From Pseudomonadota bacterium (lineage in GTDB: Bacteria; Pseudomonadota; Gammaproteobacteria; GCA-001735895): a stretch of 40,366 nt of DNA. Positions within the stretch are counted from its first letter, which is position 1, and each line of letters opens with the position of its first letter. The DNA lies in the NCBI GenBank assembly GCA_022563685.1, contig JADFMY010000012.1:1-40366 (forward strand). The letters run 5' to 3'. This document shows, piece after piece, positions 1 to 40,366 of this stretch. The position numbers were made by a program, and so were the translations under genes. Below the pieces are notes generated by a model. That model ran no database searches. It was not told the origin of the DNA and worked only from the letters and a program-made list of their open reading frames with translations.

Positions 1-415
1 CCATGTCGGCGCGACCCAGTAGCTGGGGTTTGAGAATGCCCATGACCTTGCCCATATCCCTGATCGACCCTGCGCCCGTGCTATTGATTGATTGATCTAC
101 GAGTTCGGCGATTTCGGCGTCCGCAAGGGCTTCCGGTAGATACGCCTTGATTATTTTCAGTTCTGCAGTTTCGATCGCGACGAGGTCGTCCCGCCCTGCG
201 TTGGAAAAATGCTCGATCGACTCGCGGCGTTGTTTGGTCATTTTATCGAGCACACTGGTAACGCGCGCGTCGTCCAGTTCGATTCTTTCATCAATTTCGA
301 TTTGATTAATTGCCGCCAGCATCAGCCGGATGACTAGAAGCCTTGCCTTATCGCCGCTTTTCATCGACAACGTCATGTCGGACCGGAGTCTGGACTTGAG
401 GGAGTCTTCGGGCAT
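1..415 (-). CDS. GatB/YqeY domain protein (3' end cut by window edge)
   Basis: The minus strand reads from an ATG at 415 (MPEDSLKSRLRSDM) off the left edge, giving 138 codons of a family that is usually about 150 residues. The segment GKVMGILKPQLLGRADM near the edge is the conserved C-terminal helix motif of the YqeY family, which resembles the tRNA-binding tail domain of the GatB amidotransferase subunit. The cellular role of stand-alone YqeY proteins is not settled. The gene starts 14 bp after the rpsU stop on the same strand, so the two are very likely co-transcribed; rpsU-yqeY pairing is common in gammaproteobacteria. Only the last few residues should be missing. Confidence 0.88.
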   Translation of the reverse strand, partial: MPEDSLKSRLRSDMTLSMKSGDKARLLVIRLMLAAINQIEIDERIELDDARVTSVLDKMTKQRRESIEHFSNAGRDDLVAIETAELKIIKAYLPEALADAEIAELVDQSINSTGAGSIRDMGKVMGILKPQLLGRADM

Positions 416-429
416 CGATGGAATGCCCT

Positions 430-645
430 TTAGTAAAGGCGTCTTCTGGTGCCGAAATCTTTGGAAATACGTTTGTAATTGCGTTTGACTGCTGCGGCCG
501 ATTTGCGCTTGCGTACCGAGGTCGGTTTTTCGTAATGCTGTCTGCGACGTGTCTCGGTTAAAACGCCCGCTTTTTCGCACGACCTTTTAAAGCGACGTAA
601 AGCGAAATCGAATGGTTCGTTGTCCTTTACTTTAACTGATGGCAT
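430..645 (-). CDS. rpsU: 30S ribosomal protein S21
   Basis: A 71-residue basic protein starting [19 protein letters not shown] and ending in an Arg-rich tail (GTRRRLY). Length and sequence are typical of S21, the small-subunit protein near the anti-Shine-Dalgarno region that helps select initiation sites. The open frame extends 30 codons upstream, but the conserved N-terminus MPSVK fixes the start at 645. It is divergent from tsaD and leads a short operon with the YqeY-family gene. In many gammaproteobacteria rpsU is followed by dnaG and rpoD; here YqeY follows directly and anything further lies outside the window. Confidence 0.97.
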
Positions 646-714
646 ATAAAAAATAGTCCGGATTTGTTGAATGTCTGACGACGGAAACTCCGCTGTGCCT
701 TTTAAGGCTGGACA

Positions 715-742
715 ATTATAAGGAGGCGATATCAAATATCAA
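715..742 (-). promoter_or_regulatory. Probable sigma-70 promoter of rpsU
   Basis: On the minus strand a TTGATA box (737-742) and a perfect TATAAT box (715-720) are separated by 16 bp. This would start transcription about 60 nt before the rpsU ATG. The boxes lie in the 137-bp gap shared with divergent tsaD. The call is by motif and spacing only. Confidence 0.65.
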
Positions 743-782
743 TTGCGAAACACAAATAAATCAGGTTTTTTGAAGGTTAAAA

Positions 783-1811
783 ATGAAAGTACTGGGGCTT
801 GAAAGCTCGTGTGACGAGACTGGAATAGCGATTTTTGATACCAATACGGGTCAAATGCGGCAAAGATTGTATTCGCAGATCGAACGGCATCGCGAATACG
901 GCGGGGTGGTTCCAGAGCTGGCGTCACGCGATCATGTGGTAAAGACGGCGCCGATGATCGGTGAATTATTAGACGAAATTGGCGGCGTCCAGGCGCTGGA
1001 CGCGATTGCCTATACGCGCGGGCCGGGGTTGATCGGAGCGTTGATGGTCGGTGCCAGTATTGCGCGGGGACTCGCCTGGGCACTGGAAAAGCCGGTCCTC
1101 GGTATCCATCACATGGAAGGCCATTTACTGGCACCCATGCTGGAGGATAATCCACCCGAGTTTCCATTTGTTGCGTTACTGGTTTCGGGTGGTCATACCC
1201 TGTTGGTCGATGCGCGCGCGATAGGCAATTACCGTATTCTCGGGGAATCGCTCGACGATGCGGTTGGTGAGGCTTTTGACAAGACCGCCAAACTACTTGA
1301 CCTGCCCTACCCGGGCGGCCCTTTGTTAGCCGCGCTGGCCGATAAAGTAGATGCGTCCCGATTTCAATTCCCCCGGCCGATGACCAATCGCCCGGGTCTG
1401 GATTTCAGCTTCAGCGGGTTGAAAACAGCCGCGCTTAATATTATCCATCAGCACAGTCCACTAGACGAAACCCTGAAGGGTGAAATCGCGTTCGCGTTTC
1501 AGCACGCGGTGGTCGATACCTTGCGCATCAAATGTAGCCGGGCAATCGACCAGACCGGATACTCGCGCCTGGTGGTCGCCGGCGGGGTGGGCGCTAATCG
1601 GCGACTGCGGCAGGTGCTGGAACGACTGGTACAGGAACGCGGCGCACAGGTATTTTTTCCGGCGCCTGAGTACTGTACCGATAACGGTGCGATGATTGCC
1701 TATGCGGGCGCACTTCGCCTGTCGGCGGGTGAGTGTGACAACAATGTGTTCAACGTATTACCCCGATGGTCGTTAGAGGATTTGGGAGAAGTGGCTGTTT
1801 GTGAGTTGTGA
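783..1811 (+). CDS. tsaD: tRNA N6-threonylcarbamoyladenosine synthase subunit TsaD
   Basis: The 342-residue protein is the ASKHA-fold subunit that transfers the threonylcarbamoyl group to A37 of ANN-decoding tRNAs, working with TsaB and TsaE in the cytoplasm. It opens with the family signature [19 protein letters not shown]. It carries the metal-binding HHMEGH motif (His110 and His114), the LLVSGGHT phosphate loop and a C-terminal [10 protein letters not shown] segment. Length is normal (about 340). The ATG at 783 follows a weak GAAGG site. It is convergent with plsY, with 20 bp between the stops. Confidence 0.98.
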
Positions 1812-1831
1812 AACCGAAAGCCTCACCCTGA

Positions 1832-2419
1832 CTAAGATTCCTTACCCTGTAACAGTCGCTGAATATTGCTTTTATGGCGCCAGATCAGGATCCCCGACAT
1901 CAGGCTAAAAACCCCGGCGACTGCCAATGAGGCTTCCTGCCAGTAAATAAGAAATGGCAATGCGGTGAAGCTGATAATCGCGGCCAGCGATGAAATCCTG
2001 GAAACCCTGGCGAAAACCAACCAGTTGGTGATGATGATTATGCCGACTATCCAGTTAAATCCGACATTTACCGCCATTGCGGTGGCGACCCCTTTTCCGC
2101 CCTTGAAATTGAAGTAGAGCGGGAAACAGTGACCCAGAAACGCGCTAAGCCCGGTGAGTGCAATGATCAGGCGATTGTCAACCACCCACAGGGCAATTAA
2201 CACCGGAATCAGTCCCTTCAGACAATCGCCTAGGAGGGTGAAAAAGGCGGCTTTTTTGCCAGCGATACGCAGCACATTGGTCGCGCCTGGATTGTTTGAA
2301 CCATCGATCCTGGGGTCGGTAAACCCCATGAGCTTACTCAACAGGATCGCAGAAGACAAAGAGCCGAGCAGGTAGGCAAAAATTATCAGGCTGATCGATT
2401 CAATTGCAGGCATGGACAC
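1832..2419 (-). CDS. plsY: Glycerol-3-phosphate acyltransferase PlsY
   Basis: A 195-residue multi-pass inner-membrane enzyme that uses acyl-phosphate to acylate glycerol-3-phosphate, the first step of phospholipid synthesis. Conserved loops are visible: YLLGSLSSAILLSKLMG, the DPRIDGSNNPGATNVLR segment, and FKGGKGVATAMAV. Several hydrophobic spans separate them. A second ATG lies two codons downstream (2413), so the exact start is uncertain by two residues. It is divergent from bioH across a 77-bp gap. Confidence 0.96.
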   Translation of the reverse strand: MSMPAIESISLIIFAYLLGSLSSAILLSKLMGFTDPRIDGSNNPGATNVLRIAGKKAAFFTLLGDCLKGLIPVLIALWVVDNRLIIALTGLSAFLGHCFPLYFNFKGGKGVATAMAVNVGFNWIVGIIIITNWLVFARVSRISSLAAIISFTALPFLIYWQEASLAVAGVFSLMSGILIWRHKSNIQRLLQGKES

Positions 2420-2496
2420 GATGGACGGAGTTGTATTTCAGGTAGTGACCCGGCACTCTATCAGAATCTTTATTATTTGGCAGCAGACATTATTTG

Positions 2497-3264
2497 ATGA
2501 CAAATGATTTGTCGGTGACCTGTAGTGGCGAAGGTGAGGCATTAATACTGTTACACGGATGGGGTATGAATGCCTCGGTTTTCGGGCCGCTGTGTGAAAT
2601 TTTGAATAGACATAATCGAATCTATCGCGTCGATTTGCCAGGATATGGCGGCAGTCGCTGGAATACGGCGCTTTCGTTTGAAGACCAGGCTGCACAGATT
2701 GCGACACAAATTCCGCGGGGAATTTTGATCGGCTGGTCAATGGGGGGGCTTTATGCGACCGAAATGCTAAGACAGAACCCTGACCAGTTTGAAGGTCTGA
2801 TTCTGATATCCAGTAACCCCTGTTTTGTACAAAGACCGGATTGGTCCTGTGCGGTAAAACAGGCGGTGTTCGATGATTTTGCCAGGGATTTAGATAAGGG
2901 TTGGGCAGCGACCATACGACGATTTCTCTCGCTGCAAATGCATGGCCACAAAAATGCCCGCCAGTTAATCCGCGACCTGATGGTTCAGATTCAGGAGGCT
3001 GGGGAGCCCGATGTTCAGGCGCTCAAATTTGGTCTCGATTTACTCAAGAATATAGATGCTCGCCCGATTTTGGCCGACTGCGAAATACCGATTCAAATGA
3101 TACTCGGTCAACACGATGCGCTGATACCATCCAGCCTCGCAAAAGAAATCGGTAAAGTTAATGAAAGGATTCAGGTAGAATCTATCGCCACCGCAGCGCA
3201 TGCGCCAATTTTATCGCATACCGAGCAAATTGCTTCGATGATCGTGCGCGATAAAACTGGATAA
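2497..3264 (+). CDS. bioH: Pimeloyl-ACP methyl ester esterase BioH
   Basis: A 255-residue alpha/beta hydrolase. It carries the oxyanion segment LLHGWGMN near residue 18 and the nucleophile elbow IGWSMGG with Ser81. A later Asp sits in LGQHDALIP and the catalytic His in ATAAHAPILSH. In biotin synthesis BioH removes the methyl ester that BioC adds, releasing pimeloyl-ACP; the adjacent bioC supports this over a generic esterase. A TTG codon sits directly before the chosen ATG (2494), so initiation could be one codon earlier. No strong ribosome site is seen. Confidence 0.93.
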   Translation: MTNDLSVTCSGEGEALILLHGWGMNASVFGPLCEILNRHNRIYRVDLPGYGGSRWNTALSFEDQAAQIATQIPRGILIGWSMGGLYATEMLRQNPDQFEGLILISSNPCFVQRPDWSCAVKQAVFDDFARDLDKGWAATIRRFLSLQMHGHKNARQLIRDLMVQIQEAGEPDVQALKFGLDLLKNIDARPILADCEIPIQMILGQHDALIPSSLAKEIGKVNERIQVESIATAAHAPILSHTEQIASMIVRDKTG

Positions 3265-3290
3265 TTTACCCTACACATATAAAGGTTTCG

Positions 3291-4103
3291 TTGTTGGACT
3301 TGTTAAACCTACCTCGGCTCGACAAAGCCGCTGTTAAAAAATCATTCAATCGTGCGGCTAAAAGTTACAATCGTGCGGCTATATTGCAAGAAGAAGTATT
3401 AACAAGGCTTTTGCAGCGGCTCGGCTATATCCGCTACTCGCCCACCACTATTATCGATATCGGCTGTGGCACCGGGCGTGCCGTAGAAGGGCTGCAAAAG
3501 AAATATCCGAAGAGCGATATCGTGAGCCTGGATCTAGCCTTTTCGATGTTACAGCAAACTAGAAAACGCTACGGCCTGTTTCGTAAAAAACGCCTGGTGA
3601 ATGCGGATATGGAACACATGCCTTTCGCCGACGGCAGTTTCGACCTGCTGTTTTCAAACCTGGCATTGCAATGGATTAACGATTTTCGCGGAACCCTGGG
3701 GGAAATGGCGCGCATTGGTCGCAGCGGTGGATTGCTGATGTTCACCACATTTGGTCCGGCGACCCTGACCGAACTGCGCGAAAGCTGGCAGGCCATCGAT
3801 CCCGGGCCACATGTGCATCAGTTTATCGATATGCACGACATTGGAGACGCGTTAATGGCGACAGGTTTTTCGCAGCCGGTGGTTGATTCTGAAACCATGC
3901 GGCTCGAATATGGAAGTTTTCTCCAGGTGCTGGAAGATTTGAAAAATATTGGTTCGAGTAACGCGGATAAAAGCAGAAGCCGCGGACTCATGACGCCATC
4001 GAAACTCAACCGGCTCGAACAGGCCTATCGGCAGAAGGGTTACCAGCAGGAGAAATTTATCGCGAGTTACGAAGTTATTTATGGGCACGCCTGGTTGCCC
4101 TAG
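3291..4103 (+). CDS. bioC: Malonyl-ACP O-methyltransferase BioC
   Basis: A 270-residue SAM-dependent methyltransferase that primes pimelate synthesis by methylating malonyl-ACP. The N-terminus DKAAVKKSFNRAAKSYN is the BioC signature, followed by SAM motif I IIDIGCGTGRA and the acidic LDLAFSM motif. No ATG lies upstream of the signature, so the start must be a TTG. The TTG at 3291 has AAAGG six bases before it, and a second TTG is at 3294. It lies 26 bp after bioH and is surely in the same operon. The stop codon TAG (4101-4103) is part of a hairpin repeat found again at 29345-29374. Confidence 0.95.
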   Translation: MLDLLNLPRLDKAAVKKSFNRAAKSYNRAAILQEEVLTRLLQRLGYIRYSPTTIIDIGCGTGRAVEGLQKKYPKSDIVSLDLAFSMLQQTRKRYGLFRKKRLVNADMEHMPFADGSFDLLFSNLALQWINDFRGTLGEMARIGRSGGLLMFTTFGPATLTELRESWQAIDPGPHVHQFIDMHDIGDALMATGFSQPVVDSETMRLEYGSFLQVLEDLKNIGSSNADKSRSRGLMTPSKLNRLEQAYRQKGYQQEKFIASYEVIYGHAWLP

Positions 4104-4254
4104 GGAAGGTCTGATTTATTCAGGCCTTCCCGCAGTACATGGATGTGCTGCCAAAATCGATGCCGCTAAGGCATTGATTTTGTGAGATAAATGAAAATCG
4201 CATTTTTCGTTTGTCGTCCTCTGAGAATTCATGGATGAATTATTCAGAGGTTCC
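4101..4254. repeat. MITE-like element with hairpin ends, about 154 bp
   Basis: The gap between bioC and the DUF2909 gene is almost filled by a structured non-coding block. Its left end (4103-4131) is a hairpin with 12-bp arms, one T-G wobble and a 5-base loop. Its right end has an imperfect hairpin, 4218-4232 against 4235-4250. Read inward, the two outer ends match at 15 of 19 positions (4104-4122 against the complement of 4236-4254), so the block has terminal inverted repeats. It encodes no protein. The left 30 bp recur inverted at 29345-29374. I infer a miniature mobile or REP-like element; no target duplication was established. Confidence 0.55.
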
Positions 4255-4262
4255 ATACGTAC

Positions 4263-4487
4263 TTACCCAGGGGGCGCTGGAGGCAATAGCCCGTGCGGTT
4301 GAATCCATCCCATCAGGAAAGATACGACCAGTATTACGAAAGCGACGATCGATAGTATAATCCGATAGGTCAGGAATTTAACGGTACGATCCGTTTCGCC
4401 ACGATCCTTGATCAGGCTGAACATCCCTGCCCCGAGACTCAGCACAATAAGCAACAGTAAAAACAGAAGGATGAATTTTATAACCAT
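4263..4487 (-). CDS. DUF2909 small twin-membrane protein
   Basis: A 74-residue protein starting MVIKFILLFLLLLIV. It has two hydrophobic spans (about 2-24 and 40-62) separated by a charged loop KDRGETDRTVKFLTYR, and a Pro-rich tail. This matches the DUF2909 twin-transmembrane family often seen in gammaproteobacterial cytochrome oxidase clusters next to SURF1. Its function is unknown. The frame is open 69 codons further upstream, but that extension is basic, lies over the SURF1 start region and has no family resemblance, so the ATG at 4487 is preferred. Here it is divergent from SURF1. Confidence 0.8.
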   Translation of the reverse strand: MVIKFILLFLLLLIVLSLGAGMFSLIKDRGETDRTVKFLTYRIILSIVAFVILVVSFLMGWIQPHGLLPPAPPG

Positions 4488-4560
4488 GTGCGATGCTATT
4501 ACAGGGGTCGAAGCCGAACGGGTGCGTTGCCAGTTTAGCCGATGATGCCAGTAACGCGAT

Positions 4561-5277
4561 ATGACTATTTTTAATCGGAACTTCGAACCAGGCTGGCTGA
4601 TGACATTCCTGACAGCCTTTGGGCTGTTGATCTTTATTTCCCTGGGAATGTGGCAGTTAGAACGAGCAGCATTCAAAGAGGCGGTAAAATACAAGTTTGA
4701 AACCCGACTCGCAGCCGACTTCCGGCTTTTCGATGCACGCGAAACGCTAATCGATATCGAATATCAAAAGTTGATATTGCGTGGCCGCTACGATATCAGT
4801 CGATCCATGTTACTCGATAACCAGTTGTTACAGGGCAGGGCGGGTTATCACGTGCTGTCTCCCTTTATTTTATCGGGAAGTGACAAAATCGTGTTGGTTG
4901 ACCGTGGGTGGGTTGCACCAGGACCTAGCCGAGAAACTTTACCGGCGATCGAAGTTCCCGCGGTAATGGACCGGGTCAGGGGTATTGCGAGCGTGCCGGA
5001 CACGGGCGGGTTTCGTCTTGGTGAAGTGTCGCTGCAGGGAATCTGGCCACAGTTGATACCATTTATCGATATTGACGCAATGCAGTCGCAATTCGACAAT
5101 CGGCTGTTACCACTGGTTTTGTGGCTGGCACCGGAACAGGCGGGGTATTATAAACGCCATTGGAATCCAGCCTGGGAAAACCCCGAAAGGAGTCGAGCCT
5201 ACGCTGTGCAGTGGTTTGCTTTCGCGCTCATCGCGGGCGTTTTATATATTGTTTTGAATTTACGGAAACAGGAATGA
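4561..5277 (+). CDS. SURF1-family cytochrome oxidase assembly protein
   Basis: A 238-residue inner-membrane protein with the SURF1 layout. The N-terminal span about 12-30 ends in GMWQLERA, a family hallmark. A periplasmic domain follows, with LILRGRYD and VLVDRGWVAPG, and then a C-terminal span (about 215-234) after HWNPAWENPERSRAYAVQW. SURF1 proteins help insert heme a into subunit I of the oxidase. The stop TGA overlaps the ATG of the next gene (ATGA), implying translational coupling. Confidence 0.94.
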   Translation: MTIFNRNFEPGWLMTFLTAFGLLIFISLGMWQLERAAFKEAVKYKFETRLAADFRLFDARETLIDIEYQKLILRGRYDISRSMLLDNQLLQGRAGYHVLSPFILSGSDKIVLVDRGWVAPGPSRETLPAIEVPAVMDRVRGIASVPDTGGFRLGEVSLQGIWPQLIPFIDIDAMQSQFDNRLLPLVLWLAPEQAGYYKRHWNPAWENPERSRAYAVQWFAFALIAGVLYIVLNLRKQE

Positions 5278-5873
5278 TCGAGGACAACAAAAGTCAGTGG
5301 CACCGTATCAAGCTTCTCGCATTGATAGCGGTTTTTCTGGCGCCGTTTGTCGGAGGCTGGTTGGCGCTGTACGTATTTGAACTCAGGCCGGAAAGCAAGA
5401 ACTACGGGAGCCTGGTTCAACCACCCCTTAAAGTGAAATGGCCAGTACTGAATTCTTTATCCGGGGAGCAATACTCAGATGGATTCGGCAAGAAGTGGAC
5501 GTTCCTGATGTTCACGCGCGCGATCTGTACCGAGCAATGTCGCTCGAACCTTTACTATATGCGTCAAATCAGAACCCTGCTTGGCCGTAATACACGCCGC
5601 TTGCAGAATGTGCTGATCAGTGCCGTTCCGATCGGCGCAGAGCTGGAAGCCTTGTTGCTCGACTATCCCAGTCTTGTAGTGATCGATAACTTCGACAACG
5701 AAGCCCTGTACTCGCAATTCCAAGCCGCGGATATGGAAGGAGTCGGATCGACTCCTCGGCTTTACCTGGTAGACCCGGATCAAAATTACATGATGCATTA
5801 CCCGGCTCAGAGCGATCAGAATCGGATTCTGGAGGATATTCGAAAGTTGATGAAGCTGTCACAGATCGGATAA
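5274..5873 (+). CDS. SCO-like thioredoxin-fold membrane protein
   Basis: A 199-residue protein beginning MIEDNKSQWHR with one membrane span (about 12-35) and a periplasmic thioredoxin-like domain. A CxxxC pair, Cys85 and Cys89 in AICTEQC, occupies the place of the SCO copper/redox motif. In SCO1 the third copper ligand is a His just before the final YLxDPDG strand. The equivalent stretch here (GVGSTPRLYLVDPD, about 156-169) has no His. The gene is therefore probably an oxidase assembly thiol protein with altered or no copper binding. It is translationally coupled to SURF1; the usual next gene, ctaA, is missing. Confidence 0.8.
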   Translation: MIEDNKSQWHRIKLLALIAVFLAPFVGGWLALYVFELRPESKNYGSLVQPPLKVKWPVLNSLSGEQYSDGFGKKWTFLMFTRAICTEQCRSNLYYMRQIRTLLGRNTRRLQNVLISAVPIGAELEALLLDYPSLVVIDNFDNEALYSQFQAADMEGVGSTPRLYLVDPDQNYMMHYPAQSDQNRILEDIRKLMKLSQIG

Positions 5874-5897
5874 TAAAAGATGGGATAATAAAAGATG
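5868..5897 (+). repeat. Short tandem repeat, 2 x 15 bp plus partial third copy
   Basis: Two perfect tandem copies of GGATAATAAAAGATG occupy 5868-5882 and 5883-5897, followed by a degenerate third copy (GGATGATAATAA). The first copy contains the stop codon of the SCO-like gene. The repeat sits where ctaA is expected in comparable clusters. Origin by slippage is likely; no function is evident. Confidence 0.85.
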
Positions 5898-5991
5898 GGA
5901 TGATAATAACCCTTGCAACAGTGGTTTGATTCCAATAGGGAATGACTGTATAAAGATCGCCTCCTCGAGAATTAGAAAATATATCTTCGAC

Positions 5992-6894
5992 ATGATTACC
6001 CTGTCATTAGCCAGCTGGTCACAGTATTACCAATTGACCAAACCCAAGGTCGTTTTTCTGATCGTCTTTACCGCGATGGTTGGCATGTTACTGGCATCCG
6101 ATGGGCTCGTACCACTGGATATTTTTGTATTTGGATTATTGGGGATTGGGCTGGCCGCAGCGTCGGGTGCGGCGATTAATCACGTGGTCGACGAGCACAT
6201 CGATCGCATCATGGAGCGAACCAGGAATCGACCACTCGCCAGTGGCGATCTGGACCAAAAAAGCGCAATCACGTTTGCGCTTTCGATTGGTGCTCTGGGA
6301 ATTTTACTGTTAGTTATTTTTGTTAATACACTAACCGCAATATTGACCTTCTTCTCGCTGGTCGGATATGCGCTGATCTATACCATGTATCTGAAGCGTG
6401 CGACACCGCAAAATATTGTGCTCGGCGGTGCGGCCGGAGCGGCGCCACCGCTGTTGGGTTGGACCGCGGTTACCGGACAGGTAGAAACCGAGGCCCTGTT
6501 ATTGTTTTTAATCATTTTCATCTGGACCCCGCCACATTTCTGGGCTCTGGCGATCCGCCGCCGCGAAGAGTATGCGAAGGCCGGTATTCCGATGTTACCG
6601 GTTACCCACGGGGTGCATTTCACCAAGATTCAGATACTGCTGTACACGATATTGTTGTTTGTCGTGACCATGATGCCGTTTTTGATTCACATGAGCGGCC
6701 TGATCTATCTGGCGGGTGCGGTATCACTGGGCGTGGGTTTCCTCTACTACGCGATTAAATTGTATCGGGAAAAGGAGCCAGATGTGATCGCGATGAAAAC
6801 CTTCGGGTACTCAATTTTCTATTTGAGCCTGCTGTTTGCATTCCTGCTCGTCGATCACTATGCCCGGTTGTTTATCCGCGGATATTTGCTTTAA
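5992..6894 (+). CDS. ctaB: Protoheme IX farnesyltransferase (heme O synthase)
   Basis: A 300-residue UbiA-type prenyltransferase with about nine hydrophobic spans, which attaches a farnesyl group to heme b to make heme O. The first Asp-rich motif is NHVVDEHIDRIMERTRNRPL; the second conserved loop is TPPHFWALAIRRREEYAKAG. The frame is open from a TTG at 5926, but the ATG at 5992 (MITLSLASWSQYYQLTKPK) gives the normal N-terminus. The 118-bp gap from the previous gene holds the short tandem repeat and nothing else recognisable. Confidence 0.97.
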   Translation: MITLSLASWSQYYQLTKPKVVFLIVFTAMVGMLLASDGLVPLDIFVFGLLGIGLAAASGAAINHVVDEHIDRIMERTRNRPLASGDLDQKSAITFALSIGALGILLLVIFVNTLTAILTFFSLVGYALIYTMYLKRATPQNIVLGGAAGAAPPLLGWTAVTGQVETEALLLFLIIFIWTPPHFWALAIRRREEYAKAGIPMLPVTHGVHFTKIQILLYTILLFVVTMMPFLIHMSGLIYLAGAVSLGVGFLYYAIKLYREKEPDVIAMKTFGYSIFYLSLLFAFLLVDHYARLFIRGYLL

Positions 6895-6994
6895 AAGCAG
6901 AAACGACCGGTTGAATAAATTCGACCCTTGTTTTACCAATTCTATCAGGAGAAGGGCCTCATTTTTGGTGGGTAGCCGAGGTGATGGCAGGCAG

Positions 6995-7225
6995 CTAACT
7001 CCCCGAAAACTTCATCACCATCTGCACCACCGCTACCAGGGTGCAAATAAAAGCCAACCCAAACAATAATCCGATCAGGATAAATTGAGAGATTTTGCCG
7101 TGCCTGAAATCACGCTCGCGATCGGCATTGCTTTGCACGCCGATGAATGCCTACAGGGTCCTCAGGAGTAATTGCCGGAATGTGATTCGAGCTGTTTCTT
7201 CGCCGTCTTCGGCCGAATTTTTCAC
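6995..7225 (-). pseudogene. DUF2970 membrane protein interrupted by an in-frame TAG
   Basis: On the minus strand a GTG at 7225, preceded by AGGAG nine bases upstream, opens a frame reading VKNSAEDGEETARITFRQ. It continues to LLLRTL, then hits TAG at 7151-7153. It resumes in the same frame as AFIGVQSNADRERDF, followed by a membrane span (FILIGLLFGLAFICTLVAVV) and a TAG stop at 6995-6997. GVQSNxxRERDF plus one C-terminal span is the DUF2970 signature, a small protein typical of oxidase clusters. A single C-to-T change (CAG to TAG) would explain the break. The ctaB and DUF2970 ends converge; 6895-6994 and 7226-7409 hold nothing else I recognise. Confidence 0.75.
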
Positions 7226-7409
7226 GGACTTTAGCTCCTGGTATGGTGTAACATTACTAGAGCGGATCTGTTCTGGTGATATGGCTGGACTGGACGCCGG
7301 ATAAAAAGCAATATTGTAAATCAATATCCTTAGCGATTTGGTAACGGCATGCTTGAGACCGCAGTAATGGGCGGTAAGCCGTGGATAAGGCGTGAATTGG
7401 GGGATAAGA

Positions 7410-8543
7410 ATGAATTTTAACAAGGCAACAAGGCGATGGTCCGCGGGTCTGGTGGGCGTCGTATCGATGCTGATGGTGTCATCAGCTCATGCCGAATACG
7501 TTCTGAATATGACCAAAGGGGTCACACCCATCAGTCGCCAGGTGTACGACCTCCACATGCTAGTGCTCTGGATATGTGTGGTTATCGGGGTAATAGTATT
7601 CGCCGTTATGGCCTGGTCGATTATCCATCATAGAAAATCAAAAGGCGCCGAAGCGGCCACTTTCCACGAGAGTACCACGGTAGAAATTATCTGGACAGTA
7701 GCGCCTCTGGCCATCCTGATCGGGATTGCGATACCTGCGACCGGTACGCTTCTGGATCTCGAAGACGCCAGGACCAATGCTGTTATCAACCTGCAGGTGA
7801 CAGGTATCCAGTGGAAATGGAAATACAACTATCTCGACGAGGGAGTCGAATTTATCAGCAGCCTGGCGCAAAGTAGTCGCGATGTGGTCAATGACCCGAC
7901 TGGTAATGAAAATTACCTGCTCGAAGTGGACCAGCCGATTGTCTTACCGATCAATAAAAAAATTCGCTTCCTGTTCGGTTCCGATGACGTCATTCATTCC
8001 TGGTGGGTTCCCGCATTCGCGATAAAACAGGATGCAATCCCCGGGTTTATTAACGATTCGTGGGCGACCATCGAAAAACCCGGTACCTATCGCGGTCAAT
8101 GTGCCGAACTGTGTGGTAAGGATCATGGATTCATGCCGATCGTTGTCAAGGCTGTTACCCAGTCCGAGTACGAACAGTGGATTGCAGGCAAAAAAGCGGA
8201 AGCTGATGCGGTTGCTGCAGCCGCCGAACAGCAATGGTCGATGCAGGATCTGCTAGCTAAAGGTGAAACCGTATATGCCGTGAACTGTGCAGCCTGTCAT
8301 GGACCAACGGGTACCGGTATCCCGGGTTTGTTTCCGGCCATGACGAATAGCCCGGTTGCCACCGGAGATGTTGCAGAGCATATGAACGTGGTGATGAATG
8401 GCAAATCTGGTACTGCGATGGCTGCCTACAAGACCCAGCTTAGCGATGTTGACCTGGCAGCGGTCATTACCTTCGAAAGAAACAGTTTGGGTAATAGTGT
8501 GGGTGACCTGGTTCAGCCATCGGCTATCAAGAATGCGAGATAA
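7410..8543 (+). CDS. coxB: Cytochrome c oxidase subunit II with fused cytochrome c domain
   Basis: A 377-residue protein that takes electrons from cytochrome c. Residues 1-28 are a signal peptide ending SSAHA. Two membrane spans follow (about 45-67 and 88-108), then the cupredoxin domain with the CuA ligand motif CAELCGKDHGFM. A C-terminal class I cytochrome c domain has the heme motif CAACH and distal Met candidates around PAMTNSP. The ATG at 7410 is chosen over an in-frame GTG at 7392 because it has a GGGGGATAAG site and gives a clean signal peptide. It starts the coxB-coxA-ctaG-coxC run. Confidence 0.96.
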   Translation: MNFNKATRRWSAGLVGVVSMLMVSSAHAEYVLNMTKGVTPISRQVYDLHMLVLWICVVIGVIVFAVMAWSIIHHRKSKGAEAATFHESTTVEIIWTVAPLAILIGIAIPATGTLLDLEDARTNAVINLQVTGIQWKWKYNYLDEGVEFISSLAQSSRDVVNDPTGNENYLLEVDQPIVLPINKKIRFLFGSDDVIHSWWVPAFAIKQDAIPGFINDSWATIEKPGTYRGQCAELCGKDHGFMPIVVKAVTQSEYEQWIAGKKAEADAVAAAAEQQWSMQDLLAKGETVYAVNCAACHGPTGTGIPGLFPAMTNSPVATGDVAEHMNVVMNGKSGTAMAAYKTQLSDVDLAAVITFERNSLGNSVGDLVQPSAIKNAR

Positions 8544-8557
8544 GGGGATTTATTTAA

Positions 8558-10141
8558 ATGACACAAGAAGCAACTTATGGTGAACACCAGGTTCATGGCC
8601 CGGCGAAGGGACTGACGCGGTGGATTACGACCACCAATCATAAAGATATAGGTACGCTTTATCTATGGCTGGCATTTACTATGTTGCTAGTCGGCGGTGC
8701 CATGGCGATGGTGATTCGAGCCGAATTGTTCCAGCCTGGCCTGCAATTTGTGGCGCCGGAATTTTTCAACCAGATGACCACGATGCACGGTTTAATCATG
8801 GTATTCGGCGCGATCATGCCGGCCTTCGTCGGACTCGCCAACTGGCTGATTCCGATGATGATTGGCGCGCCAGATATGGCTTTCCCCAGAATGAATAACT
8901 GGAGTTTCTGGATTTTGCCATTTGCCTTCACGATGCTCGCCAGCACCCTTCTTATGGAAGGTGGTGCACCTGCGTTCGGATGGACGTTCTATGCGCCGCT
9001 GTCGACTACTTTTGCTCCGGACAGTACGGATTACTTCATCTTTGCCGTGCATTTGCTGGGTATTTCGTCGGTCATGGGTGCGATCAATATTATCGTAACC
9101 ATCCTGAATATGCGCGCGCCTGGCATGACCCTGATGAAAATGCCGCTGTTTGTATGGACCTGGCTGATCACTGCTTATCTGCTGATCGCGGTTATGCCGG
9201 TACTGGCTGGTGTGGTAACGATGATGTTGACCGACCGTCATTTTGGCACTTCATTCTTCGATGCCGCCGGCGGCGGTGACCCGGTTTTGTTCCAGCATAT
9301 ATTCTGGTTCTTTGGGCATCCCGAAGTTTATATCATGATTCTGCCGGCGTTTGGAATTATATCGGCGATCATACCCACCTTCGCGCGTAAGCGGTTATTT
9401 GGATACAGTTCAATGGTGTATGCGACGGTATCGATCGCGGTCATGTCATTTACGGTATGGGCACACCATATGTACACCACGGGCATGCCAGTGGCCGGTG
9501 AGTTATTCTTCATGTACGCGACCATCCTGATCTCGGTGCCGACCGGTGTTAAGGTTTTTAACTGGGTGGCCACCATGTGGAGGGGTTCGATGACGTTTGA
9601 GACGCCGATGCTGTGGGCGCTGGGATTTATCGTGATGTTCACGATTGGCGGGTTTTCTGGACTGATGCTGGGTGTGGCACCGGCTGATACGCAATACCAC
9701 GACACCTACTTCGTGGTGGCTCATTTCCACTATGTACTGGTAACCGGAGCGTTGTTCTCGATTATTGCAGCATTTTATTACTGGGTGCCCAAGTGGACCG
9801 GTCACATGTACAACGAAACGCATGGCAAGATCCACTTCTGGTGGTCGACAATTTCGGTTAACGTGTTATTTTTCCCGCAGCACTTCGTTGGTCTCGCAGG
9901 TATGCCACGGCGTATTCCTGATTATTCCCTGCAATTCGCCGAGTTTAATATGCTTTCCAGCATCGGCGGTTTTGCCTTTGGACTGGCGCAGGTGTTTTTC
10001 CTGTATATAGTCATACAAACCATTAAAGGCGGGAAAAAGGCGAGTGGTACGGTCTGGGAAGGCGCCACAGGTCTGGAATTTGAGCACTTACCCTCGCCTC
10101 CGCCATACCATAGTTTTACTGTAGCGCCAGATGTTAAATAA
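8558..10141 (+). CDS. coxA: Cytochrome c oxidase subunit I
   Basis: A 527-residue catalytic subunit with twelve expected membrane spans. It carries the N-terminal TTNHKDIGTLYL motif, the CuB/active-site segment FWFFGHPEVYIMILPAFG (His-Tyr pair plus the Glu of type A1 oxidases), and HHMYTTGMP. The heme ligand region is HDTYFVVAHFHYVLVTG. The enzyme reduces oxygen to water and pumps protons. It lies 14 bp after coxB. Length is normal and no key residue is missing. Confidence 0.98.
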   Translation: MTQEATYGEHQVHGPAKGLTRWITTTNHKDIGTLYLWLAFTMLLVGGAMAMVIRAELFQPGLQFVAPEFFNQMTTMHGLIMVFGAIMPAFVGLANWLIPMMIGAPDMAFPRMNNWSFWILPFAFTMLASTLLMEGGAPAFGWTFYAPLSTTFAPDSTDYFIFAVHLLGISSVMGAINIIVTILNMRAPGMTLMKMPLFVWTWLITAYLLIAVMPVLAGVVTMMLTDRHFGTSFFDAAGGGDPVLFQHIFWFFGHPEVYIMILPAFGIISAIIPTFARKRLFGYSSMVYATVSIAVMSFTVWAHHMYTTGMPVAGELFFMYATILISVPTGVKVFNWVATMWRGSMTFETPMLWALGFIVMFTIGGFSGLMLGVAPADTQYHDTYFVVAHFHYVLVTGALFSIIAAFYYWVPKWTGHMYNETHGKIHFWWSTISVNVLFFPQHFVGLAGMPRRIPDYSLQFAEFNMLSSIGGFAFGLAQVFFLYIVIQTIKGGKKASGTVWEGATGLEFEHLPSPPPYHSFTVAPDVK

Positions 10142-10164
10142 TTGGTGAGAGTAAAAAACCAGAT

Positions 10165-10235
10165 CCCCGGGGCTTATATCCGGGGGCGGTCGATGCGAGA
10201 CGAACGGTAGATTAGAGAATTGTCTACCGGGGTTC
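10165..10235 (+). other. Two stem-loops between coxA and ctaG
   Basis: Within the 166-bp gap one hairpin pairs CCCCGG (10165-10170) with CCGGGG (10180-10185). A second pairs CGGTAGA (10205-10211) with TCTACCG (10223-10229). Neither is followed by a T-run, so they look more like mRNA processing or stability structures that could set coxBA above ctaG-coxC than a full terminator. Confidence 0.4.
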
Positions 10236-10307
10236 GCCGCCGACGACCGAGGCTTATCGCGATAGCACATTTGCTAATTGCGGCAACATTTTTTTGAGTA
10301 ACCTTGC

Positions 10308-10820
10308 ATGAAGTCAACAGCACTCAAATTAAGTTTGATACCGCTACTGATGTTCGGTTTTGGTTTTGCCCTGGTACCGCTGTACGATGTCTTTTGCGAT
10401 CTCACTGGGATCAACGGTAAGACCGGGCGAGTCGAAGCTTCGGCGATCGACACGGCGCGAATCGATACTTCCAGGATAATAGAGGTAAGATTTTTGGCTA
10501 ATATCGGTTCGGGGTTGCCCTGGAGTTTCGAACCCCTGGTGAAAAAGATGGCAGTACATCCGGGCAAGGTGTACGAAGCCTTGTACCGGGTCAGGAGTTC
10601 GGCCAATAGGGTGACTACGGGGCAGGCGATACCGAGTGTTTCGCCCAGCCAGGCCGCGGCACATTTTAACAAGACCGAATGCTTTTGTTTTACGCAGCAG
10701 GAGCTGGCCGCATACGAAAGCAGGGAAATGCCGGTGCGATTTATTATCGATACTGCAATTTCGGAAAATATTGAACAAATCACCCTGTCGTATACTTTTT
10801 TTAATGTGGATAAAACCTGA
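10308..10820 (+). CDS. ctaG: Cytochrome oxidase CuB assembly protein CtaG (Cox11)
   Basis: A 170-residue protein with one N-terminal membrane span (about 5-24) followed by VPLYDVFCDLTGINGK, the Cox11 signature with Cys30. The periplasmic domain has the copper-binding CFCF motif (Cys125 and Cys127 in NKTECFCF). Cox11 delivers copper to CuB of subunit I. It is slightly short compared with the usual 180-200 residues, mostly at the N-terminus, which may hide an earlier start. It sits between coxA and coxC as is usual. Confidence 0.95.
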   Translation: MKSTALKLSLIPLLMFGFGFALVPLYDVFCDLTGINGKTGRVEASAIDTARIDTSRIIEVRFLANIGSGLPWSFEPLVKKMAVHPGKVYEALYRVRSSANRVTTGQAIPSVSPSQAAAHFNKTECFCFTQQELAAYESREMPVRFIIDTAISENIEQITLSYTFFNVDKT

Positions 10821-10887
10821 AACAAATAAGGACCAGCTGGCTAACTACAAGAAATAGAATTCAGGATAAACTAAAGAGAAACAAGTC

Positions 10888-11760
10888 ATGAGTACAGCAT
10901 CACCAGATGAGTATTACGTCCCGCACGGTACCTATTGGCCAATCATTGGTTCCATAGGTCTGACAACTACTGTAGTTGGATTTGCCCGGTACCTGCACGG
11001 TGCCGAATTGACTATGATGTTTCTGGGCATCGCCATCCTCATCTTTATGCTCTATGGCTGGTTTGGCCAGGTGATCGATGAGAGCCTCGGCGGTTATTAC
11101 AATAGACAGGTCGATATGTCATTCCGATGGGGTATGGGCTGGTTTATTTTGTCCGAGGTGATGTTTTTCGGTGCCTTTTTCGGTGCACTTTTTTATGCTC
11201 GGATGTACTCGATCCCCTGGTTGGGTGGTGCGTCGAACAACGATGCGACGGCCTGGCTGTTATGGCCAAATTTCGAAGCGACCTGGCCGTTGCTTGCAGT
11301 GCCGTTAGCAGATAATTTTGCAGTCGCGAAGGAAGTTATGGGCGCCTGGGGTTTGCCAGCGCTGAATACCGCTATCCTGTTAACCTCTGGATTGACTGTA
11401 ACGCTCGCACATCACGCGCTCAAGCGCCAGGATCGTGTATGGCTGGTGTATTGGCTGTTTGCTACCGTGGCTCTGGGATTTTTGTTTGTGGGTTTGCAGG
11501 CTGCTGAATATGTGCATGCGTACACAGAGCTGAATTTACGCCTCGATTCGGGTATTTACGGCAGCACATTTTATATGTTGACCGGCTTCCACGGTTTCCA
11601 CGTGACCCTGGGCGCTATCATGCTGCTGGTCATCTTGATTCGTTCGATGAAGGGTCATTTCAGCCCGGAAAATCACTTCGCTTTCGAGGCGGTGGCCTGG
11701 TACTGGCACTTCGTGGACGTCGTCTGGCTGGGGCTGTTTATTTTCGTCTACTGGATTTGA
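10888..11760 (+). CDS. coxC: Cytochrome c oxidase subunit III
   Basis: A 290-residue protein of about seven membrane spans, starting MSTASPDEYYVPHGTYWPI. Family segments include RWGMGWFILSEVMFFGAFFGA, GLQAAEYVHAYTELN, TGFHGFHVTLGA and the C-terminal EAVAWYWHFVDVVWLGLF. Subunit III stabilises the catalytic core and assists proton uptake. It is the last gene of the oxidase run and ends 10 bp from the convergent rpoH. Confidence 0.98.
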   Translation: MSTASPDEYYVPHGTYWPIIGSIGLTTTVVGFARYLHGAELTMMFLGIAILIFMLYGWFGQVIDESLGGYYNRQVDMSFRWGMGWFILSEVMFFGAFFGALFYARMYSIPWLGGASNNDATAWLLWPNFEATWPLLAVPLADNFAVAKEVMGAWGLPALNTAILLTSGLTVTLAHHALKRQDRVWLVYWLFATVALGFLFVGLQAAEYVHAYTELNLRLDSGIYGSTFYMLTGFHGFHVTLGAIMLLVILIRSMKGHFSPENHFAFEAVAWYWHFVDVVWLGLFIFVYWI

Positions 11761-11770
11761 TCGTTATGCC

Positions 11771-12637
11771 CTACGCGACGAATGTCGCCTTTATGGTCTT
11801 GAACGCGTTGCTTTCGATTTGGCGGATACGTTCGGCAGAGACACCGTATTCGTCGGCCAGTTCGTGCAAGGTTGCCTTTGTATTGCTCAACCAGCGTCGC
11901 CTAACAATTGCCTTACTACGATCGTCTAGCTGTTCCATTGCTGCATTCAACTGGTGAGAATTCCAGGCTTCCGAATCGCTTGCCTCAAGCATCAATTCTG
12001 GAGACGCGGTACTCGAAACCAGCGTGTTTTCAGGCGCTAAATAACCGGCATCGTCTTCGTCCTCGCCGCTCATATTGAAACCTACATCGTGGTTGTTGAG
12101 GCGGTTTTCCATCTCCAGTACATTTTCCGGGGTTACACCCAGGGTTTCGGCGACGTGTTTAATTTCTTCCGGCTTAAACCAGCCGAGGCGGGTTTTCTGG
12201 CTGCGTAATTTAAAGAATAATTTTCGCTGGGCCTTGGTGGTGGCGATTTTGACGATGCGCCAGTTTTTTAAAATATATTCGTGGATTTCGGCCTTGATCC
12301 AGTGTACTGCGAATGAAACCAGGCGTACGCCGATTTCGGGGCGAAAGCGCTTAACCGCTTTCATCAAGCCTATATTACCTTCCTGAATTAAATCAGCGAT
12401 GGAGAGGCCATAACCTGCATAATTATTGGCCACCTTGATTACGAAGCGCAGGTGAGGTAGCACCAGCTTTTGCGCTGCCGCAATATTGCCGGTTTCCTGT
12501 AAATCGACGGCAAGTTGGTATTCTTCTTCTGCACTCAATATAGGAATACGCCTGGCTGCACGCATATAAGCTTCCAGATTCGAAGAACCCAGCAGTACCG
12601 GTAGCGTGTTGCCTGTATTGACTAATTCTGTACCCAT
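11771..12637 (-). CDS. rpoH: RNA polymerase sigma-32 factor
   Basis: A 288-residue heat-shock sigma factor. Region 2 contains LIQEGNIGLMKAVKRF and the melting segment SFAVHWIKAEIHEYILKNW. The RpoH box appears as QRKLFFKLRSQ, which separates RpoH from other group sigma factors. Region 4 ends with the helix-turn-helix ELADEYGVSAERIRQIE. It is the last gene of the ftsY-ftsE-ftsX strand, but its own leader holds a CIRCE operator. This implies control by the HrcA repressor in addition to any read-through from ftsX. Confidence 0.98.
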   Translation of the reverse strand: MGTELVNTGNTLPVLLGSSNLEAYMRAARRIPILSAEEEYQLAVDLQETGNIAAAQKLVLPHLRFVIKVANNYAGYGLSIADLIQEGNIGLMKAVKRFRPEIGVRLVSFAVHWIKAEIHEYILKNWRIVKIATTKAQRKLFFKLRSQKTRLGWFKPEEIKHVAETLGVTPENVLEMENRLNNHDVGFNMSGEDEDDAGYLAPENTLVSSTASPELMLEASDSEAWNSHQLNAAMEQLDDRSKAIVRRRWLSNTKATLHELADEYGVSAERIRQIESNAFKTIKATFVA

Positions 12638-12657
12638 TCAAAGACCTCGAGCGTTAT

Positions 12658-12684
12658 TTAGCACTCAAACTACTAGAGTGCTAA
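12658..12684 (-). promoter_or_regulatory. CIRCE operator (HrcA binding site) in the rpoH leader
   Basis: A perfect 9-bp inverted repeat, TTAGCACTC (12658-12666) and GAGTGCTAA (12676-12684), is separated by exactly 9 bp. This equals the CIRCE consensus bound by HrcA. It ends 20 bases before the rpoH ATG, so it lies in the transcript leader, the usual CIRCE position. The match is complete at all 18 conserved positions. Confidence 0.93.
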
Positions 12685-12812
12685 ATATTAGAGCATAAAT
12701 CACTAAAAGAGTTCAAGCTTTGTGATCAGTTTATTAACAAATATTAATATAGTAGTTTAAACCGGAATTTCAAGCTGTTAGCGGTGATTCTCGGTTTCGG
12801 CGAGCAGGGGGG

Positions 12813-13640
12813 TCATACGTTCAGGGCTTCATTTTGACGTTTGATATTGACCAGTGTGGTAATGCGGTTAAGCAAATCGTCTTCGTTGACGGGCTTGGTA
12901 ATAAAATCATTGGCGCCGGCACCAAAGATTCCGGTGAAGTCGGTCTGTTCGTCTTCGGCGGGCTCGATCGTCATCAACAATACAGGCAAGGTGAGATAGT
13001 CGAGATCGAGTTCGTTGCGTATAGTTTGAATTAATTCAAATCCGCTAATTTTACTGGTCAGCATTAAATCGCAGATTAAAACATCGATCGTGCAACAGTT
13101 ATTTTTGACAATATCTTCGCGTAGAAAATCCAGCGCTTCACTCGATTCGCTCAAGTGGATAAAGTCGATTTCGTTTCTGCTTAAAATGGAACTGGTAATT
13201 GCGGTCGAAGTGGCACTTTTATCGACGTACAAAACCTTGACTGGAGACTGGCTGTCCTTGCCGAGAAAATTGATGATAAAATTAACCAGTGGCTTATGCC
13301 CTTCAGACTTGTTGAAATAAGCGGTTACCGCGTTGGTATCATCTGGATTAGAGCCCATAATATGGGTATCGGTATCACCGGATACGACGAAAATTGCGGT
13401 GTCTCGATTCTTCGCCGATTGACGAATCTCTTCTATCAACTTGTAGCCGTCCATGTCAGGCAGAGAAAGGGCGGTAGTAATGATTTCAAATTCAAACCGC
13501 TTAACCGATGTTAAAGCCTCTCCAGCAGTTGCGCAGGCAATAATATCCAGATCGGGCATCTGCCTGGAAATTTCCTTGAAAAGAATGGTCCTGGCGGCAT
13601 CCGAATTGTCAATCAGCAAAAGGCGACGTTTATTTAGCAT
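12813..13640 (-). CDS. Tandem receiver-domain response regulator
   Basis: A 275-residue protein made of two CheY-like receiver domains and no output domain. Domain 1 (about 5-128) has LLLIDNSDAAR and LPDMDGYKL, but the phospho-acceptor position before them is Ala57 (TTALSLP); Lys111 is kept. Domain 2 (about 134-270) looks competent: Asp140, acceptor Asp191 in LICDLML, Thr224 and Lys249 in TKPV. The protein probably relays phosphate or acts by protein contact. It starts 5 bp after ftsX, between ftsX and rpoH, where most relatives have no gene. Confidence 0.85.
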   Translation of the reverse strand: MLNKRRLLLIDNSDAARTILFKEISRQMPDLDIIACATAGEALTSVKRFEFEIITTALSLPDMDGYKLIEEIRQSAKNRDTAIFVVSGDTDTHIMGSNPDDTNAVTAYFNKSEGHKPLVNFIINFLGKDSQSPVKVLYVDKSATSTAITSSILSRNEIDFIHLSESSEALDFLREDIVKNNCCTIDVLICDLMLTSKISGFELIQTIRNELDLDYLTLPVLLMTIEPAEDEQTDFTGIFGAGANDFITKPVNEDDLLNRITTLVNIKRQNEALNV

Positions 13641-13645
13641 CTATC

Positions 13646-14605
13646 CTACGTTGGTTCGATTTGATTCAGGTGTCTGGCAACCGCAATCCAGGAGCCAGTC
13701 AATCCAAGTAGGGTACTAGATGTTATCAGAATGATAAAGTCATGAAACGAAAAAGTTATGAGTACCAAATCTGCCTGATAAAGCAGGTTGAGCCGATTCA
13801 ATGGTTCGCTAATCGCCAGATACCCCGCTTCAACGATTAACCAGGAAGTAATGCCACCTAGCAGTCCGTACCAGAGTCCTCCATACAGAAATGGGCGACG
13901 TATGAAAGCATTGGTTGCTCCGATCAGCTTGGTGACTACTATTTCCTGGTAACGATTCTGGATATCCAGTCTGATGGTGTTGCCGATGATCAGTAAAACC
14001 GCGAAAGCGAACAGAATCGTAATGATCCCGACCGATCGTTTGGCAATTTCCAGTATCGTATAAAGTCTTTCCAGCCACTCGGTATCGAGCTTTGCAATAT
14101 CGACTTCGGGCAGGGACTGTAACGCATTGAGCAGATTTTTTATGACGAAGGTGTCGGCATTGCTTGCTGGTTCCACAATGATGGTGTGGGGTAGCGGATT
14201 ACTTGACAGGGTATCGATGCTTTTTCCAAAACCGGAAGTTTCACGAAATTCTTCGAGAGCCGCCGCTCTGGATACGAATTGGGTGGTTTTGACATTTGCG
14301 GTTGAGGCAACCTGACGCTCCAGCGAACGGGCGCTTTTTTCGTCCAGGCCCAGATCAAGAAACAGCGTAATTTGAGTGCTGGATCGAAAATCCCCTGCCA
14401 CCGCGTCGATATTTTTCAGGAACAGGTAAAAGCCGCCCGGTAGAGACAGCGTTATACCAATTACTGCAACGGTCATGATAGTGGTCGTGGGAGCGTGATA
14501 AATTTTACCGAGACTGAATAGCAGCGATTGCAGGTGATGCAGGAAGTAGGCAGTGAGTTTATTCGACGTAGCCGGCCTGTCACGGCGAACATTACTAGCG
14601 ACCAT
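13646..14605 (-). CDS. ftsX: Cell division ABC transporter permease FtsX
   Basis: A 319-residue protein with four membrane spans: about 44-65, a second around SVGIITILFAFAVLLIIGN, a third around YGLLGGITSWLIVEAGYL, and a C-terminal span. A periplasmic loop lies between the first two. The layout and the partner ftsE identify it as FtsX, which with FtsE controls septal peptidoglycan hydrolases. The N-terminal cytoplasmic stretch (about 40 residues) is normal for gammaproteobacteria. The gap from ftsE is 57 bp, where many relatives overlap. Confidence 0.95.
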   Translation of the reverse strand: MVASNVRRDRPATSNKLTAYFLHHLQSLLFSLGKIYHAPTTTIMTVAVIGITLSLPGGFYLFLKNIDAVAGDFRSSTQITLFLDLGLDEKSARSLERQVASTANVKTTQFVSRAAALEEFRETSGFGKSIDTLSSNPLPHTIIVEPASNADTFVIKNLLNALQSLPEVDIAKLDTEWLERLYTILEIAKRSVGIITILFAFAVLLIIGNTIRLDIQNRYQEIVVTKLIGATNAFIRRPFLYGGLWYGLLGGITSWLIVEAGYLAISEPLNRLNLLYQADLVLITFSFHDFIILITSSTLLGLTGSWIAVARHLNQIEPT

Positions 14606-14662
14606 ATTTCACCGCCAGCTTGCCTGATTTAAATCGATAGAGGTATTTCGAGGCCAGATTTA

Positions 14663-15349
14663 TCATGCGAGGAAGTCGGGGACATAATCGAGGTCATTGT
14701 GGATCATTTGGCCTCGATTGAGTGTCAGAACGGGTTTTTGTAACTCGGCGATCAAGTTCAGGTCGTGGCTCGCGACCAGAACTGAAACCCCGACCTGGTG
14801 AAAGTCGATGAAGATTTGCATGATCTCGCGCGATAGCACCGGGTCGAGATTGCCGGTGGGTTCGTCGGCGAGCAATAACATGGGTTTATGCACCACCGCG
14901 CGCGCGATTCCAACGCGTTGCTGCTCACCCCCGGAAAGAGTGATAGGCATCGACTTTTCCTTGTGTAACAAACCTACCTTGTCGAGCGCGGCGCGGGTTC
15001 TTTTGGCAATCTCCTGGTGTCTATACCCCTGAATAGTCAAAGGCATTGCGACATTGTCGAATACGGGCCGGTCGAACAGGAGCTGGTGATCCTGGAATAT
15101 GAAGCCTATTTTGCGACGAATGTAGGGAATCTGACGCCTGGAAACAGTATTCAGGTTGATATGATTTAATAAAGCCTGGCCACGGGTTGGTTTTTCGATC
15201 AGTGAAATTATTTTCAGCAGCGTGCTTTTACCTGCCCCCGAATGGCCGGTAAGAAAAGCCATCGCGCCTGTTTCCAGGTGCATAGACACATTGATAAGCG
15301 CGTCATGTCCACCTGGAAAGCGTTTGGTGACGTTGTGAAACTCGATCAT
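14663..15349 (-). CDS. ftsE: Cell division ATP-binding protein FtsE
   Basis: A 228-residue ABC ATPase. Walker A is GHSGAGKST (about 35-43), the Q-loop is in IFQDHQLL, the signature is [14 protein letters not shown], Walker B is [13 protein letters not shown], and the switch His is in VLVASHD. It powers FtsX at the divisome. It lies 17 bp after ftsY, in the conserved ftsYEX operon. Confidence 0.97.
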
Positions 15350-15366
15350 CGTTGCCGGGGATACCT

Positions 15367-16377
15367 CTAACCGTCGGTCTCGGAGAGTAGCGCATCGACG
15401 AATTCGTTGCTGTCAAACGGTCGTAAGTCATCGACCGCCTCGCCGACGCCGATATAGCGTATCGGTAAATGCAGCTGTTCTGCCACGCTGAATATCATGC
15501 CACCTTTGGCAGTGCCATCGAGCTTGGTCAGGATGATGCCAGAGACTCCAATAGACTGGTTAAAATGGGTCGACTGCGACAGGGCGTTCTGCCCGGTCCC
15601 GGCGTCGAGAACCAGCATGGTTTCATGTGGTGCACTGGGGTCGAGTTTGCTCATCACGCGCTTAATTTTCTCCAGTTCCTGCATCAGATTTTTTTGCGTG
15701 TGTAATCGCCCGGCGGTGTCAGCGATTAAAACATCGATATTTCGAGCCTGGGCGGACTGTAGCGCGTCGAAAATTACCGATGCGGAATCAGCCCCCTGAC
15801 CCTGCCGGATCACCGGGATATCGAGTCTGTCACCCCAGGCGGTCAACTGTTCTACCGCTGCAGCTCGAAAGGTATCGCCAGCGGCCAGCATCACCCGATG
15901 ACCCCGATTCTTAAGTTGCTGGGCAAGCTTTCCAGCCGTTGTGGTCTTGCCCGCACCATTCACGCCCACCATCAGGATGACAAAAGGTTTGTGCGCCTGA
16001 TCGATAACGAGAGGCACCATACTCGGCGACAGGATGTCGATCATGATCTGCTTCATCAGGGTGAGCAGGCTCTCGCCATCGCTTAGTTGCCTGCGCTCGA
16101 GCAACTCGGTAAGGCTGCTAACTATTTTCTCGGTAGTCTGTATCCCAACATCGGCGAGTAAGAGTCGATCCTCGAGTTGCTCGCGCAGTTTTCCATCAAT
16201 TCGCTTTTGTCCCAGCAGGATATCGGCTAAACCAGAAGCAAGGTTGGCCCGGGTTTTCGCGAGCTTTTGACGCAGGGTCAACAGCAGGCCCTGCGGTTCT
16301 TGCGTTACCACCGCTTCACTTTTCTGACCGGATTTAAAACCAAACAATGCATTTCCTGAAAATCGGGTTTCTGACAC
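15367..16377 (-). CDS. ftsY: Signal recognition particle receptor FtsY
   Basis: A 336-residue SRP-family GTPase. The short N-terminal region (about 1-35) is followed by the helical N domain and the G domain. The P-loop is VGVNGAGKTTTAGKLA, then AAGDTFRAAAVEQL, DTAGRLHT and TKLDGTAKGG. It docks ribosome-SRP complexes at the membrane. The acidic A domain found in E. coli is almost absent, which is common outside enterics. It is divergent from rsmD with a 131-bp gap. Confidence 0.97.
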   Translation of the reverse strand: MSETRFSGNALFGFKSGQKSEAVVTQEPQGLLLTLRQKLAKTRANLASGLADILLGQKRIDGKLREQLEDRLLLADVGIQTTEKIVSSLTELLERRQLSDGESLLTLMKQIMIDILSPSMVPLVIDQAHKPFVILMVGVNGAGKTTTAGKLAQQLKNRGHRVMLAAGDTFRAAAVEQLTAWGDRLDIPVIRQGQGADSASVIFDALQSAQARNIDVLIADTAGRLHTQKNLMQELEKIKRVMSKLDPSAPHETMLVLDAGTGQNALSQSTHFNQSIGVSGIILTKLDGTAKGGMIFSVAEQLHLPIRYIGVGEAVDDLRPFDSNEFVDALLSETDG

Positions 16378-16508
16378 AATATGCTAACAGAAAGTAATCT
16401 ATTCTGTGTAATCTCATTCTATAATCCGGGCTATGCGAAATATTTTTATTATTCTCGTTTGTGTCTTTTTTTCGCCCTGATCGTTGGGATAACCGAGTCC
16501 TCATCCGA

Positions 16509-17084
16509 ATGAGAAGAAAGACATCACGGCAGCCGCGCATCATCGGGGGTCAATGGCGCGGTAGCAAACTTCCTGTACCGGACATCGATGGCCTCAGGCC
16601 CACTCCCGATCGAGTGCGCGAGACCCTGTTTAACTGGCTAGCCGGGGATTGTCCTGGGGCCAACGTGCTGGACTGTTTTGCTGGCAGTGGGGCACTCGGA
16701 TTTGAAGCCCTGTCACGCGGGGCGGGGTTTGTGACCATGATCGAGAAGGATAAATACGCGTATAAAAACCTGCAACAGCAGGTGGACCGCCTGCAGGCTG
16801 ATGGCGTGCAGTTAATGCACGGAGACGTGCTCGAATTGATACCGAATCTCGATCGGAAATATGATCTTGTCTTTATCGATCCACCCTACGCTTTGGCGTC
16901 GATGCGCCAGCAGGTGATGTCAGCTCTGGAGGCGCACCAACGATTACATCAGGGGGCTAAAATTTACTTTGAGTGGCCTCAGGACGAGGTGTTTGATTCG
17001 GCACTCGACAATTTGACCTGGTTAAAACAGAAAAAGGCCGGGCAGGTTAATTATGCTATAGCCGAATGGCGGGTAAGCCGTTAA
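16509..17084 (+). CDS. rsmD: 16S rRNA (guanine-966-N2)-methyltransferase RsmD
   Basis: A 191-residue methyltransferase. The N-terminal RIIGGQWRGSKLPVPDIDGL leads into RPTPDRVRETLFNWL. SAM motif I is VLDCFAGSGALGFEALSRG, and the catalytic motif is FIDPPYAL. It modifies G966 of 16S rRNA during 30S assembly. The open frame extends to a GTG at 16461, but the ATG at 16509 gives the N-terminus seen in relatives. It is divergent from ftsY, as in E. coli. Confidence 0.95.
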   Translation: MRRKTSRQPRIIGGQWRGSKLPVPDIDGLRPTPDRVRETLFNWLAGDCPGANVLDCFAGSGALGFEALSRGAGFVTMIEKDKYAYKNLQQQVDRLQADGVQLMHGDVLELIPNLDRKYDLVFIDPPYALASMRQQVMSALEAHQRLHQGAKIYFEWPQDEVFDSALDNLTWLKQKKAGQVNYAIAEWRVSR

Positions 17085-17129
17085 GCTTTAAGGTCAGACA
17101 GAAATCAACACCCCACAGCGAGATAATAA

Positions 17130-17618
17130 ATGACCCGTATCGCAGTTTATCCAGGGACCTACGACCCCGTAACGAGGGGGCATATCGATATATGCGAGCG
17201 AGCGTTGAAAGTGTTCGATCACCTGGTGATTGGGGTCGCGGATAGCCCGTCCAAGATACCCTATTTCAGCATCGACGAACGCTTTGATATGTTACAGACG
17301 GTGTTTGCCAGCAATGAGCGGATTTCGATCAAGCCCTTTTCCGGCCTGTTGATCGAATTTGCCCGCGAATGTGGCGCCGATGTCATTCTGCGCGGTTTAC
17401 GCGCTATTTCAGACTTCGAATACGAAGTACAGCTGGCTGGCATGAATCGTTCGCTCGCGAGCGAAATCGAAACGGTATTTCTGACTGCCGCACAACGCTA
17501 CGCTTTCGTATCTTCCAGCCTGGTGCGGGAAATTGCGTCCCTCGACGGTGATGTATCCGAGTTTTTACACCCGGATACACTGGCCAGATTGAGCGAGAAA
17601 CTGAAAAACACCCAATGA
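17130..17618 (+). CDS. coaD: Phosphopantetheine adenylyltransferase
   Basis: A 162-residue nucleotidyltransferase of coenzyme A synthesis. The HxGH-type motif appears as YPGTYDPVTRGHIDI, and the C-terminal nucleotide motif as YAFVSSSLVREIASL. LRGLRAISDFEYEVQLAGMN is also diagnostic. Length is normal (about 160). It lies 45 bp after rsmD on the same strand and precedes the ferredoxin gene. Confidence 0.97.
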   Translation: MTRIAVYPGTYDPVTRGHIDICERALKVFDHLVIGVADSPSKIPYFSIDERFDMLQTVFASNERISIKPFSGLLIEFARECGADVILRGLRAISDFEYEVQLAGMNRSLASEIETVFLTAAQRYAFVSSSLVREIASLDGDVSEFLHPDTLARLSEKLKNTQ

Positions 17619-17637
17619 TTAACACGACCACCCGTAA

Positions 17638-17913
<276 letters not shown>

Positions 17914-17921
17914 GTAGCGGG

Positions 17922-19604
17922 ATGAAAATCAAATTTCCGCTCAAGCCTCAACTCGTTGGGGCTTTTTTATGCCTGGCGTTGGTATCGGGCAGCCTGAACG
18001 CGGCTGAGTATGCGGTCGCATCGGCGCACCCGCTCGCCACGCAGGCGGGTATTGAAGTGCTCGCGAGCGGTGGTAACGCGTTTGATGCGGCGATTGCGGT
18101 AACCAGTACGCTGGCCGTGGTAGAACCCTATTCTTCCGGTCTGGGCGGGGGTGGTTTTTATCTGTTGCACCAGCAGCAGGCTAATCGACAGGTCATGCTC
18201 GATGCGCGCGAGCGAGCGCCGTTGAAAGCCTCACGTGATATGTACCTCACAGCAAATGGCGAGGTCGATCACGACCTTTCGATGAATGGTGCGACCTCGG
18301 CTGGCATTCCCGGGATTCCAGCCGCACTAGAACATTTGCAGAAATACTATGGAAAGTTGCCCTTGAGCCAAACGCTGGCGAGCGCGATAAAATATGCCGA
18401 ACAGGGATTCGAAGTGGACGAAACCTATCGGCGCCTGGCCAAATTCAGGCTACCGGTTATCCAGCGTTTCGAGTCGAGCCGTCGTATTTTACTGCGCGAC
18501 GATGAGATACCTGCACAGGGTACCCTGTTGAAGCAGGCCGATCTCGCTACCACGCTGCGTCTACTCGCAAAGGAGGGTGCCGGTGGATTTTATCAGGGTG
18601 AGGTCGCACGAAAACTGGTCGATAGCGTGCAGGCGCATGGCGGCGTCTGGTCGCTACAGGATTTGAATCAGTATCAGGTGGTCGAGCGAGAGCCGATACG
18701 CTTTCGATATGGATCGGCAAATTTTGTTACCGCCACCTTGCCATCGTCGGGCGGTCTGGTGCTGGCGAGTATTTTCAAAATGCTCGAAGCCCTTGATTAC
18801 CAGCAGGCAGGACCGGTCCAGCAAATTCATTTACTGGCAGAGGCGATGCGCCGGGCGTATCGTGACCGCGCCGCATACCTCGGCGATGAAGACTATGTCG
18901 ACATCCCAACCCGATGGCTGATGAGCGACGAATATACCCGCCAGTTGGTCGCTGACATTTCCACTGAACGAGCGAGTCGCAGTGCCGCTCTTGGCACCAT
19001 TGGCGAAGCAACCAGGGGGACCGACACGACCCATTTCTCGATCATCGATGCTGAGGGAAATCAGGTGGCTGCAACCCTGTCGATTAATTATCCGTTCGGT
19101 TCGGGTTTGATTGCCGATGGTACGGGTGTCCTGCTCAACGATGAAATGGACGATTTTTCTGCCAAGCCCGGTGTGCCCAATGCTTATGGATTGCTGGGCA
19201 GCGATGCCAATGCGATTCAGCCGGGCAAGCGCATGCTCTCCAGCATGACCCCGGCGTTCGTACACACACCGCAAAGAAGCCTGATCACGGGAACGCCGGG
19301 CGGTAGCCGTATTATTACCATGCAATTGCTCGGTATGCTCGAATTCCTGAACGGGGGCAAAGCCAGTGACATCGTGTCACTCCCACGCTTTCATCACCAG
19401 TATTTCCCCGATCATATCTCGTATGAAGACAATGCCTTCGACGAGGCAACGATTGCAGCGCTGAACAGCATGGGGCACGAGCTAAAGCAAATGTCGTATC
19501 GCTACGGGAATATGCATTCGATCATCGTCGATCACCAAACCGGAAAGCTCGATGCAGCCTCCGACCCTCGTGGCCCTGGGCTCGCAATTGTCGCGGCAGA
19601 GTGA
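17922..19604 (+). CDS. ggt: Gamma-glutamyltransferase (glutathione hydrolase)
   Basis: A 560-residue N-terminal nucleophile hydrolase. Residues 1-27 are a signal peptide (hydrophobic core about 11-24, cut near LNA), so it acts in the periplasm. The autocatalytic cleavage site and new N-terminal nucleophile is Thr369 in GTDTTHFS. PYSSGLGGGGF, SMTPAF and GTPGGSRIITMQLLG are conserved. It removes gamma-glutamyl groups from glutathione, leading to cysteine recovery. It starts 8 bp after the ferredoxin stop. Confidence 0.95.
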   Translation: MKIKFPLKPQLVGAFLCLALVSGSLNAAEYAVASAHPLATQAGIEVLASGGNAFDAAIAVTSTLAVVEPYSSGLGGGGFYLLHQQQANRQVMLDARERAPLKASRDMYLTANGEVDHDLSMNGATSAGIPGIPAALEHLQKYYGKLPLSQTLASAIKYAEQGFEVDETYRRLAKFRLPVIQRFESSRRILLRDDEIPAQGTLLKQADLATTLRLLAKEGAGGFYQGEVARKLVDSVQAHGGVWSLQDLNQYQVVEREPIRFRYGSANFVTATLPSSGGLVLASIFKMLEALDYQQAGPVQQIHLLAEAMRRAYRDRAAYLGDEDYVDIPTRWLMSDEYTRQLVADISTERASRSAALGTIGEATRGTDTTHFSIIDAEGNQVAATLSINYPFGSGLIADGTGVLLNDEMDDFSAKPGVPNAYGLLGSDANAIQPGKRMLSSMTPAFVHTPQRSLITGTPGGSRIITMQLLGMLEFLNGGKASDIVSLPRFHHQYFPDHISYEDNAFDEATIAALNSMGHELKQMSYRYGNMHSIIVDHQTGKLDAASDPRGPGLAIVAAE

Positions 19605-19657
19605 TACTGAAAAAAGCTCTGGCGAAATTGCTCGCATGATAGAGGGTAACCATGCTA

Positions 19658-19689
19658 GTGCACGCCTGCCGGGCAAAGGTGGCGTGCAC
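19658..19689. terminator. Stem-loop between convergent ggt and the transsulfuration gene
   Basis: Perfect 9-bp arms GTGCACGCC (19658-19666) and GGCGTGCAC (19681-19689) enclose a 14-base loop in the 104-bp gap between two converging genes. There is no T-run, so termination would be factor-dependent or bidirectional; the structure itself is clear. Confidence 0.5.
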
Positions 19690-19708
19690 CAGATAACAGG
19701 ACCCTCGA

Positions 19709-20878
19709 TTACAGGCCGTCCAGCGCCTGCTTCAGATCGTCGATCAGGTCTTCGGGTGATTCCAGCCCGACCGACAGGCGCACCAGGCCATCGGTAATGC
19801 CGACGGCCATGCGTTCTTCTCTGGGTATGTCGGCGTGGGTCATGGTCACCGAGTGGGTCACCAGTGATTCTACTGACCCCAGGTTTTCTGCCAGACTCCA
19901 GAGCTTCAACGTGTCCATCAGCTTCTTGCCGGATTCGACGCCACCCTTCACTTCAAACCAGAGCATCGACCCGTGGCCGCTGGCCTGGCTGTCGGCCAGT
20001 TCTTTTTGCGGGAACGAGTCCAGGCCCAGGTAGGTTACGCGCTCGGCCATCGGGTGGGTTTCGAGAAACCGCGCGACCTTGAGTGCGTTGGCCGACTGAG
20101 TTTCGAGGCGCGTACTCATGGTTTTGCATCCCTGCAGGGTGTAGAAAGCAACCATTGGCGACATGTTGGAACCGAGGCAGTTGCGGACGAACACGATTGC
20201 GTCCAGCTGCTCCTGGCTTTTCGCGGTGATAGACCCACCCACGGTGATATTGTGACCTTCCATGAATTTGGTAGTGCTGTGCAAAGAAATGTCGGCGCCC
20301 AGTTCCAGCGGTCTCTGGTAGTAAGGCGTCAAAAAGGTATTGTCGACCACGTGCGGCAGCCCATGCGCCTGTGCGACTTCAGAAACCGCAGCAATATCGG
20401 TTAATTTGAGCGTCGGATTCGCAGGTGTTTCGGTAAAAATCAGTTTGGTATTGTCCTTGATCGCCGCCTTCACATTATCGGCGTCCGAAGTATCGACAAA
20501 ACTGTACTCCACCCCGAAGCGGCTCAATACGCGGGTAGAAAATCGGTGCGTACCGCCATAAACAACGTCGGAAAGCACTGCATGGTCGCCCGCATTCATC
20601 AGGGCCATCATGGTCGCACTGGTCGCAGCCATCCCGGTGGCAAAGCAGGCTGTCCCTGCGCCACCTTCAAGCGCGGTAATACGATCTTCCAGCGCGACCA
20701 CCGTCGGGTTAGCAGAGCGGCTATAGGAGTATCCCTTTTCAAGATACTTATCGACCGACTCCTGAACATAAGTAGTCGACTGGTAGATCGGTGTCAGAAT
20801 TGCGCCGGTGACGGGATCTGGTGTGACACCGGCGTGTACTTCGCGGGTCTTGAAATCGGGTTGTTTGTCAGTACTCAT
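19709..20878 (-). CDS. Cys/Met-metabolism PLP enzyme (cystathionine gamma-lyase or gamma-synthase)
   Basis: A 389-residue fold-type I PLP enzyme. The PLP lysine is Lys204 in SLHSTTKFMEGHN. YSYSRSANPTVVALE, CFATGMAAT and the VVDNTFLTPYYQRPLELGAD cofactor segment are also present. Family members split cystathionine to cysteine, make cystathionine from an activated homoserine, or use sulfide directly; sequence reading alone does not decide. A cystathionine beta-synthase gene at 36878-38236 favours a gamma-lyase role in reverse transsulfuration. It is monocistronic and convergent with ggt. The 256-bp gap before the cyclase gene holds nothing recognised. Confidence 0.9.
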   Translation of the reverse strand: MSTDKQPDFKTREVHAGVTPDPVTGAILTPIYQSTTYVQESVDKYLEKGYSYSRSANPTVVALEDRITALEGGAGTACFATGMAATSATMMALMNAGDHAVLSDVVYGGTHRFSTRVLSRFGVEYSFVDTSDADNVKAAIKDNTKLIFTETPANPTLKLTDIAAVSEVAQAHGLPHVVDNTFLTPYYQRPLELGADISLHSTTKFMEGHNITVGGSITAKSQEQLDAIVFVRNCLGSNMSPMVAFYTLQGCKTMSTRLETQSANALKVARFLETHPMAERVTYLGLDSFPQKELADSQASGHGSMLWFEVKGGVESGKKLMDTLKLWSLAENLGSVESLVTHSVTMTHADIPREERMAVGITDGLVRLSVGLESPEDLIDDLKQALDGL

Positions 20879-21134
20879 CGGTGTCCGCCTGGTTAAATGT
20901 GAAAACAGCAGTCGCGGATTCTAGCACCATAGTGATGATCGTAGGTAGCAACTTGATAAAAGGCCTGGATCAAATATTGTGCTTTAATGCGATGCCCATA
21001 TATAGTGTCGAGTATGGGTAATCTGGCGCCAAAACTTTTATTGAATATTAATAGAATAGAGGTTAATCCGTCCGGCTTATTCCGGGACCAAACACGATGA
21101 CCGATACCGGACCGAATCCGGGGGGCATTAAGAC

Positions 21135-22352
21135 ATGATTGAACAGGCAAAACCTGACATCGAATGCCCACCCACCCTTTGGCCACTCGAGCCTATCCTT
21201 GAGTGGCTGTTCAAACAGGGGCGCCTGATCAGCGATCAAACCGAATTTGTACATCAGCTGTCACAGCACATTTTGGAGGCAGGTGCTCCGATAGATCGCC
21301 TGACTCTGAACTTCCCTACGTTGAATCCACTGTTCGTCGCGACATCGGCGACCTGGACCAGAAAAACCAACACAACCGTCCCGTTCCTGGCCAGCCACGA
21401 CATTATGCTTAGCGATCGATATATTGGGAGTCCGCTGCAACAGCTGCATCAGACCAGGCGAAGCGTTCGGCAATCACTCGTCAATTTACCAGAAGATGCG
21501 CATCTCGCTTTCACCGAGCTCGCTGAGGCTGGGTTCACCGACTATTATGCGATGCCGATCACTTTTAGCAGGGGCCGCGGCAGTGCTTTTATTATTGTCA
21601 CCCAGGCCGTTGACGGTTTTTCGCAATGCGACGTCAAGAATTTAAAACGCCTTCGCGATTACTTTGCGCCTATCCTCGAAGTAGCCTCGTTGAGGCATCT
21701 TTCGACCTCGTTAATGAACACCTATGTGGGCAAGCGCACAGGTGAAAAGGTTCTATCCGGCATGGTCAAACGTGGCGACGCCGACGTGATCAATGCAGCC
21801 TTATGGTTTAGTGATTTGCGCGACTTCACGCACCTCACTGAAACCCTCCCTGCCGACCAGTTACTACAAATGCTCAATGAATATTTTGAATTCGTTGCAG
21901 CCGCGGTTACTGCACGCGGCGGTGAAATTTTACGATTTATCGGCGATGCTATGTTGATCGTTTTTCCGATCGGCGAAAAAGTATCGAAAAAATCGGCCTG
22001 TATTGCCGCGCTAAATTCAGCTAGAGACGCCCAGCAAAATCTGGCGGCGATTAATCATCGCCGTAGGCGCAACTCGCAACCCGAAATAGACTTTGGCGTG
22101 GGTCTCAATGTCGGGGAAGTCATTTACGGTAATGTGGGCGCACCCGACAGGCTGGATTTTACGGTAATGGGGCCGGTGGTGAATCGCACCGCTCGACTCG
22201 AATCGCTGACAAAAACAATCGGAGAAAATATTCTGGTCTCGAAAGATTTTTCCGATCAGGTCGATTGCCCAATGCATTACCTGGGCGAACACGACATGAA
22301 AGGCATTGCCAAACCACAAATGGTTTTTGCTCCGGATGTTTCCTGTGAGTAA
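21135..22352 (+). CDS. Soluble class III nucleotide cyclase
   Basis: A 405-residue protein without membrane spans. Residues about 30-190 resemble a GAF-type sensor (AMPITFSRGRGSAFIIV, then a long helix), though this is tentative. The C-terminal domain (about 205-395) is a class III cyclase with metal ligands Asp227 (ALWFSDLRDF) and Asp271 (RFIGDAML). The transition-state pair is Asn350 and Arg354 (VMGPVVNRTARLE). The base-recognition Lys is Arg267 here. It probably makes cAMP. The start at 21135 follows a GGGGG stretch. Its target may be the cNMP-binding-like kinase 4 kb away. Confidence 0.9.
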   Translation: MIEQAKPDIECPPTLWPLEPILEWLFKQGRLISDQTEFVHQLSQHILEAGAPIDRLTLNFPTLNPLFVATSATWTRKTNTTVPFLASHDIMLSDRYIGSPLQQLHQTRRSVRQSLVNLPEDAHLAFTELAEAGFTDYYAMPITFSRGRGSAFIIVTQAVDGFSQCDVKNLKRLRDYFAPILEVASLRHLSTSLMNTYVGKRTGEKVLSGMVKRGDADVINAALWFSDLRDFTHLTETLPADQLLQMLNEYFEFVAAAVTARGGEILRFIGDAMLIVFPIGEKVSKKSACIAALNSARDAQQNLAAINHRRRRNSQPEIDFGVGLNVGEVIYGNVGAPDRLDFTVMGPVVNRTARLESLTKTIGENILVSKDFSDQVDCPMHYLGEHDMKGIAKPQMVFAPDVSCE

Positions 22353-22372
22353 TCTGACGCGATAAAAATCGC

Positions 22373-23044
22373 TCAGGAAGAATAAAAAGTGACGAGTTCG
22401 TCGAACTGCACCACATGGCAGTAAATCATGTTGATGATTTCCAGTTCGTGTTGATGCAACTCATCGGTGGCTGCGGCGCAGCAGTCATCGACGACAATCA
22501 CATTAAAGCTTTCGTCGGCGAGGCTACGCACCGAGGACGATATACACTGGTCGGTAAAAATACCGGCGACCACGACATTTTTAACTCCCATATTGTGCAG
22601 GATCAAGCGCAGGTTAGTACCGGTTAGCGCACTGTCGGTAGTTTTGAGAACGACTACCTCGTCGCCTTGCGGGGTGAGTTCTGGAACCAACTGGCTGTCT
22701 TCGCGATCTTTTGGCAGTAGCAGATAGTTAAAGCCCGGTTTTTTCTGGCTCAAAGAGCGGTCGCGGCCGTCCTGCTTCAAGCAGGCGATACGAGCAAAAA
22801 TCACTTCCACTCCACGCTGTCGAGCATCGGCAATTAAACTGGCGGTATGCGGAATTACCGTAGTATTCATACGTGCGAAAAATGGTTGCCAGCGTGCGTT
22901 TTCGTTGCTATTCGGTTTGGCTTCGAGATAAGTATTTTGAATGTCGATAACCAGTAGCGCGGTTTCGTCCGGGTCGAGAACTATATCGTCCGGTTCCTCT
23001 GCGTGGGCGTAATAAAATGATCGATACGCTGTCTTCCAGTTCAT
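22373..23044 (-). CDS. Isochorismatase-family cysteine hydrolase
   Basis: A 223-residue protein of the isochorismatase/nicotinamidase fold. The triad is visible: Asp34 in LLVIDIQNTYL, Lys134 in VVLKTTDSAL and Cys167 in FTDQCISSS. The substrate is unknown; relatives act on amides, ureidoacrylate or isochorismate, and no pathway neighbour decides. The frame is open four codons upstream from a TTG, but a strong GGAGG site sits inside that stretch, so the ATG at 23044 is the start. It is convergent with the cyclase gene. Confidence 0.9.
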   Translation of the reverse strand: MNWKTAYRSFYYAHAEEPDDIVLDPDETALLVIDIQNTYLEAKPNSNENARWQPFFARMNTTVIPHTASLIADARQRGVEVIFARIACLKQDGRDRSLSQKKPGFNYLLLPKDREDSQLVPELTPQGDEVVVLKTTDSALTGTNLRLILHNMGVKNVVVAGIFTDQCISSSVRSLADESFNVIVVDDCCAAATDELHQHELEIINMIYCHVVQFDELVTFYSS

Positions 23045-23178
23045 GTTTTCCTCCAAAATACGAAAAATTTTTCACCTAAGAAACCTCTGAACAAGTCCTA
23101 TGAGGATTACTGGTCTTTCCCTGTCAAATATCCCAGGACGAATATGCGGGCATCAGTTTTTTCCGATAGAATTGGATG

Positions 23179-23550
23179 TTACTTCTTTTGCTTGAGCTTT
23201 TCCGCGAGATCCGCAAACGGACGATGGGTTTCAGTGGCGCTTATTTGCCGGTCTGTAGCAACATCGCTGTAGGTCGAATCCACGTAGCGAGAATGCTCGT
23301 TGTCATGACAATAGACGCATAACAACTCCCAGTTGCTGCCATCGGCGGGATTATTATCATGATCGTGATCGCGGTGATGAACCGTCAGCTCCTGTAGATT
23401 TTCGCGCGTGAATTCGCGTGTGCAACGGCCGCAAATCCAGGGATAAATTTTCAGCGCCTGTGCGCGGTAACCCTGTTCCCGCTGTTCCGCAGCACGGCGA
23501 GCCTGTGCAACGATGAGGTCTAGTTTATCTGAGGATTTTTCTGATGACAT
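23179..23550 (-). CDS. yajD: YajD-like HNH nuclease family protein
   Basis: A 123-residue protein closely matching the YajD layout. ALKIYPWICGRCTREF has a zinc CxxC, then LTVHHRDHDHDNNPADGSNWE carries the HNH active-site His residues. LLCVYCHDNEHSRY contributes the second CxxC, and the tail is PFADLAEKLKQKK. The fold binds a structural metal and a catalytic metal; the biological role of YajD is not established. The N-terminus is about 15 residues longer than in E. coli. It is divergent from the MFS gene. Confidence 0.9.
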   Translation of the reverse strand: MSSEKSSDKLDLIVAQARRAAEQREQGYRAQALKIYPWICGRCTREFTRENLQELTVHHRDHDHDNNPADGSNWELLCVYCHDNEHSRYVDSTYSDVATDRQISATETHRPFADLAEKLKQKK

Positions 23551-23715
23551 GGTTATGACCTGATTGTGAGAGCAATTACCAAAGCGCCCCGGCGATCACC
23601 GCCTTCGTGCAATATGCGGGCTAGTATGCCATACCCGAGCAAAGGATTTGATATCGGATCATGACACTAATTTTGGTTCTGCTAAGATACGGGGCTTTTT
23701 AATCGAAGTCTTTGT

Positions 23716-24879
23716 ATGAAGTATAAACACAGCGAATCTCACCAAATCGTCGGCATTGCCTTAGCCGGGCTTATAGCGCTCGCTTCCGCGATGGGTATAG
23801 GCCGCTTTGTTTACACACCTATTCTTCCCTTTATGGTGGAAAGCCTGCAGCTTTCAAAATCGCAGGCGGGAATCATCGCATCGGCGAATTTCCTGGGCTA
23901 TATGCTCGGGGCGCTTGCCGCCGCGATACCCTCGCTGCCTGGAGGACGGCGCAACTGGTTTATCGCCGGTCTGGCGATGAGCGCCGTTACCACCGCTGCC
24001 ATGGGGGCATCCGGTTCGATACCCGTGTTTATCACTCAGCGCTTTATCGGCGGGGTAGCAAGCGCTTTTGTGCTGATCCTGGGTTCGGCATTAGTGTTTG
24101 AAAAACTCGCTTTGGCCCATAGAACGGGCCTGTCGGCGTTGCATTTTGCCGGTGTCGGCTGCGGTATTGTCGTATCGGCAGTGCTGGTGTCAGCGTTGGC
24201 AGCCTATGGTTACGACTGGCGGGTACAGTGGTATGCCAGTGGCTTGCTGTCGTTGCTGGCGCTGGCAGTGGTGATCTGGCTGGTACCCGTCGAAACCGAG
24301 GTCGCCGCACCGGTTATGCGGAAGCCAGGCAGTGGTTTCAATCACCGTCTGATCGTTCACATGATCGCTTACGGCCTTTTTGGTTTCGGCTATATCATTA
24401 CAGCGACATTTATCTCCACCATTGTTCGTGCCTCACCAGAGCTCAGTGGTATAGAACCGATAATCTGGGTGGTGGTTGGCCTCGGGGCTATTCCATCGGT
24501 TAGCCTGTGGAACTGGATTAGTCGGCGCGTCGGGATTTACTGGAGTTTTTCCCTGGCCTGCCTGGTGGAAGCTATCGGGGTTGCGATAAGCGTTCTGCCT
24601 GACAATGAACCTGCAATTATTCTGTCGGCTGTGTTACTGGGTGGAACATTTGTTGGAATTACAGCCTTGGGCCTGGGCATTGCTGGTGAGCTCTCGCGCG
24701 GAAGTCCGCGCCAGGGCATTGCGCTGGTCACCGCATTTTTCGCTCTCGGGCAAATGATTGGCCCGACATTTGCCGGGTACACTTACACTTTCGGTGATAG
24801 CTTTCTGGTGCCATCACTCAGCGCTGCTTTTGCGCTGGTTATTGCGGCTAGTCTGGTGGCTGGTTTGGCGCGTAAATAA
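23716..24879 (+). CDS. YbfB/YjiJ-type MFS transporter
   Basis: A 387-residue integral membrane protein with about twelve spans. ASAMGIGRFVYTPILPFM near the N-terminus, and SQAGIIASANFLGYMLGAL with NWFIAGLAMSAVTTAAMG, are typical of the YbfB/YjiJ branch of the major facilitator superfamily. The substrate is unknown. No clear ribosome site precedes the ATG at 23716. A 137-bp gap separates it from the next transporter on the same strand. Confidence 0.88.
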   Translation: MKYKHSESHQIVGIALAGLIALASAMGIGRFVYTPILPFMVESLQLSKSQAGIIASANFLGYMLGALAAAIPSLPGGRRNWFIAGLAMSAVTTAAMGASGSIPVFITQRFIGGVASAFVLILGSALVFEKLALAHRTGLSALHFAGVGCGIVVSAVLVSALAAYGYDWRVQWYASGLLSLLALAVVIWLVPVETEVAAPVMRKPGSGFNHRLIVHMIAYGLFGFGYIITATFISTIVRASPELSGIEPIIWVVVGLGAIPSVSLWNWISRRVGIYWSFSLACLVEAIGVAISVLPDNEPAIILSAVLLGGTFVGITALGLGIAGELSRGSPRQGIALVTAFFALGQMIGPTFAGYTYTFGDSFLVPSLSAAFALVIAASLVAGLARK

Positions 24880-25016
24880 TTTGTGGAAACCCTGCCCTTT
24901 GCAGAGTTTCCTTAAATTTTTCTGGGCTGCAGGAAGGGTTCTATTTTCGGTAGAGGCTTTATTGCCAGATACAGCGCAAAGATATACTCTCCCGCCATTC
25001 TGAGTGAAAACGAGTA

Positions 25017-25928
25017 ATGCGAAACAGTCCCTTATTTCCTTATATTTTGATCCTGACTGCCGGCGTGCTGTGGGGTGGTACTTTTTCGCTGGCCCTGATC
25101 GCGACAGCGGATGGTACGCACCCGATGGCGCTGACCACCTGGCAAGTCATACTGAGTACATTGTTGTTCGGGCTAGTTTGCCTGGTTTCAAAAGTCCCGG
25201 TATTTAGTTTTCGCAGACTGCACTACTATGTTGTGATTGCGGTTATAGGCATCGTGGCGCCAGACTTGCTTTATTATTTTGCCGCACCACACCTGAACGC
25301 CGGCATTCTCTCGGTAACCATTTCAACCGTGCCGCTATTCACCTGCGCGATCATGTGGGCGATGCGCTACGAACCTCTGATGTTGAAACGGACCTTTGGG
25401 ATTTTGCTCGGTATGGTTGCGATCCTGCTGTTGGTGTTACCCGACCAGGGCTTGAGTAGCGAAGATGCCAACCTGTGGATTTTGCTGGTGGTTTTATGCG
25501 CGGTTTTTTACGCGATTGAAACCGTGTATATCTCGGAAGGGATTGCCCAGGATCTGGATATCCGTGAATTGCTGTGCGGATCCAACATTGTCGCGGTGAT
25601 ATTTCTGATTCCCGCGACCTCGTGGATGGGAGTCGGTGTTCCGGTATCCTGGGTATTCAGCTCGGCCGGGATGGCAATTTCTACCATCGCCCTAATCAGC
25701 ACGGTGGCCTATTTGATATTTTTTTATACGATCAAAACCGCCGGGCCGGTGTTTGCCAGCCAGTGCTCCTATGTGGTGACCATATCCGGTGTATTGTGGG
25801 GTATGGTGATTTTCTCCGAGGTGCACTCGATCTGGCTATGGCTCTCGGTGGCAGTAATGATGGCAGGATTGGCGCTTGTGACACCTGCTAAGAGGCGTGT
25901 CAGGGAGTTGGCTGAACGGCCAATCTGA
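25017..25928 (+). CDS. EamA/DMT-family transporter
   Basis: A 303-residue protein with ten expected membrane spans in two EamA repeats. The first opens with ILTAGVLWGGTFSLALIA (about 8-25) and the second near WILLVVLCAVFYAIETVYI (about 152-170). The C-terminus ends in a basic tail after GLALVTPAKRR. Such proteins usually export metabolites or amino acids; the substrate is not readable. It is convergent with the kinase gene, with only 3 bp between stops. Confidence 0.88.
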   Translation: MRNSPLFPYILILTAGVLWGGTFSLALIATADGTHPMALTTWQVILSTLLFGLVCLVSKVPVFSFRRLHYYVVIAVIGIVAPDLLYYFAAPHLNAGILSVTISTVPLFTCAIMWAMRYEPLMLKRTFGILLGMVAILLLVLPDQGLSSEDANLWILLVVLCAVFYAIETVYISEGIAQDLDIRELLCGSNIVAVIFLIPATSWMGVGVPVSWVFSSAGMAISTIALISTVAYLIFFYTIKTAGPVFASQCSYVVTISGVLWGMVIFSEVHSIWLWLSVAVMMAGLALVTPAKRRVRELAERPI

Positions 25929-25931
25929 TTG

Positions 25932-27323
25932 CTACTCATCATCGCTAATTTGCGTTTCCATTGAAAAATTGACCGCTTCATCCTGTAGCATTTTCTGTAT
26001 AGCGTGAATAATGTTGGTAGATTGACGCGACGAGGTATTTTGCAAGCGAATAATCACGCCTATTTCATCCGCTTCTAACGGAATGCTACTCCGATTGTTC
26101 ACTGGTTCGAGTATTTTTCTGATCCTGTCCCAGTCCGCGATTCGTTCATTAACATCCTTGGCCAGGGATCTCTGGATAAATTCTTCAAGTCCTGTATCAA
26201 TACTCGAGCAAAGTTCCCTGATATTCGGTGGCTTTTGATGAACCTGCATATTCAACAGTTTAGCCAGTGTTGGGGCGCTAAAAGGAAGACTGTTGGTCAA
26301 CATGAGAAACGCCATGACGCCCAGCGCATAGATGTCGGCACGACCATCGACCGGCTCGCCATTGATGATTTCGGGAGCCAGGTAAGAGGGTGAGCCCTCA
26401 ATGTTGACTTCCTTATTCTGCGGTGGTCCGGCGAGGCCAAAGTCGGTAAGTTTGATATTGCCGTAGCGGTCGATCACGATATTGGAAGGTTTAATGTCAC
26501 GATGGACGATTCCGTTTTCGCCCTGATTGTGGGCGTATTGCAGGGCGCTAGCCAGTTGCGAGAGAATTTCCCTGGTCTCCGTGAGTCCGAACGCCCCTTT
26601 AGCCTTTAAGATAGTCGACAGGTTTTCACCTACCAGTTTTTCCATGACGATGAAACGTGTTGAAAATTCATCGATAATTTCGATCACGTTGATAATGTTA
26701 GGGTGATTCAATTTCGCGATGATCTTGGCTTCCTGCTCAAAGCGATCTAAAAAATCATGGTTGTAGGCCAGATTGTAATTGAGCATTTTGATGGCTACTT
26801 CGCGCTCCAGCTCCCTGTCATAGGCGTTGTAGACAGTAGCCATCTTCCCTTCACCCAGTTTGCCTGTTAACTCATATTTACCGACCCTGTTAATTCCCCC
26901 GGGTTTTGCCATACGGTCAGTCATCATATGGGAAGTGATGTCGGCAAATGCCTTGTGCTGTTTTATCAGGTACATAAACCGTTCACGATCAAGATACAGG
27001 GCGATCGTATCCGTTAGTGCGACAATATCGGAGTAATAGGTAGAATTTATTAGCAGTGAGATTTCACCAACAACCGAACCTTTTTTTAACAAAACCCTTC
27101 GATGAATTTCGCCATTTTGATCTGGAGTCCGGACCTCTACCTTGCCCTTGAAAATGATGTACAGTCTTTTGCCAATCTGGCCATGCTTGGCAAGCAATTC
27201 ATCTTTAGAAAAATGTGCAACCTGGATTTGTTGGGCAATATCCCTGATCGTATCAATTTCCAGATCCTGTAAAATTTTTATACGGGAAAGAAGGAGTTCG
27301 ATTTCTTCGGTTTCAATTTTCAT
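25932..27323 (-). CDS. Ser/Thr protein kinase with N-terminal cNMP-binding-like domain
   Basis: A 463-residue soluble protein. Residues about 10-135 form a cyclic-nucleotide-binding-type beta roll with GKRLYIIFKGKVEV and VVGEISLLINSTYY. The phosphate-binding cassette keeps Gly86-Glu87, but the usual Pro-Arg pair is Tyr-Tyr or Ser. Residues about 150-415 are a full Hanks kinase: GKLGEGKMATVYNAYD loop, Lys179 in VAIK, HRDIKPSN (274-281), DFG (294-296) and SYLAPE. A further 50-residue tail is unrecognised. Sensor-then-kinase in one chain resembles eukaryotic PKG. It is divergent from a membrane cyclase, its likely signal source; the 292-bp gap between them has no clear motif. Confidence 0.92.
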   Translation of the reverse strand: MKIETEEIELLLSRIKILQDLEIDTIRDIAQQIQVAHFSKDELLAKHGQIGKRLYIIFKGKVEVRTPDQNGEIHRRVLLKKGSVVGEISLLINSTYYSDIVALTDTIALYLDRERFMYLIKQHKAFADITSHMMTDRMAKPGGINRVGKYELTGKLGEGKMATVYNAYDRELEREVAIKMLNYNLAYNHDFLDRFEQEAKIIAKLNHPNIINVIEIIDEFSTRFIVMEKLVGENLSTILKAKGAFGLTETREILSQLASALQYAHNQGENGIVHRDIKPSNIVIDRYGNIKLTDFGLAGPPQNKEVNIEGSPSYLAPEIINGEPVDGRADIYALGVMAFLMLTNSLPFSAPTLAKLLNMQVHQKPPNIRELCSSIDTGLEEFIQRSLAKDVNERIADWDRIRKILEPVNNRSSIPLEADEIGVIIRLQNTSSRQSTNIIHAIQKMLQDEAVNFSMETQISDDE

Positions 27324-27615
27324 ACAGTGGTCTTTGGCTCAGCTTAGATTTCTCATTAATATAGTAGAAACTGCAATGAAGCTCCGGTAATTTCGGTCAC
27401 ATTGCTGAAAATATTAGATAGACACCACAATAGATCCGCCGACTTTTTATCTTTATTCTGGAACTCCATGGCGTTTCAGTACTCAGTATATTAAGAAATC
27501 CAGAAAAAATCTCTCGATTTGGGTCCCGGTTTAGGTCGGTGTGCATTGCCGGGTTTGGCCACATTGCACGGGCTTGCAGAAAAATCGAAACCTTGAGCTG
27601 CCGTTGATAACGATC

Positions 27616-29334
27616 ATGACCAAACTGACCTTGATTGAGCGACGATTACGTATTACCACCGGGCTAATACTGGCTACCTATATCACTATCCACCTGAGCA
27701 ATCATGCCCTCGGGCTAATTTCGCTGGAAGCTATGGAAGCGATGCGAAAGTTTGTTACGCCATTTTGGAGAAGCTGGGTCGGTGGCTTACTGATATACAC
27801 CTCGCTATTGACCCACTTTGGGTTGGCTTTAATGTCGCTTTATCGGCGAACCACGCTACGCATGCCCGTCTGGGAGTTTTCTCAGCTGGTGTTGGGTCTG
27901 TCGATTATTCCTTTGCTGGCGGGACATATAGCCGCTACCTGGGGTGCACGGGTATTGATGGACTTCGATATTAACTACGAATATTTTCTAAATGGATTAT
28001 TGAGCAATAACTGGTTGCTTTTTAGGCAGGCCATGTTGTTACTGGTGGCCTGGAGCCATGTGGTGATTGGATTGCATTTTTTCTTCCGCCTGTTTTCATG
28101 GTATCGACGTTGGTCTTTTCATTTGTACCCGCTGGTATTTTTGATGCCATTACTGGTCGTCCTTTCAATGGCTCGGGTTGGAATTGATATGAATGTATGG
28201 CAATCAAAATCTGAGATCACAGTGCCCTCCGGCGGATATCGAGATAGTTATCTGGGTTTCAATGATGCGGTTAAGGTTTTGGACTATTTGCCATCAGGGG
28301 AACCTGATCTCACCAAGATTGAGTGGTTTCATAACGGCGTGCTTATGACTTTCTATGCGCTATTAATGCTAACCCTGGGGGCACGAATAGTCCGAGATAA
28401 GAAGCGGCAGCAGGCCGGTACTGTTACCATAAAGCACGTCAACGGTCTCGAACTGAAAGGTAAGCCCGGTCAAACGATCCTGGAAATTATAAGAAAACAT
28501 TCGGTCCCTCATGCATCTCTTTGCGGAGGCCGGGGCAGGTGTACCACCTGTCGAGTGAGGGTAGGGGCAGGATTTTTTAAGCTGGCAAAACCTTCACCGT
28601 TAGAGCAGTTTGCACTGGATAGAATCAGAGCAGCACCGAATGTTCGCCTGGCCTGTCAAACTCGCCCGCTGCATGATGTGCAGGTGAGCCCATTACTGCC
28701 ACCCGATTTGGACATGGAGAGCAGCTTGAGAAAAGGTGGTGTCAGTGGAGAAGAGCGAGAAGTGGTGGCCATGTTCGTAGACCTTCGAGGTTCCTCGAAA
28801 ATGAGTGAGCGGCATTTACCCTACGATGTATTGTTTATTCTGAACCGGTTTTTTATCGAAATGACAGATGCTTTATCGCTCAGTTACGGACATTATGCGC
28901 AATTCGAGGGAGATGGGCTGCTGGCGCTATACGGATTGGAAAGAGGATTAAAACAGGGTTGTCGCGATGCCCTGCAAGGTGCTGTCGATATGCAGGCTAG
29001 AATGAATACGCTCAACGAACAACTAATAAAAGAACTGGAAGAACCGTTAAAATTTGGCATCGGAATCCATTGTGGACAGGCCATAGTTGGTACTATGGGA
29101 CCACCGAGTGCGCCCAATCACTCTGCGATAGGCGACTGTATAAACGCAGCATCGCGACTAGAGGGGAAATCCAAGGAACTGGAGTGTATCCTGGTAGTTT
29201 CAAATGAGGTGGTTGAATATGCAGGTGTCGATTTCAGTCAGTTTCCGACCCAACAAGTCAGTTTACGAGGAAAGCAGCAATCGGTTCTCGTATTTGTGAT
29301 TAAGAATCCTCTGGATGTTTCCGATAGCCTCTAA
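27616..29334 (+). CDS. Membrane cyclase with heme-anchor-like, [2Fe-2S] and class III cyclase domains
   Basis: A 572-residue three-part protein. Residues 1-260 hold about six membrane spans with His26, His30, His67, His104, His148 and His154 inside or near them, like the SDHC-type diheme anchor described for CyaC cyclases. Residues about 268-362 are a plant-type ferredoxin domain with Cys303, Cys309, Cys312 and Cys347. Residues about 380-560 are a class III cyclase: Asp389 (MFVDLRGSS), Asp433 (QFEGDGLLALYG), Asn510 and Arg514 (GDCINAASRLE). The usual adenine-recognition Lys is Gln429. The ATG at 27616 is preferred to a GTG at 27541. Confidence 0.93.
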   Translation: MTKLTLIERRLRITTGLILATYITIHLSNHALGLISLEAMEAMRKFVTPFWRSWVGGLLIYTSLLTHFGLALMSLYRRTTLRMPVWEFSQLVLGLSIIPLLAGHIAATWGARVLMDFDINYEYFLNGLLSNNWLLFRQAMLLLVAWSHVVIGLHFFFRLFSWYRRWSFHLYPLVFLMPLLVVLSMARVGIDMNVWQSKSEITVPSGGYRDSYLGFNDAVKVLDYLPSGEPDLTKIEWFHNGVLMTFYALLMLTLGARIVRDKKRQQAGTVTIKHVNGLELKGKPGQTILEIIRKHSVPHASLCGGRGRCTTCRVRVGAGFFKLAKPSPLEQFALDRIRAAPNVRLACQTRPLHDVQVSPLLPPDLDMESSLRKGGVSGEEREVVAMFVDLRGSSKMSERHLPYDVLFILNRFFIEMTDALSLSYGHYAQFEGDGLLALYGLERGLKQGCRDALQGAVDMQARMNTLNEQLIKELEEPLKFGIGIHCGQAIVGTMGPPSAPNHSAIGDCINAASRLEGKSKELECILVVSNEVVEYAGVDFSQFPTQQVSLRGKQQSVLVFVIKNPLDVSDSL

Positions 29335-29344
29335 TATTGGTTAA

Positions 29345-29374
29345 GGAAGGCCTGAATAAATCAGACCTTCCCTA
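29345..29374 (-). repeat. Second copy of the 30-bp stop-codon hairpin repeat
   Basis: This 30-bp stretch is an exact inverted copy of 4101-4130. It folds into the same near-perfect hairpin (arms around 29345-29355 and 29361-29372) and sits between the convergent cyclase and K+ channel genes. Read on the minus strand, its first three bases are the TAG stop of the channel gene, just as the other copy supplies the TAG of bioC. It probably works as a transcription end or mRNA 3' stabiliser. Confidence 0.8.
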
Positions 29375-31084
29375 AGTCACTCGCTGCCTGGCAAGCCACT
29401 GGAAAAGATAACCGCGTGGTGCGTCTGTTCCGGTTACCAGATAGTGCAGGGTGTAGGCGTTATTCATCGTCGCTGATAACATGGTTTCACTATGCTCGGT
29501 TCCGCACATCAGGATTTCGTCACGGTGGCACAGCGGTTGGTCGTCGCCAGGCATCATAATCAGCTCTCCAGCCCGGTCTATGACGAAAGCGATACACGAC
29601 AGGTTTCCCTCCAGGTTGTACGGGTTTCTGATCAGCTCCCCCAGAGTCAAGCACTCGTGTTCGCGCAGGTATTCGACCACCGCAGACGCCTCCGCTTCGC
29701 ACAGGTTAATACGCCACAGATGGGGCGGTTTTTCACCGATCGCCGATTTCAGACGCTCGACCACCTGTTGCGTCACGTCTTCGCCCTGTTCGCGCAGATA
29801 ATCGATCGCTAATTGTATTTGAGGGGATATCAAATGTTTCAGAATGCGCCGCGCGGTGGTCAGGCTGGATTGCAGGATCAACCCAGCGCTGGCGGCGTCG
29901 AATGCGATCTGGTTCTCATGGGCATTTTGTCGCACGATAGTAAAAGCATTGGGCCGTAGCGCGCGAACACACATCAGTATGCTGAGGTTATCGTGATCAT
30001 TATCGGTGCCGGCGACAATGCCTGCAGCGTGATCGATGCCGGCTTCTTCCAGTGAATGAAGATTGGCGTGCGCGTGAATAACTCTGGAGGCTCCTGCGAC
30101 TTCCCCCACGTCCGGGTCGATAATCACTGGCCGAATACCGTTTATTACAAAGTGTTTGTGCAGCCATTTGCCCATGCGCCCATAACCGCAAAGTATCCAG
30201 TCACCGGTGGGTACATTGAGTGGTTGTCCCAGCTTGATGTTTTTGGTTCGCACCAGGCAGGAATTTAGATTATGCAGCCTCGGTGCGGTGATCGCCATAC
30301 TGAGAAGCTGGGCGAATATTTCAAAAGGATTGATTACCGTGACCTTGCCGAGCGTAGCCAGGTGCTCGCTGTGGCGGGCTGAGGTCGATCGGCAGAGTAT
30401 GGGCAGATCAGGATTTAGAAATCTTGCCATAACGGTGATGCGTAAATTCACTTCTTCATCCATTGTCAGTACCACCACCGCCTTGCAATAGGACATTTTG
30501 ACGCCGGCATCGACCAGGTGTTTTGGAACCCCCGGGTCGGCGCAAAGGGCTGGCATTTTGACCCGGTAGTCGCGCAACGCGAGGGCCTTGATGCGCTCGG
30601 GATCGGTATCGAGGACGACCACCCCGAACCAATTATCGCTCAGGCCACGCGCCAGCAGGCTACCGGTATCGCCGAAGCCGCAAATAATGAAAAATGGCTG
30701 TTTTATGCGCCTTACCGAACGGGCGAATTGATGCTCGTTTAGCGCCATCAGAAAATGGGGATTCTGTACCAGGCGGATAATGGAACCGATCGCGTACAAC
30801 CAGGCAACGATACCCATGTATAGACAGAATATGGTCCATAATCGCTGCGTATCGGTGAAAGCGTTCGGGATTTCGCCAAAGCCTGTAGTAGTTGCGGTGT
30901 AGGTAAAAAAGTAGAAAGCGTGGAACAGGCTCATGTATTCCACGTTACCCTCGGCGTCCTGGCCGGGTATCAAAGCCATGCCGGTAATACCGATCGCATA
31001 AACGCCAATAAGTACAAACACGGGTCGGCGCATGTAGCGCAGCACTACCATCGTAACCCGGTCAAGTTCGGAGGTAGTAGCCAT
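29372..31084 (-). CDS. Potassium channel-like protein with two RCK/TrkA-N domains
   Basis: A 570-residue protein. Two membrane spans (about 21-40 and 83-107) flank a pore loop with TATTTGFGE at about 63-71; TTGFG corresponds to the TVGYG selectivity filter. Two Rossmann RCK domains follow: FIICGFGDTGSLLARG (about 132) and WILCGYGRMGKWLHKHF (about 295). The C-terminal part (about 430-570) may be a TrkA-C-like region. RCK domains bind nucleotides or ions and gate K+ flux. It is followed upstream by a small membrane protein 23 bp away, likely an operon. Confidence 0.88.
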   Translation of the reverse strand: MATTSELDRVTMVVLRYMRRPVFVLIGVYAIGITGMALIPGQDAEGNVEYMSLFHAFYFFTYTATTTGFGEIPNAFTDTQRLWTIFCLYMGIVAWLYAIGSIIRLVQNPHFLMALNEHQFARSVRRIKQPFFIICGFGDTGSLLARGLSDNWFGVVVLDTDPERIKALALRDYRVKMPALCADPGVPKHLVDAGVKMSYCKAVVVLTMDEEVNLRITVMARFLNPDLPILCRSTSARHSEHLATLGKVTVINPFEIFAQLLSMAITAPRLHNLNSCLVRTKNIKLGQPLNVPTGDWILCGYGRMGKWLHKHFVINGIRPVIIDPDVGEVAGASRVIHAHANLHSLEEAGIDHAAGIVAGTDNDHDNLSILMCVRALRPNAFTIVRQNAHENQIAFDAASAGLILQSSLTTARRILKHLISPQIQLAIDYLREQGEDVTQQVVERLKSAIGEKPPHLWRINLCEAEASAVVEYLREHECLTLGELIRNPYNLEGNLSCIAFVIDRAGELIMMPGDDQPLCHRDEILMCGTEHSETMLSATMNNAYTLHYLVTGTDAPRGYLFQWLARQRVT

Positions 31085-31107
31085 CTAAGCGCTTTGTCCG
31101 ACGAGTC

Positions 31108-31491
31108 TTAACGCCGTGAAATCAGCGTGTCCCCAACCAGAATTGTCACCGAGACTACGCTCGCAATCAGGGCGCCACCGCCCAGCGATACGATATTGAC
31201 CATCGACTCGACACTGGGGCCGATATCGGTTTCATTTTCTGCGATGACCCAGATGGTCCGGGCGGTGATAAGCAGGACATCGGCTACCAGGCTACTTGCC
31301 AGCAGCAGGGCCCCGATCTGCGAACGGTCACCCAGCTTCAATCCCGTCGCAATCAGGCTGATCAGAATTGCAATTGTCAGGATCCAGACATTGTGGTGTT
31401 GAGCGTTATCTATATCGCCCATGACGAAGGCGAAATTAAAAGTCAAGGCCAGAATAATCACGAATCCAAAAACAACCCGCTCCAGGTTCAT
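31108..31491 (-). CDS. Small four-span membrane protein (DUF6394-like)
   Basis: A 127-residue protein MNLERVVFGFVIILALTFNF with about four hydrophobic spans. It contains VMGDIDNAQHHNVW and LGDRSQIGALLLASSLVADVLL. From memory this matches DUF6394 proteins that accompany TrkA-type genes; the function is unknown. The frame is open 23 codons further upstream, but a GAGGTGAAG ribosome site directly precedes the ATG at 31491. It probably forms a two-gene operon with the channel. The 251-bp gap before the OsmC gene (31492-31742) shows nothing recognised. Confidence 0.75.
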   Translation of the reverse strand: MNLERVVFGFVIILALTFNFAFVMGDIDNAQHHNVWILTIAILISLIATGLKLGDRSQIGALLLASSLVADVLLITARTIWVIAENETDIGPSVESMVNIVSLGGGALIASVVSVTILVGDTLISRR

Positions 31492-31742
31492 AACTTCACC
31501 TCTTTTTTTCTTGTGAGCTGACAGAATACGCCTGTAACGTGAAAACGTCACCCCATACATCAGCTGACGGCAGGTGTCCGAGCAGACAGTCCAGTCAGAA
31601 TTTAACCGGCTGGGATATTACTATCCGCTCAACACCCCGTCAGCAGCGCAGGCAAAAGATTGGGGCGCGAGTTTTTTTAAAACCACCGTACTCTAGCATA
31701 AATTGCAGTACCGGCAGCCTGATCAAAAATTTGATGAATCCT

Positions 31743-32264
31743 TCACGCCAATTCTATTTTAAGCGGTACTGCGCGCCCGAGCGTATGCCCCACCGGAGAG
31801 GTATTGGTTACCTTGTCGTGTAATGCCTGCAGGGCCTCGGGTGATGCGTCGCTGTCGATTTTGACTTTGACTGAAATGTTTTCATAGCCAGCGTTGCCTT
31901 CGGTGAGCCCGAGAAAAGTATGCAGGTCGAGGTCGCCTTCCAGGTCGATGCTGAGATTTTTGATTTCGATACCTGCAGCAGTCGCATTGGCCGCGTAACC
32001 GACGGCCAGGCAATTACCCAATGCGGCGAGCACTTGCTCAACCGGATTGGGACCCTTATCGGTTCCTCCCAGCGCGGCGGGTTCGTCGGACACGATCGGG
32101 GAGAAATCTCGTACGGTCGCCTCGGACCGAAAACCGCCTTTCCACTTGATGTTGGCATTCCATTTGGTTGCGGCAACCTCAGGTTCCTGCTGTATTTTAC
32201 CGGCTAGACTGACTACGGTATCAATATTGACATCGTTCAGACGGGGGGATTGATCTTGAGCCAT
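31743..32264 (-). CDS. OsmC-family protein
   Basis: A 173-residue protein of the OsmC/Ohr fold. The central helix ALGNCLAVGYAANA carries Cys85. The second conserved Cys, normally in a C-P-V-S motif near the C-terminus, is Ser156 here (TNTSPVGHTLGRAVP). Peroxidase activity through a Cys pair is therefore doubtful; it may be a one-Cys or binding variant. The ATG at 32264 has GGAGGT eight bases upstream, so the longer open frame to 32351 is not used. It is divergent from the hydratase gene. Confidence 0.88.
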   Translation of the reverse strand: MAQDQSPRLNDVNIDTVVSLAGKIQQEPEVAATKWNANIKWKGGFRSEATVRDFSPIVSDEPAALGGTDKGPNPVEQVLAALGNCLAVGYAANATAAGIEIKNLSIDLEGDLDLHTFLGLTEGNAGYENISVKVKIDSDASPEALQALHDKVTNTSPVGHTLGRAVPLKIELA

Positions 32265-32439
32265 TGTTCGATACCTCCGGGTGGTTTGGTTCCTTCCAAA
32301 GCTAAGCGATATGGGATTAGATTGCAACATGAGCCTTAAACCTGGCTGCAAGGTGACAATCTAGTAGCAATTTTTTACTGGCTGATTGAAAATTAGTCGT
32401 AGCCCGAAATTTTAGCCTGGTAACAGGACCCGTAACAGT

Positions 32440-33297
32440 ATGAATCAAAATAATCTGGACACCGACTTCCTGAGACAGTGGATCGGAAAGCAGGAAACAG
32501 TCGAAGAAACTATTTCTGCGGAACCACTGCGTCGTATGCGCGCAACACTTGATCTTGCACCCGAAGCAATCACGGAGGGTGCGGGAGTTCCCCCACTTTG
32601 GCACTGGGCTTATTTCCTGAAGCCTGTGCGTGCGTCCGAACTGGGTCGCGACGGTCACGCCGAATTGGGTGATTTTATGCCACCGGTACCCTTGCCGCGG
32701 CGCATGTGGGCAGGAGGAAAGGTCACCTTCAATGCCGCGATTCGAGTGGGTGAAACCGCGCGTCGTGAATCTACCGTGCGCGATATAAAGCTAAAACAGG
32801 GGCGCACCGGCGAGCTTTGTTTTGTTGAGGTAGAGCACCGTTTTTTCGTCGGAACAGAAATGCGATTGAGTGAAATCCATAACCTCGTTTACCGCGATAT
32901 TAAACAGCCAGGCGAAGATGATGTCCTGCCGCCGGAAGCGCCGAAAGACGCGCAGTGGACGCGGCAGGTAATACCCAATGCAACCCAGTTGTTTCGCTAT
33001 TCTGCGCTCACATTTAACGGCCATCGCATTCACTATGACCTCGAATTTTGTCGTCAACAGGAAGGTTATCCGGGGTTGGTTTTCCATGGGCCTTTAACCG
33101 CAACCCTGTTATTACAACTGGCCAGCGAAAATAATCCGGGCAAAGTCCTCGCAGCCTATGAATTTCGGGCCTATAGTCCCCTGTTCGATAACGCACCATT
33201 CACATTAAATGGCAAGATGGATGGCGCCAATGCCGAGATGTGGGCCAGCAATGCCGATGGTCGTCTGGCGATGAAAGCGACTGTCGAATTAAGTTAA
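32440..33297 (+). CDS. MaoC/HTD2-like acyl-CoA hydratase
   Basis: A 285-residue double hot-dog protein resembling 3-methylfumaryl-CoA hydratase and fungal HTD2 dehydratases. The N-terminal half has GVPPLWHWAYFLKP and PRRMWAGGKVTF. The C-terminal half has the catalytic-type motif LFRYSALTFNGHRIHYD (about 187-203) and GLVFHGPLTA. It hydrates an enoyl-CoA or dehydrates a hydroxyacyl-CoA; the substrate is unknown. It is first of a run with the alcohol dehydrogenase 18 bp downstream, suggesting one catabolic pathway. Confidence 0.87.
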   Translation: MNQNNLDTDFLRQWIGKQETVEETISAEPLRRMRATLDLAPEAITEGAGVPPLWHWAYFLKPVRASELGRDGHAELGDFMPPVPLPRRMWAGGKVTFNAAIRVGETARRESTVRDIKLKQGRTGELCFVEVEHRFFVGTEMRLSEIHNLVYRDIKQPGEDDVLPPEAPKDAQWTRQVIPNATQLFRYSALTFNGHRIHYDLEFCRQQEGYPGLVFHGPLTATLLLQLASENNPGKVLAAYEFRAYSPLFDNAPFTLNGKMDGANAEMWASNADGRLAMKATVELS

Positions 33298-33315
33298 CTG
33301 TCACCATAATTCCTC

Positions 33316-34302
33316 ATGAGAGCCATGATCCTCGAAAAACCAGGGGTGCCGCTTCAACTCCTGGAAAAACCTGATCCCATACCCGGCCAGGGCGAGGTTC
33401 AGGTCAGGGTATCAGCTTGCGGTGTTTGCCGAACCGATCTGCATGTTGTCGACGGTGACCTTCCCGACCCGAAGTTACCGATCATTCCGGGGCATGAAAT
33501 TGTTGGCACGGTGAGCGCCCTCGGCGAGGGCGTTGATCACTTCGAATTGGGTGAGCGGATCGGTATTCCCTGGCTGGGACGCACCTGTGGAAGTTGCTTT
33601 TATTGTAGATCTGGCCTTGAGAATCTCTGCGATGAGCCCGGATTCACCGGCTACCAGATCGATGGAGGCTATGCTGATGTAACCGTTGCCGACGCACGAT
33701 TTTGCTTTCCCCTCAGCGGTGATTACTCGGATGCTGAACTTGCCCCGTTGTTGTGTGCCGGTTTGATAGGATATAGATCCCTGTCCATGGTGGGTAATAA
33801 CTCTGGCCGGGTTGGAATATATGGATTCGGAGCGGCAGCGCATATCGTTACGCAGCTTGCCCGGTACCAGGATCGGGAAGTGTATGCCTTTACGCGACCG
33901 GGTGATCGGGCTGCGCAGGAATTTGCGCTCGACACGGGTGCCATTTGGGCCGGTGACTCCGACCGTGCACCACCGAACGAGCTGGATGCGGCGATTATCT
34001 TCGCGCCCGTTGGTCCACTGGTCCCTGCTGCACTCAGGGCGGTGCGTAAGGGTGGGGTCGTTGTTTGTGGCGGAATACACATGTCGGATATTCCGAGCTT
34101 TCCGTATAGAATTTTGTGGGGGGAACGCGTTATCCGTTCCGTGGCAAACTTGACACGTCAGGATGCGAAAGATTTTCTGGAACTGGCGCCCAGGGTGCCG
34201 ATTCGAACCAGGATCGAAGAATTTCCCCTGGAGAAAGCAAATATGGCGTTGGATGCTTTGCGCACTGGCAATTTGACTGGAGCCGCAGTGTTGATACCTT
34301 AA
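33316..34302 (+). CDS. Zinc-dependent alcohol dehydrogenase
   Basis: A 328-residue medium-chain dehydrogenase. The catalytic zinc is bound by Cys in ACGVCRTDLH and His in PGHEIVG. The structural zinc uses the CGSCFYCRSGLENLC cysteines. The NAD(P)-binding loop is GIYGFGAAAH in the Rossmann domain (about 170). It likely interconverts an alcohol and an aldehyde or ketone. It follows the hydratase by 18 bp. Length is a little short (usual about 340), with no lost motif. Confidence 0.92.
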   Translation: MRAMILEKPGVPLQLLEKPDPIPGQGEVQVRVSACGVCRTDLHVVDGDLPDPKLPIIPGHEIVGTVSALGEGVDHFELGERIGIPWLGRTCGSCFYCRSGLENLCDEPGFTGYQIDGGYADVTVADARFCFPLSGDYSDAELAPLLCAGLIGYRSLSMVGNNSGRVGIYGFGAAAHIVTQLARYQDREVYAFTRPGDRAAQEFALDTGAIWAGDSDRAPPNELDAAIIFAPVGPLVPAALRAVRKGGVVVCGGIHMSDIPSFPYRILWGERVIRSVANLTRQDAKDFLELAPRVPIRTRIEEFPLEKANMALDALRTGNLTGAAVLIP

Positions 34303-34317
34303 TCGTATGGCCGAAAA

Positions 34318-34818
34318 ATTAAATCGTTATTCCTGCTAAGACATGCAAAATCGAGTTGGTCCGACCCCGGCCTCGAAGACCGGCAGCGCCCGTTAAACAA
34401 ACGTGGTAAGCGCGATGCTCCAATTATGGGAGATCGGTTAAGAGCACGTAATGAATATCCTGATCTAATCCTGACAAGCCCGGCGTTACGGGCCAGATGT
34501 ACGGCTGAACTATTTGCCAACGCCTGTGGGTATTCACCAGAGATGATTGTCGAAGAAGCAGAATTATATTTTTCCAGCACCCGATCGATCGAAGGCATTA
34601 TCGTGAATCAGGATGATCGATATCGATCGCTGATGCTTGTGTTCCATAACCCTGATATTACCCAATTGGTGAATTCAATTGATGCCGCTATTCGGATCGA
34701 CAATATCCCCACCTGCGGTATGGTTAAACTGGTCAGCGACATCGATCGCTGGCGCGACTGGTCGGTCTCGAATACCCGATTCGAATATTTTGACACTCCC
34801 AAAAGAATATCTGTATAA
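34318..34818 (+). CDS. SixA-like histidine phosphatase with apparent ATT start
   Basis: The frame from 34318 reads KSLFLLRHAKSSW after an initial ATT. This equals the conserved N-terminus of SixA-type phosphohistidine phosphatases, where the His of RHA is the nucleophile. The second conserved His appears in LVFHNPDIT (family GHNP). No ATG, GTG or TTG precedes the RHA motif in this frame after the upstream stop; the first ATG (34426) would delete the catalytic site. Either ATT starts translation, or a one-base shift separates it from an ATG at 34307. The protein is 166 residues and follows the dehydrogenase by 15 bp. Confidence 0.75.
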   Translation: MKSLFLLRHAKSSWSDPGLEDRQRPLNKRGKRDAPIMGDRLRARNEYPDLILTSPALRARCTAELFANACGYSPEMIVEEAELYFSSTRSIEGIIVNQDDRYRSLMLVFHNPDITQLVNSIDAAIRIDNIPTCGMVKLVSDIDRWRDWSVSNTRFEYFDTPKRISV

Positions 34819-34864
34819 AATACGCTTTCAGTTTTTTCCGGATTCAATACCCAGGCAGGAGATA

Positions 34865-35641
34865 GTGACGGACGACCTAGAAGGTGCAGGATATGAAGTG
34901 GACTTTATGCCGATCACGGATCTGGTCTGGGGTAAGGGATTTATTACACCGGGTGGTGAAGGTAATGTCGACCGTATAGTTGAAGGCGTTGACTTGAACG
35001 GTAAGCGAGTGCTGGAACTGGGTTCGGGTGCGGGGGGAGGTACCCTGGTGCTGGCTTCAAAGTATGGTGCAAACGTGGTTGGCCTGGAACTTGAAGCGCC
35101 GTTGGTAGAACTAAGCAGGCAAAACGCACGTGATGCCGGCTTGTCAGACAAGATCGAATTTCGCTGTGTTGAACCCGGCCCATTGCCGGTCGAAAGTGCG
35201 AGCTTCGATGTGTTTTATACCAGTGGTGTCATCTGTCATATCGAGGACCGCCTTTCGCTTTTTCGTGATGTGTTGCGGGTATTAAAACCAGGAGGTATGT
35301 TGCTCGGTTATGACTGGTTTCCGACAAGACTAAGCGATGACATCAATAGCTGGATGAAAGCGGCTGGATTGCACTTGTTCCCGGATAGCCCGGAAAACTA
35401 CGCGAAGTGGATGCGCGAGGCAGGTTTTGAAGACGTTAACCATTTCGATGCCAGCGACTGGTATCAAAACCGTGCGGCCGAAGAACTCGAAGAATTAACG
35501 GGTCCACTGTTTGATAAAGCCGCCGAAGTAACCAGCGAGGAAGTGCGGGACTCGATTATCAACGAATGGCGAGCGATGAACCTGGTACTTCAGTCCGGGG
35601 AACTCAGGTCGGGCTACTTCCGGGGGCGCAAGCCCACCTGA
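34865..35641 (+). CDS. SAM-dependent methyltransferase (class I)
   Basis: A 258-residue methyltransferase. GKGFITPGGEGN precedes motif I VLELGSGAGGGTL (about 58-70), then VVGLELEAP. The later segment SASFDVFYTSGVICHIEDRL and VLKPGGMLLGYDWF complete the fold. The GKGFITPGG lead resembles phosphoethanolamine, sarcosine and related N-methyltransferases, but the substrate is not certain. A GTG at 34865 after AGGAGA gives the expected N-terminus; upstream codons lie inside the phosphatase gene. It is convergent with the next gene, with 4 bp between stops. Confidence 0.85.
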   Translation: MTDDLEGAGYEVDFMPITDLVWGKGFITPGGEGNVDRIVEGVDLNGKRVLELGSGAGGGTLVLASKYGANVVGLELEAPLVELSRQNARDAGLSDKIEFRCVEPGPLPVESASFDVFYTSGVICHIEDRLSLFRDVLRVLKPGGMLLGYDWFPTRLSDDINSWMKAAGLHLFPDSPENYAKWMREAGFEDVNHFDASDWYQNRAAEELEELTGPLFDKAAEVTSEEVRDSIINEWRAMNLVLQSGELRSGYFRGRKPT

Positions 35642-35645
35642 TCAC

Positions 35646-36713
35646 TCACGGTCCTCCCAACAGGGAAGTCCCATCAAAAAGTCGATTTTTGACTCCCTTA
35701 ATTTGGCGTTTTTCATAGGCCGCATGATTAGCCTGTTTTTTACTGAGAGATTCGTACGTTTGTTTCGTTAAAATCTGGAACTCACAAGGGGAAAAAACTT
35801 TACGGCCGCTGCTCGTTGTTACCAAAATGCGTTCGATAATTTTTATCATTTTGTATTCCTTGCTGGAATAAGGATTTTTACTAGCGGAGCTTATACCCTC
35901 GCTTTCCCCCATTACGGTGTGCTGGATAGGGGTGCTAAATTCTGCAAATAATGCTTCGATTTGGTGAAATTCAGCCATCGAGTTTTTGGATTTTTGAGGG
36001 AGCACATTTGCATACATGAAAATGTGTCGACTCCTGAGAAACTTTATTAAAAGAATGGCTGAAAAAATATCATTGGTTACGAATCGCACACCGATGTGGT
36101 CGTATATCCTGGCTGAGAGATTGCCTTCTTTGAGTAAGAGCTTAGTCACTACGCGGAAAAACTTTTTCCTGGCCTTGACGTTGTATTCGACGATTGGTAT
36201 GCGGCAACCATCATCGCCGATCCAAATACCCTCTTGTGACTCGATAATAAAAGGTTTTAGCCGCGCCTTAATTTTTATGAGAGCGGCATTTTGTGCATCT
36301 TCATCTCTCGTCCACTGTGCGTGAGCAACTGCATGGCATACCTTGAGTAGCACACAAGACCATTCTGAAATCGCAGATTTTGAGCCAGCAGAGGCTTCCA
36401 ACATAAGTTCTGGTAGCGTGAGGCCAATCGTTTTTTCAGGCAGGCCAAGTCTGGTATCCTTAAGCAAGACATTTTCGACGTATTCGAGAGCAGTGTTAAG
36501 TAACTTTTCACCATCTTCACTGTTTTGTACTCCATATGAGTCCAGGAATTTATAGGCCTCATCGAGATTATCGATATTCAATTCGAAGGTGTCTATCAAC
36601 GACCTGCCGGCAATAATTGTCTGGAGTGTGCGCCAGGGTATATTAAGTTCGCCTGGGTCAGATATAACGGGGATCCGGCGGTCAGTTTTAGTCACGTTGT
36701 TTCGATACCTCAT
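35646..36713 (-). CDS. Unrecognised 355-residue protein with weak RelA/SpoT-like motifs
   Basis: I do not recognise this protein with confidence. From the ATG at 36713 it is soluble and mixed charge; a TTG at 36761 would add 16 residues. The middle has KARKKFFRVVTKLL followed by ARIYDHIGVRFVTND, which resembles the lysine segment and D-x-x-G-x-R strand of (p)ppGpp synthetase domains. Near the C-terminus FSPCEFQILTKQTYES resembles the E-x-Q-I-R-T motif. The G-Y-x-S-x-H element is not seen. It is more AT-rich than the neighbouring genes and may be acquired. Confidence 0.7.
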   Translation of the reverse strand: MRYRNNVTKTDRRIPVISDPGELNIPWRTLQTIIAGRSLIDTFELNIDNLDEAYKFLDSYGVQNSEDGEKLLNTALEYVENVLLKDTRLGLPEKTIGLTLPELMLEASAGSKSAISEWSCVLLKVCHAVAHAQWTRDEDAQNAALIKIKARLKPFIIESQEGIWIGDDGCRIPIVEYNVKARKKFFRVVTKLLLKEGNLSARIYDHIGVRFVTNDIFSAILLIKFLRSRHIFMYANVLPQKSKNSMAEFHQIEALFAEFSTPIQHTVMGESEGISSASKNPYSSKEYKMIKIIERILVTTSSGRKVFSPCEFQILTKQTYESLSKKQANHAAYEKRQIKGVKNRLFDGTSLLGGP

Positions 36714-36877
36714 ATTAAAAAGCTCTGCGCTTTTCGATGTCTCAAATTTTTTAAAGTTCAAACTTCAATTCAAGCTCAGCAGATTAGCCTGCTAACGACA
36801 GATAGTAAGGTTAGGTGACAGGCATTTGGTAGTGGTTGGTGAAATCGTTAAATGTGTTACGACGGCAATGCAGTGGC

Positions 36878-38236
36878 CTATTTCAAGGCCTCGATGAGGT
36901 CGTACAGGGTAATAATGTGTGGCGGGCCATCGTCATTGTCAACGATCACCGCCTGGTTGTTACGGTCGATCAATTCACTGATCTCTTCTACAGTGCTGTT
37001 CGCATTCACATGTGGGTAAGGAGGTCCCATGATCTCTGCAATCGATTTGTGCCTGTTCTCGTGATTTTGTTGCAAGGATTTGAAAATAGTCTTATCGTCC
37101 AGTGATCCCACAAAGTCGCCCTCATTGGTCACAGGCATTTGTGAAATGTCAAACTGATTCATTTTTTCAATGGCCGATACTAACTTTTCATCACGAGAGA
37201 CAGTGATCAGTTTTCTGTCTTTATGGGCCTGGATCAGGTCAATGGCCCTGGGTTTTTCTTTGGTCAGGAAGCCGCGGTCCCTCATCCAGTCGTCGTTGAA
37301 TATCTTGCCTACATACCTGCTACCGTGATCGTGAAAGATGACCACCACGAGATCGTCGGAACTGAGTTCGTCTTTAAGTTGCCTCAACCCGGCAATAGCA
37401 CTACCGGCGGAATTACCCACAAAGATCCCCTCTTCTCTTGCCAGCCTTCTGGTCATGAGCATGCCGTCTTTGTCAGTGACCTTTTCGAAATGATCGATCA
37501 GGTTGAACTCTACATTGTCAGGAAGGATGTCTTCGCCGATTCCCTCAGTCAGGTAAGAATAGATCTCACTTTCATCAAATTCACCGGTCTCATGATATTT
37601 CTTAAATACCGAACCATAGGTATCGATCCCCCAGACCTTAACATTGGGGTTTTGTTCTTTCAGGTATTTGGACACTCCGGAAATGGTGCCGCCGGTACCT
37701 ACACCCACCACAAGGTGTGTGATCTTTCCTTCCGTTTGTTCCCAGATCTCCGGTCCGGTAGTTTCGTAATGGGCCTTTGTGTTCGAAAGGTTGTCGTATT
37801 GGTTGGGGTAATAAGAATCGGGAATGTCTTCATTTAATTTTTTGGCCACCGAATAGTAAGATCTCGGATCATCCGCTGCCACATTGGTCGGGGTGACCAC
37901 TACTTCAGCTCCCATGGCCCTCAGGATGTCTATCTTTTCTTTAGACTGTTTGTCGGGCATGGTACAGATCAGCTTGTACCCTTTGGCAATGGCCACCAGG
38001 GCCAGTCCCATGCCGGTATTGCCGGAAGTACCCTCGATAATGGTCCCTCCCGGCTTCAATGTACCCGCTGCCTCTGCATCTTCAATCATCTTCACGGCCA
38101 TGCGGTCCTTGATGGAATTACCCGGATTGAAGGTTTCCAGTTTTGCCAATATGGTGGCGTCGATATCCGCAACGACCCTGTTCAATTTTACCAGGGGAGT
38201 GTTGCCTATTGTCTCTAAGATGTTGTTGTAGTACAT
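36878..38236 (-). CDS. Cystathionine beta-synthase, Bacteroidota-like
   Basis: A 452-residue fold-type II PLP enzyme. Lys43 in NPGNSIKDRMAV binds PLP, EGTSGNTGMGLAL binds substrate, and GVGTGGTISG holds the PLP phosphate. A pair of CBS domains follows (about 335-452). The enzyme condenses homocysteine with serine. The start MYYNNILETIGNTPLVKLNR and segments PNQYDNLSNTKAHYE and NDDWMRDRGFL are, from memory, characteristic of Bacteroidota enzymes. No ribosome site precedes the ATG. Together with the gamma-family enzyme at 19709 it could run reverse transsulfuration. Horizontal origin is likely. Confidence 0.93.
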   Translation of the reverse strand: MYYNNILETIGNTPLVKLNRVVADIDATILAKLETFNPGNSIKDRMAVKMIEDAEAAGTLKPGGTIIEGTSGNTGMGLALVAIAKGYKLICTMPDKQSKEKIDILRAMGAEVVVTPTNVAADDPRSYYSVAKKLNEDIPDSYYPNQYDNLSNTKAHYETTGPEIWEQTEGKITHLVVGVGTGGTISGVSKYLKEQNPNVKVWGIDTYGSVFKKYHETGEFDESEIYSYLTEGIGEDILPDNVEFNLIDHFEKVTDKDGMLMTRRLAREEGIFVGNSAGSAIAGLRQLKDELSSDDLVVVIFHDHGSRYVGKIFNDDWMRDRGFLTKEKPRAIDLIQAHKDRKLITVSRDEKLVSAIEKMNQFDISQMPVTNEGDFVGSLDDKTIFKSLQQNHENRHKSIAEIMGPPYPHVNANSTVEEISELIDRNNQAVIVDNDDGPPHIITLYDLIEALK

Positions 38237-38258
38237 GTGTTTTTCTTAGCGATGGCTG

Positions 38259-38266
38259 CAAAGGTA
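38259..38266 (-). promoter_or_regulatory. Bacteroidota-type -7 element before cystathionine beta-synthase
   Basis: On the minus strand TACCTTTG matches the Bacteroidota -7 consensus TAnnTTTG. It ends 22 bases before the ATG, and the leader between has no Shine-Dalgarno, as is usual in that phylum. No clear -33 TTG box is seen. Whether the host polymerase uses it is unknown. Confidence 0.55.
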
Positions 38267-38371
38267 TTAATTACCTGGCGTATTAAAGAAGTATAAACGC
38301 TATGTTACTTGCATGCTAACGCCAGTCAAACGTTTGTCTTTAGCCTATTTTGTTGAAAAACTCCGTTTCTG

Positions 38372-39553
38372 CTAGTCGAGCAAACCATCCATCGGTGGCA
38401 GGCCTCGGGGAATTCGCTTTTCCCGGTCATAAAATGGCAGTGATATCAATTCTAAAGGACGTTCTCGACCTTCCCGATCAATAAATTCCAACCCGCCTTT
38501 GTCGATAAATTCAGGGGCATCCAGCAATATGAATCCAATACCGCACCCCAAATAGGGTGAATTTTCAAAGGCTGTAACCCGCCCCGCGGGTTGCCCCTTT
38601 GACAGTACTGCCGAACCGAATTTTGGCCTGCCCTCGTGACACTTGAAACCCGCAAAACGCGGTCGTTTGTCACAGCGGATCAATGCGTCACGACCAATGA
38701 AATCATGATTCTCGAGCTCGACAAATTTTCCAAGACCCATATCGTAAGGCGTCGTATCCCAGTCCATATCGGTGCTGTAATTGAGTATCCCCGCTTCGAT
38801 GCGACGAATATTCATTGATAATTGCCCGCAACCCGCGATTCCGAAGTCGGCGCCGGCACCCAGCAGGTGGTTCCACAGGGCCGGGCCGTCTACGTCCGGG
38901 TCCAGGTTGTAAACCTCGAATCCCAATTCACCAGACCAGCCGGTACGGCTGATCAGTACATCCTGACCCCCCATGCGCGACTGGATGGCGTCAAAATAGC
39001 GGAAGTCCTCCGGGCCACCATCGTCACAGGCCCTGGCGAGCACCTCCATGGAGCGAGGACCCTGCACCTGTAATACCCAGGAACGAGGATCCCGGATATC
39101 CACTTTAAAGTCGATAGCCAGCGCCACCAGCCATGCATACACCTCGGCGTCGGCGTGTACGTACCAGTAGTGGTTTTCCGCTAATTTGAACAAAATACCA
39201 TCGCACACCATACCGCCACGTTGATGGCACAGCAGTCCGTAGCTTCCGCGCCCGGTGCGGAGTGTATCGACGGGGCGAGTGAATACGCGATTGAGAAAGC
39301 CCACTGAATCCGGGCCTTTGATTTCCACTGGTCGTTCCGGGACGTCGAACAAACCGACTGATTTGCGCAACCTCCAGTACTCTTCGTTTACATCTTTGCC
39401 CAGAGACAGAAGAACCAGGCGACCGGCGTATTCACCATAGATAGCCGCATCGCTCCAGGTGCAGGAGTAATACGGGGACCGGGCGCAGTGACTGATTACA
39501 TTAGGCCGGGTGGTCGCCTTATTGGGAGCTCTTGCTGGCGCATTAATAGACAT
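38372..39553 (-). CDS. GcvT-fold aminomethyltransferase-family protein
   Basis: A 393-residue folate-binding protein of the GcvT/DmdA/dimethylglycine-oxidase fold. Segments include WRLRKSVGLFDVPERPVEI, LCHQRGGMVCDGILF (the Asp fits the catalytic position), VLQVQGPRSMEVL, SRTGWSGELGFEVY and the C-terminal barrel. It is stand-alone, with no gcvH or gcvP nearby, so a tetrahydrofolate-dependent demethylase (DMSP- or aryl-methyl-type) is as likely as glycine cleavage. The first 30 residues are atypical and basic. The OYE-like gene is 100 bp upstream on the same strand. Confidence 0.85.
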   Translation of the reverse strand: MSINAPARAPNKATTRPNVISHCARSPYYSCTWSDAAIYGEYAGRLVLLSLGKDVNEEYWRLRKSVGLFDVPERPVEIKGPDSVGFLNRVFTRPVDTLRTGRGSYGLLCHQRGGMVCDGILFKLAENHYWYVHADAEVYAWLVALAIDFKVDIRDPRSWVLQVQGPRSMEVLARACDDGGPEDFRYFDAIQSRMGGQDVLISRTGWSGELGFEVYNLDPDVDGPALWNHLLGAGADFGIAGCGQLSMNIRRIEAGILNYSTDMDWDTTPYDMGLGKFVELENHDFIGRDALIRCDKRPRFAGFKCHEGRPKFGSAVLSKGQPAGRVTAFENSPYLGCGIGFILLDAPEFIDKGGLEFIDREGRERPLELISLPFYDREKRIPRGLPPMDGLLD

Positions 39554-39653
39554 TACAGGTACCTAGATTCAAGAAGGGTTTACTTATAACTCAAACGAAA
39601 GATAGGGTAAATTTTAACCCTAAGGAAAATAAATCAAAACCCGTGAACTATGA

Positions 39654-40366
39654 CTAGCGATTAAGCCGCACGATCTGTGATCGGCGATCTACCGCCCAGG
39701 CGTATTGCTTCGGCCACATTTGGAAATCCGGGTCTGCGCCCAGCGCCTCGGCGGCATGCAGGGGCCAAAAGGGGTCATGCATTAATTCCCGGCCGAGTGC
39801 AACCAGGTCCGCGCCACCCGATTGCAATATCTCTTCTGCCTGATGCGGGTCAATGATCACTCCCACTGCCATCGACTTGAGGTCGGTTTCCTTGCGGGCG
39901 CGTCTGGCATAAGGAACCTGAAACCCGGGCTGTCGTGCCGAGCTTTGGGTTAAGGGTTTGCCCTCGTCGTCCGCTCGAAATCGTGGTGCGCCTTTAATTC
40001 CACCCGACGAGCAATCGACGACATCGACGCCGCGTAGTGCCATTGCCTGGCAAAACACAATCGAGTCGTCCATAGTCCAGCCGCCCTCACCTCCGTCTAT
40101 TGCCGATATTCGGACAAACAGTGGCATTTGATCTGGAATAACGGCTCGGACAGATTCTATGACTTCCAGGGGGAATTGCATGCGACCCTGCCTGTCGCCA
40201 CCATATCGATCACTGCGGTGATTGCCGAGTGGAGATAAAAAGCTGTGTAACAGATACCCGTGGGCCATATGTATTTCGATAACACGAAAACCGGCATTGA
40301 TCGCACGAATGGCGGCTTGTGCAGATACCTCCTTCACTTCCTCCATCCCCGCTTCATCGAGTTCAG
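39654..40366 (-). CDS. NADH:flavin oxidoreductase, old yellow enzyme family (5' end cut)
   Basis: The frame runs in from the right window edge, so the N-terminal third is missing. What remains (about 237 residues) has the YqjM-type signature HMAHGYLLHSFLSP followed by NHRSDRYGG. FVRISAIDGGEGGWTMDD and the FMN phosphate segment GADLVALGRELMHDPFWP are also present. Such FMN enzymes reduce activated alkenes; some relatives remove methyl groups from amines. Proximity to a GcvT-fold protein hints at C1 or methylated-compound use. Confidence 0.9.
   Translation of the reverse strand, partial: ELDEAGMEEVKEVSAQAAIRAINAGFRVIEIHMAHGYLLHSFLSPLGNHRSDRYGGDRQGRMQFPLEVIESVRAVIPDQMPLFVRISAIDGGEGGWTMDDSIVFCQAMALRGVDVVDCSSGGIKGAPRFRADDEGKPLTQSSARQPGFQVPYARRARKETDLKSMAVGVIIDPHQAEEILQSGGADLVALGRELMHDPFWPLHAAEALGADPDFQMWPKQYAWAVDRRSQIVRLNR

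Follow-up and report, generated by a model that had tools for sequence, protein, structure and literature searches.

A Ser/Thr protein kinase with an N-terminal cNMP-type domain (463 aa; 25932-27323, minus strand) and a CyaC-like membrane cyclase (572 aa; 27616-29334, plus strand) lie next to each other, in divergent orientation, in the 40,366-nucleotide stretch of DNA analysed here (the window). The question raised by this arrangement is whether the two proteins act in one pathway. An earlier note, made from the sequence alone, had proposed that they do, the respiratory redox state setting a cyclic nucleotide level that in turn gates phosphorylation. Both reading frames and the domain architecture described there were borne out by the ORF list and Pfam searches, together with invariant residues for the kinase and an orthologue alignment and a structure model for the cyclase. 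The two genes are nevertheless most likely neighbours by accident and not a new signalling relay.

Genomic setting of the two genes

The cyclase was taken to start at ATG 27616, which occupies the same start column in close orthologues; an alternative upstream start, GTG at 27541, was also returned by the ORF lister. With the ATG start, the intergenic gap (27324-27615) has the length of 292 bp given in the earlier note, while nothing was found in favour of its being regulatory, as had also been claimed. The region 27200-27750 contains no σ70-type promoter-like site, a result that says little because only 1.0 ± 1.1 such sites are expected by chance, and no shared sequence upstream of the cyclase was obvious by eye across seven cyclase relatives. 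The only part of the gap in common with the closest kinase relative found, in genome G016, is the 47 bp adjoining the kinase start. Homology to G016 stops at 27370 and restarts at 29391, and the stretch between these two synteny breakpoints (27371-29390) has the cyclase as its sole content. In G016 itself, the cyclase had no match at E ≤ 1e-30.

The earlier note had suggested a genome-neighbourhood search for conserved co-occurrence of the two genes, and had held that its absence in other genomes would refute the proposal. When the search was run, the cyclase was present in none of the 30 other kinase loci fetched. Likewise, a kinase-domain match was found in none of the best 80 cyclase loci (1.23 Mb; flanks reaching 10 kb at most and less where a contig ends), though some close pairs could go unseen in this sample, most relatives being fragmented genomes with many short-flanked cyclase loci. 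Nor are the two genes associated within the genus: out of 31 genomes, 19 carry both, 4 the cyclase only, 7 the kinase only and 1 neither (Fisher p = 1), with G009 scored as cyclase-present though its match stops at residue 364, without the cyclase domain, and G027 scored as kinase-present from a fragment of 213 residues truncated by the end of its contig. In G029, which is assembled in 20 contigs, both genes are on one contig, 1.18 Mb apart. As far as these samples reach, the pair thus fails on the ground that the earlier note itself had named, and the two genes were seen side by side in no second genome.

In 17 of the 30 other kinase loci, the gene immediately upstream of the kinase encodes a short-chain dehydrogenase, and an oxygenase/dehydrogenase gene row is the commonest genomic setting of the kinase in the genus. 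No conserved partner gene of the CyaC-like cyclase was detected in the best 80 loci, where the commonest neighbour families occur in at most 12.

Architecture and conserved residues of the cyclase

The cyclase consists of a six-helix membrane anchor (27616-28410), a [2Fe-2S] ferredoxin domain (28444-28668; PF00111 at residues 277-351, E 1.6e-9) and a class III cyclase catalytic domain (28756-29295; PF00211 at residues 381-560, E 7.1e-16). Its structure model is confident (mean pLDDT 88.1) and contains long helices at residues 3-34, 54-77, 85-115, 132-157, 161-191 and 232-265. For residue counts, 230 stretches of the CyaC-like family were confirmed by tblastn, the best 80 of the 230 were kept, and 4 of these 80 loci, which yielded no cyclase ORF, were left out. 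All 77 sequences compared retain His26, His67, His104 and His148, which in the model are spread over the first four long helices, each helix carrying one of them, as well as Cys303, Cys309, Cys312 and Cys347 at the [2Fe-2S] ligand positions. The metal-binding Asp389 and Asp433 and the active-site residues Asn510 and Arg514 are also kept in 77/77.

By sequence, the relationship of the anchor to SDHC appears weak. The TIGR02046 model (sdhC b558 family) matched 17 of 30 anchors with a best E of 3.7e-4, the window's own anchor being unmatched, and Pfam Sdh_cyt matched 3 of 30 (best 0.12). In the PDB, SdhC (E 1.3) and fumarate reductase chains (E 1.7) ranked behind a designed protein at 1.2. A Foldseek search did not confirm an SDHC fold either, all 50 matches listed being class III cyclases. 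The conserved residues are consistent with heme binding, cluster binding and redox control. The anchor is probably diheme, and the protein is probably a redox-responsive, CyaC-like enzyme that makes cyclic nucleotides according to the respiratory redox state. In this respect the interpretation given in the earlier note holds up; the relay built on it does not.

Adenylate cyclases are marked by a Lys plus an Asp/Thr pair. In the window cyclase, Gln429 takes the place that Lys usually has in the purine pocket and, with Ser at position 503, the protein departs from the adenylate-specific signature. Position 429 is Gln in 54 of the 77 sequences, Lys in 15, Thr in 5, Glu in 2 and Ser in 1, the Gln count being biased upward by one of the two locus-fetching patterns, which contains Gln429; among the 74 cyclases that hold the other pattern, Gln is still found in 51. 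Position 503 is Ser in 46 sequences and Thr in 31. There is a precedent for Gln in a cyclase pocket, the mycobacterial Rv0386; a search of the literature on such pockets returned nothing useful. Lys and Asp are named as adenylate cyclase marker residues in the portion consulted of one survey (PMC1262709). The substrate of the window cyclase is not readable from its sequence, and since many of the best 80 members of the family have Gln at the Lys position, their product is not to be assumed.

The kinase pocket and a second cNMP-domain kinase

The protein kinase domain (PF00069, residues 150-396, E 7.5e-56; 26136-26876) is probably active. Residues K179, E198, H274, R275, D276, K278, N281, D294, F295, G296 and E318 are invariant in 17 sequences, and the nine of these active-site positions that were checked in 30 sequences are invariant there too. 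The cNMP_binding domain (PF00027, residues 37-123, E 2.3e-16; 26955-27215) precedes it, and among PDB sequences this N-terminal part matches PKG1 best. Alignment with PKG places the equivalent of the phosphate-binding cassette at residues 86-99 (GEISLLINSTYYSD; 27027-27068), where Tyr96 (27036-27038) stands in place of the phosphate-binding Arg. None of the 30 kinases aligned has Arg at position 96, where 29 have Tyr and one has Phe; Glu87 is present in all 30 and Asp99 in 29. At residue 89, the position of Ala202 in PKA RI-alpha, Ser predominates (26 sequences), and the others have Ala (3) or Gly (1). A kinase model built without an alignment had a mean pLDDT of 33.5 and was unusable for the pocket.

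Judged from the alignment, the pocket is an altered one, with an aromatic residue for the phosphate-binding Arg, an Asp fixed three residues further on and the Glu kept. A missing Arg lowers cyclic nucleotide binding and does not by itself exclude it. Since the Arg has given way to Tyr and the Asp three residues on is fixed, the kinase is probably under the control of another ligand or of none. It is probably not gated by a cyclic nucleotide in the canonical way and may have lost the ability to bind one.

The same genome encodes a second cNMP-domain kinase (436 aa; G000:C26:8245-9552), located between mpl and ubiX, away from the window locus. It likewise combines the two domains in one chain, but the order is reversed, the kinase domain coming first, and the phosphate-cassette Arg and Glu are intact in all 34 aligned sequences. 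This alignment was drawn from 39 loci read and contains the genome's own protein as query and 33 relatives; L244, L245, L247 and L248, where the kinase domain only was matched, were left out, and L231, outside the alignment, keeps both Glu and Arg. The second kinase is also the more widespread of the two among the matches listed, one search having been limited to its best 30 loci. A kinase family with a non-canonical pocket thus coexists in the same genomes with a second family whose cNMP cassette is intact, and the latter is the better place to seek a bacterial cNMP-gated kinase.

Alternative readings and comparison with known systems

We consider it likely that these are separate signalling proteins brought together by chance and that the pocket of the kinase is altered. 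A lineage-specific rearrangement or gene gain would have put the two side by side; the cyclase would be a CyaC-type enzyme with an output set by the respiratory redox state, and the kinase, with its intact active site and altered cNMP-type pocket, would respond to a different ligand or to no ligand at all. The relay of the earlier note, in which quinone redox state would determine cyclic nucleotide synthesis by the window cyclase and thereby gate the window kinase, draws on divergent neighbours of plausible domain types, on PKG1 as the best structural match and on a domain order like that of PKG. It is highly unlikely given the lack of adjacency in both sets of loci and of association in the genus, the synteny breakpoints adjoining the cyclase on both sides, the pocket Arg absent from every one of the 30 kinases and the better-formed cNMP kinase elsewhere in the genome. 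An assembly error at the kinase-cyclase junction is suggested by the state of the genome (201 contigs, contamination 5.96), by breakpoints exactly beside the cyclase and by a shallow dip in GC over the kinase and the gap, where consecutive windows of 1.5 kb starting at 25250 give 0.494, 0.443, 0.442 and 0.485, but there is no lasting GC change on the far side, and cyclase orthologues of 66-74 % identity exist within the same genus, and we hold such an error to be very improbable.

Two further readings concern the kinase. It might answer a cyclic nucleotide through its non-standard pocket, the source being other class III cyclases nearby and not the CyaC-like enzyme. A relative of the class III cyclase at 21135-22352, the window copy of which is 3.6 kb from the kinase, occurs in 7 of the 30 other kinase loci, and a cyclase-TPR protein is directly convergent with the kinase in 8 of 30. 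These are raw counts from loci related by descent, so that each linkage amounts to one or a few events; neither cyclase occurs in the five loci from the family's other genera, and the Arg is gone. The linkages hint at some cyclic-nucleotide connection, and the reading as a whole is, in our estimate, improbable. A better case can be made for a cNMP-type domain whose ligand lacks a charged phosphate, like the nucleosides bound by the trypanosomatid PKA regulatory subunit, and this would be compatible with the chance-neighbour explanation. The pocket shows conservation and no decay, with Glu87 in 30/30, an aromatic residue (Tyr or Phe) at 96 in 30/30 and Asp99 in 29/30, and cNMP domains with other ligands have a precedent in the sections consulted of PMC10959531. 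At the position of the trypanosomatid ribose-site Glu, however, the kinases have Ser, Ala or Gly, which makes it a different site, and the poor kinase model offers no view of it. We treat this reading as tentative and less likely than not, and equally so the proposal that the window kinase represents a small, lineage-restricted family in which the cNMP-type domain was remodelled into a sensor for something other than cyclic nucleotides.

Returning to chance neighbours as the preferred explanation, what is corrected is a tempting redox-to-kinase story drawn from one apparently accidental neighbourhood plus a domain name. Two testable things are left: a CyaC-like family with frequent Gln in the pocket, and a kinase family with a conserved non-canonical one.

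The closest counterpart of the window cyclase, going by its published description, is CyaC of Sinorhizobium meliloti (SMc01818), a redox-regulated class III adenylate cyclase. The two are alike in the six-helix anchor, the [2Fe-2S] domain and the class III domain, and in heme-ligand-like His residues, which each of the first four long helices carries. A difference is that Gln replaces the usual purine-pocket Lys in the window protein, as it does in most of the sequences compared. In the part of PMC10463352 consulted, CyaC is reported to contain two heme B and a [2Fe-2S] cluster, so that the whole architecture of the cyclase is already published, and its partners are given as CycR and Clr. The window kinase resembles PKG in having a cNMP-type domain N-terminal to the kinase domain in one chain, but has one such domain, not two, and Tyr or Phe for the Arg. 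Some literature searches for a bacterial cNMP-domain kinase came back empty; such a kinase is also absent from the searched parts of three surveys (PMC1262709, PMC2176072 and PMC2877116), and such kinases are implied in Planctomycetota in the excerpt consulted of PMC11032199, for which reason the combination is not claimed here as new. With the nucleoside-binding CNB domains of the trypanosomatid PKA regulatory subunit, the kinase shares the loss of the cassette Arg with retention of the fold, but it lacks a Glu at the ribose-binding position and carries its kinase domain in the same chain. In the trypanosome work, as far as PMC10959531 was consulted, the equivalent Arg neutralises the cAMP phosphate, and restoring it sufficed for a weak response to cyclic IMP (EC50 24 µM). 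If the remodelling proposed above is true, the kinase would be a bacterial parallel to the nucleoside-gated trypanosomatid PKA, with a different pocket chemistry.

The divergent kinase and cyclase genes in relatives

The kinase gene (25932-27323, minus strand) encodes a protein of 463 aa with PF00027 at 37-123 and PF00069 at 150-396, and the divergent cyclase gene (plus strand, from an ATG at 27616 to 29334) encodes 572 aa, in which a six-helix anchor is followed by PF00111 and PF00211. The ORFs and domain architecture claimed for both genes in the earlier note were thus confirmed by ORF reading and Pfam domains. Sequence alignment revealed the usual catalytic residues in the kinase domain. 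The structure model of the cyclase, obtained with an input of 61 sequences (the window protein and 60 relatives), was confident (mean pLDDT 88.1, pTM 0.66). The source genome is 2.99 Mb in 201 contigs, one of which is the entire window (completeness 92.23, contamination 5.96).

Thirty further kinase loci, drawn from 28 genomes, were examined, excluding places cut by contig ends in genomes G010 and G027. With at least 1 kb of upstream sequence in all of them and at least 2.5 kb in 24, no CyaC-like cyclase was present in any of the 30. The gene directly upstream of the kinase on the same strand belonged to a short-chain dehydrogenase cluster in 17/30 loci, often preceded by a second such dehydrogenase and a Rieske ring hydroxylase gene (Pfam names for this row come from locus L036 alone). 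At L036:5478-9634 and like loci, the dehydrogenase-kinase row, mostly with the Rieske gene further up, has the appearance of a catabolic operon.

Cyclase relatives were collected by a scan of named genomes, and the best 80 of 230 loci, with flanks of at most 10 kb and less where a contig ended, comprised 1,230,408 bases and 1,220 ORFs of at least 70 aa. None of the proteins encoded in these 80 loci gave a match (E ≤ 1e-5) to the kinase portion of the profile, and the five profile matches that were detected were all confined to the cNMP domain. A transporter of the MMPL type whose C-terminal part is a cNMP domain flanks a CyaC-like cyclase at L137:6018-8813 (Pfam for L137) and also in loci L135 and L136; two more alphaproteobacterial cyclase loci hold similar cNMP matches.

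Among 31 genomes of the genus, both genes were found in 19, the cyclase alone in four, the kinase alone in seven and neither in one (p = 1). When only close cyclase orthologues were counted, the corresponding numbers were 6, 1, 20 and 4 (p = 1). In the genus relative G029 the two genes lie 1.18 Mb apart on one contig. Within these samples, the pair showed neither conserved adjacency nor association in the genus.

The closest kinase relative found (81% identity) is in genome G016, which has the downstream side of the kinase, with an EamA transporter and an HNH nuclease, in common with the window. The homology reaches 47 bp beyond the kinase start, as far as window position 27370, and the nearest gene past this breakpoint in G016 is a Rid-family gene. 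Past the cyclase, the potassium-channel block has its G016 counterpart on another contig, and homology begins at window position 29391. Thus, the cyclase lies exactly between two breakpoints; no cyclase match was found in G016 at E ≤ 1e-30. The breakpoints may reflect a rearrangement in either genome or, much less probably, misassembly of the window junction. At 29372-31560, a channel with TrkA_N stretches stands beside a DUF6394 protein, which may be a channel partner, since the two are also adjacent in all four of the relatives examined (G016, G018, G002 and G029). A 371-aa ORF at 35646-36761 has no Pfam match at E 0.1.

The cNMP-type pocket and possible sources of a cyclic nucleotide

In the alignment of the window kinase with PKG1, whose phosphate-binding cassette is GELAILYNCTRTA, Tyr96 occupies the position of the cassette Arg. 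Thirty kinases were compared, namely the window protein and 29 relatives of more than 370 aa, without the split copy of G029. Position 96 holds Tyr in 29 of them and Phe in one, Glu87 is retained in all, and Asp99 is present in 29, with Asn in the remaining one. In a trypanosome study, the cassette Arg neutralises the cAMP phosphate, and putting the Arg back gave a weak response to cyclic IMP, while strong responses required a second change (PMC10959531). The trypanosome nucleoside site is defined by a Glu, whereas the kinases have Ser (26), Ala (3) or Gly (1) there (residue 89, n = 30). Since the Arg is replaced by Tyr or Phe and the trypanosome Glu is missing, the pocket, as judged from aligned residues, differs from both a standard cNMP site and the trypanosome type. 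It is conserved rather than decayed, and its residues suggest that cNMP binding has been lost in the window kinase.

The earlier note had proposed a relay in which redox state acts through the cyclic nucleotide made by the cyclase to gate the adjoining kinase. The lack of adjacency in 30 kinase and 80 cyclase loci, the absence of an association in the genus, the breakpoints flanking the cyclase and the missing cassette Arg all speak against it, and we consider such a relay highly improbable. A cyclic nucleotide might instead reach the kinase from other class III cyclases near it, given that a relative of the cyclase at window 21135-22352 is found near the kinase in 7/30 loci and a cyclase-TPR protein is directly convergent with it in 8/30. 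However, because the kinase loci are related by descent, these linkages amount to one or few events, and each of four genomes counted holds 4 to 7 PF00211 matches; a connection of this kind is unlikely. The pairing of the kinase with the CyaC-like cyclase is most likely accidental.

The class III cyclase at 21135-22352 is 405 aa long, and the related protein of L036 shows a GAF match that falls short of the curated cut-off. The class III cyclase with TPR repeats is represented by L036:9827-11626; a 422-aa protein with no Pfam match (L036:11789-13057) adjoins its gene.

A second cNMP-domain kinase

PF00027 has 10 matches in the window genome, in nine proteins, one of which is the window kinase. 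Alignment to the profile showed the cassette Arg position to be filled in five of the eight others (those of contigs C151, C26, C107 and C140, and the second domain of the C110 protein). At this column C68 has Ile, followed by an inserted Arg one column further, C145 has Cys, and C164 and the first C110 domain are unaligned. The C110 protein (L198:502-1554) combines a rhodanese domain with two cNMP domains.

The C26 protein (G000:C26:8245-9552, or L250:8242-9552, minus strand; 436 aa) carries a kinase domain followed by a cNMP domain. Both cassette Arg and Glu are kept in all 34 aligned members of its family (the own copy and 33 relatives), as well as in one further relative outside this alignment. 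In 95 genomes, matches at E ≤ 1e-60 that reach into the cNMP domain were present, among the matches listed, in 28/31 genomes of the genus, 9/10 from elsewhere in the family and 10/54 others of the class; the window kinase, at a threshold of E ≤ 1e-30, was listed in at least 26/31, at least 5/10 and 0/54, respectively. In a phylum sample of 398 genomes, a C26-type match was listed for the own genome and three others, and a class sample had the window kinase in 4/369 genomes, three of them in the same genus. In L250, L251 and L252, which represent the three genomes inspected closely, the gene for the C26 protein or an orthologue of it sits between mpl and a ubiX-family gene. If the window genome encodes a PKG-like enzyme, the C26 kinase would be a better candidate than the window kinase for a bacterial cNMP-gated kinase.

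The CyaC-like cyclase

Residues were counted in 77 cyclases (ORFs from 76 of the 80 loci and the window protein). His26, His67, His104 and His148 of the anchor are invariant, and in the model each falls in a different one of the first four long helices; His30 (70) and His154 (69) are less constant. Also invariant (77/77) are the four Cys of the [2Fe-2S] cluster, the two metal Asp, Asn510 and Arg514. TIGR02046 (the sdhC b558 family) matches 17 of 30 anchors, the window anchor not among them (best E 3.7e-4), and Pfam Sdh_cyt matches three, all at E 0.12 or worse. A PDB search with the anchor ranked a designed protein (E 1.2) ahead of an SdhC chain (1.3) and a fumarate reductase chain (1.7). A relationship to SdhC thus appears weak but present; the spacing of the four His presumably resembles that of diheme SdhC.

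At the column that we take to be the Lys position of the adenylate-cyclase pocket, the 77 sequences have Gln (54), Lys (15), Thr (5), Glu (2) or Ser (1). The Gln count is biased upward by one of the two scan patterns, which includes that Gln; among the 74 cyclases holding the other pattern, 51 have Gln. Since Gln is commonest here, the product of CyaC-like cyclases should not be taken for granted.

CyaC of Sinorhizobium meliloti is reported to have two heme B and a [2Fe-2S] cluster, and its activity to answer to quinone redox state (PMC10463352); the window cyclase is therefore a member of an already published kind. Compared with known systems, the kinase is an altered form of a known architecture, and the cyclase is of a known kind.
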